From Nitrososphaerota archaeon (lineage in GTDB: Archaea; Thermoproteota; Nitrososphaeria; Nitrososphaerales; Gagatemarchaeaceae): a stretch of 64,000 nt of DNA. The position numbers and the translations under genes were made by a program. Positions 1-64,000 of the stretch are shown piece by piece. The stretch's first letter is position 1. The number at the start of each line of letters is the position of its first letter. The stretch covers positions 1 through 64,000 of the forward strand of contig DAHVLJ010000004.1 in the NCBI GenBank assembly GCA_027320425.1, read 5' to 3'. A model generated the notes under the pieces. That model made no database searches. It saw only the letters and a program-made list of their open reading frames with translations, and was not told the origin of the DNA.

Positions 1-1
1 C

Positions 2-193
2 AGCGACGGGGACAACGACGGCGTTCCGGTCAAGCAGATTGCGGATGAGCTGAAATCGTCTCCGGTGCACTTTGACGCGATCGAACTCTCGAACTCCGCG
101 TCTATCGAACTGAGAGAGATAGCCAAGCTGACGCACGGGACTTACACGAGGCCGCAGAGCATGGCGGACTTCCAGAAAGCGATCAGGAAGTAG
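2..193 (+). CDS. C-terminal fragment of a VWA-like protein (partial, truncated by window start)
   Basis: Open frame from window edge to TAG at 191-193: SDGDNDGVPVKQIADELKSSPVHFDAIELSNSASIELREIAKLTHGTYTRPQSMADFQKAIRK; resembles the end of a von Willebrand A domain. Confidence 0.5.
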   Translation, partial: SDGDNDGVPVKQIADELKSSPVHFDAIELSNSASIELREIAKLTHGTYTRPQSMADFQKAIRK

Positions 194-210
194 ATTACTG
201 ATGCTTCCTT

Positions 211-495
211 CTACAGAAGGATGAAGCAGAGCTGTATTGACGCAGCGAGCCCCAGAGTGAGCGCCAACAGCCAAACGCTCTTCAATTTCCGAGCTTCTCG
301 CTCAGTCTCCCTCAGTACAAGCACGTCGGCGAGCCTGATTGGTCCCTTCACGTTCCTCGTCAGGATCCTTCCTTTCTCCTTCCCCTCCAGTATCTTGACT
401 CTTACCTGGGTTATCTCCCCTGCGACGCCGGTCCTCCCGACTATCTGCACGACTTCTGCTGGGGTTAGTGTCTCGGCTTCTTTCTTGCTGCTCAT
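211..495 (-). CDS. rps28e: Ribosomal protein S28e with C-terminal hydrophobic extension
   Basis: [61 protein letters not shown] matches S28e; followed in frame by [23 protein letters not shown]. Confidence 0.9.
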
Positions 496-878
496 GCGGA
501 CTTCTTCAGCCTCGAAAGCTCTTGGGTCACCTGCTCCAGGATCTGCGAGCCTTCGCCGGCGTCAAGGACAGCGGCCGCCGCCGTAGACACGTCTATGCCG
601 ATGGCTGGACCGATCTGGTCCTTGGAAGGGACGAAGACATAGGGTATCTTCCGCTCGTCACAGAGGATCGGTAGGTGAGCCACCACTTCTGGAGGGGTCA
701 CGTCTTCAGCGATCACGACGAGCTTGGCCATCCCTCTTTCGATGGCCTTCGTGGATTCGTTGGTCCCCTTGCGGACCTTTCCTGTACGCGACGCCTGCCT
801 GAGAACCTCATAGGCGGCTTCTGAGACTTCCTTAGGTGTCTCATACTTGATGTAGTAAGGCTTCTTGTCTGGGGTCAT
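492..878 (-). CDS. rpl7ae: Ribosomal protein L7Ae
   Basis: [49 protein letters not shown] is the L7Ae signature. Confidence 0.95.
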
Positions 879-951
879 CTGACAAATCTCCCAAGAATCG
901 GGCTCTGGCGTGGCTAATTAAGCGTTGGGTCGAAAGTGGCCGGCCTGGCGT

Positions 952-2667
952 TCATCCCGTCATGATGAAATGCCCGGGCGAGTCATACCTGCAGAAACCG
1001 AACCGCGGGAACTGGACGATGTCGCCGACTTTCAAGGCGGATACCGCCGCTTCCGCGTAACCGTTGACCTCTTTCAAGCTCTGGTCGTTGTACACGTCCC
1101 CCTCCAGGAAGAGCTCACCAGGGACGGTCACCTGGATCTGCTGGTGTTCCTTGGTCACCCACTGGAACTTCCTCGTGTTCGCGAGGAGCTCTTCTCCTGC
1201 GTACTTCCCCTTCGGTCTGGGCCCTGCCGAAGTGACCTGTACGTTGTAGAGGTCCATGAGCCGGAACACCCCTCCTTCCGGAATCCCCTTGAGGTCGCCT
1301 GCTGAGACGAAGAACTCTCCTGCAGTCTCGATGACCCTGCTCCCCATGTCCTTCTGCGGGTGGAACGAGAGGTCCACCTCTTTCTTCGGCGCGTCGTCGA
1401 CCTCGAGGGGGGTCGGGTCAGGGACGAAGAAGAGCCGCTTCGAGACTGGGTCGAGCAACTTCCTGTTCAGGGAGAGGAGGAGGCTCCAGTCGTATTCGTG
1501 CTCTGTCTTGGTGTACCCGACCTGCAGCGTGAACTCTCTTATCGCCTCTGGGACGATCCCCCTCCTTCTGAGGCCGTCTACTGTCGGCATCCGCGGGTCG
1601 TCCCACCCTGACACCACTTTCTTCTCTACGAGGGGCCTCAGGAGCCTCTTTGAGACCGGAGTCCCCTTGAAATTGAACCTGGAGAACTGGATGACCTCCA
1701 GCTTTCTGAATCTGAGAGCGTCACGAAGGAGCTGCTGGAGCTCGTTTCTGAACTCTGAGCTCCTGAGCACATGGGTGATCCCGCACATCTCGTCCTCCAC
1801 GGCGTTTGCGAGGTCATAGGTGGGCCACAGGGTGTAGCGGTCTCCTGTCAGCGGGTGCGGCTGGGAGATTATCCTGAAGAGGTTGGTGTCCCTCAGCGAG
1901 TAGTTAGGGCTCTGCATGTCCCCCTTGAACCTGATGACGTAAGAGCCCTCCTTGTGCTTCTTCGCCAGAAGTTCCTCCCAGACCCTGAGGTTCGCCTCCA
2001 GCGGGGTGTCCCTGTGCTCGCACGGGGTGCCGTCGAACCGCAGCCGCTTGACCTTGGCCTCGTCGCACGAACAGGCATAGGCGTTCCCCTGCTCGATGAG
2101 CTCCTTCCCGCTTCCGTAAATCGCCTCCATGTCGTCCGAGACGTTCTTTTCGTGGTCGCACTTGATGCCGAGCCAGGCTATCCCCCGCCTGAAGCTCTCG
2201 TAGTATCTTTGCTGGACCTTCCTCGGGTTCGTGTCTTCGAAACGGAGCCACAGCTCGCCGTCGTACTGTTCCTTGTACAGGTAGTTGATCGTGAACGCCA
2301 TCGCGTGGCCGACGGTCATGTACCCGGAGGGTTCAGGGGGGAGCCTGAAGCCGGTCTTCCCCGCCACCGCGTTCGGAAGCGGAGGGAGGCCGACCCTGCC
2401 CTGTTTCTGCTTGCTCCCTTCCGCGTCAGGATATCGCTCTGCCAGTAGCTTAGCCTGCTCCGTCGGGGCGAGCGCGTTGACCCGCCGAGCGGCGGCCGCA
2501 GACTCCTTTGACACGAGCCCCGCCTTCGCCTTCAGCTCCGGACGGCTCGCAAGCACCCTACCGACCACCGCTCCGACCTCCGCCTTTCCATCGTGCTTGA
2601 CCGCGTTCCGCAGGGCGGCTTCCTCTATGACCGCGAGATCCGCCTCGTCCAGGGAGTCGGCTACCAT
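952..2667 (-). CDS. gltX: Glutamyl-tRNA synthetase (archaeal type)
   Basis: RLPPEPSGYMTVGHAMAFTINYLY (HIGH-like) and GTPVSKRLLRPLV (KMSKS-like) motifs. Confidence 0.93.
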   Translation of the reverse strand: MVADSLDEADLAVIEEAALRNAVKHDGKAEVGAVVGRVLASRPELKAKAGLVSKESAAAARRVNALAPTEQAKLLAERYPDAEGSKQKQGRVGLPPLPNAVAGKTGFRLPPEPSGYMTVGHAMAFTINYLYKEQYDGELWLRFEDTNPRKVQQRYYESFRRGIAWLGIKCDHEKNVSDDMEAIYGSGKELIEQGNAYACSCDEAKVKRLRFDGTPCEHRDTPLEANLRVWEELLAKKHKEGSYVIRFKGDMQSPNYSLRDTNLFRIISQPHPLTGDRYTLWPTYDLANAVEDEMCGITHVLRSSEFRNELQQLLRDALRFRKLEVIQFSRFNFKGTPVSKRLLRPLVEKKVVSGWDDPRMPTVDGLRRRGIVPEAIREFTLQVGYTKTEHEYDWSLLLSLNRKLLDPVSKRLFFVPDPTPLEVDDAPKKEVDLSFHPQKDMGSRVIETAGEFFVSAGDLKGIPEGGVFRLMDLYNVQVTSAGPRPKGKYAGEELLANTRKFQWVTKEHQQIQVTVPGELFLEGDVYNDQSLKEVNGYAEAAVSALKVGDIVQFPRFGFCRYDSPGHFIMTG

Positions 2668-3701
2668 TCTCTCTCGACTGCGAACTTTGCGAAGGCTGCG
2701 AGGTCGGCCCGCGACTCCGCGTCCCCTCGGAACCTGATCTTCTTCAGAGTGACCAGCGCCTCCTTCAGGAGCTCTGCCGCGCGCTTCCTGGCGTAGCCGA
2801 TGGTGTCGTATTGGTCCATCATCGAGAGGACGAAGGAGACGTCAGCCTCCGTCTTCTTTGGCCTGTCCTTGTTCATTATCGCTATCACCCGGTCCTTCTC
2901 GCTCTGGCTAGCCACTTCCAATAGCCTGAGGAGCATCAGGGTCCTCTTGCCCTCGAGGAGGTCGTCGGACTTCGCCTTGCCGTACTTCTTCTGGTCTCCG
3001 ACGAGGTTCAGGGAGTCGTCCTGGATCTGAAAGGCGACCCCGAGGCCGACGCCGAACTCTTTCAGGGCGTCAAGGACTCCTGGTCTCGCACCTGCGACGA
3101 TGGCCCCGAGCCTGCAGGGGCTGGCCACCGTGTACCAGGAGGTCTTGCGGGTGCACATCTCGTAGTAGTCCTTCTCCGTGAGGTCCCACCTCTTGTGGGT
3201 CACCCACCCCAGTTCCATGTGCTGCCCTTCGGTCGTCTCGTTCACCATTTTCGAGAACTCTTGGAGGACCGCAAAGGTCTTCGGCATCCCCAGCCTCCTC
3301 CTGTTCTGCAGGAGCGCCTCCCAGGTGCGCGCGTGGAGCGCGTCCCCGGCGTTGAGCGCGAGCCCCTCTCCGTATGCCCTGTGCAGGGCGGGGAACCCCC
3401 TCCTCAGCTCTGACCCGTCCTCAATGTCGTCGTGGATCAGAATCCAGTTCTGGAAGAGTTCGATGCACGCCGCGGTGAGAATCGCGTCGTCCTCCTTCCC
3501 CCCTGCAGCCTTGCACGCAGAGACGCAGAGGAACGGGCGCATCCCCTTGGCCGGGCGTCCCGGATAGTCCCTCATCATCTTGTATAGAAGGTCGACCTCT
3601 TTGACGGGGCTGGCTTTGGGAAGGAGCTCGTCGAGTATCACCCTGTCTACCCGCTCTTTCACCCGCTTCATCTCGTCCTGGAGCGCGGACATGGCCGTCA
3701 T
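2661..3701 (-). CDS. idsA: Polyprenyl (geranylgeranyl) diphosphate synthase
   Basis: GMRPF, LIHDDIEDGSELRRG and QIQDDSLNLVGD aspartate-rich motifs. Confidence 0.93.
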   Translation of the reverse strand: MTAMSALQDEMKRVKERVDRVILDELLPKASPVKEVDLLYKMMRDYPGRPAKGMRPFLCVSACKAAGGKEDDAILTAACIELFQNWILIHDDIEDGSELRRGFPALHRAYGEGLALNAGDALHARTWEALLQNRRRLGMPKTFAVLQEFSKMVNETTEGQHMELGWVTHKRWDLTEKDYYEMCTRKTSWYTVASPCRLGAIVAGARPGVLDALKEFGVGLGVAFQIQDDSLNLVGDQKKYGKAKSDDLLEGKRTLMLLRLLEVASQSEKDRVIAIMNKDRPKKTEADVSFVLSMMDQYDTIGYARKRAAELLKEALVTLKKIRFRGDAESRADLAAFAKFAVEREW

Positions 3702-3710
3702 CCACCGTGC

Positions 3711-4448
3711 CTAGGTACGGACCACAGTCCCGTAGAAGTCAAGGCCCTTCAGAGCCTTCGAGAACTCGTTCCTGCGGTACCCTGAGACGAAGCACACCTT
3801 CGTCCCACCGGCAGCGATCTTGGCCGCGGCGTCGAGCTTCAGCTTCATCCCCCCTGTGGCGTCGTCCCCGCTCTGGACCTTCATCCTCTTGATCTTTGAG
3901 GGGGTGAGCTCAGGGATGATCACCCTGCTGTTCTCTTCGTAGACCCCGTCCACGTCGAGGGCGAACACGCACCTCTCCGGCTCCATCACCTTTGCCAGCT
4001 CCTGGACGATCACGTCGCCGGAGATCACCTTGAACCCTCCTGGGGTGAGGCTTACGTCGCCGAAGGTGACAGGGGTGAGCCCCTCCTTGAGGAGCCCCCT
4101 CAGCCAGGTCGAGAGCGGGGCCGCCCCGGCCTTGCTGACGGCGTCGTATGGGGAGAACGGGTATGGGTTCAGTTTGAATTCGAGCATCGTCTTGCAGACG
4201 AGCCTGTTCAGCTCATACATGGCGCCCCTGGTCTGTGCCACGCCGTTCGCCGGAGCTTCGCCGGCGTCGGTGCCTATGCCGTGCTGCTTGGCGACCACAT
4301 GCCCGAAGGAGCCTCCACCGTGGACCACTACGACCTTCTGGTCCGACGATGCGATCTCCTCAGAGAGCGCGGAAACGACGTCGGGGCGGTATGAAAACGG
4401 CTTCGACTTGTCGGTTATGACCGAGCCGCCGAGCTTCGCGACTATCGT
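3711..4448 (-). CDS. ipk: Isopentenyl phosphate kinase; start codon non-canonical (ACG at 4448 or CTG at 4457)
   Basis: Full frame reads (T)IVAKLGGSVITDKSKPFSYRPDVVSALSEEIASSDQKVVVVHGGGSFGHVVAKQHGI..., the IPK N-terminus. The first ATG/GTG/TTG in frame is an internal GTG at 4328. Confidence 0.85.
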   Translation of the reverse strand, partial: TIVAKLGGSVITDKSKPFSYRPDVVSALSEEIASSDQKVVVVHGGGSFGHVVAKQHGIGTDAGEAPANGVAQTRGAMYELNRLVCKTMLEFKLNPYPFSPYDAVSKAGAAPLSTWLRGLLKEGLTPVTFGDVSLTPGGFKVISGDVIVQELAKVMEPERCVFALDVDGVYEENSRVIIPELTPSKIKRMKVQSGDDATGGMKLKLDAAAKIAAGGTKVCFVSGYRRNEFSKALKGLDFYGTVVRT

Positions 4449-5368
4449 TCTAGCCAGCTCTTTACTCCCTCCGTTGGCAGATCCGCTGTGAACGTCTCAT
4501 ATCCTCGCGCCGAAAGCCCCGAAACAATGCTTTTTTCCTTTGCCTTAGGCGCCACCCCGACCACGCTCCCTCCTCCGCCGCCCCCCGTGAGCTTGGCCCC
4601 GTAGCACCCGAGCGAGACCATGAGGTCGACCATCGAGTCCAAAGCGTCGTTTGACACCCCCACGGAGTCCAGCGCCGCCTGGTCGATCGCGAGGAGCCCC
4701 CCCAGCCCCTCCAGGTCCCCCCGCACCAGCATCTCGCTTGCCGAGAGACTGAGCCTGCTTATCGACTCGGTCAGCCTTCCGAACATCCATGGATGCTCTT
4801 CTCGGGTCTGCGAGACCCTCCCAATCTGACCCCGTGTGCTTCTGTTGACCCCCGAAAAGGAGACGATGACGCTGCGCCGCCCGCGGAGGCGGACTTTCCT
4901 CGGCCTGGAACCGGGCCTGAACAGCACGACCCCTCCGATGGCGCAGATGGTGGGGTCTATGCCTGAGGGCTTGCCGTGCACCTCCCTTTCCCCTGTCATT
5001 GAGAACTCGATGACCTCGTCGAGCCCCAGCCTGATGGAGTGGAACTTCGCGAACGCCGACGCCAGCGCGACCATCGTCGACGCGGAGGACCCTAGACCGG
5101 CCCCTTCCGGCACCTCCGATCTGACCTTGACCCTGACAGAAGTGCTGACAGAGTACTCTCTTCCAATCGCATCTATGACCCGGCCGAGAGGCGCGAGGTC
5201 GAGAGAGCGCCCGGGGAGCCTGTCGGAGATTACGGCGTAGGCGGACGCCCCAGAGACCTCCACGCGCACCTTTCGGGGGAGGGCCGCCGCGAGCGCCCAG
5301 GCTCCGTGGACGACGAAGTGCTCCCCTGTGACTATGACCTTGGACGGAGCCTCTGCGACCGCTCTCAT
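4442..5368 (-). CDS. mvk: Mevalonate kinase
   Basis: GHMP kinase: VPEGAGLGSSASTMVALASAF, KLTGGGGGGSVVG. Confidence 0.92.
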   Translation of the reverse strand: MRAVAEAPSKVIVTGEHFVVHGAWALAAALPRKVRVEVSGASAYAVISDRLPGRSLDLAPLGRVIDAIGREYSVSTSVRVKVRSEVPEGAGLGSSASTMVALASAFAKFHSIRLGLDEVIEFSMTGEREVHGKPSGIDPTICAIGGVVLFRPGSRPRKVRLRGRRSVIVSFSGVNRSTRGQIGRVSQTREEHPWMFGRLTESISRLSLSASEMLVRGDLEGLGGLLAIDQAALDSVGVSNDALDSMVDLMVSLGCYGAKLTGGGGGGSVVGVAPKAKEKSIVSGLSARGYETFTADLPTEGVKSWLER

Positions 5369-5369
5369 G

Positions 5370-6212
5370 CTATACGAAACGCAGGGCGCTATAGCCTACG
5401 ACTTGAAGGTTGTCTCCGGTAGTCTCCCCGCTTGTGGCGTACCTGAGCAGCTCTGGTTTCTCCAGCCCAAGCGCCCTGGCAGCCTGCAGCACCGTCGAAA
5501 TCGCCCCGTAACCGCATGCGGTCACCTCTAGCCTTTCGAGGGTCGAGTAGAATCCCTTGACGTCCATCTTGAGGACCTGCTGCAAAAGTGCGGTGTCCTT
5601 CTCCTTGGCCGCTGACGCGGTTTCATAGTGAGTGAGGTCAGACGAAGCTATCAGGACCGCCCTCCTTCCCTTCACCGTTCCGGTGAGGGCGCGCGCCAGC
5701 GCAGACGTGGTCTCCTCATCCTGGAAGGCCAGCGACACTGGGAGGAAGGGCACTTTGGAGCCGTAGATCTTCTGAAGGAATGGAAGCTGCACCTCAAGCG
5801 AATGTTCCAGCCTGTGAGCGCCAGGATCGATTGAGACGATGTCGCTGAGCTCCGTGAGCATCCTGGACGCCCTCTGGTCCACGCGCATCCGTCCCAGGGG
5901 GGTCTCCCACTCCCCTTCGCTGAAGGTCGAAACGCCGCTTCCGATGCCATAGTGGTTTGGCGCCACGACCACGATGAGGTCCGGGTTTCGCATCGAAGAG
6001 ACATGGAGGTAGGAGTGAGCCGCCACCGGCCCCGAATAGATGTAGCCGGCGTGCGGACATACGACGGCGACATAGTCGGCGCTGGTCTCCTTCGCGGGAG
6101 GTTCAGCCCCCGGACCGAGAGGGTGGAGATAACAGCCGTCTATGAGCTCAGACAGCTCCTCGGGGTCTGAAGGATAGAACTGCCCTGCTACCGCGGCCTT
6201 CCTGACGGACAT
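5370..6212 (-). CDS. MEMO1 family protein (AmmeMemoRadiSam protein B)
   Basis: RKAAVAGQFYPSDPEEL, CPHAGYIYSGPVAAHSY, ASSDLTHYE. Confidence 0.92.
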   Translation of the reverse strand: MSVRKAAVAGQFYPSDPEELSELIDGCYLHPLGPGAEPPAKETSADYVAVVCPHAGYIYSGPVAAHSYLHVSSMRNPDLIVVVAPNHYGIGSGVSTFSEGEWETPLGRMRVDQRASRMLTELSDIVSIDPGAHRLEHSLEVQLPFLQKIYGSKVPFLPVSLAFQDEETTSALARALTGTVKGRRAVLIASSDLTHYETASAAKEKDTALLQQVLKMDVKGFYSTLERLEVTACGYGAISTVLQAARALGLEKPELLRYATSGETTGDNLQVVGYSALRFV

Positions 6213-6221
6213 CCTGGGGCG

Positions 6222-6914
6222 CTATTCGCGCCTTTCAGATATGCGTTCCTCGAAGCCTTCGGTCTTCGGCTCTTCCTCGGCTTTGGTCTCGAAGTCTTCG
6301 ATGCTCGCGTTCAGCGGCTGATCTTCAGCCAGCTGGCCCCCGTGGACCAGAGTGGCCCTTGCGAGGAGCCAGAATATCGCGGCTATGGCCTTGCGTCCCC
6401 TGTTGTTTCCTGGGATCACCAGGTCGATGTCGTCCGTCACGTTGTCCGTGTCACAGACCGCTATCACCGGCACCCCCAGCTTCCCCGCCTCAACCATCGC
6501 CTGCATGTCTGACATGGGGTCCGCCACCACCACGAGCTCCGCGTCGAGATGGCCCGGGTAGAGAGGATTGGTGAACGTCCCGGGCATGAACCGCCCGATC
6601 CTCTTCATCGCGCCGGTTATCTCGCAGAACTTCTCCACCGCTTTTGAGCCGTGCTCCCTGCTGGTGTAGACCACGGTGTTCTTCGCCCCTGTCGAGGCGA
6701 TGAACTTCCCGGCGACGTCTATCCTCTGCAGCGTCTTCAGATAGTCGATCATGTGCAACCCGTCGGGCCTCGGCCGGGCGGTGAACTGCTCCATCGTCTT
6801 CGTCCTCACAGGCGTCCCGATGCGTATCCCAGTGGCCAGGAGAGCCTTCTCCGAGAAGCCTGGCGCGACCAGTTTGTCGGCGGAGCCTGCCTCGTCATCG
6901 TCGAACTCTGACAT
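6222..6914 (-). CDS. rps2: Ribosomal protein S2
   Basis: RIGTPVRTKTMEQFTARPRPDGLHMIDYLKTLQRI ... MPGTFTNPLYPGHLDAELVVVADPMSDMQAMVEA. Confidence 0.95.
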   Translation of the reverse strand: MSEFDDDEAGSADKLVAPGFSEKALLATGIRIGTPVRTKTMEQFTARPRPDGLHMIDYLKTLQRIDVAGKFIASTGAKNTVVYTSREHGSKAVEKFCEITGAMKRIGRFMPGTFTNPLYPGHLDAELVVVADPMSDMQAMVEAGKLGVPVIAVCDTDNVTDDIDLVIPGNNRGRKAIAAIFWLLARATLVHGGQLAEDQPLNASIEDFETKAEEEPKTEGFEERISERRE

Positions 6915-6929
6915 GTCGCTTACCTTCGA

Positions 6930-7139
6930 CTACGGCTCTGCCTTCCTGCTGTAGAAGGGCAGAACCTGGTCGATGACATCCACGGAAGAGATCAGCATCC
7001 TACGGCAACAGTACCGCTTGAGACCAAGGTCGTCGAGAACCTTCCCCGGGTCCTCTCCCCCCTTCACCCTGGACTGGAACGGGGCGAACTTGTCCCCGAT
7101 CAGGTTGCCGCACGTAAAACACCGTATTGGTATCATCAT
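6930..7139 (-). CDS. rpoN: RNA polymerase subunit N
   Basis: [18 protein letters not shown] ... [25 protein letters not shown]. Confidence 0.95.
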
Positions 7140-7145
7140 GGCAAT

Positions 7146-7577
7146 CTACCTGTATGACTTCTGCCTCTTTCTGCGGGCGCCTGGACCTCCGAATTTCTTG
7201 GGCTCAGCTTGTCGCGGGTCGCCCGATAGCAGGTATTTATTGTATGCATTGAGCTTCTCCCTTACTTCGCCCCCTCTCACCTGGTCTACGTAAGCGCGCG
7301 CTATCGCCATGGCCGCGGCGTCGGCTTGCCCCATGAACCCCCCGCCACCCACTCTGACGTCGAGGTCATACTTCTCGCGCAGCTCACCCACCACCTGCAC
7401 CGGCCCCAGCAGGTGCAGCCTCGCCGGCTCTGGTTCCCACAGCTCGACCGGCGTCCCGTTGACTCTGATCCTTCCCGCTCCAGCGGTTATCGCGGCTGTC
7501 GCCCTCGCGGTCTTCCTTGCCCCCGAGTAGAGCTTCGGCGGCTTCTTCGCCTGGACCTTGGTCGTCTGGCTAGGCAT
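7146..7577 (-). CDS. rps9: Ribosomal protein S9
   Basis: SGARKTARATAAITAGAGRIRVNGTPVE ... KKFGGPGARRKRQKSYR. Confidence 0.95.
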   Translation of the reverse strand: MPSQTTKVQAKKPPKLYSGARKTARATAAITAGAGRIRVNGTPVELWEPEPARLHLLGPVQVVGELREKYDLDVRVGGGGFMGQADAAAMAIARAYVDQVRGGEVREKLNAYNKYLLSGDPRQAEPKKFGGPGARRKRQKSYR

Positions 7578-7579
7578 GG

Positions 7580-8020
7580 CTAGTCATTCCACCCGAGGCT
7601 CTTCGAGAGGTCTCCCATGGTTACGTATACCGGGATGGGTCGCGTCGCTGCCGCGTCGTCGAACTTCGAGAGCTTCGACCCTTCTATCCCCGCTGGGACC
7701 CCGATGTAGACTCTGAGCCTCTTCATCGCAGATGCGCCCTTCGGCTTCTTCCTAGGGACCATGCCTCTGACCATCCTTCTGAGGATGTTGTCTGGCCTCC
7801 TAGGATGTATGGGGCCGTAGATCGGATTTACCTTGCTGCCCAGCTCTAGCCTCTCCTTCCACTGGTTGACGACAGACGTCCTCGACCCAGATATCAGCGC
7901 CTTCTCCGCGTTGACCACTATGACCCTCTTTCCGGTCAGGAGGAGCTTCGCGACGTTGGACGACAGCCTCCCCGCGATCTGATTGGACGCGTCGACATAG
8001 ACGGTCTCGCTACTTGACAA
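7580..8020 (-). CDS. rpl13: Ribosomal protein L13
   Basis: YVDASNQIAGRLSSNVAKLLLTGKRVIVVNAEKALISG ... RRPDNILRRMVRGMVPRKKPKG. Confidence 0.95.
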   Translation of the reverse strand: MSSSETVYVDASNQIAGRLSSNVAKLLLTGKRVIVVNAEKALISGSRTSVVNQWKERLELGSKVNPIYGPIHPRRPDNILRRMVRGMVPRKKPKGASAMKRLRVYIGVPAGIEGSKLSKFDDAAATRPIPVYVTMGDLSKSLGWND

Positions 8021-8363
8021 GCTGGACTCCGCTTCCCTTCGGATACTTCTTCAGGAACTCTTGGACCGTCAGGGCCGAGCCGCCTGCAGACTGGAGCTTC
8101 GACTTCGCCGACTCTGAGAACGAGAATGCGCCTATCACGAGCTTCTTGTCGACGACCCCCGTCCCGAGCACCTTGCCAGGGACGAACAGGGGGTGCCCTT
8201 CCTGGGCTATCCTCGATATCCTTCCAAGATTCACTTCCACCCTGTTCTTCGTGTCAGCCGAAAGCATCCTCGAGGCTTCGTCCCAGATCGGAGCCTTCTC
8301 TTTCTTCGCGGTCCTCTCCAGCATCACCGCGGCGCTTCTCAGGACTGGGTTCGATGCGGTCAT
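8010..8363 (-). CDS. rpl18e: Ribosomal protein L18e
   Basis: MTASNPVLRSAAVMLERTAKKEKAPIWDEASRML ... ; ATG at 8363 overlaps the rpoD stop by 4 nt. Confidence 0.93.
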   Translation of the reverse strand: MTASNPVLRSAAVMLERTAKKEKAPIWDEASRMLSADTKNRVEVNLGRISRIAQEGHPLFVPGKVLGTGVVDKKLVIGAFSFSESAKSKLQSAGGSALTVQEFLKKYPKGSGVQLVK

Positions 8364-9004
8364 GAAGAGCCGCCCACAGCTACCTGGATGTCCTTGAGCT
8401 TCTTCTCGAGGAGCTCTATCGCCTTTAGCACGATCTGCTTCGCAGGGAGCCCGCCCGCAGACTCGACTGTAAGCACGAAAACGCCCTCCTTCTTCCCATC
8501 GGTCAAGGTAGCGACGGTGCACGGCTGCCACTTCGCATGCTCCTTCCCCCGCCCAAGACGGGCGTAAGCTTCGAGCTTCACAGACTGGCCGGCCGCCAGT
8601 TTGACCAGAGGTATCGTCTCGCTGACCGGTCTGACCTCTCTGTCCTCGGAGACCAGGTCCCCCGAGGTGACGGTAGAAACCTTGTCCTTCCCCTTCGCAT
8701 CCAGCACAAAGAGGACGCGGCACTTGTGACAGCCGAGGGGGTTCCCGCAGTCGCACTCCTCGGGGAGGTTGTATCTTTCCAGATCGGTCTTGATCGGGAC
8801 CATGCCGAGTCTGTGCGCCAGGATCTCGTCGTACAGGACAGAAGAGTTCTCGAGTATCACGACGTCGTCGATCGCCATGGAGGGGACCTCCGAAATGCAG
8901 AACCTGCGCACGGCGTTGGCGTACGACCTGTCGATCCCTTCGAGCTGGAGCGAGACGGTATTGCCGCTTTCTTGCAGCGCCTTTACCTCAACCAATGACT
9001 CCAC
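8360..9004 (-). CDS. rpoD: RNA polymerase subunit D
   Basis: YANAVRRFCISEVPSMAIDDVVILENSSVLYDEILAHRLGMVPIKTD. Confidence 0.95.
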   Translation of the reverse strand: MESLVEVKALQESGNTVSLQLEGIDRSYANAVRRFCISEVPSMAIDDVVILENSSVLYDEILAHRLGMVPIKTDLERYNLPEECDCGNPLGCHKCRVLFVLDAKGKDKVSTVTSGDLVSEDREVRPVSETIPLVKLAAGQSVKLEAYARLGRGKEHAKWQPCTVATLTDGKKEGVFVLTVESAGGLPAKQIVLKAIELLEKKLKDIQVAVGGSS

Positions 9005-9140
9005 CGACTCGTGCGAAACTTGCTCTCATGAGACGTCGCGTTTTGAGGTCGGCTTTTCTTTCGGGTTAAAAGGTTTTGTTGGTGAAACCAGAGTTTGTAG
9101 CGGATGTCAGGGGCGGTTTTTTTACATGAGAGCGTTCAAG

Positions 9141-9150
9141 ACTTATATCC
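9141..9150 (+). promoter_or_regulatory. TATA-like promoter of the S13-S4-S11 operon
   Basis: acttatatcc about 26 nt upstream of the S13 ATG (9176); archaeal TATA consensus. By eye only. Confidence 0.5.
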
Positions 9151-9175
9151 GAAGGGCCGTGGGCAGGCCCAGAAC

Positions 9176-9673
9176 ATGTCGGACGCCCAGGAATTCAGGC
9201 ACCTTGTGAGGATCTCGGGAAGAGACCTCGAAGGCGGCAAGAAGCTCATAGTGGCCCTGTCAGACCTGAAGGGAGTCGGTTACAACTTTGCAAACGTGAT
9301 CACCACGAGGCTGAGCCTGGACCCGAGGGTGAGGCTGGGAACGCTCACAGAGGAGCAGGTAAAAGAGATCGAAAGCGCGATACAAAACACGGCGAAATCT
9401 TCGCTCCCGACGTGGTTCTACAACAGACGGAACGACCCGGAGACAGGTGATGCGAAGCAGCTCCTGGGCGCCGACCTTGATTTTGTACAGAAGAACGACA
9501 TCGAAGACGAGAGGAACATCCAGAGCTGGAAGGGGATCAGACACGGGCTAGGGCTGAAGGTAAGGGGCCAGAGGACGAGGACCACAGGAAGGAAGGGAAG
9601 GACTGTCGGAGTGAGGAAGGCTACGCTCGTAGCGGCCGCTAAGGAGGCAGCTACCAAGAAGGAGGAGAAGTAG
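9176..9673 (+). CDS. rps13: Ribosomal protein S13
   Basis: MSDAQEFRHLVRISGRDLEGGKKLIVALSDLKGVGYNFAN ... RHGLGLKVRGQRTRTTGRKGRTVGV. Confidence 0.95.
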   Translation: MSDAQEFRHLVRISGRDLEGGKKLIVALSDLKGVGYNFANVITTRLSLDPRVRLGTLTEEQVKEIESAIQNTAKSSLPTWFYNRRNDPETGDAKQLLGADLDFVQKNDIEDERNIQSWKGIRHGLGLKVRGQRTRTTGRKGRTVGVRKATLVAAAKEAATKKEEK

Positions 9674-9674
9674 A

Positions 9675-10214
9675 TTGGGAGACCCGAAGAAGTCAAGGAA
9701 GCAATACAACAGGCCGAGGAGCCCATGGAGAACGGACCAGCTCGCACAGGAGCTCTATCTGCTCGGAACGTTCGGGCTCAGGAACAAGAGAGAGCTCTGG
9801 AAGACCCAGACCCAGCTCAGCTCGGTCAGGAAGCAGGCCAGGACATTGCTGGCGGCCACTCAGGCAGTGAGGCTGCGCGAAGAGAAGAAGCTGCTGGACA
9901 GTCTGAGGAGGAAGGGGCTCATCAGGGAAGAGTCGTCTCTTGACGACATTCTCAGCCTTACCGTTGAAGACATGCTGGCAAGGAGGCTGCAGTCCATGGT
10001 GTTCAAGAAGGGGATGTCGCTGTCTCCGCTTCACGCGAGGCAGCTGATCGTCCATGGCCACGTCTCTGTCGGCGGGAGGGTGATCACAGTGCCGGGATAT
10101 GAAGTCGGTAGCAAGGATGAAGCGACCATCAGCCTGGTAGGGGGCCCTGCGGTCAAGGAGCAGGTACCAGAGGCGAAGCCGGAGCCCCAGGCCGCGGCGG
10201 CCGAAGCGAAGTGA
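9675..10214 (+). CDS. rps4: Ribosomal protein S4 (TTG start)
   Basis: MGDPKKSRKQYNRPRSPWRTDQLAQELYLLGTFGLRNKRELWK ... S4 domain ARQLIVHGHVSVGGRVITVPGYEV. Confidence 0.94.
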   Translation: MGDPKKSRKQYNRPRSPWRTDQLAQELYLLGTFGLRNKRELWKTQTQLSSVRKQARTLLAATQAVRLREEKKLLDSLRRKGLIREESSLDDILSLTVEDMLARRLQSMVFKKGMSLSPLHARQLIVHGHVSVGGRVITVPGYEVGSKDEATISLVGGPAVKEQVPEAKPEPQAAAAEAK

Positions 10215-10219
10215 GATAG

Positions 10220-10624
10220 ATGTCAGAGGAAGAAGTTCTTTCCGACAAGTGGGGCGTCTGCCACATCTACTCCTCGTACAACAACACCATAGTGCACATC
10301 ACCGACCTTACCGGTGCCGAGACCATAGCGTTCTCGTCCGGAGGAAGGCACGTGAAGGCTGACAGATTCGAGTCGTCCCCCTACGCGGCGATGAGGAGCG
10401 CATCGGCTGCCTCGGACGTAGCCAAGGGTAAGGGGATAACTGCGGTTCACATCAAGGTCAGAGCGGTCGGAGGCACGGGGCCAAGGACCCCAGGCCCCGG
10501 GGCTCAGGCTGCCATCCGCGCCATCGCTAGGGCCGGGTTCAAGATCGGCAGGATCGAGGACGCCACCCCCATCCCTCACGACACCACCAGGAAGAAGGGC
10601 GGACGCAGAGGGCGCAGGGCGTAG
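10220..10624 (+). CDS. rps11: Ribosomal protein S11
   Basis: [32 protein letters not shown] ... [19 protein letters not shown]. Confidence 0.96.
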
Positions 10625-10627
10625 GCT

Positions 10628-11578
10628 TCAGAGCCTCTTCAGCAGTTCAGCCGAGTCTACCTTTCCGTCTCCGTCTTTGTCGACGCCGCGCAGCACCGCA
10701 GCGTACGTTCCGGACCTGTATCTCTCGAAGATGCTGTCGGCCTGGTTGCACACCCCGATTATGGCGGCCTTGGTCCCCGCGCCTGTCAGCCCCGCTATCA
10801 ACACGCACGTCTTCGTAGGGTCCCAGGGGTTCTGCGCTTTGACCACAAGCGAGTCAAGCTCTGATGTGTAGGACTTTCCTTCGCTGTCGACGATGGCACC
10901 CCAGAATCCGCCCTTGCTGAACTTGAACGGAAGGTGGGGGTTGAGCTCCTCGGCCACCACGTTGTTCCTCGGTCCGCCCACCACTATCAGGTTGGACGAT
11001 AGCAGCTTCTCCGCCCTGAGGTCCACGTCCAGCTTGACCGGGAACTTTTCAGGGAGGTTTACGAACTGCCCCAGCGCGAACCCCAGCTGGACCGCGTAGT
11101 GCCCGTCGCGCGCCTGGGTCCCGCCTGCGCCGTGCTGCATGGGCGAGCCTACCACGACCCATCCTTCGAACTCCCCGTCTTCGAAGAACTCTTCGAAGAA
11201 GTTGCCCAGGGCTTTTGACCGTCCGGAGGACCTCAGCGTGGGCAGAGGCTCCCCCTTGACTGGGAACTCTACCGCGTAGCCGTCAGACGCCAGCGCGAAC
11301 AGGTTCGCCTCCCCTCCCCTGATCTGCTCGCTCCTCACCCTGGTTATCAGCCCGGCCTTCTCCAGGCGCCCGATATGATAGTACACCGTCTGGTGGTGGG
11401 TGCCTAGCGACCTCGCCATCTCCGCGGGATATTTCGGGCCGGAGGAGAGGAGAGCGAGTATCTTCTGGCCCAGCCTCCCGGAGGCGGGGCGGAACCCGTC
11501 GGGCTTGTCGGAGACCAGGACCCTCTTCGCGACCCCCGCTTTGGACTTGGGGTCGTACAGTATCTTTTCCCGCGTCAT
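10628..11578 (-). CDS. ArsR-like winged-helix regulator with S-layer-like/unknown domain and C-terminal EF-hand
   Basis: PASGRLGQKILALLSSGPKYPAEMARSLGTHHQTVYYHIGRLEKAGLI (wHTH); SNLIVVGGPRNNVVAEEL; DKDGDGKVDSAE EF-hand loop. Confidence 0.8.
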   Translation of the reverse strand: MTREKILYDPKSKAGVAKRVLVSDKPDGFRPASGRLGQKILALLSSGPKYPAEMARSLGTHHQTVYYHIGRLEKAGLITRVRSEQIRGGEANLFALASDGYAVEFPVKGEPLPTLRSSGRSKALGNFFEEFFEDGEFEGWVVVGSPMQHGAGGTQARDGHYAVQLGFALGQFVNLPEKFPVKLDVDLRAEKLLSSNLIVVGGPRNNVVAEELNPHLPFKFSKGGFWGAIVDSEGKSYTSELDSLVVKAQNPWDPTKTCVLIAGLTGAGTKAAIIGVCNQADSIFERYRSGTYAAVLRGVDKDGDGKVDSAELLKRL

Positions 11579-11727
11579 CGCAGGGGTATGCCAGGACCCT
11601 ACATAAACGGCTTTGCATGGTCACCAGGGAGCAGGCGACTTCGTGATGCGACCATGCACATCCTCTTTTGAATGCAACAGCAGAACGTTTTGCGGGGTTT
11701 AAAGGAAGACCGGGCCTCGCCGACCGT

Positions 11728-13494
11728 ATGTGCGGGATCATCGGGTGCGTGGCCGAAGAGCCTGTCGCGGCGCTCCTTCTGGATGGGCTCGTCCGGGTCG
11801 AGTATAGGGGGTATGATTCCGCCGGCATGGCTACCATCAGCCGCGGGAAGCTCGGGGTGAAGAAGGGAGTCGGGAGGGTCAAAGACATCGAGGAAGCTCG
11901 TAAGATGTCGGCGATGTCAGGGACCGTAGGCATGGCGCACACGAGATGGGCGACCCATGGAGGGGTCACCAACGCTAACGCACACCCTCACGCTTCCTGC
12001 AAGGAGCAGGTGGCCGTCATCCATAACGGGATCATCGAGAACTACATACCTCTGAAGAAAGCGCTGATCGCCAAGGGGCATAGGTTCAAGAGCGAAACGG
12101 ACACCGAAGTCATATCTCACATCGTCGAGGACGAATACAAGCGGACGAAGAATCCGCTGAGGGCCACACAGGCCGCGGTGAAGAAGCTGAAAGGGCAGTA
12201 CGCGATAGTCGTCATGTTCCAGGACCGCCCCGACGTGATGACAGGGGCGCGCAAAGACGCCCCTCTGATTGTCGGGGTGGGGAAGGGGAAGATGTTCCTT
12301 GCGAGTGACGTCCTCGCTTTCATCGGTCACACCGACCGCACGATCTTCCTGGACAACTACGAGGTGGTCCAGATCACCAAAGAAGAGGTCAAGATCATAG
12401 GGCCGGACGGCAGGGAGGTAAGGCGGGATCCGAATCAAGTCGCGTGGGAGCTCTCTGACGTAACGAAGAGCGACTACGCTCACTACACCCTCAAGGAGAT
12501 CAACGAGCAGCCGAAGACGATAGTCGCCGCTTCGGTCCAAGACCCCTACAAGGTGGCGGAGTTCGCCAGGGCCATCAAGAGGGCCAAGTCGCTCTTCATC
12601 ACGGCGTCGGGGACCTCGTACCACGCGGGGCTGCTTATGAAGTTCAGGCTGAGCAAGGAAGCGCGCATCAGGGCCGACGTCGTGGTCGCGGGAGAGCTCA
12701 AGGAGCACACCGAATTCCTCGGTAAGGGCTCCGTAGTGGTGGCCCTCTCGCAGAGCGGAGAGACCGCTGACGTCATGGAGGCCGTGAGAGAAGCGAAGAA
12801 GCACGGGGCCAAGGCGTATTCTATCGTTAACGCGGCCGGATCATCCCTGGCCAGGGAAAGCGACGTAACCCTGCTCCTCAACTGCGGGCCGGAGGTGGGC
12901 GTCGCTGCTACCAAGAGCTTCACCGCGCAGGTCGTGGTGGCGAACCTCGTCGTAGACGCAGTCCTGGGGAAGAAGAAGCCCGACCGGCTCGAGGAGCTCT
13001 CCGAGGCGGTCGCAGACGCGCTGAAGTGCGACGGCCAGGTCCAGGAGCTGGTCCGCGAGTACAGGGACAGACCAGACTTCTACTTCGTGGCGAGGGGGTA
13101 TGAGAGCCCCGTCGCGATGGAGGGCGCCCTCAAGCTGAAGGAGCTGTCGTACATCCACGCGGAAGGGATGCCCGCGAGCGAGCTCAAGCATGGGACGCTG
13201 GCGCTGATCGAGAAGGGGACGCCGGTCGTGTTCATCAACCCGAGCGGCCCCAACCACGCGGAGTCGTTGTCCAACGCCGAGGAGCTCAGCGCGAGGGGGG
13301 CCGACGTCATCGGGATCTCAGACGTGAGAGACCAGGTCTACAAGCACTACATCCAGATCCCCAAGGTCTCGCCCAAGTCCACCCCCATCGTGGAGGCGAT
13401 ACCTCTCCAGCTCCTCGCGTATCGGATGTCCGTCGCGAAGAGGAACGACCCGGACTATCCGCGGAACCTCGCGAAGTCTGTGACGGTCAAATGA
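11728..13494 (+). CDS. glmS: Glutamine--fructose-6-phosphate aminotransferase (isomerizing)
   Basis: MCGIIGCVAEEPVAALLLDGLVRVEYRGYDSAGMA N-terminal Cys amidotransferase; two SIS domains; C-terminal NLAKSVTVK. Confidence 0.95.
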   Translation: MCGIIGCVAEEPVAALLLDGLVRVEYRGYDSAGMATISRGKLGVKKGVGRVKDIEEARKMSAMSGTVGMAHTRWATHGGVTNANAHPHASCKEQVAVIHNGIIENYIPLKKALIAKGHRFKSETDTEVISHIVEDEYKRTKNPLRATQAAVKKLKGQYAIVVMFQDRPDVMTGARKDAPLIVGVGKGKMFLASDVLAFIGHTDRTIFLDNYEVVQITKEEVKIIGPDGREVRRDPNQVAWELSDVTKSDYAHYTLKEINEQPKTIVAASVQDPYKVAEFARAIKRAKSLFITASGTSYHAGLLMKFRLSKEARIRADVVVAGELKEHTEFLGKGSVVVALSQSGETADVMEAVREAKKHGAKAYSIVNAAGSSLARESDVTLLLNCGPEVGVAATKSFTAQVVVANLVVDAVLGKKKPDRLEELSEAVADALKCDGQVQELVREYRDRPDFYFVARGYESPVAMEGALKLKELSYIHAEGMPASELKHGTLALIEKGTPVVFINPSGPNHAESLSNAEELSARGADVIGISDVRDQVYKHYIQIPKVSPKSTPIVEAIPLQLLAYRMSVAKRNDPDYPRNLAKSVTVK

Positions 13495-13548
13495 CCGTAC
13501 AGCAACGTCCTCAAAAAATAATTAAGTGAACCCTGCAGACGCCCCGCC

Positions 13549-14568
13549 GTGGTATCAAAGAAGGAAGTGCTGTCAAAACCGGTCGCGACGATAGAGGTCG
13601 GAAGCAAGAGCATATCGGGGCTGCTCGACGAGATGTCCCAGACGGGGTTTCAGGGGAAGAAGCTCGGCGAGGTGGCTAAGATCTGGAGCGAGATGGCGAA
13701 AGCGAAGGGCCTCACTGTCTTCCTTGGGCTGACCGGGTCTCTGAGCACCACAGGGCAGTGGAAGATCATCAGGTGGCTCGTAGAGAAGAGGTACGTAGAC
13801 GTCGTGGTGAGCACCGGAGCCAACATCTCTGAGGACATACTGGAGGCGCTCGGTTACCACTACTACCAGGGGACATGGCTGGCGGATGACGAAGCGCTCC
13901 TGAAGATGAAGATAGACAGGTTCTACGACGTGTACGCAGACGAGATGGAGTACAGGAAGCTGGAAAGGACGATCTACGCGTTCGCGGACACCCTGGACCC
14001 GAAGAAGGTATACTCCACGAGGGAGTTCCTCTACCAGTTCGGGGCATTCCTGAACAAGAAGGGGATCGACAGCATCGTCGCGGCCGCGCACAGGGCGAAG
14101 GTCCCGATGTACTCCCCCGGCCTCATAGACAGCGGATACGGGGTCGCGCTGAGCCTATTGAGGCGCGAGAAGGGCAAGATGATCAGGCTGGACCAGACGA
14201 AGGACATGGAAGAGCTCGCCCAGATCGCGGAGAAGACGAAGAGGACGGGCGTGGTCTACCTCGGCGGAGGGGTCCCGAAGGACACGATCCAGCTGTCGAC
14301 CATAATCAAGTCGCTCTCGAAGGGAGGAGAGGAAGAGACCCCCCACGAGTTCGCCATCCAGATCACCGCAGACAGCCCGCAGTGGGGAGGCCTGTCAGGG
14401 TGCACGCTTGAAGAGGCGATCAGCTGGGGAAAGATAAAGTCGGACGCGAAGAAGGCGACCCTCTACGCCGACATCACGCTGGCGCTGCCCATCGTCGCCC
14501 ACGCCCTGAGCGAGAAGGCGAAGGTCAGGAGCTATCCGCCAGACCTGTCCTGGGTCTTCAGCAGCTAG
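13549..14568 (+). CDS. dys: Deoxyhypusine synthase
   Basis: FLGLTGSLSTTGQWKIIRWLVEKRYVDVVVSTGANISEDI; EEAISWGKIKSDAKKATLYADITLALPIVAHAL with the conserved active-site Lys region. Confidence 0.92.
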   Translation: MVSKKEVLSKPVATIEVGSKSISGLLDEMSQTGFQGKKLGEVAKIWSEMAKAKGLTVFLGLTGSLSTTGQWKIIRWLVEKRYVDVVVSTGANISEDILEALGYHYYQGTWLADDEALLKMKIDRFYDVYADEMEYRKLERTIYAFADTLDPKKVYSTREFLYQFGAFLNKKGIDSIVAAAHRAKVPMYSPGLIDSGYGVALSLLRREKGKMIRLDQTKDMEELAQIAEKTKRTGVVYLGGGVPKDTIQLSTIIKSLSKGGEEETPHEFAIQITADSPQWGGLSGCTLEEAISWGKIKSDAKKATLYADITLALPIVAHALSEKAKVRSYPPDLSWVFSS

Positions 14569-15842
14569 CTGGCGCGGAGCGCTTTCCGGACCGCCAGGGG
14601 GGACTCCTTGGCGAGCCTCACCGACTCCCCAAGGTACCCGAGCGGGTCGGAGTCGGCCACGTAGCGCCCCTTGCCGATTGACTCCCTGACTTTTTCGTAT
14701 CCCCTGGCGTCGCCTTGGAGCCGCTTGAGTATCTGCGCCCGTTCGGCGAGGACTTCCGGATGCGCCCTCAGGTCTTCGAGCATGATCTCGCGTTCGACCG
14801 TGACGGACCCGAGCGAGCGCAGGATCCTGTTGCACGCGACCAGGGAGTGGGCGAGCGACTGACCGACCATCCTCCGGAGCACCGAGTCTGAGAGGTCTCT
14901 CTGCATCCTCGTCTGCTGAAGCTTGTAAGCGAGGGTCAAGAGCAGCGAGGTCGATATCTCGGCCTGCCCTTCCGCGTTCTCGATGTCGATCGGGTTTTCC
15001 TTCTGGGGCATCGTGGACGAGCTTACCTTGCCCGGGCGGAGGAAGTGCAGGAAGTCGAGGGTCTGATAGAACCAGAGATCCCTGGCCAGGGAAGACATCA
15101 GCTGGTTGAGATTTATGATGTGGTGTAGGATGTCAGACAGCCTCTCCCCGGGGACGACCTGGGTCGAGTAGGCGGCTGGTTCGACTCCGAAGCCTCTTAC
15201 GAACGTCGAAAGCGCCTCGGGCCAGTTCCGGCCCCCCATCGCGCCGAAGGAGGCGTATGTCCCTACAGCCCCAGAAAACTTGGCCATTGGGGTCAACCCC
15301 CTGAGACGAGAAGTCCTTTCGGCTATCCTCACGGCGAACACCGCCATCTCCTTCCCGAAGGTCGTGGGGACGGCGGGCCTCCCGTGGGTCCTCGCCGCCA
15401 TGGCGGTAGACGCCTCCCTGCTGGCGAGCTTCGCGACCTTCTCCGCCAGCGAAGAGTAGGCCGGGACCATCACTTTCCGCAAAGCGTCTTTCAGCAGGAT
15501 GGCGTGCGCCAGGCTGTTCGTGTCCTCGCTGGTCAACCCCAAGTGGACGAAGGGGGCAAGCGCCTGGGACCCTGAGCTCGCCAGCGAGTCTCGGACGTAA
15601 ACCTCGACGGCCTTCACGTCGTGGCCGAGCTTCTCCTCGAGCCTCTCGATCTCGGCCATGTCCGCCGGCAATTTTGGTACCCTCCCCTTCGGAGCGATGC
15701 GGAGCTTCACCAGGAGGCCCAGGTAGCCCAGTTCCACCCTGACCCTGGCTCCCATCAGCGCACGGTCGCTGAAGTACCCCGCCAGCGGTTCGGCCTCAGA
15801 CCGATACCTCCCGTCTATGGGGGAGATGCTGTCATAGCTCAA
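14565..15842 (-). CDS. purB: Adenylosuccinate lyase
   Basis: ISPIDGRYRSEAEPLAGYFSDRALM; GKVSSSTMPQKENPIDIENAEG fumarase/ASL signature. Confidence 0.95.
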   Translation of the reverse strand: MSYDSISPIDGRYRSEAEPLAGYFSDRALMGARVRVELGYLGLLVKLRIAPKGRVPKLPADMAEIERLEEKLGHDVKAVEVYVRDSLASSGSQALAPFVHLGLTSEDTNSLAHAILLKDALRKVMVPAYSSLAEKVAKLASREASTAMAARTHGRPAVPTTFGKEMAVFAVRIAERTSRLRGLTPMAKFSGAVGTYASFGAMGGRNWPEALSTFVRGFGVEPAAYSTQVVPGERLSDILHHIINLNQLMSSLARDLWFYQTLDFLHFLRPGKVSSSTMPQKENPIDIENAEGQAEISTSLLLTLAYKLQQTRMQRDLSDSVLRRMVGQSLAHSLVACNRILRSLGSVTVEREIMLEDLRAHPEVLAERAQILKRLQGDARGYEKVRESIGKGRYVADSDPLGYLGESVRLAKESPLAVRKALRAS

Positions 15843-17046
15843 TGGTCTTGGTCCTCTCTTCCCCGTAAGAAACGACCTTCACCTTCACCCTGAGGCTTTC
15901 CTCCAGGTATCGGATCAGCGCCTTGCCCTCGGAGGGGAGCGAGCCGTCGAAGACTGCCCCGTGCAAGGACAGGGGAGACTCGAAGACGGGCTCCACGTCA
16001 GCGAGGCGGTCGGCGGCGGCCTCGAACCTGGTGACTTCGCTGCCGTCTAGCTTGTAGGCTGTGCACACCCTGAACTCGTCGACCTTGGACAGGACGTCGA
16101 GCTTCGAAACGGCGACCTGCTTCGCCCCGTTGAGGTCCAGGGCATATCTCAGCGAGACCAGGTCGAGCCACCCCACCCTCCTGGGCCTCCCCGTCGTCGC
16201 GCCGTATTCGTTCCCAAGTCTCCTGATCTTCTCGGCAAGGGGCCCCTCGGCCTCGCTTGGGAAGGGGCCGCTCCCCACCCTCGTGGTGTAGCACTTCATC
16301 ACTCCCAGCGACTCACCGGCCAGGCTTGGAGAGATGCCCAACCCTGCTGGGATGTAGCTCGCGGTAGTGTGGGTGGCGGTCACGAAGGGATACGTCCCGT
16401 GCAAGAGGTCCAGCAGGGTCCCCTGCGCGGTCTCGAACAGGACGTTACCGCCTCTGTCGGATATCTCCCTCACCCTCTCTCCAGCGTCGCCTGCGATCCC
16501 TTCGAGGAGCGCCTTCGCCTCTGCCCCCCAGGCCTGCAGCCCGGCGGGGTCCAAGGAGAACTTCCTGTAGAAGCCTGAAAGCGGGCCGTAGTCGAAGCCA
16601 CCGATCACGTCGCTGACCCTTGGGCTCAACCGAAGCGCGCGCAGCCCGTAGGACGGGCCGATCCCTCGCCTCGTGGTGCCTATCGCGGACGCCCCGCGCT
16701 CCTCCTCGAGCCTCGCGTCGAGCTCCTTGTCCAACGGGGTCACCAGGCTGCATCTGGCGTCCACGGTGACCCTGGACCTGGCCTCTCCTGGAAGCATTGA
16801 GAGTTCCTCGCTCAGCACAGCCGGGTCTACGGCGACCCCTGCCCCGATGAGGAGCTGCTTCCCCTTCAGCGCCCCTGAGGGGATGAGGTGGAACGTGTGC
16901 CTGCTGTCTCCTAAGACGACGGTGTGCCCGGCGTTGCTCCCGCCGTTGAACCTGGCCACAGCTTCGAACCCTCCGGAGAGATAGTCGACTATCTTGCCCT
17001 TGCCTTCATCCCCCCATTGCAGGCCGACTACCGAAAGGTTAGCCGT
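15832..17046 (-). CDS. purA: Adenylosuccinate synthetase; apparent ACG start at 17046
   Basis: Frame extends upstream of the ORF-track GTG (16959): (ACG)ANLSVVGLQWGDEGKGKIVDYLSGGFEAVARFNGGSNAGHTVV. GDEGKGK is the PurA N-terminal P-loop. No ATG/GTG/TTG upstream in frame. Confidence 0.9.
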   Translation of the reverse strand, partial: TANLSVVGLQWGDEGKGKIVDYLSGGFEAVARFNGGSNAGHTVVLGDSRHTFHLIPSGALKGKQLLIGAGVAVDPAVLSEELSMLPGEARSRVTVDARCSLVTPLDKELDARLEEERGASAIGTTRRGIGPSYGLRALRLSPRVSDVIGGFDYGPLSGFYRKFSLDPAGLQAWGAEAKALLEGIAGDAGERVREISDRGGNVLFETAQGTLLDLLHGTYPFVTATHTTASYIPAGLGISPSLAGESLGVMKCYTTRVGSGPFPSEAEGPLAEKIRRLGNEYGATTGRPRRVGWLDLVSLRYALDLNGAKQVAVSKLDVLSKVDEFRVCTAYKLDGSEVTRFEAAADRLADVEPVFESPLSLHGAVFDGSLPSEGKALIRYLEESLRVKVKVVSYGEERTKTIEL

Positions 17047-17047
17047 G

Positions 17048-18523
17048 TCAGACCACCTTCTGGATGTCGTGAGGAAGGCTCTCTTTGTGCCCTGCCGAAG
17101 TGATCCGCATGAACTCTGACTTCTTCCTCAGCTCGGCCAGGTCGTGCGCCCCCGAGTAGCTCATCCCTGACCTGAGGCCCCCCACCAGCTGCCTGACAAC
17201 CTCTTCCACCTTACCTTTGTACGGGATCAGGCCCTCGACGCCCTCGGGGACGCTCTCCTCGATCACCTCTTCGATCACCTCGTCTTCCTTCGGGCCGGCG
17301 GTCTTCGTCTCCCTGACCCTCCTGTCGACGGTCGCGGCGAGAGAAGCCATCCCCCTCGTAAGCTTGTACCTGACCCCCTCTCTCAGGATGGTCGGGCCGG
17401 GGCTCTCTTCTGTCCCTGCGAAGAGGCTCCCTATCATGACGGTGGACGCACCCGCCGCGATCGCCTTGGTGACGTCCCCCGGGTTCCTGACCCCGCCGTC
17501 CCCGATGATCGGCACCCCGCTGTCCGCCGCCCCCGCGGCGCTGTCAAGTATGGCAGTGAGCTGCGGGACCCCGGACCCGGTGACCACCCTGGTGACGCAG
17601 ATGCTCCCCGAACCGACCCCCACCTTGACGGCGTCGGCCCCTGCTCTGATCAGGTCCTGGGCGCCCTTCGCCGTCGCGACGTTCCCCGCCACGACTTCCA
17701 CTTCTCCGAGCTCCCTCTTGATCCCCCTCAATGTTTCGATCGCGTAGGCAGAGTGTCCGTGCGCGATGTCCACCACGAGGGCGTCCGCCCCCGCGTCCAG
17801 CAGCCTCCTCGAGCGCTCCAGGTGGTCTCCTTTCACGCCGACGGCCGCCGCCACCCTGAGGCGCCCCTTCGAGTCCTTGGTGGCGTTTGGGAACTCCTTC
17901 CTCTTCATGATGTCTTTCGAGGTGACGAGCCCCGCGAGCCTCCCCTTTGCATCTAGGAGCGGGAGCTTCTCGATCTTGTTGGCGTGCAGCATCTCTTTCG
18001 CCTTGTCCATAGAGACTCCCTTCCCGGCCACCACCAGCTTGGAACGGGGGGTCATGACCTCCTTCACTTTACGGCTCATGCTGTCCTCCAGGGTCATGTC
18101 CCGCCTCGTGACCAGCCCCAACACCTTCTTCGAGCCGTCCACTATCACGATCCCGCCGACCTCCCTGTCCTTGATGATCCCCAGCGCCTGTCCCACCGTG
18201 GCCTCGGGACCGAGGGTGATCGGGTCCTCTATCACGACCCCCTCCGACCTCTTCACTTTCAGGACTTCGGACACCTGCTCTTCGATGGTGAGGAACCTGT
18301 GTATCACCCCTATCCCCCCGAGGCGCGCTAGAGCGATCGCCATGGTAGACTCGGTCACGGTATCCATGTTAGCGCTCACGATGGGGACGCTGAGCCTTAT
18401 CCCGCGTGAGAAGTAGGTCCTCGTGTCTGCGTCCCTGCGCGATTTCACGTCGGAGAACTTTGGCACAAGGAGGACGTCGTCGAAAGTGAGGCCCACCCGG
18501 AGGTCGGATGCGGAATCCTTCAC
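17048..18523 (-). CDS. guaB: IMP dehydrogenase
   Basis: [22 protein letters not shown] domains, [24 protein letters not shown]. Confidence 0.95.
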
Positions 18524-18568
18524 TTGACGGAGACTTCTTTCGTCAGTTTATAGCGTTTTTGGAGTAGA

Positions 18569-18686
18569 CGCCGGGACAGGGATTTGAACCCTGAATTCCT
18601 TTTCAGGAAACAGGCTGTCTCCCTTTTTTGGTTTCCAGGCCTACGCAGTTGCACTTCTGCGCCCTACCAGATTAGGCGATCCCGGC
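18569..18686 (-). tRNA. tRNA-Ser(GGA) with two introns
   Basis: Mature 86-nt fold: GCCGGGA-TC-GCC-TAATCTGGTAG-GGC-G-TAGGC-CTGGAAA-GCCTG-TTTCCTGAAAAGGAATT-CAGGG-TTCAAAT-CCCTG-TCCCGGC-G. Needs removal of 18617-18632 (37/38) and 18645-18660 (about 25/26). Type II variable arm and G73. Confidence 0.87.
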
Positions 18687-18718
18687 GTTCGAAGGCCTGG
18701 CTCCGGTCGTTTAAAACC

Positions 18719-19738
18719 TCAACCCGACTTTTTCACGCCGGCTTCCGCAGCAGGCTTCGCGTGCGTCTTCCACATCCGGGGATACGTGCCGCTCTTCATC
18801 ACGACCCTTTCAGTGGTGGAAGCCAGCCCTTTCTTATGCGCCTGGATCTCAGCGGTGGGCATCAGAGCCTTTCCTATGGCGATCAGCTCGTTCTTCGAGC
18901 TCATCAATGCGAGCGTGTCGTCCTTGTTGACCCCCTCGGACACCGCGAGTATCCCTGGAATCCCTAGCCTTGCCCCATGGCAGATGGCGTCCACGGCCGA
19001 GTCCCTTACCACGATCTTCGGTATGTTCCCCAGGCACTCCTCTATCGGGAGGATGGACTTCCTCAGCGGCTCCTCGTCCCCCGCCTTCAGCCTGAACATG
19101 GCGTCGCTCAGCTGGTGCAGAGTGACCAGGCCGTTCTCTTCTACAAGCGGACCTACGCGCGTCCTTCGAAGCTCGACCATGGTGGCCCCCACCCCGAGGA
19201 CCTCTCCGATGTCATACACGAGCTTCCTGATGTACGTGCCCGACTGGCAGACGACCCTGAACAGGAACAGGTTTCCCTGTGACTCGGTTATCTCGAGCTC
19301 GTAGATCGCCCTGCTCCTTGTCTGCCTGCTTACTGAAGAGCGCTGGGGCGGGCGCTGGAAGATCTCCCCTGTGAACTCCTTCGTGATCGAGTCGAACTGC
19401 TTTCTCGGTACAGAAGAGTGGATCCTCATCACGCCGCGATACTCCTTCGGGAACATCAGCAGAAGGCTCAGCGCCCTGGTGGACTGTCCGAGCCCGATCG
19501 GGAGAAGGCCCGAAACTGGAGGGTCCAGGGTCCCGCTGTGGCCGGCTTTCTCCATCCCGACAAGCCTGCGGGTCCAGGCGACGACCTCGTGGCTGGTGGG
19601 TCCCCTCGGCTTGTCCAGAGGTATGAGGCCGTACTCCAGGTAAGACTGCACCGGACGGGACCTCGGAGCGGAGCCGTGGGTTGGGTCAGTGACCTCTTCG
19701 TCGAGGACCACCATCTTCTGGGAGACCACTTCAGTCAC
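18719..19738 (-). CDS. cbf5: tRNA/rRNA pseudouridine synthase Cbf5/TruB
   Basis: IPLDKPRGPTSHEVVAWTRRLVGMEKAGHSGTLDPPVSGLLPIGLG; PUA domain at C-terminus. Confidence 0.95.
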   Translation of the reverse strand: MTEVVSQKMVVLDEEVTDPTHGSAPRSRPVQSYLEYGLIPLDKPRGPTSHEVVAWTRRLVGMEKAGHSGTLDPPVSGLLPIGLGQSTRALSLLLMFPKEYRGVMRIHSSVPRKQFDSITKEFTGEIFQRPPQRSSVSRQTRSRAIYELEITESQGNLFLFRVVCQSGTYIRKLVYDIGEVLGVGATMVELRRTRVGPLVEENGLVTLHQLSDAMFRLKAGDEEPLRKSILPIEECLGNIPKIVVRDSAVDAICHGARLGIPGILAVSEGVNKDDTLALMSSKNELIAIGKALMPTAEIQAHKKGLASTTERVVMKSGTYPRMWKTHAKPAAEAGVKKSG

Positions 19739-20291
19739 TTCTGCTCTTGAGGAAGTGGATCACGATGTCTGCCACCCTGGCTTCGTCTATGGCGTCGGTC
19801 TCGACCACGAGATCGAAGGGAGTGAGGTCCGTGCCGAACTCGATTCCATAGATCTTCTTGTACAGCTTGTAGTTTTCGGTGTCCCTCACAGAGAGTATCT
19901 CCTTGCACTTGGAGATGGAGATCCCGTCCCTCTTCGACATCCTGGTGGCCCGGCTCTTCACGCTCCCGGACAGCCAGACCTTGACGCCGTCCTTCGTCAG
20001 CCATGGGACAGGATAGCTGGTTATCACCACGTCTCCCCGCTTCGCCTTCTGGATCAGCCGTGCGTCCACCTCCTTGTCGAAGTCAGAGGAGCGCTTCCTT
20101 TCCTGCAGGAACTTCATCCCGTCGCCCTTGTCCCACCAGTCGTCCCCCCCAGGGGTGTATCCTTCTTCCACCGCCATCTCCTTGAGCACGTCTCCTCCCC
20201 CGAGCATGGGGGTCCCAAGGGCTTCGGCGACCTTCCTTGAAACGGTGGTCTTTCCTACGGCAGGCATCCCCGAGATGATTATCGCCTTCAA
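19731..20291 (-). CDS. cmk: Cytidylate kinase (archaeal type)
   Basis: IIISGMPAVGKTTVSRKVAEALGTPMLGGGDVLKEMA; located in secY-adk-DUF106-cmk-cbf5. Confidence 0.88.
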   Translation of the reverse strand: MKAIIISGMPAVGKTTVSRKVAEALGTPMLGGGDVLKEMAVEEGYTPGGDDWWDKGDGMKFLQERKRSSDFDKEVDARLIQKAKRGDVVITSYPVPWLTKDGVKVWLSGSVKSRATRMSKRDGISISKCKEILSVRDTENYKLYKKIYGIEFGTDLTPFDLVVETDAIDEARVADIVIHFLKSRSD

Positions 20292-20300
20292 GGGGCCCCT

Positions 20301-21230
20301 CTATGGAGTGGTGTGAAGGAGGCGGCCCAGCATCGTGGAGAACGTGAAGGAGCTGAGGAAGTACCACCAGAAGAGGCTCACCTGATAGACCGATGCTATC
20401 TGCGTCAGCCCCGCGAAGTAGGGGATCGGAAGCGGGGTATACGCGACGATCACCCCGTAACCTCCTAGGAAGGTCGCCATCAGGTAGTAGACGCCGAGCA
20501 GCGGGACGAAAGTGATGGCGGTGACCTTGAGCCTTGCCCTCTGGACCTTGAACTGCTCCTGCTGCACCTGCAGCTCCCTCTTCTTGAGCTTGTCGAGCTT
20601 CGCCTTGTCTTTGGCTAGCGTGGCCTCCCTCTTCTCCTTGTTGAAGGCGTTGACCTCGGCCCTCATCTTGCGCTCCGCGTTCAGGTCCACCATGCGCTTC
20701 GTCACGAGCTGGGTGACCGTCCCGAGCCCGACCGAAGTGAGGGTGACGAGGACCGTGGATATGGGCGGGGTGTACTGAGGGATGGTGAACGTCTTCTGGG
20801 CGGAGACCGCTCCCGCGGTGGCAACCACCGGGTGGGGCCCGGACTTCGAACTCTGCGGGATCCAGAAGAGGCACGCGGTGAGGGCACCGCTCGGCCCCGT
20901 CCTGCAGTAGGTCACGCCCGCGGACGTGCCGTTGGTGAGCTGAAGCGCCGTGCCGTCGAACGTGATAGAGACGTTGTCGTTGGCTGGGAACCCTGACCCT
21001 GTCACGGTGACCGAAGCCCCGGAGATATCGGTTGAGGGGTTGAGCGCTATCACGGTGGAAGGCGTCGAACCAGTCCCTCCTACGGAGGTCGTCCCCTTCG
21101 GGGTGAAGGCTGGGAGGACCACGTAGTATCCCACGAGGACGACGATGAGCGCGATCAGGACGTACGTCATGATCCTGGTGCTACCGCCTGACCCGGAGCC
21201 TGTCTGGTGCCCCTTGCTCATGGCGATCAT
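20301..21230 (-). CDS. EMC3/TMCO1 (DUF106) membrane insertase homologue with inserted Ig/IPT-like ectodomain
   Basis: C-terminal TM-coiled coil-TM architecture at conserved genomic position; residues ~50-150 read as a beta-sandwich (STDISGASVTVTGSGFPANDNVSITFDGT...). Confidence 0.82.
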   Translation of the reverse strand: MIAMSKGHQTGSGSGGSTRIMTYVLIALIVVLVGYYVVLPAFTPKGTTSVGGTGSTPSTVIALNPSTDISGASVTVTGSGFPANDNVSITFDGTALQLTNGTSAGVTYCRTGPSGALTACLFWIPQSSKSGPHPVVATAGAVSAQKTFTIPQYTPPISTVLVTLTSVGLGTVTQLVTKRMVDLNAERKMRAEVNAFNKEKREATLAKDKAKLDKLKKRELQVQQEQFKVQRARLKVTAITFVPLLGVYYLMATFLGGYGVIVAYTPLPIPYFAGLTQIASVYQVSLFWWYFLSSFTFSTMLGRLLHTTP

Positions 21231-21799
21231 TTGCTGGCTCCCGACAGCATCTTGACAAGTGATTCGGCCACTTCGTCCTGCAAGCCCTGGGTGTTCTTGA
21301 CGACGGTCATGGGCGCTCCGGTGAGAGTCGAAGATGTCGCCAGGAAGCTCCTCGCGAGGGAGAGCTCTTCCATCAGGCTTTCGTGCGTCGCCGCGTCCCG
21401 ATATCTGGTGGAGTCCGAGGCCCGCCTTTGAGCGATCTCGTACGGCGAAGCCTCGACGAGGATCAGGTGAGTGGGCTTCATCGCCCTCACCACGTCGAAG
21501 GGGAGGCCGGGCCAGAACCCCTCCGGCGTCCTGATGAAGAGATGCGTGTCCACAACGACGAGCTTTTCCTTCATGGTGGCTATCCTCGCAGCGGCCGCCT
21601 TCTGGAGCTTCTTCTGCTTCTCAACTGGGAGCTTGCGGAGCTCGTCCCTGTGCTTGACGAACTTCATCGATATCCCGGTTTCGAGCATCAGGCTCCCGAA
21701 GTTCACCAGCTTCGCGCCCTTGAACCCTGACACGAGCTTCGTCACCACCGTCGTCTTCCCGACGCCCGGAATCCCCACGACCACGGCGCGGAGCTTCAT
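21227..21799 (-). CDS. adkA: Adenylate kinase, archaeal type
   Basis: MKLRAVVVGIPGVGKTTVVTKLVSG; VDTHLFIRTPEGFWPGLP. Confidence 0.92.
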   Translation of the reverse strand: MKLRAVVVGIPGVGKTTVVTKLVSGFKGAKLVNFGSLMLETGISMKFVKHRDELRKLPVEKQKKLQKAAAARIATMKEKLVVVDTHLFIRTPEGFWPGLPFDVVRAMKPTHLILVEASPYEIAQRRASDSTRYRDAATHESLMEELSLARSFLATSSTLTGAPMTVVKNTQGLQDEVAESLVKMLSGASK

Positions 21800-21802
21800 C
21801 TC

Positions 21803-23236
21803 TCAACTTGCTCCTATGAGGCCGGCGAGCGCAGGGGATATCTCCTCCACCTGCTCCTTCAGCAGCATCTGGTAGTACTGAAGGATGATGTCCACCATGA
21901 GCAGTATCCCTATCCCTGTCCCGAACACGCCGAACAGGTCGGAGACCCCTGCTATGAGCCCGATCAGGATGCCTCCTATGATGGTCAGCGTTGGGATGTA
22001 TCTGTTCAGCATCTGCTCTATCGACAGCCCAGAGCGCCTGAATCCGGGCACCTGCACGTCCGCGTCCATCAGGTTCTTGGCTACCGCCCGTGGATTGAGC
22101 CCGCCTATCTCGACCCAGAGCCTGGCGAATATCACGGCCATCCCGACGAGATACAACAGGTAGATGACGGAGTGGACGGGGTCGGCGAGCGTCTGCTGGA
22201 ACGACTGCGGCGGGGTGACGTAGTAGACCAGGCCGCCTATAGGCTGGGCCCCGCTGGTGGAGTTAGCCGAGGGGAACTGGGCCAGATAATGCAGCCACCA
22301 CGGAGGGTTGGCTGACGAGTAGTTCGCGAGCAGCCTCGCGAAGAAGGTGACGTTCGCCCCGAGGGCTGAGACGAGGATGACGGGGATGTTAGAGACGTAC
22401 AGGAGCTTTATCGGATATACCCCCTGGAACCCTCTGTACTTTATCGAGGTGATCGGGAGCTCTATCCTGATCCCTTCGACATAGACCAGGACGAGGATCA
22501 TCACCAGAGTGAGCGTGAACGTGAGGAGGCTCGGATACTTGAAATCCCTGATCAGGACGCTGCTGACGTTGTTGTTGAAGAACTCGCTGATGGTCTCCGG
22601 GATGAAGCCGAAGAGCTGGGTGACACCGGTGGACACCTGGAAGGGGATCGGCGAAAACGTGTACCACATCACGGTCTGACAGACGCCCGCGAGGATGAAC
22701 AGGCTGACTCCGCTTCCTATCCCCCACCCCTTCTGGATCATCTCGTCAAGAAGGAGGACCATGATGCTTGCTATGACCAGCTGGATGAATATGACGAAGT
22801 CCTGGTTGGTGGACAGGACTCCCAGCGCGCCGCCGAATATGTACGCCAGCGACTCCCCCACGATCACGATGATGGTGAGGAACTTCGTCGCGGACCCGAA
22901 TATGGCCCTGTCGTTGGAGTCGCTCATGTCCAGCTTGATGATGTCGCTGCCGACGAGCAGCTGGAGGATCAGCCCTGCCGTCACGATGGGGCCTATGCCG
23001 AGCGTCATCAGAGTCCCTTGGGCGGATGCGAAGACGACTCTGAGGAACGTCGACTGGTTGTTGGCGGCCGCCGTCCCCGTAAGGCCGAACAGCGGGGTCG
23101 CAGCCATCACAAGATATGCGATCAGGGCGATGCCGGTCCAGACGAACCGCTCGTTGAGCGACGGCTTCTTCTCTGGCTTCGGGATCTCAGGCAGTACCGT
23201 GCCTACGCTCTTGATGAAGTCACGCAATGAAGCCAA
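21803..23236 (-). CDS. secY: Preprotein translocase SecY
   Basis: Multi-TM; LFILAGVCQTVMWYTF, GYQ/ELPITSIKYRGFQGVYPIKLLYVSNIPVIL. Confidence 0.95.
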   Translation of the reverse strand: MASLRDFIKSVGTVLPEIPKPEKKPSLNERFVWTGIALIAYLVMAATPLFGLTGTAAANNQSTFLRVVFASAQGTLMTLGIGPIVTAGLILQLLVGSDIIKLDMSDSNDRAIFGSATKFLTIIVIVGESLAYIFGGALGVLSTNQDFVIFIQLVIASIMVLLLDEMIQKGWGIGSGVSLFILAGVCQTVMWYTFSPIPFQVSTGVTQLFGFIPETISEFFNNNVSSVLIRDFKYPSLLTFTLTLVMILVLVYVEGIRIELPITSIKYRGFQGVYPIKLLYVSNIPVILVSALGANVTFFARLLANYSSANPPWWLHYLAQFPSANSTSGAQPIGGLVYYVTPPQSFQQTLADPVHSVIYLLYLVGMAVIFARLWVEIGGLNPRAVAKNLMDADVQVPGFRRSGLSIEQMLNRYIPTLTIIGGILIGLIAGVSDLFGVFGTGIGILLMVDIILQYYQMLLKEQVEEISPALAGLIGAS

Positions 23237-23247
23237 TGGCTGGGGCT

Positions 23248-23649
23248 TTACTCCTGGACTAGGATTTTTCCGCCCGCGGCCTGTATTTTAGCCTGAGCCT
23301 TCTCTGTAAAGGATGCGACCTTCACTTCATAGGCTCCTTTGACCGCGCCGGATCCGAGAAGCTTGTCGACCCCCATCGATGTGAGGTCCAGTGACTTCAC
23401 CCCCAACGCTATCCCGTCCAGCTCCCCCACGTTCACCCACCTGGCAGGCTTGATGTATCCCGGTGGCCTGAACGGGTCTCTGCCGAAGTGGTCGGGGTCG
23501 TTGATGACGAGCCAGCTCCACTTGTGTTTGTGGAGCCCTGCGTTCCCGTGCCCCCCCTGCTTTCCAGAGTGCCTGTGCTGGCCTATCTGCCCGTACCCGT
23601 GGGTCCTCATCCCCCTGTAGCGCCTTCCCTTGCGGGCCCTTGTCGGCAA
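23248..23649 (-). CDS. rpl15: Ribosomal protein L15
   Basis: MPTRARKGRRYRGMRTHGYGQIGQHRHSGKQGGHGNAG. Confidence 0.94.
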   Translation of the reverse strand: MPTRARKGRRYRGMRTHGYGQIGQHRHSGKQGGHGNAGLHKHKWSWLVINDPDHFGRDPFRPPGYIKPARWVNVGELDGIALGVKSLDLTSMGVDKLLGSGAVKGAYEVKVASFTEKAQAKIQAAGGKILVQE

Positions 23650-23650
23650 A

Positions 23651-24181
23651 TCAGAACATCCTCCTCACTATCTCTTCCAGCTTCGGATTCTTCCCTAGCA
23701 GCCCCTTCTCACTGAACTGCCTTCTCATGGACCGCCTGAAGCCCCCCTTCGGAGGCGCCAGTCTGAAGTATGGCAGGACCCCTCCCACCGCCGAGAGCCT
23801 CGACTGGTCTTTCATCATCTTGGCGGCCAGCTCTTTGTGGCTCTTGAAGCCTAGCCCCTTCAACGCGTCCTTGTCAAGCACCTTCGTCTTGCTCACCATC
23901 CCCTTCTTCGAAAGGAGGTCGGCGAGCAGCGGTTCCTCCACCGGGGTCCAAGCGATGTAGTCCTTGCAGAGCCTCAGCATCCCCACGGTAGGCTCGTCGT
24001 CTGTGACGACAGAAGCTGAGAACTTCTTTGCCACCCAGAGCTCGTTGAGGGATTTGCGCACCGGTGCTGAGCTGTTTATCGAGCCGTGGAGGTTTACCAC
24101 TAGGATTAGTCCCATTTTCACCATTCTCCTATACGTTGAGCCCGTGCGACATCTTGAAGGCGTCGTAGACCGCGTTCGCAA
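23651..24181 (-). CDS. rpl30: Ribosomal protein L30 (true start probably at internal MGLILVVNLHG or MVKMG)
   Basis: LILVVNLHGSINSSAPVRKSLNELWVAKKFSASVV. Confidence 0.9.
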   Translation of the reverse strand: MRTRSTTPSRCRTGSTYRRMVKMGLILVVNLHGSINSSAPVRKSLNELWVAKKFSASVVTDDEPTVGMLRLCKDYIAWTPVEEPLLADLLSKKGMVSKTKVLDKDALKGLGFKSHKELAAKMMKDQSRLSAVGGVLPYFRLAPPKGGFRRSMRRQFSEKGLLGKNPKLEEIVRRMF

Positions 24182-24752
24182 GCGAAGACATGGTGTTGGT
24201 AGAGCCGAACGTCCTGACCCACGCGTCCTTCACCCCGGCCAGCTGGAGCAGGTTCTTCAGTGCCGGACCGGCGACGAGCCCTAGTGACCTGGGGGCAGGG
24301 ATGATCTCGACCGTCACGCTCCCCGCCTTGCCTCTGATCTTGTATGGCACCGAGTGGGGCCTTCCGTCTCGGCACTCCCACGAGCCGCACCCTAGCTTCA
24401 CAGGGATGATGTTCAGCAGCGCCGCTGTCGTCGCTTTCTCGATGGCTTCTCTAGTCTGCATCGCCTTCCCCTTGCCTACCCCGAACCACCCCGCGCCGTT
24501 GCCTACGGCGACCACCGCGAGGAAGCGGGTGAGCTCGCCGGCGTCGGTCTGCTTCTGCACGACGCTCACGCCCACGACCTCGTTCCTGAGGTCGGGCAGG
24601 AGCTTCTTGACGATCTCTGCCTCGCGGACCCGCTGTCCGCTACGGAATATGTCGTCCAGCGAGGTGACCTTTCCGTCGTTGACCTGCTGGCCCAGCTTGG
24701 TCCTTGGGAGCCAGACCTGCTCCTCCTCCTGACGCCCGCGCTGATAGCCCAC
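24129..24752 (-). CDS. rps5: Ribosomal protein S5
   Basis: VQKQTDAGELTRFLAVVAVGNGAGWFGVGKGKAMQTREAIEKA. Confidence 0.95.
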   Translation of the reverse strand: MGYQRGRQEEEQVWLPRTKLGQQVNDGKVTSLDDIFRSGQRVREAEIVKKLLPDLRNEVVGVSVVQKQTDAGELTRFLAVVAVGNGAGWFGVGKGKAMQTREAIEKATTAALLNIIPVKLGCGSWECRDGRPHSVPYKIRGKAGSVTVEIIPAPRSLGLVAGPALKNLLQLAGVKDAWVRTFGSTNTMSSLANAVYDAFKMSHGLNV

Positions 24753-25336
24753 TACTTGCCTGCCCCCGTTATGGCGGCCTTGACCTTTTCGAATTCGGCA
24801 GGGTAGTCCTGAGGCTTGAAGCCTCCCTTCGCCAGCTTCCCGAAGCTTCTGGAATAGGCAGTCTTGTCTTCCGCGGCCAGCTTGGTAGCGTACGCGGCTA
24901 TCGGCTTACCGGACATCCTGTCCTCGTCAGGGAACGCCTCCTCCCCTACGGGCACCGCCACCCCGGAGTCGACGACGCCCTTCAGGAGCGCCGCGATCCT
25001 GGAGCCGCGGATGAACGGGACGATGCCGTTGTAGACGACCGCTTCCTTTACCCCCGCTGACAGGGCCTTCTTGCCTGCGAGCAGACCTAGGAGATAGCAG
25101 GCAGGTACAGACTTCGAGGAACCGCGCCATCCCGCTTTCGCGAGCTCCTTGGAGTTCGACGCAGACAGGACCATGTCCCCCTTTACGGTGGGCTTTACGA
25201 ACTGGGCAGAGACGTTCTTGTTGGAGACCCTTACCACCAGCAGGGCCATCTGCGAAGTGATCGCCTTCCGCCTTGCACGATAGTCGGTCATCCCTTCCCT
25301 TCTGCGCCTGAGGAGGTGGACGTGCGTGGACGTCAC
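24752..25336 (-). CDS. rpl18: Ribosomal protein L18
   Basis: TDYRARRKAITSQMALLVVRVSNKNVSAQFVKPTVKGDMVLSASNSKEL. Confidence 0.94.
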   Translation of the reverse strand: MTSTHVHLLRRRREGMTDYRARRKAITSQMALLVVRVSNKNVSAQFVKPTVKGDMVLSASNSKELAKAGWRGSSKSVPACYLLGLLAGKKALSAGVKEAVVYNGIVPFIRGSRIAALLKGVVDSGVAVPVGEEAFPDEDRMSGKPIAAYATKLAAEDKTAYSRSFGKLAKGGFKPQDYPAEFEKVKAAITGAGK

Positions 25337-25767
25337 TTCTTCGCCTCCTTCAGAAGGTCAAGGATGTGCTTTACCCCTCTTACCTGGCCCCCCTTTACCT
25401 GCTTGTAGAGCCTCTTGTAGTCCTCGTTGCTGATCTCCTTCCTCTCCTTCGCGACCTTGAGCCTCCATCTCAGCGCTCTGACCTTGGCGATCCAGAGAGC
25501 CTTCCTGGGGTTCCTTGCGGTCGCCCGCCCCTCGATGGAGCCAGCGCCGCGCCCTCGCTTTAGCTTCTTCGAGCGTTCCCTGAACCTCCCTCTGGAGACG
25601 CCTTTCTCGGGGGCGACGGTTATGGCGCCGAAGCCCACCAGCCCGCGTATCGTGCTCCTGGTGATTGCGTCCTGAATCAAGTCCGAATACTCGTCGTTGA
25701 AAGTTATCCTGTCGACCCCCACGCCGAGGACCGAAGCCGCGAGCCGCCTCTTACTCTTTAGGTTCAA
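25333..25767 (-). CDS. rpl19e: Ribosomal protein L19e
   Basis: MNLKSKRRLAASVLGVGVDRITFN ... KRGRGAGSIEGRATARNPRKALWI. Confidence 0.95.
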   Translation of the reverse strand: MNLKSKRRLAASVLGVGVDRITFNDEYSDLIQDAITRSTIRGLVGFGAITVAPEKGVSRGRFRERSKKLKRGRGAGSIEGRATARNPRKALWIAKVRALRWRLKVAKERKEISNEDYKRLYKQVKGGQVRGVKHILDLLKEAKK

Positions 25768-26179
25768 TCACTCTCAATCCTGTCGGGTTGACGACCCTGA
25801 TGCCTAGCTCAGTTGCCCTCGTTATGATAGAAGCCCTCTTCTTCGCTCCGACCGTCCCGCCTATCCTTGCGACGTCCCTTCCCGGGACGAGCGCGACGAG
25901 GTCGGCCGGCCTGTACACCACGACATCCAGATGACCGCTCGGGTGGAGACCTCTGGCTTCCGCCGGGCCGCGGTATCCGATCCTGACCAGCGCGGGCCAT
26001 CCCTTGTCCTGGCGCCTCATCTTGCTATCGATCCCCTTCGGCTTGCGCCATTCAGGGTGTATCCTGACGTAACGCCAGCTTTCCTGCCGCACGAACGCCG
26101 GGCGGTTCTTCGAGACCTCTTTGCGCTTGGCCACGAGCGCTTTCATGCGGTCCTCCTCCGACTGCTTCCCTTTCGGCAT
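25751..26179 (-). CDS. rpl32e: Ribosomal protein L32e
   Basis: FVRQESWRYVRIHPEWRKPKGIDSKMRRQDKGWPALVRIGYRGPAEARGLHPSG. Confidence 0.95.
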   Translation of the reverse strand: MPKGKQSEEDRMKALVAKRKEVSKNRPAFVRQESWRYVRIHPEWRKPKGIDSKMRRQDKGWPALVRIGYRGPAEARGLHPSGHLDVVVYRPADLVALVPGRDVARIGGTVGAKKRASIITRATELGIRVVNPTGLRVIEPKE

Positions 26180-26184
26180 GGTTT

Positions 26185-26730
26185 TTACGAGCCCTCCTCC
26201 TTATGGTATATGTAGAGTCCGTCGAGGAATATCCTCTGGTCCTTCCGCTTGACCTTGGTGGCGAGCTCGATGTTGGCGGCGGTCTGACCCACGTCCTCGA
26301 CAGACACACCCTTTACGATGACGTCGTCCCCGTCAATCGTGACCTTGCAGTCGCCTACGATGTCAGAAACCCTCGGGGACCTCTCCCCCACGAAGTTCTC
26401 GACGATGACCTGCTTCCCTTTCGTCTTCACCGTTATGGGGAAGTGGGCGTAGACGACCTTCACCTTGTAGGTGTATCCTTTGGTCACTCCTGTGACCATG
26501 TTGTTCACGATGCTGGTGACCGTGTTGATTATGACGTTGTCCCTCCTCTTGCGCGAGAATGGAGAGAAAACCACTTTGTTCCCGTCCAACCCTATGTTCA
26601 CGTTGATCTTCTCGAAGTTCTTCCTCGCTTCCCCGAGTTTCCCTTTGATGGAAAGGTTACGCCCTGTGAGCGTCGCCGTGACCCCCCCTGGGAGCTCCAC
26701 GGAGGTGCTCTGGACGGTCTCAGTAGACAT
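26185..26730 (-). CDS. rpl6: Ribosomal protein L6
   Basis: [51 protein letters not shown]-type end. Confidence 0.95.
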
Positions 26731-27118
26731 AGCCTATCAGCCTCCCACCTATCTTCTTCTCCTGGGCTTCGACGTGGGACATGACCCCCTGGGGCGTCGA
26801 AACTATCAGGGTACCGACGCCGACAGCCGGGAGGTACCTGTGCTCCCAGTCGACGAGCTTCAAAGACTTCACAGGGAACCGGGGGGATATCACCCCGCAC
26901 TTGTTTATCCGCCCCATGAGCTGCACCCTGAGCTTCCCTCCGACCCCGTCGTCGATGTACTCGAACTCCCCGATGTACCTGCGCTTCTGGAGGACCCTCA
27001 GCACCTCCCCTGCAAGGCCGGACGCGGGGATGACCACGCACTCCTTCTTGTTCCTCATCTCGGCGTTCTGGAGGCTGGCGAACAGGTTCGCGAGGACGTT
27101 TGTTGCTGGCATCTCCAT
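26720..27118 (-). CDS. rps8: Ribosomal protein S8
   Basis: [51 protein letters not shown]. Confidence 0.95.
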
Positions 27119-27124
27119 CTACCT

Positions 27125-27286
27125 CTAGTCGTACTTCCTGAAGCCTAGCTTCTCAGCCACTTCCCTGAAACACTGCCTGCACAGGACAAGGTCGTAAGAC
27201 CTTATGACCGCGCCGTACTGTCCGCACCGCTTGCAATAGTGGGTCGACTTGCCATACTTCCGCTCCTTTGGATGTCTCTCCTTCAT
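27125..27286 (-). CDS. rps14: Ribosomal protein S14 (zinc type, 53 aa, below ORF-track length cut-off)
   Basis: Hand translation: [53 protein letters not shown]; CxxC...CxxC; 4-nt overlap with L5 stop. Confidence 0.93.
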
Positions 27287-27810
27287 TGGACTGTCACCCC
27301 GAAATTGTCCTTGAAGTACTGGACGGACTCTTCGCGACTGACCAGATGGGACCTGCCCACCCTCGCCGCGCGCCTGTTACGCCGTGCAACCCTGAAACCT
27401 GGCCTCTCAAGAAGGACCGAGACGTTCATCCCAAGGATGCCTATCGCCGGGTCGTAGCGTATCCCGGGTATCTCTATGTGCTCTTTGATGCCGAACGAGA
27501 CCGACCCTCTCGGGTCGAAGCTCGACTCCTGGAGCTTCTTCTCTCGCGCGGCGAGCAGCTTCGTGATCAGGGGCGCCGTCCCCTCTCCCCTGACGGTGAC
27601 CACCACTCCGATGGGCTCCCCCTTGTGGATGCCGAAGTCTCTGACGGACTTCTTCGCCCTCGTCTGGGCAGGAGTCTGGCCGGTAACCTGCTCGAGGACT
27701 TTCTTCCCTCTCTCGATCGCCTCGCCTGACTTGCCTAGACCGATGTTGACCACTACCTTCGCCACCCTGATGCTCTTCATAGGGTTCTCCTGAACCGTCT
27801 TCTGGCTCAT
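27283..27810 (-). CDS. rpl5: Ribosomal protein L5 (start ATG 27810)
   Basis: [75 protein letters not shown]. Confidence 0.95.
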
Positions 27811-28535
27811 TTCTTGCCCGTCCCCACAGTTATCATAGGAGCTGTCGTCCCGACCGGGAAGACGAGCCTCGAAGGCACCTCCGCCTCGCCGCTCGGGAGG
27901 GTGAGCCTGACCATCTTTTCTCTGGATATAGTCCCCTTCTTGACGTCTGCTATCTTCCCCATCTGCCCCGCCCTGTCTCCTGTCAGCACCAGCCCCAGAG
28001 AGCCTTTCGCCAGCTTCGACTGGCCGAGCACCTTCTGGGACGGGACCTCGAGGAGCACCGCGTCTCCTGGGGAGAGGTTCAGGTCGTCGGACACTACCGA
28101 GCGTCCGTCGTGCAGCCCGTATTGTATATGCCCCCCGCTTATCTTCGTCTTGGTGCGGATGCTGCACAGCTTGGTCTTGGCCTCGTCTGAGCCGACCTTG
28201 GCAGGGACCAGCCCCTTCGGGGACGGGACCAGCCTGTAATCGGCTCCTTCGACCGGCACGCTTACGACGTTGAACAACCCTACGGGGAACCTAGGAGTCT
28301 TCCGCTCTCTGCCGTCGACCAGGACCTTCCCTCCCTTCATCATGTACTTCAGCTCCTTCGAGAGGTTGGCCATCGACAAAAGGTCCCTTACCACGACCCC
28401 GAGAGGGTACGACGAGGCCGTCTGATGAGGACCGGGCATCGGCTTGAACACGAACCTGTCGGACTTTCTGGAGATATCCCAGCTGCGCGGCGCCGCAAGC
28501 CGCTTCATCTTGTTCCTTCCGCCCTTCTTCCCCAT
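27807..28535 (-). CDS. rps4e: Ribosomal protein S4e
   Basis: MGKKGGRNKMKRLAAPRSWDISRKSDRFVFKPMPGPHQTASSYPLGVVVRDLL. Confidence 0.95.
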   Translation of the reverse strand: MGKKGGRNKMKRLAAPRSWDISRKSDRFVFKPMPGPHQTASSYPLGVVVRDLLSMANLSKELKYMMKGGKVLVDGRERKTPRFPVGLFNVVSVPVEGADYRLVPSPKGLVPAKVGSDEAKTKLCSIRTKTKISGGHIQYGLHDGRSVVSDDLNLSPGDAVLLEVPSQKVLGQSKLAKGSLGLVLTGDRAGQMGKIADVKKGTISREKMVRLTLPSGEAEVPSRLVFPVGTTAPMITVGTGKK

Positions 28536-28829
28536 CTACGCCGGCCCCTCCAGCTTGCTCTTCCTGATCTTGTCATCGAGGATCAACGATGTGATCACAA
28601 GGTTCGAGGAGCTTATCGGTACCGACGCGGTCCCTCCCTTGAGCTTCTCTCTCGTGACCCCCTCTACGTTCACGACCCCCAGTGACTGGTCCACCTTGGT
28701 GACTTTGCCTTCGATATCCTTGAACTCACCACGGACGATCCTGACAGAGTCCCCCACGCGCGGACGCAGGCTCCGCTTGTGGTGCCTTTCCCTTAGCTCT
28801 TCAGACAGCCGAGAACCGAACTTCATCAT
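28536..28829 (-). CDS. rpl24: Ribosomal protein L24 (likely start ATG ~28829)
   Basis: MMKFGSRLSEELRERHHKRSLRPRVGDSVRIVRGEFKDIEGKVTKVDQSLGVVNVEGV (KOW). Confidence 0.92.
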   Translation of the reverse strand: MMKFGSRLSEELRERHHKRSLRPRVGDSVRIVRGEFKDIEGKVTKVDQSLGVVNVEGVTREKLKGGTASVPISSSNLVITSLILDDKIRKSKLEGPA

Positions 28830-28834
28830 ACCAC

Positions 28835-29269
28835 CTATACTATTATCGACGCCAAGTTGGCGATCCTGGGCCATTTTTCAGCGGCCTCGCTAGCGACCGG
28901 GCCTTTGATGTCCGTCCCTTTCAGGTCGCCTTCGGGGGTGATTATCACCGCGGCGTTGTCCTCGAAAACAATCCTCTGCCCGCTCACCCTCCTGACAGGG
29001 TACTTCTGCCTCACTATCACCGCGCCGAAAACAGTCTTCTTAAGTTCCGGGGGTCCCTTCTTTACGACACAGACGATCGAGTCCCCGACTGAGGCGGCGG
29101 GTATCCTGCTGTGCCTCCCTTTCGCCTTCGTGACCTGGACGACCCTCAGGGTCTTGGCTCCCGTGTTGTCGGCGCACGTGATGACAGCGTAAAGCGGAAT
29201 CGACCTGGTGATGTAGTTCTTGAACTCCTCTACGCCCTTCGCAGAGACTGCACGCGATTTGGTTGACAT
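28835..29269 (-). CDS. rpl14: Ribosomal protein L14
   Basis: IPLYAVITCADNTGAKTLRVVQVTKAKGRHSRIPAASVGDSIVCVVKKGPPELKKTVFGAVIVRQKYPVRR. Confidence 0.96.
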   Translation of the reverse strand: MSTKSRAVSAKGVEEFKNYITRSIPLYAVITCADNTGAKTLRVVQVTKAKGRHSRIPAASVGDSIVCVVKKGPPELKKTVFGAVIVRQKYPVRRVSGQRIVFEDNAAVIITPEGDLKGTDIKGPVASEAAEKWPRIANLASIIV

Positions 29270-29595
29270 TATGCGCCTCTCCCGGCCTCAACGACGACGA
29301 AAGAGATGGTCTTCGAAAGCGGCCTGCACTCGCCGATGGTGACCGACGCGCCGTCCTTCACCGCGATGCACGGCGGGACATGGGCGCTGACCCTGCTGCG
29401 CCTCCTCTCCCCCCTGTTGAACTTCGGGACCATGTGCAGGTATTCCATTTCGACAACCACGAAGCTCTTTCCCGCAGTCGAGACAGCCTTCCCCGTAAGG
29501 AGCCTCCCCCTTACCTTGATGCTCCCGTGGAACGGGCACCTGTCGTCCTGGCATTTCTTCTTGGGGGCCGCGATGTCGAGGCCTGCTGAGCTCAT
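29269..29595 (-). CDS. rps17: Ribosomal protein S17
   Basis: CPFHGSIKVRGRLLTGKAVSTAGKSFVVVEMEYLHMVPKFNRGERRRSRVSAHVPPCI. Confidence 0.95.
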   Translation of the reverse strand: MSSAGLDIAAPKKKCQDDRCPFHGSIKVRGRLLTGKAVSTAGKSFVVVEMEYLHMVPKFNRGERRRSRVSAHVPPCIAVKDGASVTIGECRPLSKTISFVVVEAGRGA

Positions 29596-29828
29596 GCGGA
29601 CTTCCTCCCGAGCCTGTCCTGGAGCCTACCCATGATGTCCAGCCCCGTCACTATCTTTCCCGAACCGACAAGCATGAACGCTGCCCCCGACTTCGCAACA
29701 CGGACGTTCCTGCCGAGCGACTGAAGCACGAGGGTGTTGGCCGACTCCAAGACCACGATCCCGGTCTTCCCTGTCAAGGTGGGATCCTTCGCGCTCAGAA
29801 TCTTGACGCGCTCGCCTATGACGTTCAT
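29592..29828 (-). CDS. rnp1: Ribonuclease P protein component 1 (Rpp29)
   Basis: MNVIGERVKILSAKDPTLTGKTGIVVLESANTLVLQ; conserved position L29-rnp1-S17. Confidence 0.9.
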   Translation of the reverse strand: MNVIGERVKILSAKDPTLTGKTGIVVLESANTLVLQSLGRNVRVAKSGAAFMLVGSGKIVTGLDIMGRLQDRLGRKSA

Positions 29829-30031
29829 TCCTTGACCCCCTTCTCGTGCATCACGGTAATCACCCTGGCGATGTCCTTCCTTATCCTGTGTATGTTGCCC
29901 ACGTCCTTCTTCACGATCCCCCTCTGGGCGCCGCCGGCAAGCTTGGAGAGCTCCGACCTGAGGTCGAAGAGCATCTGCCTGAGCTTGTCAGCGTCCTGTT
30001 CCCTGAGCTCCTTCGGCTTCAGCTGTGGCAT
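29825..30031 (-). CDS. rpl29: Ribosomal protein L29
   Basis: LKPKELREQDADKLRQMLFDLRSELSKLAGGAQRGIVKKDVGNIHRIRKDIARVITVM. Confidence 0.94.
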   Translation of the reverse strand: MPQLKPKELREQDADKLRQMLFDLRSELSKLAGGAQRGIVKKDVGNIHRIRKDIARVITVMHEKGVKE

Positions 30032-30671
30032 CTTCTTTTCTCTCCTCTGTTTCCTGCTTGACGTCCTCCTTCATCACGAAGTCCGGTGGAAGGGCGTCTC
30101 TCAGCGCTATCTTCACCTTTATCCCATAGAGGCCCATCTTCGTCAGGACGTCAGTCGTGGCCTGGCTGACTGACCGTTCCGCCGTGTCGCCGCTCTTGGG
30201 GACGATCCCGGCCCTGTACTTCTCGCCATGCGACCTGTCGCTCCTCAGCTTTCCTGCGACCGAAATCTCTACCCCAGCAGCCCCCGCGTTCATCACGTTG
30301 TTGACGGACCACTGGGCCGCCCTTCGGAAGGCCGTCCCCCTGGTCACTATCTGACCTATGCGCGCAGCCATTATCCTCGCGTTAAGCTCTGGGTTCTCTA
30401 CTTCTGTTACGGCGATCTGAGGGTTTGTAAGATTGAAACGGGCGCCGACCTTGTCAGTGAGGTCCTTGATCCCTGTCCCCCTGCGGCCGATGGCAAGTCC
30501 AGGTCGGGCGACGTAGACCTTCAGGGTTATCCCCACGGGCGACTTTTGTATCTCTAGCCCCCCGTACCCCGCGTCTCTGAGTTCCTTCTCGAAGAACTCG
30601 TCCAGGTCAGCGTACGACTTGCTCGTGATGAGAATCGATTTCACTGTTGTCCGACGCTGCTGGGCTGACAA
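29988..30671 (-). CDS. rps3: Ribosomal protein S3
   Basis: KSPVGITLKVYVARPGLAIGRRGTGIKDLTDKVGARFNLTNPQIAVTEVENPELNARIMAARI (KH domain). Confidence 0.95.
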   Translation of the reverse strand: MSAQQRRTTVKSILITSKSYADLDEFFEKELRDAGYGGLEIQKSPVGITLKVYVARPGLAIGRRGTGIKDLTDKVGARFNLTNPQIAVTEVENPELNARIMAARIGQIVTRGTAFRRAAQWSVNNVMNAGAAGVEISVAGKLRSDRSHGEKYRAGIVPKSGDTAERSVSQATTDVLTKMGLYGIKVKIALRDALPPDFVMKEDVKQETEERKEDATAEAEGAQGTGR

Positions 30672-30673
30672 CG

Positions 30674-31204
30674 CTATACTTCCTTGCCCACGACTTCGAG
30701 ATGGACCAGCTGATGGAAGTTGGGAGAGCTTCTGCCGAACGCTCTTGGGGTGTAGTCCTTGAGCGTCCTCCCCGCGTAGCCGGCGGCATGGATGATCTTC
30801 ACCCTGTCAGGGTCGAGCCCCTTGAACTCGGTGTTTCCCTGGAGGTTCCTCAGGACTTCGAGGTAAGCCTTCGCCGCCTTCACAGGGTATGAACCGGTCG
30901 GGAACCCTTGCAGCTCGCTCCTGTGGCCGACCTTGAGCTTGTGGCGCCTGAATGCGATCGACATCTTCTTGTCTTCTACGAGCTCCAGTAGGTCGATCGC
31001 CTTCGTAAGAGTCAGTCCCTTTATCGTGACCGCTACTTCACGAGCTGCTTTCGGGGAGACGTTGACCTCCCTCGCGCTAGCCCGGACATGTACCGACGGG
31101 TCGAACCCCTCGAAACTGTAACCGTAATGAGGCACTTTATCCCTCTCGTAATGCGGGCCGATTGCTGATGCGGTTATAAACGTGTCCTTAATGAAACGAG
31201 CCAA
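30674..31204 (-). CDS. rpl22: Ribosomal protein L22
   Basis: HVRASAREVNVSPKAAREVAVTIKGLTLTKAIDLLELVEDKKMSIAFRRHKLKVGHRSELQGFPTGSYPVKAAKAYLEVLRNLQGN. Confidence 0.95.
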   Translation of the reverse strand: MARFIKDTFITASAIGPHYERDKVPHYGYSFEGFDPSVHVRASAREVNVSPKAAREVAVTIKGLTLTKAIDLLELVEDKKMSIAFRRHKLKVGHRSELQGFPTGSYPVKAAKAYLEVLRNLQGNTEFKGLDPDRVKIIHAAGYAGRTLKDYTPRAFGRSSPNFHQLVHLEVVGKEV

Positions 31205-31314
31205 ATTTCTTGCGAAAACGTCTGTTTGCTCGCGTTATCGGCCGTTTCCATGTCCTTACCCCCAGACAGGGAAAGGCCTAAGAAAACACTTCTGGGCACG
31301 TCTAGTGGGGAAGC

Positions 31315-33030
31315 ATGGTCGAGACCCTCAAACACGACGTCGTGATAGTCGGGTCGGGACTAGCGGGACTGAGGGCTGCCATCGAGGCGGCGAGAGCGAG
31401 CGGAGGGAAGTCAGACATCGCCGTCGTCACCAAGGTCCAGGCCATGAGGTCGCACTCAGTGAGCGCAGAAGGAGGGACAGCGGCGGTCCTCTACCCAGAA
31501 CTCGGGGACTCGCTCGAGTCGCATGAGTTCGACACCGTAAAGGGGTCGGATTACCTCGCCGACCAGGACGCGGTTGAGAGGTTCGTGAAGGCGATGCCGG
31601 GAGAGATCTACCAACTAGATCACTGGGGGCTCCCTTGGAGCCGGAAGGAGGACGGGAGGATAGCCCAGAGGTGGTTCGGAGGGTACAGCTATCCGCGCGC
31701 GACCTATGCTGAAGACAAGGTAGGGTTCTTCGAGATGCAGACCCTCTACGACACGGCCACCAAGTACGACAACATTCATTTCTACCAGGAATGGTTCGTT
31801 ACTTCAATCATCGCCGAAGGAGGGGAGTTCAGGGGCTTCACCGCCATCGAGATGAAGACAGGGGGGTTCGCCCAGATCCTTGGAAAGGCAGGGATACTTG
31901 CGACAGGAGGGTCGGGGAGGCTCTACAGCTTCGCGACATACGGATACAGCTCCACCCCCGACGGAATGGCCACGGCTTACCGAGCGGGGATCCCTCTGAA
32001 GGACATGGAGTTCATCCAGTTCCATCCGTCGGGGCTGATTCCGTCCGGGATCCTCATCACCGAGGCGGTGAGGGGGGAGGGGGGCGTCCTGGTCAACAAC
32101 CAGGGGGAGCGGTTCATGAAGAGATACGCCCCAAACAAGCTCGACCTTGCCTCCAGAGACGTCGTGTCAAGGGCCATGATGACCGAGATCGAAGAAGGGA
32201 GAGGGTTCAAGGACGAAGCGACAGGCCTCGACTACATTCACCTGGACTTCTCCCCCATAGGAGCGGAGAAGATCAAGGCCCGTCTCACCCAGATCAGAGA
32301 GATCGCGATAAAGTTCCGAGGGATAGACCCGGTTGAGAAGCCTCTTCCCGTCAAACCTGTCTGCCACTACGTCATGGGGGGGATCGACACGAACATCGAC
32401 GGCGCGACGAAGCTGAAGGGGCTCTGGGCGGCAGGGGAGGCGGCCTGCGTGAGCATCAACGGGTCCAACAGGCTAGGCGCCAACTCCACAGCCGAGTGCC
32501 TGGTGTGGGGGAAGATAACCGGGGCTGAAGCGGCGAAGTACGCGGAAGGCAAGTCAAAGCCTTCGCCGACGGGGGAGTCGGCGCAGCTGGAGGAGAAGAG
32601 GATCTTCGACGGCATATTCCACGGAAAGGGGGGGACGAACCCCTACGAGGTCAGGGATACGATCCAGAAAGAGATGGACAAGAACGTCTTCGTATACAGG
32701 ACGGGGGAAGGCCTGGGGAACGCGCTGAGAAAGATCCGGGAGCTCAAGGCCAAGGACTTCCTGCACTGCGAAGACAAGAGCCGTGTGTACAACACCAACC
32801 TCAGCGATGTCCTGGAAGTGGAGAGCATGCTCACCGTTGCAGAGGTGGTGATAGCTGGGGCGCTCGCACGGACAGAATCCCGTGGAGCCCACGCCAGGAG
32901 GGACTTCCCTGAGAGGGACGACAAGAACTGGCTCAAGCACACCCTCGCGTTCCCGGGCCCGGACGGTCCCAGGCTCGACTACTCTGCGGTCACGATAACA
33001 AAATACCAGCCGGCGGAGAGGCACTACTGA
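31315..33030 (+). CDS. sdhA: Succinate dehydrogenase/fumarate reductase flavoprotein subunit
   Basis: HDVVIVGSGLAGLRAAIEAA; RSHSVSAEGGTAAVL; VCHYVMGGIDTNIDG; NRLGANSTAECLVWG. Confidence 0.95.
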   Translation: MVETLKHDVVIVGSGLAGLRAAIEAARASGGKSDIAVVTKVQAMRSHSVSAEGGTAAVLYPELGDSLESHEFDTVKGSDYLADQDAVERFVKAMPGEIYQLDHWGLPWSRKEDGRIAQRWFGGYSYPRATYAEDKVGFFEMQTLYDTATKYDNIHFYQEWFVTSIIAEGGEFRGFTAIEMKTGGFAQILGKAGILATGGSGRLYSFATYGYSSTPDGMATAYRAGIPLKDMEFIQFHPSGLIPSGILITEAVRGEGGVLVNNQGERFMKRYAPNKLDLASRDVVSRAMMTEIEEGRGFKDEATGLDYIHLDFSPIGAEKIKARLTQIREIAIKFRGIDPVEKPLPVKPVCHYVMGGIDTNIDGATKLKGLWAAGEAACVSINGSNRLGANSTAECLVWGKITGAEAAKYAEGKSKPSPTGESAQLEEKRIFDGIFHGKGGTNPYEVRDTIQKEMDKNVFVYRTGEGLGNALRKIRELKAKDFLHCEDKSRVYNTNLSDVLEVESMLTVAEVVIAGALARTESRGAHARRDFPERDDKNWLKHTLAFPGPDGPRLDYSAVTITKYQPAERHY

Positions 33031-33040
33031 CGGGAACCGA

Positions 33041-33529
33041 GTGGGTCGTGTAGTAGAAGTGAGCGTCGGAGAGGAGAAGGCGAAGAACAGGCGCGGGCTG
33101 TCGGGATGGCTGAACCCATACCACTACAACCTCGAACGGTGGGCCTACGTCTTCCAGCGCGTGACCGGGCTAGGGATTCTCGCGTACGTGGTAGGCCACC
33201 TGGGCGATACGAGCTTCTTCGTCGGCGGACCGACCGGGACGGGCCCGAGCTCGTCCACCTGGGCGTTCATGTCCAATCTGGTGGAGAACTCCTTCGGTCA
33301 CCTGATACTCGTCCTCGTGGTCCTCATACTGGTGTTCCACGGAACCAACGGCATCAGACTGATCGTTTCAGAGCTGGGGCTGGTTCTCGGGAAGCCCGGC
33401 GCCATCGAATACCCGTACAAGGCGAAGTCCCTGGGGGCTGTGCAGAAGGCGGCCATCGGCCTCGCGATAGCCCTGGCGCTCGTCGCGATGGTCTGGACGT
33501 ACCTGATACTCTTTGGAGGGACGATATGA
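33041..33529 (+). CDS. sdhC: Succinate dehydrogenase membrane subunit (cytochrome b556-like)
   Basis: Multi-TM; LERWAYVFQRVTGLGILAYVVGHLGDTSFF; FHGTNGIRLIVSELG. Confidence 0.85.
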   Translation: MGRVVEVSVGEEKAKNRRGLSGWLNPYHYNLERWAYVFQRVTGLGILAYVVGHLGDTSFFVGGPTGTGPSSSTWAFMSNLVENSFGHLILVLVVLILVFHGTNGIRLIVSELGLVLGKPGAIEYPYKAKSLGAVQKAAIGLAIALALVAMVWTYLILFGGTI

Positions 33530-33879
33530 GAGAGTCCCGGCTGATGCTGATACAATACACCACGGCGGTGCTGGCGGTTGCGCTTGTGGCCGTGCATCTT
33601 CTGATGCAGGGGATAATCACGCCCTACTCGACCGCGATCTCTTTCTCCACGATACTCTCCATCTACAGGAGCTGGTTCTACGCCATCTTCCTCGAGGCGC
33701 TCCTCGTGGTGGTGCTGGTGCATGGGTTCAACGGGCTCAGGATAATCCTCCACGAGTGGAAGCAGACGGCCCCGTGGTCGAGGTGGACGGACATCGGTAC
33801 GCTCGTCGCGATCGTCGCGACGGTCGCATACGGCACTAGAACAGTAATACTGGCCATCTTCGGGGGCGTGTCAGGTTGA
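33526..33879 (+). CDS. sdhD: Succinate dehydrogenase membrane subunit D (ATG 33526, overlaps sdhC by 4 nt)
   Basis: MRESRLMLIQYTTAVLAVALVAVHLLMQGIITPYS...VHGFNGLRIILHEW. Confidence 0.8.
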   Translation: MRESRLMLIQYTTAVLAVALVAVHLLMQGIITPYSTAISFSTILSIYRSWFYAIFLEALLVVVLVHGFNGLRIILHEWKQTAPWSRWTDIGTLVAIVATVAYGTRTVILAIFGGVSG

Positions 33880-34646
33880 CCGACCTCAGGCTGGCGATAC
33901 AGCGGTTCGACCCGTCCCGGGACCCGAAGCCCCGGATGGTCGAGTACACCGTCCCCAGACGGCAAGGGATGACGGTCCTCGAGGCGCTGCTCTTCGCCCG
34001 AGACTACATGGACCACTCCATCGGGGTCAGGTTCTCATGCAGACAGGCGTCGTGCGGCTCGTGCGGGATGAAGATCAACGGGAGGCCGCGGCTCGCCTGC
34101 TACACCCAGGTGGACGAGCTGGGAGGAGACAGCGTGGTGGCCCAGCCCATGGACAACTACGCGATAATCAAGGACCTCGTTACCGACCTGGGGTCGTTCT
34201 TCCAGAAGCACGCCCAGGTCACCCCCCGGCTTGTGAGGTCCGACGCCCGAGAGCAGGACAACCCTACGAAGGAGTATCTGATTAAGCCTGACGAGCTGTC
34301 GAAGGTCCTCCAGTTCACCTACTGCATAAAGTGCGGGCTATGCACCTCTGCGTGCCCTACGGTGGCGACTGACTCGAAGTTCCCCGGGCCACAGGCGCTT
34401 GCGCAGGCATACAGATACACCGCAGACGTCAGAGACCAGGGAGGGGCCGAGCGCATCGAGTCTCTCGACTCCGAGCATGGGATATGGAGGTGCCATTTCG
34501 CAGGGAGCTGCTCCTACGTGTGCCCGAAGGGGGTCGACCCCGCGCTAGGGGTGCAGCTGCTGAAGCGGCACGTCATGTCGGGGAAGCCTCCGCATCTGGC
34601 GGAAGAAGCGTCGAAGGAGTATCGGGCCCCGCAGACGCAGACGTAG
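33876..34646 (+). CDS. sdhB: Succinate dehydrogenase iron-sulfur subunit (TTG start)
   Basis: FSCRQASCGSCGMKINGRPRLACYTQ; CIKCGLCTSACPTVATDSKFPGPQALAQAYR. Confidence 0.95.
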   Translation: MTDLRLAIQRFDPSRDPKPRMVEYTVPRRQGMTVLEALLFARDYMDHSIGVRFSCRQASCGSCGMKINGRPRLACYTQVDELGGDSVVAQPMDNYAIIKDLVTDLGSFFQKHAQVTPRLVRSDAREQDNPTKEYLIKPDELSKVLQFTYCIKCGLCTSACPTVATDSKFPGPQALAQAYRYTADVRDQGGAERIESLDSEHGIWRCHFAGSCSYVCPKGVDPALGVQLLKRHVMSGKPPHLAEEASKEYRAPQTQT

Positions 34647-34698
34647 AGAGCCTCTGATACGATTATATCTCACTCGGGCCGATTGGAGGAGGCCAGAG

Positions 34699-34893
34699 AT
34701 GAAAGTGTCGAACCCGGCTGCATGGTTGAAGACGCACGTCCCCAGGAACGTCCCTCAGCTGCAATCCGAAGCGCAGGGCGTCCTGAAGCTCGTGCTCTGG
34801 CTCGCGCTCCTGGCTCCCGTGGTGATCGTCCCAGTTTACTATCTGCTCGTTACCTTCGGGGTCCTGCCCCAGATACACCTGCCGCCCGGCTGA
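34699..34893 (+). CDS. Small single-TM protein downstream of sdhB
   Basis: 64 aa, one hydrophobic helix VLWLALLAPVVIVPVYYLLVTF; co-directional with sdh. Confidence 0.5.
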   Translation: MKVSNPAAWLKTHVPRNVPQLQSEAQGVLKLVLWLALLAPVVIVPVYYLLVTFGVLPQIHLPPG

Positions 34894-34894
34894 C

Positions 34895-35308
34895 CTAGGT
34901 TCCCGGTTCTGGGTCTTCGTAGTGCGCCCCGAGATATCCATAGACCCCGGTCTTCAGGACCTTCATGCCGAGAAGGGCGCATTTGACCCTCGACGGCCCT
35001 AGCTCGGGGTCGCCGAGCATCTTGAAGACGTCTTCCTTTGCCACGAGCTTGACCCACTCCAGAGGCTTCCCCTTCGCGAGTTCGGTGAGCATGGAAGCTG
35101 AAGCCTGGCTTATGGCACACCCCCTCCCGCTGAACTTTATCTCTTCGATCTTGCTGTTCTCTCCGACCCGGATCTGCATCTCGATCTCGTCTCCGCAAAG
35201 CGGGTTCGTGTCATGGGCGGAGATGTCGAACTTTTCCAGCTTTCCGAAGTTCCGTGGGTTTCTGTAGTAGTCCAGTATCAGCTCCCTGTAGATGTCTGCG
35301 CTGCTCAT
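34895..35308 (-). CDS. sufU: Fe-S cluster assembly scaffold SufU/IscU-like
   Basis: ILDYYRNPRNFGKLEKFDISAHDTNPLCGDEIEMQIRV; FSGRGCAISQASASMLTEL. Confidence 0.92.
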   Translation of the reverse strand: MSSADIYRELILDYYRNPRNFGKLEKFDISAHDTNPLCGDEIEMQIRVGENSKIEEIKFSGRGCAISQASASMLTELAKGKPLEWVKLVAKEDVFKMLGDPELGPSRVKCALLGMKVLKTGVYGYLGAHYEDPEPGT

Positions 35309-36543
35309 ACTTTGAATATGGCCCCCGCCTTCATGATCCCCTGCTTTAGGGCGTCGATGTCGTCATAAGAGTTGTAGACATGGAAGCTGGCCCTGCTCGT
35401 AGCGGAGACGTTGAGGCAGCGCATCAGGGGCTGAGCGCAGTGATGCCCCGAGCGTATTGCGATCCCCTCTTCGTCGAGTATGGTCGCCAGGTCGTGGGGG
35501 TGAACGTCGGCGTAGTTGAACGCGATCAGCCCGCTCCTTTCCTTCGAGTCCTCGGGGCCGTATACATGGAGCCCCTTCACCTTGGAGAGCGTCTCTCGCG
35601 CGTAATCAAGGAGGCGGATTTCGTGTTCTCTCACCTTGTCCATCCCGATTGACGTCAGATAGTCGACCGCCGCTCCCAGCCCGATGGCGTCGGCTATGTT
35701 CACCGTCCCCGCCTCGAACTTGTAAGGGACGTCGTTCCACGTGGAGTGGTCATCGAACACTTCACGTATCATCTCCCCGCCTCCTTCGTACGGGTCCATG
35801 TCTTCAAGGAGCGCCTTCCTACCGATCAGCGCGCCTATCCCCGTAGGACCCAGCATCTTGTGCCCCGAGAAGGCGTAGAAGTCCACGTCAAGAGCCGAAA
35901 GGTCCACCGGGAAGTGAGGGACCGACTGGGCCCCGTCGACGACCGTCGTCGCCCCTGCTTTGTGCGCTTTCCTGCTCACGTTCGCCACGTCGTTGATCGT
36001 CCCCAGCACGTTCGAGCAGTGGGTGAAGGCAAGGAGCTTCGGAGATTCCCCAAGGAGGCGGTCCAGCTCCTCCATGTCGAGGTTGCCGTCAGGGGTGATC
36101 CCGACGAACTTCAGGGTCGCCCCCTTGCTCTTGGCAAGGAGCTGCCACGGGACGATGTTGCTGTGGTGTTCCATCCTGGTGGCGAGGAGCAGGTCACCCT
36201 TCTTGACCTGTTTCTCACCCCACGCGAACCTCACGAGGTTCGTCGCCTCCGTCGTCCCCCTTACGAAGACCGTCTCGTTCGCCCTGGCGCCTACGAACCT
36301 CGTGACCTTCCCTCTCGCGCCCTCGTACGCCGCCGTGGCCTCTTCGCCGAGGGTGTGGACGGACCGATGGACGTTCGAGTTGTACCGCGAATAGTAGTCG
36401 ACGAGCGAGTCTATCACGGCCTGGGGCTTCTGGGTCGTCGCCGCATTGTCAAGGTAGACGAGCCTCTTTCCGTGGACCGTCCGCTTCAGGATGGGGAAGT
36501 CCCGGCGGATCCTTTCCACGTCGACGGCCTCGGTCTTTAGCAA
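35305..36543 (-). CDS. sufS: Cysteine desulfurase SufS
   Basis: RRDFPILKRTVHGKRLVYLDNAATTQKPQAVIDSL; FSGHKMLGPTGIGALIGR; IRSGHHCAQPLM. Confidence 0.95.
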   Translation of the reverse strand: MLKTEAVDVERIRRDFPILKRTVHGKRLVYLDNAATTQKPQAVIDSLVDYYSRYNSNVHRSVHTLGEEATAAYEGARGKVTRFVGARANETVFVRGTTEATNLVRFAWGEKQVKKGDLLLATRMEHHSNIVPWQLLAKSKGATLKFVGITPDGNLDMEELDRLLGESPKLLAFTHCSNVLGTINDVANVSRKAHKAGATTVVDGAQSVPHFPVDLSALDVDFYAFSGHKMLGPTGIGALIGRKALLEDMDPYEGGGEMIREVFDDHSTWNDVPYKFEAGTVNIADAIGLGAAVDYLTSIGMDKVREHEIRLLDYARETLSKVKGLHVYGPEDSKERSGLIAFNYADVHPHDLATILDEEGIAIRSGHHCAQPLMRCLNVSATSRASFHVYNSYDDIDALKQGIMKAGAIFKV

Positions 36544-36558
36544 GCTCGACTGAACCCC

Positions 36559-36903
36559 CTATACCTCGATAAAAATCGTGTCCCCAATCTCCTTTGCCTT
36601 GAAGCTCTTCAGGGGGACGGTCGCCGGAGGGTTGACGGCCACCCCGGTCTTGAGCTCGAACTGCGAAAGGTGGAGCGGACAGACCACCCTGTCTTCTAGC
36701 ACGACCCCGAGCCCCAGGTCGGTCTCTTCGTGCGTGCACGTCCCGCTGACCGCGTATACCTCTCCCCCAATCCTCGACAGGAGGAGGTGGTTCCCGTTCA
36801 AGTCGACGGTCGAGATGTGCCCTTCCTCGAGCTCAGAGGCCTTCATGGCGGAGACCCACTCTGTCGACGAAGACCACCTATCGGTACTTGTAGTGGCGCT
36901 CAA
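36559..36903 (-). CDS. Rieske-type ferredoxin encoded in the suf cluster
   Basis: GTCTHEETDLGLGVVLEDRVVCPLHLSQFELKTG (CxH...CPLH). Confidence 0.9.
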   Translation of the reverse strand: MSATTSTDRWSSSTEWVSAMKASELEEGHISTVDLNGNHLLLSRIGGEVYAVSGTCTHEETDLGLGVVLEDRVVCPLHLSQFELKTGVAVNPPATVPLKSFKAKEIGDTIFIEV

Positions 36904-38287
36904 AGATGTCCTCCGTCTCTTTGACCTCGGGAGTGAGCTCGCCGGTCTGCGCGAGGAGGGTCTCCCTGTCCGCCAGGCGCCTCTTCTCTCCCTGCCACTT
37001 GCCTTCGATCATGAAGCGCGCGCCTTCGCGAGTCTTTTCTATGGGGACCCGTGAGAGGACAGGCTCGAAGAAGCCCAGGACCACCATCCTCTTCGACTCG
37101 TCGGGCGAGAGCCCTCTCGCCATCAGGTAGAACAGCTGCTCCTCGTCTATCTGGGCGACGGACGCTGAGTGCGTGGCGCGTACTTCGTTGTTGTCGATCT
37201 CCAAGCTTGGGACCCCGTCGGACTTCGCTGTCCTCTCGAGGAGCATGGCGTGGTGCGCGAGGTATGACCTGGAGTTCTTGGCGGCGTTGACGATCTTGAT
37301 CATCCCCTTGAATATCGTCTGTGACTCTCCCTTGAGGACGCCGCGCGCGTGGGTCGAACCCGTGGAGTCCGGAGAGTTGTGGACCAGGTTCGTCTCGAAG
37401 TCGAACCTCTGCCTGGCGTCGGTGAAGAAGATCTCGAACCCCTCCGCCTGGGACCCTCTGCCGTTGAGAAGGAAGTTCATCCTCGAGCGTGAGACGGCCG
37501 AGCCGAGGGAGAGGGAGCTCACCGTCGCCCTGGCGTCGTTGGATATGTCTACGGCCCGGTTGGAGATATGGGTCGCCTGCTCGCCCAGAAGCTGGATCGT
37601 GGAGAAGTCCACGTGGGATCCCGCCCTCGCCACCAGCTCGACGTTGGATGCTGCCAGGGAGGGGACAGACGGCCCCTTCGAGTACAGCTCCTCAAGGAAG
37701 ACGAGCTTCGACTCCTCTTCGGCGATGACGAACAGCTGCTCCACCACCGGGGTCTTGGGAGAGTCGAGAAGGAGCATCCTCCGGAGCGGCTCTTCTAGCT
37801 TCACCCCGCGGGGGACGCGGATGAACAAGCCCCCGTTGAAGAAGGCGTTGACGAAAGCCCCGTAACGGTCTCCGGACGACTTCACGTTCCTGCGTTCCAT
37901 CAGCGACCTCACCTTGGACTCCTCGGCCTTCAGCGCCTCGTGGAAAGGCATGAGATTGACCCCCTGAGAGGCGAGACTGTCGGACAGCTCGGCGTGGACC
38001 TGGGTCTCGTTCCCCTGGAGGACGATGTTGCTCTCCTTACCAGTCAGGAAGTCGCCGAAGAAAGTGCGGAAGTCGACCTCGGACTTGCCTGTGGTCATCT
38101 TGAACTGGTCGACCTGAAACCCGAAGGTGCTGACGTACTTGGTGTACAGCGGGTTGAGCTCAGGCGGGAGCTGAGAGAACGACCTGAAAGCCTCGAGGCG
38201 GGATGCGGTGAGCCAGTCGGGCTCGTCTAACGACTTCGACAGCGATCTGACGAGCTCCTCCCCGAACGAAACGGCGGCCTGAGACAT
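36878..38287 (-). CDS. sufD: FeS assembly protein SufD
   Basis: SufBD family: FIRVPRGVKLEEPLRRMLLLDS; SRSYLAHHAMLLERTAKSDGVPSLEIDNNEVRATHSASVAQIDEEQLFYLMARGLS. Confidence 0.92.
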   Translation of the reverse strand: MSQAAVSFGEELVRSLSKSLDEPDWLTASRLEAFRSFSQLPPELNPLYTKYVSTFGFQVDQFKMTTGKSEVDFRTFFGDFLTGKESNIVLQGNETQVHAELSDSLASQGVNLMPFHEALKAEESKVRSLMERRNVKSSGDRYGAFVNAFFNGGLFIRVPRGVKLEEPLRRMLLLDSPKTPVVEQLFVIAEEESKLVFLEELYSKGPSVPSLAASNVELVARAGSHVDFSTIQLLGEQATHISNRAVDISNDARATVSSLSLGSAVSRSRMNFLLNGRGSQAEGFEIFFTDARQRFDFETNLVHNSPDSTGSTHARGVLKGESQTIFKGMIKIVNAAKNSRSYLAHHAMLLERTAKSDGVPSLEIDNNEVRATHSASVAQIDEEQLFYLMARGLSPDESKRMVVLGFFEPVLSRVPIEKTREGARFMIEGKWQGEKRRLADRETLLAQTGELTPEVKETEDIFERHYKYR

Positions 38288-38307
38288 GCCCCACCTTCTC
38301 GTCGGAC

Positions 38308-39714
38308 CTAACCGACAGCGTTCGTCATTTCTAGGGACATCAATCGGTTGAACTCCACCGCGTAGGTCATGGGGAGTTCCTTTGCGAACGGCTCCATGAA
38401 CCCGTTGACTACCATGCTGAGGGCGTCACCCTCGGAGATGCCCCTCGCCATCAGGTAGAACAGCTGCTCTTCGCCTACCTTGCCCACGCTCGCTTCGTGC
38501 GTCACCGTGGCGTCGTCTTCCTGGATCTCCATGTAGGGGTACGTCGCAGTGGTGCTCTGCTGGTCGACGAGGAGGGCATCGCACCTGACCGTGGATTTCA
38601 CGTTCTTGGCGCCCTTCGCTATGTGCAGCAGGCCGCGATATGCGGTATGCCCGCCTCCCTTCGACACAGACCTAGAGATGATCTTCGAGGTGGTGTCCTT
38701 CGCGAGGTGGATCGCCTTCCCTCCCGTGTCCTGGACCTGACCCGGCCCTGCATATGCCACCGAGATTATGTCAGCCTTCGCCCTCGGACCGAGCAGATAG
38801 ATCGACGGGTACTTCCTTGTCAGCCTTGAGCCGCCGTTGAAGTCCACCCAGGAGACGGTCGCCTCCTCGTACGCATGCGCGCGCTTGGTAACAAGGTTGA
38901 GGACGTCTCTGGACCAGTTCTGGAGGGTGGTGTATTTCACAAGGGACGCTTTCTTTGCGACTATCTCCACTATGGCCGAGTGGAGGGACTGGGAGGAGTA
39001 GACGGGAGCGCTGCACCCTTCTATGTACCCGACCTCGCTGTAGGGCTCGGCGACGATGAGGGTCCTCTCGAACTGCCCCATGTTCCTCTCGTTGATCCTG
39101 AAGTACGCCTGCAGAGGCATCGTGACCTTCACCCCTTCTGGGACGTAGACGAAGGAGCCTGCGCTCCATACCGCCGTCTGGAGGGCGGCGATGAAATTAT
39201 CCTGATACGGGACGACGGTCCCGAAGTATTTCTTCATCAGTTCGGGATACTCCTTGAGGGCGGAGACGGTGTCGCTGAAGACGACCCCCTGCTTCTGCAG
39301 TTCGCCCTGGATGCTGTGGTAGACCGCTTCGCTTTCATAGATTGCGCCTACCCCGGCCAGGAACTTCTTCTCTGCCTCGGTGATCCCGAGCTTATCGTAG
39401 GTCCTCTTGATGTATTCAGGGAGCTGGTCCCAAGACTCTGCTGCCTTCTTTGTGGGGTTGGCGTAGTAATAGAAGCTCTGGTAGTCTATCTCTCCCAGCT
39501 CAGGAGCCCAGGTGGGCGCCTTCCTGTCGAGGAAGTTCTTCAGCGCCTTCATCCTGATCTGCTCCATCCATGCCGGTTCGTCGTGGATCCTGACTATCTC
39601 CTGGACGACCCTCTCGCTGAGCCCTTTGGTCCCCTGCACGGCGTAGGACTCGACCGGGTCACTGAACCCGTACTTCTCCTTGTAGTCGTCGGTTATGATG
39701 TCAGTCTTGGCCAA
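38308..39714 (-). CDS. sufB: FeS assembly protein SufB
   Basis: KYGFSDPVESYAVQGTKGLSERVVQEI; VRCDALLVDQQSTTATYPYMEIQEDDATVTHEASVGKVGEEQLFYLMARGIS. Confidence 0.95.
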   Translation of the reverse strand: MAKTDIITDDYKEKYGFSDPVESYAVQGTKGLSERVVQEIVRIHDEPAWMEQIRMKALKNFLDRKAPTWAPELGEIDYQSFYYYANPTKKAAESWDQLPEYIKRTYDKLGITEAEKKFLAGVGAIYESEAVYHSIQGELQKQGVVFSDTVSALKEYPELMKKYFGTVVPYQDNFIAALQTAVWSAGSFVYVPEGVKVTMPLQAYFRINERNMGQFERTLIVAEPYSEVGYIEGCSAPVYSSQSLHSAIVEIVAKKASLVKYTTLQNWSRDVLNLVTKRAHAYEEATVSWVDFNGGSRLTRKYPSIYLLGPRAKADIISVAYAGPGQVQDTGGKAIHLAKDTTSKIISRSVSKGGGHTAYRGLLHIAKGAKNVKSTVRCDALLVDQQSTTATYPYMEIQEDDATVTHEASVGKVGEEQLFYLMARGISEGDALSMVVNGFMEPFAKELPMTYAVEFNRLMSLEMTNAVG

Positions 39715-39813
39715 TGAGTTTCACTTTTGAAAGGGTCGAGGCAACGCACGACTCCGCTCCTAGGCTTCGCACTTTACTCCCGGGCCCCTTGGACGTCCCT
39801 TGCCTACCCTCCC

Positions 39814-39833
39814 TATAAAACATATGTTATATT
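39814..39833. promoter_or_regulatory. Palindromic AT-rich element upstream of sufB
   Basis: TATAAAACATATGTTATATT with AACATATGTT palindrome; related element at 40733-40755 upstream of sufC. Confidence 0.45.
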
Positions 39834-39920
39834 CGCATCTCAACTGGAAGGGACTCCGCATAGCCGCTGGGTCAACGGCAGCCAAGGGCGGGCGCCGGAC
39901 ATGCGAAGGGGCCCTTGTCA

Positions 39921-40700
39921 TCACTGAGGGGATGGGGCTGCAGCCTGGTCTTCTTCCTGATATCCCGTAATCCAAGTGTACCCTTTCTCCTCTAAGAGCC
40001 TCGAGAGGTCCTCCCCTCCAGACTCGATTATCCTCCCCTGATACATGACATGGACGAACTGGGGCTTCACGTACTTCAGGATCCTTTGGTAGTGCGTGAT
40101 TAGCAGCGAACCGGTCTGCGGCCCCGACACCTTGTTGATGCCTTCCGCGACTATGCGCAGGGCATCGATGTCCAGTCCAGAGTCGGTCTCGTCTAGGACG
40201 GCGAACTTCGGCTGCATCAGAGCCATCTGAAGGATCTCGGCTCGCTTCTTCTCTCCGCCTGAGAAGCCCTCGTTAAGGTACCTGTTTAGGAACGAGTCGT
40301 CCATGCTGAGCATCTTGAGCTTCTCCGCCACGACCTCCTTGAACTCGAAGATCGTGGGAGCCTCAGACCCTGCTGGCCTCGAGTTGTTGTAAGCGGCCCT
40401 CAGAAATGAAAACATGCTCACTCCCTGGACGCTGACAGGATACTGGAACGCGAGGAACAGCCCCTTCTTGACTCGCTTGTCTGGCGTGAGCCCGACGATG
40501 CTCTCCCCGTCTATCAGGACCTGGCCCGAGGTGACCTGGTATTTTGGGTGCCCCATCAGGGTGTATGCGAGGGTGCTCTTCCCTGAGCCGTTTGGCCCCA
40601 TCAGGGCATGTGTCTCTCCCTGGCCGATCGACAGGTTGACACCCTTCAGAATCGCCTTTCCGTCGACTGAAGCGTGGAGGTCCTTGATTTCGAGCTTCAT
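39921..40700 (-). CDS. sufC: FeS assembly ATPase SufC
   Basis: ABC ATPase: GPNGSGKSTLAYTLMGHPKYQVTSGQVLIDGE; FSGGEKKRAEILQMALMQPKFAVLDETDSGLDIDAL. Confidence 0.95.
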   Translation of the reverse strand: MKLEIKDLHASVDGKAILKGVNLSIGQGETHALMGPNGSGKSTLAYTLMGHPKYQVTSGQVLIDGESIVGLTPDKRVKKGLFLAFQYPVSVQGVSMFSFLRAAYNNSRPAGSEAPTIFEFKEVVAEKLKMLSMDDSFLNRYLNEGFSGGEKKRAEILQMALMQPKFAVLDETDSGLDIDALRIVAEGINKVSGPQTGSLLITHYQRILKYVKPQFVHVMYQGRIIESGGEDLSRLLEEKGYTWITGYQEEDQAAAPSPQ

Positions 40701-40732
40701 TCAGTAGGGAACGGCTAGGGGAGGCGTATATA

Positions 40733-40755
40733 ATTCTTATAACCTATGTTATAAT
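40733..40755. promoter_or_regulatory. AT-rich inverted-repeat element upstream of sufC
   Basis: attcTTATAACctatGTTATAAtc; shares TATGTTATA core with 39814-39833. Confidence 0.45.
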
Positions 40756-40812
40756 CAGAAGACGGGCCGCCTAGAGGAGGCATCGTCCCAGACAGGCTTC
40801 TTCTCTCTGACT

Positions 40813-41301
40813 TCAGTCCCAGACTGAGCCCGTCTTCCGGGCTACCGCCTCGAGGAACTCCCTGTCCAGTGATGAGAAAGCGTCCAGCTGCTCGCTGTCG
40901 ATGTCGATCTCGCCCACGACCTTGCCTCCTCTGGAGATGGGAACTACGATCTCTGACTTCGTCGAAAGGAAGCATTGTAGGTATCGGGGGTCCTTGCTGA
41001 CATCAGAGACTATCTCCGTCTTGCCCGCCTTGGCAGCGAAGCCGCAAACGCCCTTCCCCAGGGGTATCCTTGTGTGCTCGGTCGCCGCGGGTCCAGACCA
41101 TGAGTCGAGGACGAGGTCTGACCCCTCCACGGCATAGATCCCGACCCAAGAATAAGAAGGCACCACCGAGTTGAGGAGTTTCACCGTCGCGTCCCTGGCG
41201 GAGCGTCCGCTGGATGAACCGATCGCAGACTCGAGTTTAACGAGGACCTCCTTCGCCTGCTCCCTGCTCAGCCTGGTAGACGCGGCTTTCAAAGACGACA
41301 C
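40813..41301 (-). CDS. GAF-domain protein, possible free-methionine-(R)-sulfoxide reductase
   Basis: SWVGIYAVEGSDLVLDSWSGPAATEHTRIPLGKGVCGFAAKAGKTEIVSDVSKDPRYLQCFLSTKSEIVVPI. Confidence 0.72.
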   Translation of the reverse strand: MSSLKAASTRLSREQAKEVLVKLESAIGSSSGRSARDATVKLLNSVVPSYSWVGIYAVEGSDLVLDSWSGPAATEHTRIPLGKGVCGFAAKAGKTEIVSDVSKDPRYLQCFLSTKSEIVVPISRGGKVVGEIDIDSEQLDAFSSLDREFLEAVARKTGSVWD

Positions 41302-41336
41302 ACCCTCGCCAGGAGTTATTTATCCGCGCCTCTCCT

Positions 41337-42065
41337 TTACGCGGGCTGCTCTATCAGGTAGCGGTAGACTAGGCCCGCGATTATGGCGCCGACCACCGGA
41401 CCTATCAGGTAGACATACCAGTATGCGGGGTAGAACCCTGCCGCGAGCATGGGCCCGAACGCCCTCGCCGGATTCATCGCTGCCCCGGTAAGGTTGCCCG
41501 CTACAAGCACGTCCGCCACCACGGCTAGGCCGATCCCCAGACCCCCGATCTTCGGGGCCCTTGGATCGACGGCGGTCCCGTACACAGCGATGACGAGGAA
41601 GAAGGTGAGCATCGCCTCGATCGCGATCCCCTGGCCCGAGCTGATGATCCCGTTAAGTGAGGGAGACCCCCAGTTCACCGGGTCGCCCAGCACAGAAGGG
41701 AACGACAGGACTAGCGCGAAACCTGCAGCGGCGGCTCCGACGAGCTCTGCCACGATGTACGGGATCACGTCCTTCGCCTTCAGCTTGTTGCCAACCAACA
41801 GCCCGAGGGCGACGGCAGGATTGAGCACACCGCCAGAGATGCTCATCGTCGCGCTCACGGCCACCGCAAGGCCGATCCCGTTCCCAAGAGCGGCGATCAG
41901 GAGCGCCGCGCCGGAGTTGGGGCCCGCCAGGCTCTCTGTCCCGATGGCTGAACCGGCCCCGACGAGGACGAACACGAAGGTTCCTATGGCCTCAGCGGCT
42001 AGCCTCTTCGCGATAGAGGGGGTTGACGACAAGTCGGTTAGGCGGGCTACCGAAATGTAGCCCAC
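41337..42065 (-). CDS. Aquaporin / MIP family channel
   Basis: Six-TM with two NPA boxes: GGVLNPAVALGLLVG and AAMNPARAFGPML. Confidence 0.93.
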   Translation of the reverse strand: MGYISVARLTDLSSTPSIAKRLAAEAIGTFVFVLVGAGSAIGTESLAGPNSGAALLIAALGNGIGLAVAVSATMSISGGVLNPAVALGLLVGNKLKAKDVIPYIVAELVGAAAAGFALVLSFPSVLGDPVNWGSPSLNGIISSGQGIAIEAMLTFFLVIAVYGTAVDPRAPKIGGLGIGLAVVADVLVAGNLTGAAMNPARAFGPMLAAGFYPAYWYVYLIGPVVGAIIAGLVYRYLIEQPA

Positions 42066-42115
42066 TTAAGATTTGCTTGGAGCGCCGGCGCGCTGAAGTG
42101 TCTCATGGCACGGCA

Positions 42116-42122
42116 ACACTTA
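42116..42122 (+). promoter_or_regulatory. TATA-like box of thermosome gene
   Basis: cacttata about 30 nt upstream of ATG 42153. By eye. Confidence 0.4.
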
Positions 42123-42152
42123 TAGCCCAACGGTTGTATACCGTTTTTTGCA

Positions 42153-43790
42153 ATGTCTGCAAACGGACAGCCAGTAATCATTCTGAAAGAGGGTTCCGGG
42201 GAGTCCAGAGGGAGAGAGGCTCAGAGGAACAACATTTCCGCCGCGAAGCTCATCGCTGAAGTCGTAAGGACCTCGCTCGGTCCACGAGGCATGGACAAGA
42301 TGCTCGTCGACTCTATGGGAGACGTCACTATCACCAACGACGGGGCGACCATGCTCAAGGAGCTCGACGTCCAGCACCCGGCGGCGAAGATGATGGTAGA
42401 GATAAGCAAGGCCACCGACAACGAAGTCGGAGACGGGACCACCTCTGCGGTGGTGGTCGCAGGCGCCCTGCTTGAGAAGGCCGAGGATCTGATCAACAAG
42501 GACGTCCATCCGGTCGTGGTCGTAGACGGGTACTCCAGGGCCCAGGAGAAGGCCCAGCAGATCCTTGAGGAGATCGCAGTGAAGGTCAACCCTGAGAGCA
42601 GGGCGGACCTCCTGAAGGTCGCCAACACGAGCATGCTGACAAAGCTGGTCAACGAGGACGCCCCCCACTTGGCCGGGGTCGTAGTCGACGCGGTCTTGCA
42701 GGTCGCAGAAAAGCGCGATACGGGGTACAAGGTAGACATCGACAACATAAAGGTCGAGAAGAAGCCCGGAGGCTCGATCACCGACACCCAGATCATAAAG
42801 GGGATCGTGCTCGACAAAGAGGTGGTCCACTCGGGGATGCCGCGAAGGATCGACGAGGCGAAGATAGCCCTGGTGAACTCCGCCCTCGAGATCGAGAAGA
42901 CCGAGTTTTCGGCCGAGATAAGGATCAACGACCCACAGCAGATGCAGCAGTTCATGGACGAAGAGACGAGCATCTTGAAGGGGATGGTCGACAAGATCAG
43001 CGACGCTGGCGCCAACGTCGTGATCTGCCAGAAGGGGATCGACGACCTCGCCCAGCACTTCCTCGCGAAGGCCGGAGTGCTCACCGTGCGCCGGGTCAAG
43101 GAGAGCGACGTGACCAAGCTCGCGAAGGCCACGGGTGCGAGGATAGTCACCAATCTGGACGACCTCAACAGCAAGGACCTCGGTTATGCCAAGCTGGTGG
43201 AGGAGAGGAAGCTCGAAGACGACAAATGGGTCTTCGTCGAAGGCGCGAAGAACCCGAAGGCGGTCAGCATCCTCGTAAGGGGCGGGACACAGAGAGTCGT
43301 AGACGAAGCCGAGAGGGCGCTCCATGATGCGATCATGGTCACGAAGGACGTGGTGGAACTCCCTGCAGTGGTGGGAGGAGGAGGCGCGCCTGAAGAGGAG
43401 GTATCGTTCCAGCTCCGCAACTGGGCGCAGAAGCTCTCAGGGAGAGAGCAGCTCGCTGCCCTGAAGTTCGCAGACGCCATGGAGAGCATCCCCATGACGC
43501 TAGCTGAGAACGCGGGGATGGACCCGATCGACACCCAGGTTGACCTCAGAGCGAGGCACGGAAAAGAGGGAGTGTGGTACGGAGTAGACGCGATGAGCGG
43601 CAAGGTAGCAGACATGTATGCGAAGTCTGTATGGGAGCCGTTGGCGGTCAAGCTCCAGATCCTTCGCGCAGCCACCGAAGCGGCGTCCATGATCCTGAGG
43701 ATCGACGACGTCATCGCCGCCAGCAAGATGAGGGCACCCCCAGGCCCTCCAGGAGGGATGGGTGGCATGGGCGGCATGCCTCCGATGTAG
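42153..43790 (+). CDS. ths: Thermosome (group II chaperonin) subunit
   Basis: VRTSLGPRGMDKMLVDSMGDVTITNDGATMLKELDVQHPAAKMMVEISKATDNEVGDGTTSAVV; Gly/Met-rich tail. Confidence 0.97.
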   Translation: MSANGQPVIILKEGSGESRGREAQRNNISAAKLIAEVVRTSLGPRGMDKMLVDSMGDVTITNDGATMLKELDVQHPAAKMMVEISKATDNEVGDGTTSAVVVAGALLEKAEDLINKDVHPVVVVDGYSRAQEKAQQILEEIAVKVNPESRADLLKVANTSMLTKLVNEDAPHLAGVVVDAVLQVAEKRDTGYKVDIDNIKVEKKPGGSITDTQIIKGIVLDKEVVHSGMPRRIDEAKIALVNSALEIEKTEFSAEIRINDPQQMQQFMDEETSILKGMVDKISDAGANVVICQKGIDDLAQHFLAKAGVLTVRRVKESDVTKLAKATGARIVTNLDDLNSKDLGYAKLVEERKLEDDKWVFVEGAKNPKAVSILVRGGTQRVVDEAERALHDAIMVTKDVVELPAVVGGGGAPEEEVSFQLRNWAQKLSGREQLAALKFADAMESIPMTLAENAGMDPIDTQVDLRARHGKEGVWYGVDAMSGKVADMYAKSVWEPLAVKLQILRAATEAASMILRIDDVIAASKMRAPPGPPGGMGGMGGMPPM

Positions 43791-43791
43791 G

Positions 43792-44733
43792 TCAGAAGAA
43801 ACTGAAATCCACGTAATGCCCGTGCGACCTGGCCTTTTCGTAAACCAGGTTCGCTACGGCGACGTCCTCCAGCGCGGCTCCTCCTGATTTGAAAAGCGTC
43901 TTTCCCGTCTGCTCTTTGCTCCCAGCTACCACGGATCCGAGCTCCACGGCGGAATCCCAGCTGAAGGAGCCCGCCCTTGCGGCCTGAATCAGGTCTCCGT
44001 ATTCGGCCTTCGCCTGAGCGAGGTCGTCCACCACGATGGCGTCGAAGCACCCCACGCCGCCCGCGGTGATCTCGGCGTGCTCCGGGACGTTCCCCCCGCA
44101 AAGGTTGACGTGCGCGACGGAGTCGAGCATCTTCTCGTCCAGGAAGGGAGCCTTTGATGACGTGACCGTGCTGACGACGTCGGCCCCCTTCGAGGCTTCC
44201 CAAGGGGAGTCCGCCGCGGTCGCTTGGAGCCCCCTGTCCTCCAGCGACTTCGTGAAGGCTCTCCTGTGGTCTCTGTTAGGGCTCCAGACCCGGAACCCCT
44301 GGACGTCCATGACCGAGTCGAGGGCGAGGGCCTGGGTGAGCGCCTGCCTCCCCGTCCCGCAGATCGCCACGCTGCCGGTCGACTTCCTGTAGAGGTGCTT
44401 GGTCGCGACTCCCGACGCGGCCCCCGTCCTGTACCTCCCGAGCATGTCAGCGCCCATCACGGCGAGAGGGGCTGAGTCAGCCTCGTCGAACAGCACCACG
44501 AGGAATTTTGTGCCGGACCTCGACGACATGTAGGCCTTCAGTCCTCCTCTGGAGAGATACGGCGAGGTCGCATGCATGACGTTCAACACCGATGAGGCGC
44601 TCCTCGTCCTGGTACGCATGTGGTTCACGGCCCCGCCCATCCCTTCTTGTCTGAAGGCTTCCTCCACCGCACGGATGACCTCGTCCATGTCGAGGAGCGC
44701 TGCGACGTCGCTTTCAGACAGGAAGATGGTCAA
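43792..44733 (-). CDS. Ornithine cyclodeaminase / alanine dehydrogenase family
   Basis: GGLKAYMSSRSGTKFLVVLFDE; GAASGVATKHLYRKSTGSVAICGTGRQALTQALAL. Confidence 0.88.
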   Translation of the reverse strand: MTIFLSESDVAALLDMDEVIRAVEEAFRQEGMGGAVNHMRTRTRSASSVLNVMHATSPYLSRGGLKAYMSSRSGTKFLVVLFDEADSAPLAVMGADMLGRYRTGAASGVATKHLYRKSTGSVAICGTGRQALTQALALDSVMDVQGFRVWSPNRDHRRAFTKSLEDRGLQATAADSPWEASKGADVVSTVTSSKAPFLDEKMLDSVAHVNLCGGNVPEHAEITAGGVGCFDAIVVDDLAQAKAEYGDLIQAARAGSFSWDSAVELGSVVAGSKEQTGKTLFKSGGAALEDVAVANLVYEKARSHGHYVDFSFF

Positions 44734-44741
44734 ATCAAGCG

Positions 44742-44987
44742 CTAGGCTTCTTCTTCTTTCTTCTCTTCAGTCTCTTCTTTGCCCCACCGGCCAACCTTCG
44801 GCAGGGACTTCGTCCTGAACAGGGCCATCCCCTGCTGGTAGCGCTGAAGCTCCACTTCGAGGAACCTTATGTCCTTCGCGAGCGAAGTGGCCGCCTTCTC
44901 GGTCCCCTTCTTTCCCATGAGCTCGGCAAGCTTCGCCTTCTTTTCGCCCACCATCTGGGAGAGCAGGTCCTCATACTCGGTGGTCAT
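44742..44987 (-). CDS. Small coiled-coil hypothetical protein
   Basis: 81 aa, charged; MTTEYEDLLSQMVGEKKAKLAELMGKKGTEKAATSLAKDIRFLEVELQRYQQ. Confidence 0.6.
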   Translation of the reverse strand: MTTEYEDLLSQMVGEKKAKLAELMGKKGTEKAATSLAKDIRFLEVELQRYQQGMALFRTKSLPKVGRWGKEETEEKKEEEA

Positions 44988-45045
44988 TGAGACGCTGACC
45001 CGCGCCTCTTCGAAACTATAAAGGCGTTATCGGGAAGCCGGACGT

Positions 45046-45315
45046 ATGCGTCCGCAGCTGTTCGGCGGAGGGATTATTGTCGTCCTCATCGGCGCCGTGT
45101 TTTACCTCTTCGCCGTTCCCCTGGCCTACTTCTGGGGCATACCATTCGTCGTCGGCGGGGCGATAATGGTGGGGGTAAGCTTCTTCCTCTCCGAGGGCCC
45201 CGCCCCAATCGCGCCCCCCGAGGGCTACAAGTTCTGCATCTTCTGCTCGACGCCGGTCGCGCTGGAGGCAGAGAGATGCCCTCACTGCAACGGCTCCCAG
45301 CCGAGGCTGAACTGA
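45046..45315 (+). CDS. Membrane protein with C-terminal zinc ribbon
   Basis: Two TM helices then CIFCSTPVALEAERCPHCNG. Confidence 0.7.
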   Translation: MRPQLFGGGIIVVLIGAVFYLFAVPLAYFWGIPFVVGGAIMVGVSFFLSEGPAPIAPPEGYKFCIFCSTPVALEAERCPHCNGSQPRLN

Positions 45316-45316
45316 G

Positions 45317-45766
45317 ATGGCCCAGGAGGAGGCTTTGCGCCCCCGTTGGGCAAAGGACTTGGTCACGTTCAGGGGGCACGCCATGGTGCGCTCCGCCCAT
45401 CCCACCACCATCGAAGTGACCACCGAAGAGTATCTCACCGAAAACGGGGACTGCATAGTCGGGGTCGGGGCATCCAAAGGATGCCAGGGCCTGGACGAAT
45501 CGGTGAAAGAGGGGCTAAGGAGAGCAGGTTCGAGGGTGACCATCAGGTTGTCTGCGGGAGGAGAGACGTTTGTCGTCAACGCGAGGGGAGACCCTCGGCT
45601 CGAGCTTTCACACCCCCACGACATGGTGATCAGGAAGAGCGACTTCGTGAGCGAAAGGACCCTCGCGGTCGGCGCGGACCGCTCCGCCAGGGACATCCCT
45701 AGAGAGATGGTCCGTCTCCTCAAGGACCCTAAGACGACGGGCACGCTGGAGATAGAGGTGGAGTAG
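45317..45766 (+). CDS. DUF371 family protein
   Basis: VTFRGHAMVRSAHPTTIEVTTEEYLTENGDCIVGVGASKGC pattern of DUF371. Confidence 0.75.
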   Translation: MAQEEALRPRWAKDLVTFRGHAMVRSAHPTTIEVTTEEYLTENGDCIVGVGASKGCQGLDESVKEGLRRAGSRVTIRLSAGGETFVVNARGDPRLELSHPHDMVIRKSDFVSERTLAVGADRSARDIPREMVRLLKDPKTTGTLEIEVE

Positions 45767-45768
45767 CG

Positions 45769-46713
45769 TTGGTCCAGCACAGAGCCGTAGCGTATACCAT
45801 GCAGGCGCTGGTAAAGTACCACGGGCTCAAGGATTGGAAGCTCAGGCTCCCATACCACGACAGTATCTCGGTGAACACCACGTCGATGAAGACAGAGGCG
45901 GCCATAGACGACTCCAGGAAAGGCGGGGTCTTCATAGAAGGGAAGCCGAACGACTCGGCCAACTCGAGGCTGCAGGCTGTCGTCTCAAGGCTGTCCCCGT
46001 CGGCCAGGGTGACCGACTTCAGGATCGACAGCAGGAACATACCGTCCGGCAAGGCGAAGGGCATCGGGTACTCTTCCTCCGCTGGTGCAGCGCTCACCCT
46101 CCTCAGCCACAGGGTGCTCGTCGGAAGCAAACCAGACCTGCCTCAGCTTTCGAAGACCGCACGTCTGTTCGCCGCGTCTGCTTCTAGGTCTCTGGTGGGG
46201 GGGTTCTCGCGCCTCTACGCAGGCAAGGACGACGACTCCACCTACGCAGAGAGGTTCGCGGACGCCAGGGAGCTCGACCTCCGGATGGTCATCGTCCCCC
46301 TCGCTTCGCGGGTGAAGACCGAGGACGCCCACAAGGAGGTCCTTAGCTCGCCCTTCTTCGCGGCGAGGGTCGAGTCGGCCCAGAAGAGGTGCGACCTCAT
46401 GCAGAAAGCGATCCACGGCAACGACCTTGACGAGGTCGGGAGGCTGGCCGAGAGGGACACTCTTGAGCTGCACGCGCTCACCATGACCGGGGAAAGCGGG
46501 ATGGTCATCATGACCGAAGACACGATCAGGATCATCCGCAGGGTCAGGGAGCTGAGGAACGAGGGGGTCAGAGCTTACTTCTCTATGCAGACCGGACCGT
46601 CGGTCTTCATCAACACGTCGGAACAGGACCAAGACAACGTCAAGAAGGCCATCGAGAAGCTCGGCTACAAGGCCTACCCCTCGGGCGTCGGGGGGGAGGC
46701 GACGATACTTTGA
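45769..46713 (+). CDS. GHMP-superfamily mevalonate (di)phosphate decarboxylase homologue, altered active site
   Basis: ALVKYHGLKDWKLRLPYHDSISVNT; GIGYSSSAGAALTLL; ASASRSLVGGF; YFSMQTGPSVFI replaces the usual FDAGPN. Confidence 0.82.
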   Translation: MVQHRAVAYTMQALVKYHGLKDWKLRLPYHDSISVNTTSMKTEAAIDDSRKGGVFIEGKPNDSANSRLQAVVSRLSPSARVTDFRIDSRNIPSGKAKGIGYSSSAGAALTLLSHRVLVGSKPDLPQLSKTARLFAASASRSLVGGFSRLYAGKDDDSTYAERFADARELDLRMVIVPLASRVKTEDAHKEVLSSPFFAARVESAQKRCDLMQKAIHGNDLDEVGRLAERDTLELHALTMTGESGMVIMTEDTIRIIRRVRELRNEGVRAYFSMQTGPSVFINTSEQDQDNVKKAIEKLGYKAYPSGVGGEATIL

Positions 46714-46922
46714 GCCGTCCGAGGCTCGTAAGCGATTACTTGGAGGACCTACAGAAGAACCTGACGAACAGAGACCCCCAGGTGAAGGAGGGCCTGGAGC
46801 TCTATCTCGGCCTATGGAACAAAGCGGTGGAGAAGGGGATAGTGAGCCGTACGGACGACGTCGACCATGCCCTTGCGAAGCTGGAGGAAAAGGGAGGATT
46901 GGTCAAGGCAGCGGAAGGCTAG
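46710..46922 (+). CDS. Small hypothetical protein
   Basis: 70 aa, ATGA-type overlap with upstream gene; SDYLEDLQKNLTNRDPQVKEGLELYLGLWNKAVEKGIV. Confidence 0.55.
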   Translation: MSRPRLVSDYLEDLQKNLTNRDPQVKEGLELYLGLWNKAVEKGIVSRTDDVDHALAKLEEKGGLVKAAEG

Positions 46923-47668
46923 CGGGGAGCCTCTCCCCCGTCCAGAGCCACCACCTGACCGGTCATGAAACTCGACTCGTCAGAAGCGAGGAACACCGCG
47001 AGCGCCGCCGCCTCCGAGGGTTTGCCGAACCTCCCCAGCGGGATCGCCGACCTGTAACCTTCGGCCTGTTTCGCATCCAGCCAGTCTACCCACGTGGTAG
47101 ACATCGAACCAAAAGCCATGCAGTTGACCCGGATGCGCGGAGCGAGCATCTTGGCGAGCATCCTGGTCATGGATATCACGGCTCCCTTGGCCGAAGCGTA
47201 GACCAGCCCGTCTGTGTCTCCCACCAAGGCCGGAGTGGACGCGACGTTGACCACCGAAGACCCGCGCTTCATCAGCCGGGCGGCACCCTGCGTGCAAAGG
47301 AACGTCCCGAACGTGTCCACGCTGAAGACCCGCTGCCACATGTCGAGGGTCGTCTTCTCGAGGGGGAGGTTCCACATCTTCCTGTCAGCGAGTCCGGCGA
47401 CGTTCACGAGTATGTCAAGGCCGCCCAGCTCGCTCCCTATCTCGCGGAACATCCCTTTCACGCTCTCGGGGTCGGATACGTCGGCGTGCACGACGATCGC
47501 CCTTCCTCCCGACCTTCTGATTGAAGCGAGGACCGGCTCACGGTGCGACCCTGCGGAGCGGTGGTTGACCACCACAGTGGCTCCTTCCCTTGAGAATCTC
47601 TTCGCTATCTCAGCGCCGATGCCCTGCGAAGAACCGGTCACCAGGGCTCGCTTGCCCTTCAGCCTCAA
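46919..47668 (-). CDS. Short-chain dehydrogenase/reductase
   Basis: KRALVTGSSQGIGAEIAKRFSREGATVVVNHRS; VYASAKGAVISMTRMLAKML. Confidence 0.9.
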   Translation of the reverse strand: MRLKGKRALVTGSSQGIGAEIAKRFSREGATVVVNHRSAGSHREPVLASIRRSGGRAIVVHADVSDPESVKGMFREIGSELGGLDILVNVAGLADRKMWNLPLEKTTLDMWQRVFSVDTFGTFLCTQGAARLMKRGSSVVNVASTPALVGDTDGLVYASAKGAVISMTRMLAKMLAPRIRVNCMAFGSMSTTWVDWLDAKQAEGYRSAIPLGRFGKPSEAAALAVFLASDESSFMTGQVVALDGGEAPR

Positions 47669-47709
47669 ACGGTGTTCCGGCCACTGTTTCGGCTCTTAAG
47701 CGTTGGTAG

Positions 47710-48222
47710 CTACGGACGGGGGGCTCTGTCCCGGGCGGTCGACCCAGCCGAGTATTGCTTCAGGAACCTGATGTTGAAGAGCGAAGCCTTGGCCGAGTTC
47801 CTTACCATTTCGTCAGAGTCTGACAGCGCCTCTGTCAACACGTGCTCGGAGTCCGCGCTCCCGACCGAGCCGAGCGCTGCGGCAGACTCGTGTCTTACGA
47901 TGGGGTCCTTGTCGTTTATGACCGCGTCTGCAAGCGCGCGGTTGCCTTCGGCGAGCCCGATCTGCCCGAGAGAGAAGGCTGCCTCATGCCGTACTAGCGG
48001 GTCAGGGTCGTTGTGGAGCACGTCCGCGAGAGTCGAGACCGCCTTGTGCCCTCCGACTTCGGCGAGGATGCACACCGCGTGCACTCGCAGGACCAGGCTC
48101 GGCTCTTCCTTGAGCACCTTGATGAAATATGACTCGTCCTTCTTCTCCCATGCCTCTTCCATCCCCTTCATGACCTTCAAGGCGTAGGCTTCGTCGTCGA
48201 CCACCGTCGTGGTGTACATCAT
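47710..48222 (-). CDS. HEAT-repeat protein with tandem HE motifs (deoxyhypusine hydroxylase-like)
   Basis: LVRHEAAFSLGQIGLAEGNRALADAVINDKDPIVRHESAAALGSVGSADSEHVLTEALSDSDEMVRNSAKASL. Confidence 0.72.
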   Translation of the reverse strand: MMYTTTVVDDEAYALKVMKGMEEAWEKKDESYFIKVLKEEPSLVLRVHAVCILAEVGGHKAVSTLADVLHNDPDPLVRHEAAFSLGQIGLAEGNRALADAVINDKDPIVRHESAAALGSVGSADSEHVLTEALSDSDEMVRNSAKASLFNIRFLKQYSAGSTARDRAPRP

Positions 48223-48272
48223 CGTACAGCCAGCCTCTTAGGGCCTATAAACGAAGCGCAGTGAGGAGGCGC

Positions 48273-49292
48273 TCAGGGCAACAGCAGGATCTTCCCCTGC
48301 ACTTCGCGGGACTCGATGATTTCGTGCGCTTCCTTTGCCGAGCTGAGAGGCAGCTTCCTGAAGATCGATGGACTCAGGCGGCCGGTCTTTGCCAACTGCA
48401 GCACGGCTTTGAGGTCTTCGCTGGTCTGGCCATAGGCACCCAGAATCTCCAATTCGTCCTGGTACACGCGGCGGACGTCGACCTCTGACTTCGGCCCCGA
48501 CGTGAGGCCGAGCACTACCATCCTCCCTCCCCTTGCCAGGCAGTCGATGCTCGCCGTCCAAGTGTCACCCCCTACGTGGTCGAAGACGACCGAAGCGCCG
48601 AGCCCTTCAGTGATAGAGCGGACCTGTTCCACGAAGTCACGGGAACGGGAGTCCACCACGTAGTCTGCGCCGAGAGCCTTCACAAAATCTCCCTTCCTTG
48701 CGTCGCCTACGGCTGCTATGACTTTGGCCCCTCGGTGCTTGGCCACCTGGACCGCGGCATGCCCAAGGCCTCCCGCGGCGCCCCACACAAGGACCGTGTC
48801 CTGCTCCCCAACCGAGGCCTTGGATACGAGGGCGTTCCATACGGTCGCGAAGTTCACCGGGAGGGCTGCGGCGACCTCGGCGTCGACTCCATCGAGCGGC
48901 AGGAGGCTCGCGGCTGGTACTCTAACCAGTTCAGCGTACCCCCCGTCGGTCGCGACCCCGACGAACCCTCTATTGACGCAGAGGTTCGGCCTGCCGCGAC
49001 GACAGTAGATGCAAGTTCCGTCGCTTAGGATCGGTCTTACCAAGACCTTCGTCCCCTTCTCGGGCCCTTCCGCGCCCGGACCCAACGACACGACCTCGCC
49101 GGCGATGTCCGTGCCGAGAATGTGGGGGAGCGTCGTCTTGTATCTACCGCCTCTGGCCCAGACGTCGATCCTGTTTACTCCGCACGCGATAACTCTGACC
49201 AGGGCTTCCCCTTCCACAGGCTTCGGCTCGGGAATATCGTCCTCCACAAGGACGTCTGGTCCGCCCGTACTGTGATACCTTGCAGCTTTCAA
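48273..49292 (-). CDS. Zinc-type alcohol dehydrogenase / quinone oxidoreductase family
   Basis: MDR fold: LPHILGTDIAGEVVSLGPG; CIYCRRGRPNLCVN; VLVWGAAGGLGHAAVQVAKHRGAKVIA. Confidence 0.9.
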   Translation of the reverse strand: MKAARYHSTGGPDVLVEDDIPEPKPVEGEALVRVIACGVNRIDVWARGGRYKTTLPHILGTDIAGEVVSLGPGAEGPEKGTKVLVRPILSDGTCIYCRRGRPNLCVNRGFVGVATDGGYAELVRVPAASLLPLDGVDAEVAAALPVNFATVWNALVSKASVGEQDTVLVWGAAGGLGHAAVQVAKHRGAKVIAAVGDARKGDFVKALGADYVVDSRSRDFVEQVRSITEGLGASVVFDHVGGDTWTASIDCLARGGRMVVLGLTSGPKSEVDVRRVYQDELEILGAYGQTSEDLKAVLQLAKTGRLSPSIFRKLPLSSAKEAHEIIESREVQGKILLLP

Positions 49293-49325
49293 ACTCTGTG
49301 GGTCAGACGAACGGAATACTTAGGG

Positions 49326-50900
49326 CTACGCGTGGGACGCGGCATCGCGCTTAGGCGGCAAGACGAGGCTCCATACTGCCACGATCGCCAGGTTGACCGC
49401 CAGCGCTATCAGACCGATGTAGAGGATACCGAAAGGCGAGGGGAGGGCATAGGTCGAATAGTGCCAGATTGAGAAGTTGTTCTTCAGTTCCATCAGATAG
49501 ACGCCGACTACCTCGCCTACGAGCAACCCCGTGATGAGTGAATGCTTGTTCAACCTGCTGGTGAAGAGCCCCAGGAATACGGCGGGAAGTGTCTGGACGA
49601 TCATGATGCCGCCGAAGAGCTGCAGCTGGATGGCGTACGTCGACACGACTACGAAGACGAACCCGAGCGCGATGAACTTGAACACCACGGAAGCCCATTT
49701 CGAAAGGGTGGTTTCCCCCTGAGGGGTAATGTTCGGCCTGAACTCCTTCACGATGTTCCTAGTGAGCAGGTTGGCCTGGGCTATGGCCATGATGGCTGCG
49801 GGCACAAGACCACCAATGAAGACGCCAAGCAGGGCAACCCCTGCGAACCAGCTCGGTAGCGTGGTCAGTATCAAAGCAGGGACGACGAGCACTCCCTGTG
49901 TGACACCAGTGCCCGACAACGGATAACCATGGAGGAAAGACATCGCCGCGCTGCTGCCGTAGACGAGGACCCCGAACATCGCGAGGACACCCAGCCCCAG
50001 ACCATAGAAAGGCAGCAGGGAAGTGCTTTTCCTGACCTTCTCTGGATCCTGAGCGCTAAGGACGCCGTTCACCGCGTGCGGGTAGAGATAGAGCGCCAGG
50101 GCGCTGATCAGGAAGGTGCTCCAGTATGCGTTGGTAAGAGTGACCGGCAGCGTCGGCAGGACTGCGATCGTATGCTGAGTTCCCGTGTTGTAAGGAGAAA
50201 GCGTCTTCGAAGCTGCTGAGAACGCCCCCCCGAACCCGCCAGAAGACGCGATGACAGCCAGAACTGCGATAACTCCGAGGAAGATGAGCAGGTCCTTCAT
50301 CACAGCGGTGAGCGTCGCTCCCCTGAGACCGCTGGTGTAAGTGAAAGCGGCGAGGACTACGAAAGCTAGCACCAGCGCGACCTCTGAGATCGTCGTCACG
50401 TCCCCGACCCCGTTCAACATCGCCGCCAAGACCGCCTGCATCCCAACAATCTGTAGGGCGATGTACGGAAGTTCGGCTATTATTCCGACTATGGCCACCA
50501 ACATGGCGAGCGTCCTGCTGTTGAAGGTGCCCTTCACGAAATCGGCAGTGGTGATGTATCCTTTCTCGTGGGACACCTTCCATAGCTTGGGCATCACCAC
50601 GATGGCTACCCCGAAGGTAAGCGCGACGTACGGGACTGCGAAGAAGTAGAAAGCTCCCGACCCAGGGACGCCGAAGATGCCTGCGTATACCCCAGATGGC
50701 ACAGAGATGAAAGTGTAGGCAGTGTACAGGTCTGCCCCCACCAAGAACCAGACCAAGACGGTCCCTAGCCGTCTCCCAGCCAGCGCCCACTCCCCGAGGT
50801 CGCTCATGTCGCCCCGCCTCCATCTGCCTCCCCAGAAGCCGAGGAATACGAAGACCACGAACAGGGCCAAGAACGCGACGATGCCTTCGATGGCTAGCAT
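49326..50900 (-). CDS. Sodium:solute symporter (SSS family)
   Basis: About 13 TM segments; LGEWALAGRRLGTVLVWFLVGADLYTAYTFISVPSGVYA. Confidence 0.9.
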   Translation of the reverse strand: MLAIEGIVAFLALFVVFVFLGFWGGRWRRGDMSDLGEWALAGRRLGTVLVWFLVGADLYTAYTFISVPSGVYAGIFGVPGSGAFYFFAVPYVALTFGVAIVVMPKLWKVSHEKGYITTADFVKGTFNSRTLAMLVAIVGIIAELPYIALQIVGMQAVLAAMLNGVGDVTTISEVALVLAFVVLAAFTYTSGLRGATLTAVMKDLLIFLGVIAVLAVIASSGGFGGAFSAASKTLSPYNTGTQHTIAVLPTLPVTLTNAYWSTFLISALALYLYPHAVNGVLSAQDPEKVRKSTSLLPFYGLGLGVLAMFGVLVYGSSAAMSFLHGYPLSGTGVTQGVLVVPALILTTLPSWFAGVALLGVFIGGLVPAAIMAIAQANLLTRNIVKEFRPNITPQGETTLSKWASVVFKFIALGFVFVVVSTYAIQLQLFGGIMIVQTLPAVFLGLFTSRLNKHSLITGLLVGEVVGVYLMELKNNFSIWHYSTYALPSPFGILYIGLIALAVNLAIVAVWSLVLPPKRDAASHA

Positions 50901-50901
50901 G

Positions 50902-51096
50902 TCACGACTTGCTCCCCAACAGGTTGGCTGCGACGAAGAACAGAACCCCGCATAAGACGAGCCAGATCATCTGATACCACCAGAAGAAGGGGACCCCCGC
51001 CCACTCTGGGTTCACGACGTTATAGAAAGGGACGTCGAACAGGAACAGGAACGGGATGACAATCAAGACAGCCGCGATTGCTTCTCTTGACTTCAC
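50902..51096 (-). CDS. DUF3311 small membrane protein paired with SSS symporter
   Basis: AAVLIVIPFLFLFDVPFYNVVNPEWAGVPFFWWYQMIWLVLCGVLFFVA. Confidence 0.8.
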   Translation of the reverse strand: MKSREAIAAVLIVIPFLFLFDVPFYNVVNPEWAGVPFFWWYQMIWLVLCGVLFFVAANLLGSKS

Positions 51097-51343
51097 GCGC
51101 GCCGAATAGTTAGCATATTCTGAATATAAGATTGAGGGAAATTCAGACAGAAGACCTCAAGTTAGCCGATTGTCGAATTTCTTCAGCCACGCAAGCATCC
51201 GTACCAGGGAGGGGTTGCCGGGAGGCAACATAGAACGAAGGTCAAAGGAAGAAACCAGCTCTGACACCCTTTCGCCATGGTCGCTGCTCCAATCGGCTCT
51301 GGTGAAATCCAGGCAAGACGAACCACGCGAGCAGGACTGAAGG

Positions 51344-51475
51344 CGGGCCCTGTGGGATTCGAATTCGTGGGCGCTGTCGCGCCTCCCACGGCATGCTGGT
51401 GACTCCCACAGACTAGCTAAGAGCCAGCCGCTGACAGTGAGACGTTTCTCACTAACCTGGCTGAGCCAAGGGCCC
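51344..51475 (-). tRNA. tRNA-Lys(CTT) with three introns
   Basis: Mature 75-nt cloverleaf: GGGCCCT-TG-GCTC-AGCCAGGTTA-GAGC-G-GCTGG-CTCTTAA-CCAGC-ATGCC-GTGGG-TTCGAAT-CCCAC-AGGGCCC-G. Requires removal of 51433-51451 (22/23), 51401-51417 (37/38) and 51364-51384 (53/54). Confidence 0.9.
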
Positions 51476-51628
51476 GCATTCCTTGGCGGGATTGGTGAGC
51501 GATTAAAGCGTTTGTTCCGAGGTTCTGCGTTTCGAGCCTCGTCTTTGCTTTCGAGAAGGCTCTCGGCAGGCCCTCTGGGCACCGCAGATTTTCACTGTTG
51601 ATATACCGGAGCCGGGTTCCGGGGCTCG

Positions 51629-52669
51629 TTGGGTCGTCTCAGTTTCGTGGGCCTGGGCCTGGGGCCCAAAGGGATAACGTTGGAGGGGGTAGACGAGCTC
51701 AAGGCGGCAGACGTGGTATACCTAGAGTACTACACCACCCCGCATGAGCCTAGCCTGATCAGAGAGCTGGCAAGAGCGATAGGAAAGGACCCGACCGTAG
51801 TGGACAGGGAGTTTGTCGAAAACGGGAGCGTGATACTATCGGGAGCTGAGAAGAAGAGGGTAGCCCTCGCCGTTCTCGGAGACCCGATGATAGCGACCAC
51901 CCACAACGAGCTCAGGGCAAGGGCGATCAAGCAGGGAACAGAGACGCGGGTGATCCACTCAGCCACCATCGGATCCGCAGCCGCGAGCGTGTCAGGACTC
52001 CAGTCCTACAAGTTCTCCAGGACCGTGACAGTCACCAGAGAGTCGGTGGGGAAGCTCGCACAGGCGTACCACATCCTGCACGATAACCTCCTCGAAGGGG
52101 CGCACACGCTGCTGCTGCTCGAGTATGACCTGAAGAGCGGCGAGGGGGTATCTCCTCCCGGCGCGATCGCAGGGCTCTTTCTCGCCGAGGGGAACTTCAA
52201 GAGAGGAGTGGTCGGAGAGAAGACTTTCGCGCTAGTGCTGTCAAGGGTGGGACGGGGGGATGCGGCGCGCAAGGCGGGAGAATTGGGCGCGCTTTCGAAA
52301 CTAGACTACGGGGAGCCGCCTCACTGCATCGTCATCCCAGGAAAGTTGCACTTCTCGGAGACGGAAGCGCTGGCAGCGATATTTTCCATTCCCGAGGGCT
52401 TGGTCAGGGGCAACTCCGACGCCGTGCTTCGGACCGCACAATCCCTCGTCCCGAAATACGTGACGAAGACGAGAAGGGCGCTGGACTCCGTGAGGGACAA
52501 GCTGGGCCCCCAGTATGAGCACTTGCTCGAGAACGCGGAGCTGTACATGAAAGACGCGGAAACCTTCCTGGCCAATGGCGAAGACGAGATGGCCATGCTG
52601 AGCATAGGCTACGCCGAAGGGCTTTTGGACTCGCTGTCGTTCGCCGGAGTCGTCAAGATAGACTGGTAG
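51629..52669 (+). CDS. dph5: Diphthine synthase (TTG start)
   Basis: LSFVGLGLGPKGITLEGVDELKAADVVYLEYYTT; VLGDPMIATTHNELRARA; IHSATIGSAAASVSGLQSYKFSRTVTV. Confidence 0.93.
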   Translation: MGRLSFVGLGLGPKGITLEGVDELKAADVVYLEYYTTPHEPSLIRELARAIGKDPTVVDREFVENGSVILSGAEKKRVALAVLGDPMIATTHNELRARAIKQGTETRVIHSATIGSAAASVSGLQSYKFSRTVTVTRESVGKLAQAYHILHDNLLEGAHTLLLLEYDLKSGEGVSPPGAIAGLFLAEGNFKRGVVGEKTFALVLSRVGRGDAARKAGELGALSKLDYGEPPHCIVIPGKLHFSETEALAAIFSIPEGLVRGNSDAVLRTAQSLVPKYVTKTRRALDSVRDKLGPQYEHLLENAELYMKDAETFLANGEDEMAMLSIGYAEGLLDSLSFAGVVKIDW

Positions 52670-52672
52670 CAG

Positions 52673-53272
52673 ATGAAAAGCAAACGCTTGCTCGCCGCCG
52701 TCTTCGCCATGGGCCTCGAAGGGAAGAAGGTAGGAGCCGCGTCTCTCGCGGCAGGGCTCGGGCTTACGAAAGCCGAGGCAGAGACCGAAGTCAAGGGTCT
52801 GTCTGAGAGGGGACTGGTGGAGAGATCCGGAGGCTCGATCGTCACCACTCCCAAGGGACGGAAGGAGATCAAAGTGGTCTTCATCGGGGGAGGCTTCGAG
52901 ATAATCCACTACGGCCACGTCTACACGATAGGGAAGGCAAAGGGATTGGGCGACGTGCTCGTGGTGTCCGTCGCCAGAGACACCACTATCAGGCGGAGAA
53001 AGAAGAGGGAGCCGGTCGTAGGTGAAAACGACCGGGTGAAGCTACTTTCGGCCCTGAAGGACGTCGACGCCGCCATACTCGGGGTGAAGGGAGACATCTA
53101 TGTCACGCTTCAGAAGGTCTCGCCTGACATCGTGGCCCTCGGTTACGACCAGTACCACATGGAAGGTGAGATCAAGAGGGAGGCGGCGAAACGCGGACTG
53201 AATGTCAGGGTAGTGAGACTCGGTTCACCCTATCCGGAGATAAAGACGACCAGGCTCCTTAACGAGCTCTAA
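52673..53272 (+). CDS. HTH domain fused to FAD synthase-like cytidylyltransferase
   Basis: N-terminal wHTH (ASLAAGLGLTKAEAETEVKGLSERGLVERSGG); GGGFEIIHYGHVYTIGKAKGLGDVLVVSVA nucleotidyltransferase (HxGH-like). Confidence 0.82.
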   Translation: MKSKRLLAAVFAMGLEGKKVGAASLAAGLGLTKAEAETEVKGLSERGLVERSGGSIVTTPKGRKEIKVVFIGGGFEIIHYGHVYTIGKAKGLGDVLVVSVARDTTIRRRKKREPVVGENDRVKLLSALKDVDAAILGVKGDIYVTLQKVSPDIVALGYDQYHMEGEIKREAAKRGLNVRVVRLGSPYPEIKTTRLLNEL

Positions 53273-53934
53273 GACTTCAGCTTCTTCTCGAGACGGGCCA
53301 TGGACGCGCTTATGGAGTCTCTTCCGATCTCCTCGGCCAACAGCCCCCTTGTGTCTTCGACGAGCATGCGCGCGACGTCTATCTTGCGGCGTGCCCCGTT
53401 AGCGACATGGTCGAAGACGGCGAGAGGAGAGCATATCGAGTAGAGAGCTTCCATCGTCTCGAAATACTTCTTCGCCTTCGAGAGCTTTCGCTGGAGGATA
53501 GAGTCGAGGACGAGGCGTTTGAGCTCTCCTACAGAGTCGAGCAGCCCCAGCAGGTAAGCCTCCGGAGAGGCACCAAGCGCTTCCATGGAAGGGATGGGTT
53601 TGCCTTTGGCTAGAGAGATGATGGTGCTAGCTTCCACCACCTCAGTCTCAGGCGAGACGATGTACCTCGAAACTGAGCTGTCAGACGACGTCTTGAGCCC
53701 TCTCAGGAGCGCCTTCGCCTTCTCGAGCTCCCGCTCCCCTTCCTTCAGCTTCCCAGTGTGCACATCGATGATTGCGCGAGAGGAGGCGGCGATTACGTCC
53801 CTGCTGTCTTTTATCACTCGGTCCCGCCGGGAAAGCTGCTCGGCGAATCGGGTCTCCATGGCCTTGATCGAGCGTCTGACTTCTTCCAAACTATTCCCAC
53901 GCACCAATCCGGGTGATGATAAGTCTACTCGCAC
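53269..53934 (-). CDS. Archaeal translin-family protein
   Basis: All-helical; RDRVIKDSRDVIAASSRAIIDVHTGKLKEGERELEKAKALL ... EAYLLGLLDSVGELKRLVLDSI. Confidence 0.7.
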   Translation of the reverse strand: MRVDLSSPGLVRGNSLEEVRRSIKAMETRFAEQLSRRDRVIKDSRDVIAASSRAIIDVHTGKLKEGERELEKAKALLRGLKTSSDSSVSRYIVSPETEVVEASTIISLAKGKPIPSMEALGASPEAYLLGLLDSVGELKRLVLDSILQRKLSKAKKYFETMEALYSICSPLAVFDHVANGARRKIDVARMLVEDTRGLLAEEIGRDSISASMARLEKKLKS

Positions 53935-54003
53935 AAAGCGGGCCGAGGCGGCACTTTCAGAGAGCGGTCACCGCCGACGATGGCATCCAGAAGGCACCTT
54001 ATC

Positions 54004-54027
54004 TTAGCAGTCCCTCCCTGCTGCTAA
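54004..54027. other. Inverted repeat / stem-loop in 340-bp intergenic region
   Basis: TTAGCAG-tccctccctg-CTGCTAA perfect 7-bp arms. Confidence 0.4.
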
Positions 54028-54215
54028 AGAGAGCCCGGCATGGTGAAACGAACGAGCCATGTTGCGTCGCGCGCGGCGCGGAAGACGGGGCCGTGGCTCG
54101 CCTTGGATCTGTCAAAGACATGGGGAGTCCCGTCCTTAGAGTGTTTATCAAACCAGATTTTGCTGGCTGCACGGTTCGCAATGCCTTCGATGCGGGGGCG
54201 GTTTTCTTGAGGCTG

Positions 54216-54534
54216 GTGAAGCGACTTCCCCAATAAGCGATACATCTCAGGCCGGGCGAAGGAGTACGCCGCCATGAATTCACTGAAGAAGGACGGGTGG
54301 GTCGTCGCCAGGAGCGCAGCTTCGCACGGGGCGGTCGACGTGTTCGCAGCAAAAGAAGGCAGGCTGCTCTTGCTCCAGGTGAAAAGCGGGAGCGCGAGGA
54401 CCACGAAGGAGGAGCTCGAGGAGTTGGTCGAGTGGGGCAAGAGTTCAAACGGGGACGCCGAGGTCTGGTACTACAAGGGGAGAGGCAAGCTGGTCAGGAG
54501 AAGGGTGCATGCGGCGGAGAGGATCAAAAGATGA
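54216..54534 (+). pseudogene. hjc: Hjc-like Holliday junction resolvase requiring a +1 shift at CCCC (54228-54231), or start at ATG 54274 without the N-terminal catalytic Glu
   Basis: GTG AAG CGA CTT CCC (C) AAT AAG CGA TAC ATC TCA GGC CGG GCG AAG GAG TAC gives VKRLPNKRYISGRAKEYAAMNSLKKDGWVVARSAASHGAVDVFAAKEGRLLLLQVKSG. Confidence 0.6.
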
Positions 54535-54689
54535 AGGCAAGCTGTTTCTTCTGTGACGCTGAGCTCGAAGTGGTCCTGCACACCTTCAAGGTCGGACCAA
54601 GAGAAGAGCCCGTATGCGAAGAGTGTCACGTCAAAACAACCAACAGGCTGAGGTCGAAAGCCGAAGAAGAGAAAGGAGCGTCAGGCTGA
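54531..54689 (+). CDS. Small zinc-finger protein
   Basis: MKASCFFCDAELEVVLHTFKVGPREEPVCEECHVKTTNRL; ATG overlaps the upstream stop. Confidence 0.65.
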   Translation: MKASCFFCDAELEVVLHTFKVGPREEPVCEECHVKTTNRLRSKAEEEKGASG

Positions 54690-55040
54690 GGCGCACGCGC
54701 GCTTCAGTTCACGGATCAGCGTCGAACACTCAGTGAACTTCTCCTCGTCGTCGTCCTTCCTGTAGCAATCCAGGGCCCTCTCGTAGTCTTCAAGCGCGCT
54801 CAGCGCCTTGAGCTGCGGCGTGATGGTCGGCTCGGACAAGATGAGCCTCCCGGCTGTTTCATACCAGCCGGCCGCATCCTCGTACTGTTCGAGCTGATAG
54901 AAGCAGCTGGCGATGGACTCGCAGGCGTCCACCTTGTGGGGAGAGGTGGAGAACTTCTCGAACTGTTCCTTCAGGGCATAGACGGCCGCGTTTCCGCTCC
55001 GCATCTTCTCCACGCTGAACCTTTCGGAAAAGTCATGCAA
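54681..55040 (-). CDS. TPR-like hypothetical protein
   Basis: Helical repeat pattern SCFYQLEQYEDAAGWYETAGRL ... LEDYERALDCYRKDDD. Confidence 0.6.
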   Translation of the reverse strand: MHDFSERFSVEKMRSGNAAVYALKEQFEKFSTSPHKVDACESIASCFYQLEQYEDAAGWYETAGRLILSEPTITPQLKALSALEDYERALDCYRKDDDEEKFTECSTLIRELKRACASA

Positions 55041-55114
55041 CGCCCACGAGCATGCTGGTATTGGCGCTTTCTGCCCCGTGGTCTGGTTTTGTTGAGCCGA
55101 GGGTCGAGGTTGGG

Positions 55115-55603
55115 TCAGTCAGCCTTCAGGACGGCGTCCTCGGCCTCCCTCAGCTTTCTCCTCGCCATTGCCTCCTTGAACCGCCTCTTCTCGGCCGGCG
55201 TGGTGAGGATCAGCGGAGGGATGGGCGTCGGCCTGCCCTTCTCGTCGAGCGCGACGTAGGTAAGGTAGCAAGACCCCGTGTGCGTCCCCTCGCGGTTCCT
55301 CGGGTCGAGGGCCTCGATGCGGACGCCTATCTCCATGGAGGTATGCCCTACGAAGTTGACCGCCGCCTTCATGGTGAGCAGGTCGCCGACGTAGACAGGG
55401 GCGTAGAAGTTCATCCTGTCGATCGAGGCGGTGACCACGTTCTTTCCCGCGTGCCTCCATGCCACGATGGCCGCCACCTCGTCCATGTATTTCATGATCG
55501 AGCCTCCGAATACGTTCCCCAGGACGTTGGCATCGGTAGGCATCATCAGCCTCGCCGTGGTCAGTTCTGACTCGGATGGTTTCTTCCCCTTGAGCTTGGC
55601 CAA
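55115..55603 (-). CDS. Acyl-CoA thioesterase (hotdog fold); likely TTG start 55603
   Basis: MMPTDANVLGNVFGGSIMKYMDEVAAIVAWRHAGKNVVTASIDRMNFYAPVYVGDLL. Confidence 0.9.
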   Translation of the reverse strand: MAKLKGKKPSESELTTARLMMPTDANVLGNVFGGSIMKYMDEVAAIVAWRHAGKNVVTASIDRMNFYAPVYVGDLLTMKAAVNFVGHTSMEIGVRIEALDPRNREGTHTGSCYLTYVALDEKGRPTPIPPLILTTPAEKRRFKEAMARRKLREAEDAVLKAD

Positions 55604-55663
55604 GAGCAGGCAGCTCTGCCAGGGCGGAACTTGATAAATGTGAACCGAAGAGGAACCGTGCCG

Positions 55664-56263
55664 ATGCTGGTCAGGCAGATGAAGGTTGGACCGATGGAGA
55701 ACTTCGTCTACATTGTGAAAGATGAAGCGAGCCACGATGCCCTCATAGTAGATTCAGGGTGGGAGACAGGCCCGATCCTGCGGGCGATGGAGGAAGCGAA
55801 GGCCAGGCCGAAATACGTCGTGGCGACCCACGAGCACTTCGACCATGTCTCCACGATAGACGAGCTCGCGGACAAAGTGGGCGCCGACGTGGTCGCTTAC
55901 AAGGGCTCCCCGGTCAGGTGCGACATCGAAGCGGCGGATATGTACGAATTGAAGCTGGGCGGGTCAGCCGCAAAAGTGATCCACACCCCGGGCCACACCT
56001 ATGACAGCCTCTGCCTCTACGATGGGAGGAACGTGTTCACTGGGGACACCCTCTTCGTGGGCACCATCGGGAAGTTCGAGCGCTCCAACGCCGCTGAAAT
56101 CTACCAGAGCCTTAGATCCATCATGGGGCTCCCCGGCGACACGGTCATGTATCCTGGGCACGACTACGGAGACGTCCCCAGCAGGACACTGGCGGAAGAG
56201 AGGAGGTCGAACCCGTACCTAGGTTTTAGCGACCTTGACTCGTTCCTTTCTGCTTTTTCGTGA
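55664..56263 (+). CDS. Metallo-beta-lactamase fold hydrolase (glyoxalase II-like)
   Basis: ATHEHFDHVSTIDEL; HTPGHTYDSLCLYDGRNVFTGDTLF; YPGHDYG. Confidence 0.92.
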   Translation: MLVRQMKVGPMENFVYIVKDEASHDALIVDSGWETGPILRAMEEAKARPKYVVATHEHFDHVSTIDELADKVGADVVAYKGSPVRCDIEAADMYELKLGGSAAKVIHTPGHTYDSLCLYDGRNVFTGDTLFVGTIGKFERSNAAEIYQSLRSIMGLPGDTVMYPGHDYGDVPSRTLAEERRSNPYLGFSDLDSFLSAFS

Positions 56264-57230
56264 GGATGTCCCTAAGGAGGTCGACGGAGATGTTCCCGCC
56301 GCTTATGACGAGAGCTAGCTTTCCTCCAGGCTCGTCTCTTAGCGGGCCCTTCATGACGGCGAGAGGGGACGCTCCGGCGGGCTCGGCCAGCACCCTTGCG
56401 AGAGTCAGGAGCTCGTATATCGCGTCTTCGAGAGCCAGATCGTCGACCAGGCCGACCTTGTCGACGTATCTCTTCGCAGCTTCGAAGGTCAGCTCTCCAG
56501 GGATTGCCGCCTGCATGCCGTCGGCGATTGTTGGACGGGGGTCGACCCTGAGCCTCCTGCCGCTCTTCATCGACTCGTACATCGACGGTATCGCGACGGT
56601 CTCTGCGCCGTAGACGCGGATCCTCGGAGAAGTCTCTTTCAGAGCTATCCCGATGCCTGATATCAGCCCGCCGCCCCCTATCGCCACCGCCGCCGCCTCG
56701 ATCCCTGGGAGCTGGCGCAGCATCTCCAGTCCGCAGGTGCCTTGTCCGGCGATAACGTCCCTGTCGTTGAACGCGTGGACGAACGTCAGGCCGCGCTTCT
56801 TTGCGGTTGCTATCGCGTATTCGTATGCCTGGTCGTACCCGGACCCGCCCTTGTTGACCTCTGCCCCCTGTTCCTCGATGGCCATGAGCTTCTGCGGGTT
56901 GACCGCTTCAGGTACGCAGATGGTCGCGCGGATGCCGAAGAGCTTCGAAGCGTAGGCGATCGCCAGGCCGTGGTTTCCGGAAGAGGCGGTCACGACCCCC
57001 TTCTTCAGGTCCGACTCGGGGAGAGACAGGAGCTTGTTCATGGCGCCTCTCATCTTGAAGACGTGGATGGGAAGCGACGTCTCGAGCTTGAGGTAGACCT
57101 CCCTCCCGAGCAGCTCGGAGATGCCTTTGGAGTATTCGAGAGGCGTCTGGGGGATGTATTTCCGGATCCTCGCCTCTGCGCCTTCGATTTCACTGATCGA
57201 AGGCAGTTCGCCTTGGCTCAACCGAACCAC
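56226..57230 (-). CDS. ilvA: Threonine ammonia-lyase / Ser-Thr dehydratase
   Basis: KLETSLPIHVFKMRGAMNKLLSL; VTASSGNHGLAIAYASKLFG; AAVAIGGGGLISGIGIALKE. Confidence 0.92.
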   Translation of the reverse strand: MVRLSQGELPSISEIEGAEARIRKYIPQTPLEYSKGISELLGREVYLKLETSLPIHVFKMRGAMNKLLSLPESDLKKGVVTASSGNHGLAIAYASKLFGIRATICVPEAVNPQKLMAIEEQGAEVNKGGSGYDQAYEYAIATAKKRGLTFVHAFNDRDVIAGQGTCGLEMLRQLPGIEAAAVAIGGGGLISGIGIALKETSPRIRVYGAETVAIPSMYESMKSGRRLRVDPRPTIADGMQAAIPGELTFEAAKRYVDKVGLVDDLALEDAIYELLTLARVLAEPAGASPLAVMKGPLRDEPGGKLALVISGGNISVDLLRDILTKKQKGTSQGR

Positions 57231-58243
57231 TTCTCCAAGGTCTCGGACTGGGAGTTCTTCGTCGCCTGCACCCTCGAGATGGCCGCCTCGACCCTGTCCC
57301 TGGAAAACGAATGCTCACCCACCAGGTAGGATATCACGCTCTGCCTGTCGAGGGGCTTCCATTCGGGTTTTATCCCCTTGTTCGCGGGAGCATCCATGTA
57401 CAGCTTCCTGATTTCGCCGTAGTTCACCTCCGAGAGCGGCCCTGCGAGCTCCTTGACTTCTTCCAGCCTGCCGTACTTCTTGAGATACTTCAGGGCGGTC
57501 GCGGGGCCCACCCCTTCGAACCCATCCGGGTTGAAATCAGTTCCCAAGAGGATCGCGTAATCCACGAGCTGCTCCCTCGAGAGGCCGGTAGTGGCGAGCA
57601 CGGAAGAGAGCACGATCCTCTCCGGGACGACGTTGATCACGATCCCCTTGCTCGGAAGTCGCCTCTTCCCGGATATCGTTACGTTCCTGACTAGCACAGG
57701 AGCGCCGAAGACGAGTGAATCATGATCTTGAGAAGCCACGGCGTTGACGGTGCCTTCCATGGCCATGACCGAGGCTTGCGCCTCGCCTTCCGACGGAGCG
57801 TCGACCCACGGTATTCCCATCGCATCGAGCAGCGCCTTCGCGTCCGCGACCATGTCCCTCCTCAGAACGGTCGAAGCCTCAGCGAACTTCCTCGCTTGCG
57901 CCATATCGCCCGTCTGAAGCGCGCGAAGGTACTGGTCCTTCGCCTCCCGCCTTTGCTCTGACCTGCGCCTGATCTCCTCCATCTTGAGCTCTGGAGGCTT
58001 GCCATCGAAGACGTAGACGAGCTTCATCCCTAGCTCGAGCAGGTTGACGTTTCTGTAGAACAGCCCCGAAATATGCGAAGTCACGCGCCCCTGCGAGTCT
58101 TTGAGATGCCCCCCGTCCATCCCGCGGATGATGGCTAGGAACTGGTAGAGCGTGTTGTAACCGTCGACCGCAAGAGTCCATCCCGAAATGTCCTCGAGCT
58201 GGATCTTCTCTCTGGGTATGGAGTCGCCGAAGTCTACGCCCAT
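57218..58243 (-). CDS. fen1: Flap endonuclease 1
   Basis: LAVDGYNTLYQFLAIIRGMDGGHLKDSQGRVTSHISGLFYRN; WVDAPSEGEAQAS; LLGTDFNPDGFEGVGPATALKYLKKYG. Confidence 0.95.
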   Translation of the reverse strand: MGVDFGDSIPREKIQLEDISGWTLAVDGYNTLYQFLAIIRGMDGGHLKDSQGRVTSHISGLFYRNVNLLELGMKLVYVFDGKPPELKMEEIRRRSEQRREAKDQYLRALQTGDMAQARKFAEASTVLRRDMVADAKALLDAMGIPWVDAPSEGEAQASVMAMEGTVNAVASQDHDSLVFGAPVLVRNVTISGKRRLPSKGIVINVVPERIVLSSVLATTGLSREQLVDYAILLGTDFNPDGFEGVGPATALKYLKKYGRLEEVKELAGPLSEVNYGEIRKLYMDAPANKGIKPEWKPLDRQSVISYLVGEHSFSRDRVEAAISRVQATKNSQSETLEKWFG

Positions 58244-58283
58244 GCTAGCTGGCTCCCGACCCCTGCTCGATTTATCGGTTCGG

Positions 58284-58541
58284 TCACTCGCTTATGCGAG
58301 GGAGCCGCGTCTCCTCGAGCGGCTTCTCCTGGAACTCCAGGCGTCTCTTGTCCTTGGAGACCCATCTGATCGTTATCAGGCCGAGTATCTCGAGCTGCAT
58401 GAGTACCTTGTTGAGCTCGTCAGGGGAGCACTTGTTGCCGTTTTTGTTCAGCGCCTCGATCAGGTCGTCGTCCGTGACGCTCTTCTTTTCTTTAATCCAT
58501 TCGAAGGCAGTGTATCTTAGGGGATATCGCATTGGGTTCAC
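58284..58541 (-). CDS. Small winged-helix protein
   Basis: TAFEWIKEKKSVTDDDLIEALNKNGNKCSPDELNKVLMQLEILGLITIRWVSKDKRRLEF. Confidence 0.65.
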   Translation of the reverse strand: MNPMRYPLRYTAFEWIKEKKSVTDDDLIEALNKNGNKCSPDELNKVLMQLEILGLITIRWVSKDKRRLEFQEKPLEETRLPRISE

Positions 58542-58607
58542 TACAGGCGAGAAACGGCGAGATATCGGCGGGGCGCGGAGGTATAAAAGGTATCCAGGGC
58601 TGTCGAG

Positions 58608-58895
58608 CTACTGGGGAGGGAGCCTGCTGGACATGCGGCTCACGCCCGTCACTTCGTACTGACTGACGAGAGGAGACTTTGAAACGGCCTCCTCTATCTT
58701 GTCCACCATCCCTTCCTCCTCCGGCGCGACGACATCGACTATCACAGCGGAGAGCCCGAAAGCGATAGGTTCGATCTTCTGCCCCCTTATCTGGGCCGGC
58801 TTCGGCAACAGCGTCGCGACTGAGTCTACCAGTTTCTGGTGGTCGGTGGTGGTGTCTTGCGGAAGAAGCTTGATCCTGATTACGTAAGACCCCAT
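58608..58895 (-). CDS. ef1b: Elongation factor 1-beta
   Basis: MGSYVIRIKLLPQDTTTDHQKLVDSV ... EPIAFGLSAVIVDVVAPEEEGMVDKIEEAV. Confidence 0.9.
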   Translation of the reverse strand: MGSYVIRIKLLPQDTTTDHQKLVDSVATLLPKPAQIRGQKIEPIAFGLSAVIVDVVAPEEEGMVDKIEEAVSKSPLVSQYEVTGVSRMSSRLPPQ

Positions 58896-58905
58896 GGAGA
58901 AACCC

Positions 58906-59088
58906 CTAAGGCCCTTCGAAGCCGCAGTTGACGCACTTGTAACGCCTCGAGAACTTCCTGCACTTCTCTGACCTCCATATCACCGTCTCATGGCAGTTGG
59001 GGCAACTGAAGTGCACTGCCCTCTCCGCCGGCTTGATGGGCCTGTTGCAAGAATTGCACAGAGGAAGCGTGACGGTGCCCTGAGACAT
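58906..59088 (-). CDS. Zinc-ribbon protein (HVO_2753-like), adjacent to aEF1B
   Basis: CNSCNRPIKPAERAVHFSCPNCHETVIWRSEKCRKFSRRYKCVNCGFEGP. Confidence 0.85.
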   Translation of the reverse strand: MSQGTVTLPLCNSCNRPIKPAERAVHFSCPNCHETVIWRSEKCRKFSRRYKCVNCGFEGP

Positions 59089-59143
59089 TTCTCTGGAACC
59101 CCACTTGGGCCGGCTGATATACGTTGCTGGGGCCGGACCCCTG

Positions 59144-60292
59144 TCACCCCTCCATGAGGAGGGAACGGAGCTCTGCCGAAGCGACGACCTTCGCCACCCG
59201 AAGGAGGCCGGTCACCCCTAGCGCCCCAAGGAGGGCGCTGGCGTGGAAGTCGAAGTCTGTCTGTGAGAGTTTCATGACCAGTTTCGGGGTGGCTACGGCC
59301 GAGAATACCGAGTCGAGGTCGGAGTTGGACATGTTCTCGAACGCGCTCCTGAGCCTGAGCATCGTCTTCATCTCCTTGAGGAAAGCAGACTCCCACTCCC
59401 TCTGATACCTGCCGAGGAGCGAGTAGTCCCCTTTGCGAACGCTTTCGCACGCCCATTTCGCAGCGGCGACGGCGCCGGCTATCGAAGTCATGATCCCGCC
59501 TGCCGTTGTAGGCTTGACCTGACCCGCGGACTCGCCGACCAAGACATGGCCGCCGACGGTGAAGCTTGGCGCGGGCCCCCCGACATAGATCGGCGCCGAG
59601 ACCTTCCTGATCACGCTGTAGTCCTTTCCGTCCAGGAAGGAGTCGAGGGCCTTGAAGGGGCTGACTCCGTGCCCTGCGGCGCCCACCTTCGCCCGGTTCT
59701 TGCCGTATGGGATCACCCAGGCGAAGAACCCTGGATACTTCGCAGCGTCAAGGAACACTTCGACCACATGCTCCTTGATCCAGTTCCCCTCGATTTCGTA
59801 CTTCGCGGCCGGGAGTATCCCCTGCCGAGGGCTAGACGCCGGACCTGTGGCGTCGACGTACAGCTTTGCCTTCACCTCCACGTCTCCCACCGCCGCCTCC
59901 ACGGCGCTACCCTTCCTGACCGGTCGTCCCACCCTGCACCCGGTGCGCACCACCGCCCCGTTGGACGCGGCCCTGGCTGCGGCCTGTTTGTCGAAAGCGC
60001 TCCTGTCGAGCACCACTACGTCCAGTGCCGACGCGTTGACGGCGAAGTGCCGCCCCGACGGCGAGTGGATGACGGCGGAACTGATCTTGTTCTGGACGAC
60101 TTCAGGGTCAGGGGGGTAGCCGTACCTTATGAGCCCCCTCATGCTCACAAGGCCGTCGCACTTTTCGGGCTCGCCGATTTCTTCGTGCTCTTCGGCAACG
60201 AGGACAGAGGCCCCCCTAGCGGCTGCCTCGGACGCGAAGGCTAGCCCCGCGATGCTCCCACCGGCCACCAGTATGTCGAAGCTTTCCGTCAA
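59144..60292 (-). CDS. Geranylgeranyl reductase family flavoprotein
   Basis: FDILVAGGSIAGLAFASEAAARGASVLVAEEHEEIGEPEKCDGLVS; GESAGQVKPTTAGGIMTS. Confidence 0.92.
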   Translation of the reverse strand: MTESFDILVAGGSIAGLAFASEAAARGASVLVAEEHEEIGEPEKCDGLVSMRGLIRYGYPPDPEVVQNKISSAVIHSPSGRHFAVNASALDVVVLDRSAFDKQAAARAASNGAVVRTGCRVGRPVRKGSAVEAAVGDVEVKAKLYVDATGPASSPRQGILPAAKYEIEGNWIKEHVVEVFLDAAKYPGFFAWVIPYGKNRAKVGAAGHGVSPFKALDSFLDGKDYSVIRKVSAPIYVGGPAPSFTVGGHVLVGESAGQVKPTTAGGIMTSIAGAVAAAKWACESVRKGDYSLLGRYQREWESAFLKEMKTMLRLRSAFENMSNSDLDSVFSAVATPKLVMKLSQTDFDFHASALLGALGVTGLLRVAKVVASAELRSLLMEG

Positions 60293-60337
60293 GTTCGGAG
60301 ACTTGCTGCAAAGGCTTAACCGGACTCGTAATAACCG

Positions 60338-60700
60338 TTGAAAGCAATTCTCTTGAAACAGGCGATCGTCGTGAGGTCAGACCTGGGGATGGGGAAGGGG
60401 AAGATTGCCGCCCAGGCGGCTCATGCCTCGCTTTCTGCCGCAGAGGCCTCGCGGTCGAAGCGGGACGAGTGGTATTCCACCTGGAAAGAGGAAGGTCAGG
60501 CGAAGGTGGTCCTGAAGGTGGGGTCGGAAGCCGACCTGAGAGAGATATTCCAGAAGGCCAGGAAGGCAGGCCTCCCCGCGTCGCTCATCGAAGACAGGGG
60601 GCTCACGCAGGTGGAGCCGGGTACAGCTACATGCGTCGGGATCGGTCCCGCCCCCGACTCTGCCATAGACGGGATCACCGGGAACCTAAAGCTGCTTTGA
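60338..60700 (+). CDS. pth2: Peptidyl-tRNA hydrolase 2
   Basis: KQAIVVRSDLGMGKGKIAAQAAHASLSA ... LPASLIEDRGLTQVEPGTATCVGIGPAP. Confidence 0.95.
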   Translation: MKAILLKQAIVVRSDLGMGKGKIAAQAAHASLSAAEASRSKRDEWYSTWKEEGQAKVVLKVGSEADLREIFQKARKAGLPASLIEDRGLTQVEPGTATCVGIGPAPDSAIDGITGNLKLL

Positions 60701-61899
60701 CCGAGGCGGGTCCCCTCGACCGCTCAGTGGGAATGGAGGCGTACGCTACCACGGGGGAGCGCTGCCCAGGGAGGGCGAAGTCGTCTCCTGAAGACTTCAG
60801 GGTGGAGGAGCTCGTTTCAGGGATAGCCGCGGCGAAGGAGCCGCTTCCAGGATACCTGCCGCTCTACAGGGTAGAGAAGCGAGGCATCGACACCATGCAC
60901 ATGGCAGAAGAGATCTCTGACGTGCTGAAGAGCAGGGTTAGCTACGGTGGGCTGAAGGACAGCGTCGCGACCGCCTCCCAGTACGTCACCCCGACGAGCG
61001 TGAAGTCAGAGAGGCCTGAGCGGATCAGCAGGGAGAAGTTCAGCGCAGAGCTTGTGGGGTACGTGCCGAAGCCGCTCACAAGGGGATCGGTGGTCGGCAA
61101 CAGGTTTGAGATCGTGCTGAGAGACTGCTGCGACGAAATAGGCGCGCGGGCAGAAGAAGCGCTCGACGCGGCCCGACGAAGGAGGGTGCCGAACTACTTC
61201 GGCCTGCAGAGGTTCGGGGCAGGCGGGGCGGGCACCCATGTCGTAGGCAAGGCGCTCGTCAAAAGGGACTTCGAAGGCGCGGTAAAGCTGCTCATGGGGG
61301 CAGGGGAGGGGCGACGCCACCCCTCGCCCGAAGACGCCGAACGGTCCGTAGCGCGAGAGCTCGACCGTCACCCTGGCGAGTGGATCAGGGCGATGAGGGC
61401 TGTCTCCGTCAGGTTGAGGCGTCTTTACGTCCAGGCTTACCAGTCATACATCTTCAACAAGACTCTCAGCCTCTCCCTGTCCGGAGGCGAGGACGTTTCG
61501 GAATATCAGGAAGGAGACAACTGGGCGGTTCCGTCCGAGGACTGGCTGACGACTTCGTACCCTAAGAGCGCAAGGGAGAGACCAGCGGGTAGAGCGGTCC
61601 CCCTGGTCCAGCTGGCTGGCTTCGCCTACAGGAACTACGGGTCTAGGTTCGACCGATACGTGGAACTGGTCATGGAATCGGAAGGGGTGTCTCCCAGGGA
61701 GTTCTTCGTCGATGAGATGCAGGAGGTGTCGGCCGAAGGCGGATTCAGGCGCCCCCACATTGCGATGGTCGACGGGTCTGTCGACATCGCAGGGCAGACT
61801 GCGACGCTGAGGTTCGCGCTTGCAAAGGGGCAGTACGCGACAGTGCTTCTGCGCGAGATAATGAAGCCCGAAGACCCGCTGGGCTCGGGGCTGGCATGA
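60697..61899 (+). CDS. truD: tRNA pseudouridine synthase D (TTG start overlapping pth2 stop)
   Basis: RAKSSPEDFRVEEL; MAEEISDVLKSRVSYGGLKDSVATASQYVT; VPNYFGLQRFG. Confidence 0.92.
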   Translation: MTEAGPLDRSVGMEAYATTGERCPGRAKSSPEDFRVEELVSGIAAAKEPLPGYLPLYRVEKRGIDTMHMAEEISDVLKSRVSYGGLKDSVATASQYVTPTSVKSERPERISREKFSAELVGYVPKPLTRGSVVGNRFEIVLRDCCDEIGARAEEALDAARRRRVPNYFGLQRFGAGGAGTHVVGKALVKRDFEGAVKLLMGAGEGRRHPSPEDAERSVARELDRHPGEWIRAMRAVSVRLRRLYVQAYQSYIFNKTLSLSLSGGEDVSEYQEGDNWAVPSEDWLTTSYPKSARERPAGRAVPLVQLAGFAYRNYGSRFDRYVELVMESEGVSPREFFVDEMQEVSAEGGFRRPHIAMVDGSVDIAGQTATLRFALAKGQYATVLLREIMKPEDPLGSGLA

Positions 61900-61947
61900 G
61901 CCGGGAACGCTTATACATGGTTTGACGGTGGCCGGGCAGAGACCCTC

Positions 61948-62943
61948 TTGTCTTCTGAAGTCTTTGACCTGACCATTATCGGGGCGGGTCCGAGCGGGCT
62001 CTTCGCGACGTTCTATGCCGGCCTCAGGCAGATGAAGACCAAGGTCATCGACGCGCTTGAGGAGCCAGGCGGCCAGGTGGCGGTCCTTTATCCCGAGAAG
62101 TACGTCTTCGACGTCCCAGGCTACACCAAGATACTGGCCAAAGACCTCGTAAAAGCCCTGGTCGACCAGGCCTTCCAATACCAGGCGACAGTGGTCCTCG
62201 GCGAGAGGGTGACTTCGCTCCACAGGAACGACGGCGTCATCGAGCTCACCACCGACAAGGGGACAAAGCACCTCTCGAAGGCGGTCCTCATCGCTGCGGG
62301 GGTAGGGGCGTTTTCGCCCAACAGGCTGGAAGCCAAGGGTGCTTCCGACTACGAGGGGAAGGGCGTCTATTACTTCGTAAAAGACAAGAGCGCGTTCAGC
62401 GGCAAGAGCATCCTCATAGTGGGGGGAGGCGACTCAGCGGTCGACTGGGCGCTCAACATGAAAGACATCGCCAAGAAGATCACCCTGGTGCACAGGAGAG
62501 ACGTCTTCAGAGCGCATGAAGGAAGCGTCAAGGAGCTCATGAGCTCGACCGTCGATGTAAAGCTGTTCTACGAAGTCGCCAGTGTCGTCGGGGACGGGTC
62601 GGGCGTCACGGGGGCTGTGATATTCGACAACAGGACGAAGGCCGAGACCACCATCGACGTGGACGCCATCCTCGTGAACATCGGCTTCAGGGCGGACCTC
62701 GGACCGATCAAGGACTGGGGGCTCCAGATAGACGGGAGAGAGATCAGGTCAAACGGCAAGATGGAGACCAACATCCCGGGCGTGTATGTAGCAGGGGACA
62801 TCGCCGGTCCCCTCGACGGGGTAAAGCTGAACTTGATCGCGACGGGTTATGCCCAGGCCGCGATGGCGGTGAACGTTGCTAAGGCTTACGTCGACCCGAA
62901 CTCCAAGATATTTCCGGGCCACAGCAGTGAAATGAAGAAGTAG
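61948..62943 (+). CDS. Ferredoxin--NADP reductase type 2 (TrxR-like, no redox CxxC)
   Basis: DLTIIGAGPSGLFATFYAGLRQMKTKVIDALEEPGGQV; ILIVGGGDSAVDWALNM; GVYVAGDIAG. Confidence 0.9.
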   Translation: MSSEVFDLTIIGAGPSGLFATFYAGLRQMKTKVIDALEEPGGQVAVLYPEKYVFDVPGYTKILAKDLVKALVDQAFQYQATVVLGERVTSLHRNDGVIELTTDKGTKHLSKAVLIAAGVGAFSPNRLEAKGASDYEGKGVYYFVKDKSAFSGKSILIVGGGDSAVDWALNMKDIAKKITLVHRRDVFRAHEGSVKELMSSTVDVKLFYEVASVVGDGSGVTGAVIFDNRTKAETTIDVDAILVNIGFRADLGPIKDWGLQIDGREIRSNGKMETNIPGVYVAGDIAGPLDGVKLNLIATGYAQAAMAVNVAKAYVDPNSKIFPGHSSEMKK

Positions 62944-62944
62944 A

Positions 62945-63406
62945 TCAGACGGTGACGCCGAGGATCCGTCTGTAGTTGTAGTCCTTCCTGATCGCAGGGT
63001 GCGCCGGATCGATGAGCACGCACTCATACCACGCGTGGATCCCATCCTGCCACACCGGATATGAGCCCAAGAGCTTCATGTTCGGGTGCCGTTCACCGAC
63101 TCTCCGTTCGGCGACCTGCTGGGAAGATACCGCGGACTTTATCTTGAGAACACCCATGTGTTTCGGCCTGCGCCCTGACGTGGGCCTCTGCTTCCTCATG
63201 CCTCCCCTGGATACCCGCATTCGTACGACGACCACGCCCTCCTTGGCCTTGTAGCCGATGGCCCTCGCCCTGTCCAGGCGCCACGGGTGGTCCACCCTGA
63301 GCATGGCTGGCTGCTTACGCAGCTCTACCGCCCTGGTCCTCATGTCCCCTCCCTTCTCATGCAGGATCTGCTGCCAGGTCCCGGAAATCTGGCTGTACAT
63401 CGGCAT
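62945..63406 (-). CDS. rpl15e: Ribosomal protein L15e
   Basis: RTRAVELRKQPAMLRVDHPWRLDRARAIGYKAKEGVVVVRMRVSRGGMRKQRPTSGRRPKHMGV. Confidence 0.95.
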   Translation of the reverse strand: MPMYSQISGTWQQILHEKGGDMRTRAVELRKQPAMLRVDHPWRLDRARAIGYKAKEGVVVVRMRVSRGGMRKQRPTSGRRPKHMGVLKIKSAVSSQQVAERRVGERHPNMKLLGSYPVWQDGIHAWYECVLIDPAHPAIRKDYNYRRILGVTV

Positions 63407-63449
63407 TTGGGCGCCTCGTTTCGAGTCGGCAGATAAACGTTCGGCTGAG

Positions 63450-64000
63450 TCAGCCCGAGGCGAAGAAGGAGCGGACCTTGTCGCCTATCACGGTTATCGC
63501 GTTCACCTGGGCCTCCTCCGTCTGGCCCCCGATGTGAGGCGTGAGGATGGTGTTTGGAGCGGCCACTATCGCCCCGGTCGGAGGCTCAGTCTCGAAGACA
63601 TCGAGGGCGGCCCCGCCTATCCTCCCTTCTTTCAGGGCGGCCGCGAGCGCGTCTTCGTCAACCACCCCTCCGCGCGAGGTGTTCACGAGGACCGCCCCCC
63701 GTCTCATGCGGGAGATGCGGGCGAGACCGACGAGGTGCGAGGTCTCTGGGGTAAACGGCACGTGGAGGGTGATGTAATCTGATCCCTCGAAGAGCTCGTC
63801 GAGGCCCACCGAGCGGGCGCCGATCGCATCCAGGACGGGCTGCGATATGGGGACGACGTCGTAGACCAGTATCTGCATGCCCATGACCTTCGCGACCTCT
63901 CCGATCCTTCTTCCGATCCTTCCGACGCCGACTATTCCGAGGACTTTTCCCTTCAGCTCCCGGCCCGTCAGCGAGTTCTTCTCCCACTTCCCGGCCTTTA
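63450..64000 (-). CDS. D-3-phosphoglycerate dehydrogenase family (partial, N-terminus outside window)
   Basis: Frame open to window edge: ...GRELKGKVLGIVGVGRIGRRIGEVAKVMGMQILVYDV...LVNTSRGGVVDEDALAAALKEGRIGGAALDVFETEP. Confidence 0.88.
   Translation of the reverse strand, partial: KAGKWEKNSLTGRELKGKVLGIVGVGRIGRRIGEVAKVMGMQILVYDVVPISQPVLDAIGARSVGLDELFEGSDYITLHVPFTPETSHLVGLARISRMRRGAVLVNTSRGGVVDEDALAAALKEGRIGGAALDVFETEPPTGAIVAAPNTILTPHIGGQTEEAQVNAITVIGDKVRSFFASG

Follow-up and report, generated by a model that had tools for sequence, protein, structure and literature searches.

The stretch of DNA analysed here (the window) comprises 64,000 nucleotides of a contig from a Nitrososphaerota archaeon (DAHVLJ010000004.1) and carries, among other genes, one that encodes a small HEAT-repeat protein, hereafter P0001 (Table 1). 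This protein represents a family of half-size HEAT proteins with two His-Glu (HE) motifs, designated family A; a second, paralogous half-size family with the same kind of motifs is designated family B. The gene is part of a same-strand cluster (46919–50900) composed of a transporter-like protein with no Pfam match, a zinc alcohol dehydrogenase, P0001 itself and a short-chain dehydrogenase, an order that is kept solely in close relatives. Translation of P0001 may start at either of two codons (M1 or M2). An open reading frame on the opposite strand (47672–48187, +) has counterparts in relatives, yet it mirrors a conserved coding strand and is not regarded as a gene. The window also contains a deoxyhypusine synthase (DHS), as the preliminary description of this DNA had stated; it lies about 33 kb from P0001, so the two genes are not linked.

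Table 1. Features of the window that are relevant to P0001
Feature	Position	Strand	Basis or remarks
Deoxyhypusine synthase (DHS)	13549..14568	+	PF01916, E = 1.1e-93
Short-chain dehydrogenase	46919..47668	-	PF13561/PF00106; 41 bp downstream of P0001; context only
P0001, family A half-size HE/HE HEAT protein, 170 aa	47710..48222	-	ORF and translation, PF13646, AlphaFold2 model
C-terminal tail of P0001	47713-47724	-	
Second HE motif, H111-E112 in IVRHESAAALG	codons 47892-47887	-	Aligned with H89-E90 and also H240-E241 of human DOHH (alignment to DOHH halves)
First HE motif, H79-E80 in LVRHEAAFSLGQ	codons 47988-47983	-	Aligned with H56-E57 and also H207-E208 of human DOHH (alignment to DOHH halves)
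Zinc-type alcohol dehydrogenase	48273..49292	-	PF00107/PF08240; 50 bp upstream of P0001; context only

The preliminary description had recognized at this locus a half-size HEAT protein with two HE motifs 32 residues apart, and this is what the gene encodes. P0001 matches the HEAT family PF13646 (1.8e-19), its two HE pairs are separated by 32 residues and the AlphaFold2 model of the monomer is confident, with nine helices and a mean pLDDT of 89. The HE residues, whose loss from orthologues had been named beforehand as an argument against a DOHH candidate, are invariant: both motifs occur in 67/67 members of an earlier set of family A and in 76/76 distinct unmasked sequences of the family, and they are unchanged in 16 near relatives found in GTDB genomes (archaeal MAGs except for one record labelled as a bacterium). 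Across the 67 sequences the residues H79, E80, G86, Q87, H111 and E112 do not vary. The search of plasmids returned no homologues.

The closest characterized counterpart of P0001 is deoxyhypusine hydroxylase (DOHH), and the human sequence used for comparison was verified position by position against PDB 4d4z (residues 1–289). Each arm of the human enzyme contributes three residues that anchor the two irons (H56, H89, and E90; H207, H240, and E241), while binding of the deoxyhypusine side chain falls to E57, E90, E208, E241 and a pair of glycines, roles that were established by mutagenesis and structure (PMC9117371); the two arms form a symmetrical dyad (PMC8153317). The spacing of 33 residues that the preliminary description had given for human DOHH is correct for both H56/H89 and H207/H240. 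In family A the equivalents of the iron ligands of one arm (H79, H111, E112) are invariant, as are those of the substrate residues E57 and G63, or E208 and G214 in the other arm (E80, G86). The glycine of the LGQ motif is G63 in the verified sequence, where it matches G214 of the other arm; it is printed as G65 in PMC9117371. Both P0001 and the known enzymes (human DOHH, 4d4z; yeast Lia1) are built of HEAT repeats and place their HE pairs in the middle two repeats of an arm, with a spacing of 32 vs. 33 residues. The testable features of the active-site half of P0001 all match DOHH. On the other hand, DOHH has two arms of four HEAT repeats each in about 300 residues and four HE motifs per chain, whereas P0001 has one arm in about 170 residues and two motifs, and would reach four only as a dimer. 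It also lacks the linker and has an N-terminal helix of its own and a conserved C-terminal tail. With a single arm and two HE motifs per chain P0001 falls outside the membership definition of DOHH.

The similarity extends beyond the motifs. A profile that contained only the human DOHH halves gave 49–80 bits with 26/26 family A rows, 17–50 bits with family B and at most 28.7 bits with generic HEAT proteins, and P0001 is colinear with human DOHH across four repeats (60 bits). When the HE residues were masked all family A rows still scored above every generic archaeal HEAT protein, which most of family B did not. Among natural proteins in the PDB, DOHH is the best match to family A by sequence, and it is also the best natural match to the predicted fold of P0001 (TM-score 0.71 normalized by query length), at rank 32 behind designed HEAT proteins. 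In a maximum likelihood tree the two archaeal families and both halves of DOHH group together, apart from the generic HEAT proteins (support 90/98), and the two human halves join as sisters (100/98); once the HE residues were masked and four long rows dropped, the same split persisted but was weak (48/85). As this tree includes DOHH from human only, has long branches and is arbitrarily rooted, the kinship that it suggests between DOHH and the two archaeal families is supportive but not decisive. The resemblance to DOHH claimed in the preliminary description is thus specific, given this split and the fact that family A outscores all 26 generic HEAT proteins.

The best explanation of these data is that P0001 is a homodimeric, half-size DOHH-like di-iron hydroxylase acting on aIF5A, a reading for which the chances are about even. 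Taken by parts, it is quite probable that P0001 is a DOHH-like metal enzyme, and that the predicted enzyme acts on aIF5A could go either way. Each chain would correspond to a single arm of the DOHH fold, a HEAT stack with the HE pairs of its central two repeats on one face, in which H79, H111 and E112 would bind one iron and E80 together with G86 would face the substrate. Since one family A chain carries exactly the residue set of one arm, a self-facing dimer would rebuild the DOHH site; this one-arm architecture suits a dimer that reproduces the DOHH dyad, although the step to a working dimer is conjectural. Two P0001 chains (a homodimer, in the genome of the window) may thus oppose each other like the arms of the eukaryotic enzyme and form a di-iron center that would activate O2 and hydroxylate the deoxyhypusine side chain placed on aIF5A by DHS, the presumed substrate. 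That P0001 may work like DOHH is in keeping with the conservation, the repeat-by-repeat match, the fold class, the distribution of the family and the presence of DHS and aIF5A genes; the metal, the dimer, the O2 chemistry and the substrate are inferred.

To map the distribution of family A, 150 genomes from the class and 250 from the phylum were searched with a profile, and one clear family emerged. It occurs in 108/113 genomes of the order (E < 1e-30), in 4/4 genomes of one sister family and in 6 genomes of two families outside the class (counted from tables), and it was found nowhere in the rest of the class among the 150 genomes sampled. The heme-copper oxidase subunit COX1 is present in 43/45 family A-positive vs. 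48/205 family A-negative genomes of the phylum (counted from tables), an association that amounts to about three independent clades; the two positive genomes with no COX1 are 54 and 81% complete, and some COX1-positive groups have no family A. This co-occurrence is counted in favor of a hydroxylase because an O2-using enzyme needs O2. The preliminary description had also proposed co-occurrence with DHS and aIF5A as a check. DHS is indeed found in 45/45 family A-positive genomes, and the genome of the window encodes an aIF5A with the modification loop KPGKHGSAK; however, DHS is near-universal (243/250 genomes of the phylum sample), so that its co-occurrence with family A says little.

These same data leave some room for a DOHH-like di-metal HEAT oxygenase with a substrate other than aIF5A, such as the side chain of a different protein or some small molecule specific to aerobic Nitrososphaeria. 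This alternative, which we consider rather unlikely, shares the evidence for a metal site with the aIF5A reading and agrees with the fact that family A tracks aerobic clades, that nearly all genomes without it have DHS and that no DHS, aIF5A or other hypusine-pathway genes adjoin family A genes in their neighborhoods; family B likewise shows a diversification of the HE/HE module. However, E80 and G86, the equivalents of residues that in DOHH contact the substrate (E57, G63), are invariant as well, and the nearest characterized relative is dedicated to eIF5A (PMC8153317).

Another possibility is that P0001 is a non-catalytic HEAT scaffold whose HE pairs are structural or bind proteins, perhaps with a structural metal. 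Its placement in Pfam and NCBIfam, in generic HEAT families only, would be in line with such a role, and a best match to the HEAT scaffolds of the phycobilisome (PBS) lyase type had been named beforehand as a point against a DOHH-like enzyme. P0001 shares with the PBS-lyase HEAT proteins (NblB, CpcE/CpcF) the HEAT_PBS repeat consensus, and falls well below their curated NCBIfam cut-offs (43.1 vs. 300 bits for NblB, 19.6 vs. 330 for CpcE, and 19.3 vs. 220 for CpcF). The generic placement does hold, but human DOHH is just as generic in Pfam, where it matches only HEAT_2, HEAT_PBS, and HEAT, and therefore this observation does not discriminate in either direction. Designed HEAT proteins (alphaReps) head both the fold and the sequence searches with family A, and an alphaRep fragment reached 38 bits in its best domain with the profile of DOHH halves, which indicates that part of the similarity of family A is the common HEAT consensus; these proteins consist of designed consensus repeats, and their aligned stretches have no HE pairs. 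An HE pair separated by 28–40 residues occurs in 0/26 other HEAT proteins of Thermoproteota, a control set made up of an ~830-aa family, a third small HEAT family and further proteins (it contains several orthologues, and one gene is represented twice). Compared with its presence in 76/76 family A sequences, this makes the paired motif a trait of the family and not a general property of HEAT repeats, and the HE pair of P0001 is more than a chance repeat. A generic HEAT artefact as the full explanation is ruled out by these controls, which family A outscores even when HE is masked, and a non-catalytic scaffold is improbable given that HE pairs with the spacing of DOHH, absent from the other archaeal HEAT proteins sampled, are invariant in both families A and B. 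The third small HEAT family (~180–208 aa; loci L171–L173, L183, L184, L188, and L189) also belongs to Nitrososphaerales and has GE, GY/GF and SC/AC in place of HE at comparable repeat positions.

Family B (loci L091–L104, e.g., L093:312-809, +) likewise occurs in Nitrososphaerales. Its members have about 165 residues, carry two HE motifs 32 residues apart in 30/30 distinct sequences and form a separate clade in the tree (100/100); in repeat 1 they show SxRWDxVW where family A has RxRA. A search of the PDB with the family B profile retrieved human DOHH first (4.6e-23), with both arms matched separately and ahead of every designed HEAT protein. The hhalign comparison leaves little doubt that the two archaeal families are related (probability 99.7); they have the same HE pair, and family B is patchy, being present in 35/113 genomes of the order (counted from tables). 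It is very improbable, however, that the working enzyme is an A/B heterodimer with one arm from each family, and that family A forms homodimers solely where family B is missing, as the genome of the window (54% complete) yielded no family B member, most family A-positive genomes lack it, and one genome (G115) has family B with no detected family A.

The homodimeric DOHH-like reading of P0001 would bear on a known gap: hypusine is present in some archaea, and yet archaeal genomes are stated in published work to have no known DOHH orthologue (PMC5178350, PMC6105217). The archaea with reported hypusine include Sulfolobus, Acidianus, Pyrodictium, and Thermoproteus (PMC5178350). Families A and B are both absent from the genomes of the phylum sample that appear to be Sulfolobaceae-like (family f30), judged from their many oxidase genes, and the named control genome of Sulfolobus acidocaldarius has no HEAT_2 match; family A cannot therefore be the general DOHH of archaea. 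Of the proposal that P0001 is an archaeal deoxyhypusine hydroxylase, what stands is a DOHH-like candidate that in the phylum sample occurs in Nitrososphaeria and only two families besides. Our literature search retrieved nothing on hypusine in Nitrosopumilus or Nitrososphaeria, nor on DOHH in Thaumarchaeota. It is conceivable, though somewhat short of an even chance, that aerobic Nitrososphaeria make hypusine by means of a homodimeric half-size DOHH which keeps the form that preceded duplication and fusion into the two-armed eukaryotic enzyme. Family A would then count as the first archaeal DOHH homologue, and Sulfolobus-type archaea would use an unrelated enzyme. The two arms of the eukaryotic enzyme resemble an internal duplication, and family A would also offer a possible example of its state before that duplication. 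An invariant and near-universal half-size relative of DOHH in ammonia-oxidizing archaea is in any case a concrete gene to test, with the prediction that the aIF5A of Nitrosopumilus carries hypusine and not deoxyhypusine.

Some further features of these genomes and of the family are worth recording. Two DHS-family genes are present in all family A-positive genomes but the incomplete genome of the window; within one taxonomic family (f25) the positive genomes have two such genes and some of the negative ones none or one, and elsewhere many negative genomes also have two. The neighborhood was discarded as a functional clue, with no hypusine genes among the conserved neighbors: in Nitrosopumilaceae (loci L077, L078, L081, L084, and L086) family A is convergent to a NurA-HerA-Mre11-Rad50-like operon, named from sequence only. 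The C-terminal tail of family A is always one of two types, (L/K/M)TGG in 58/76 distinct sequences and APRP in 18/76, and is preceded by a stretch that is variable in the family and predicted with low confidence.
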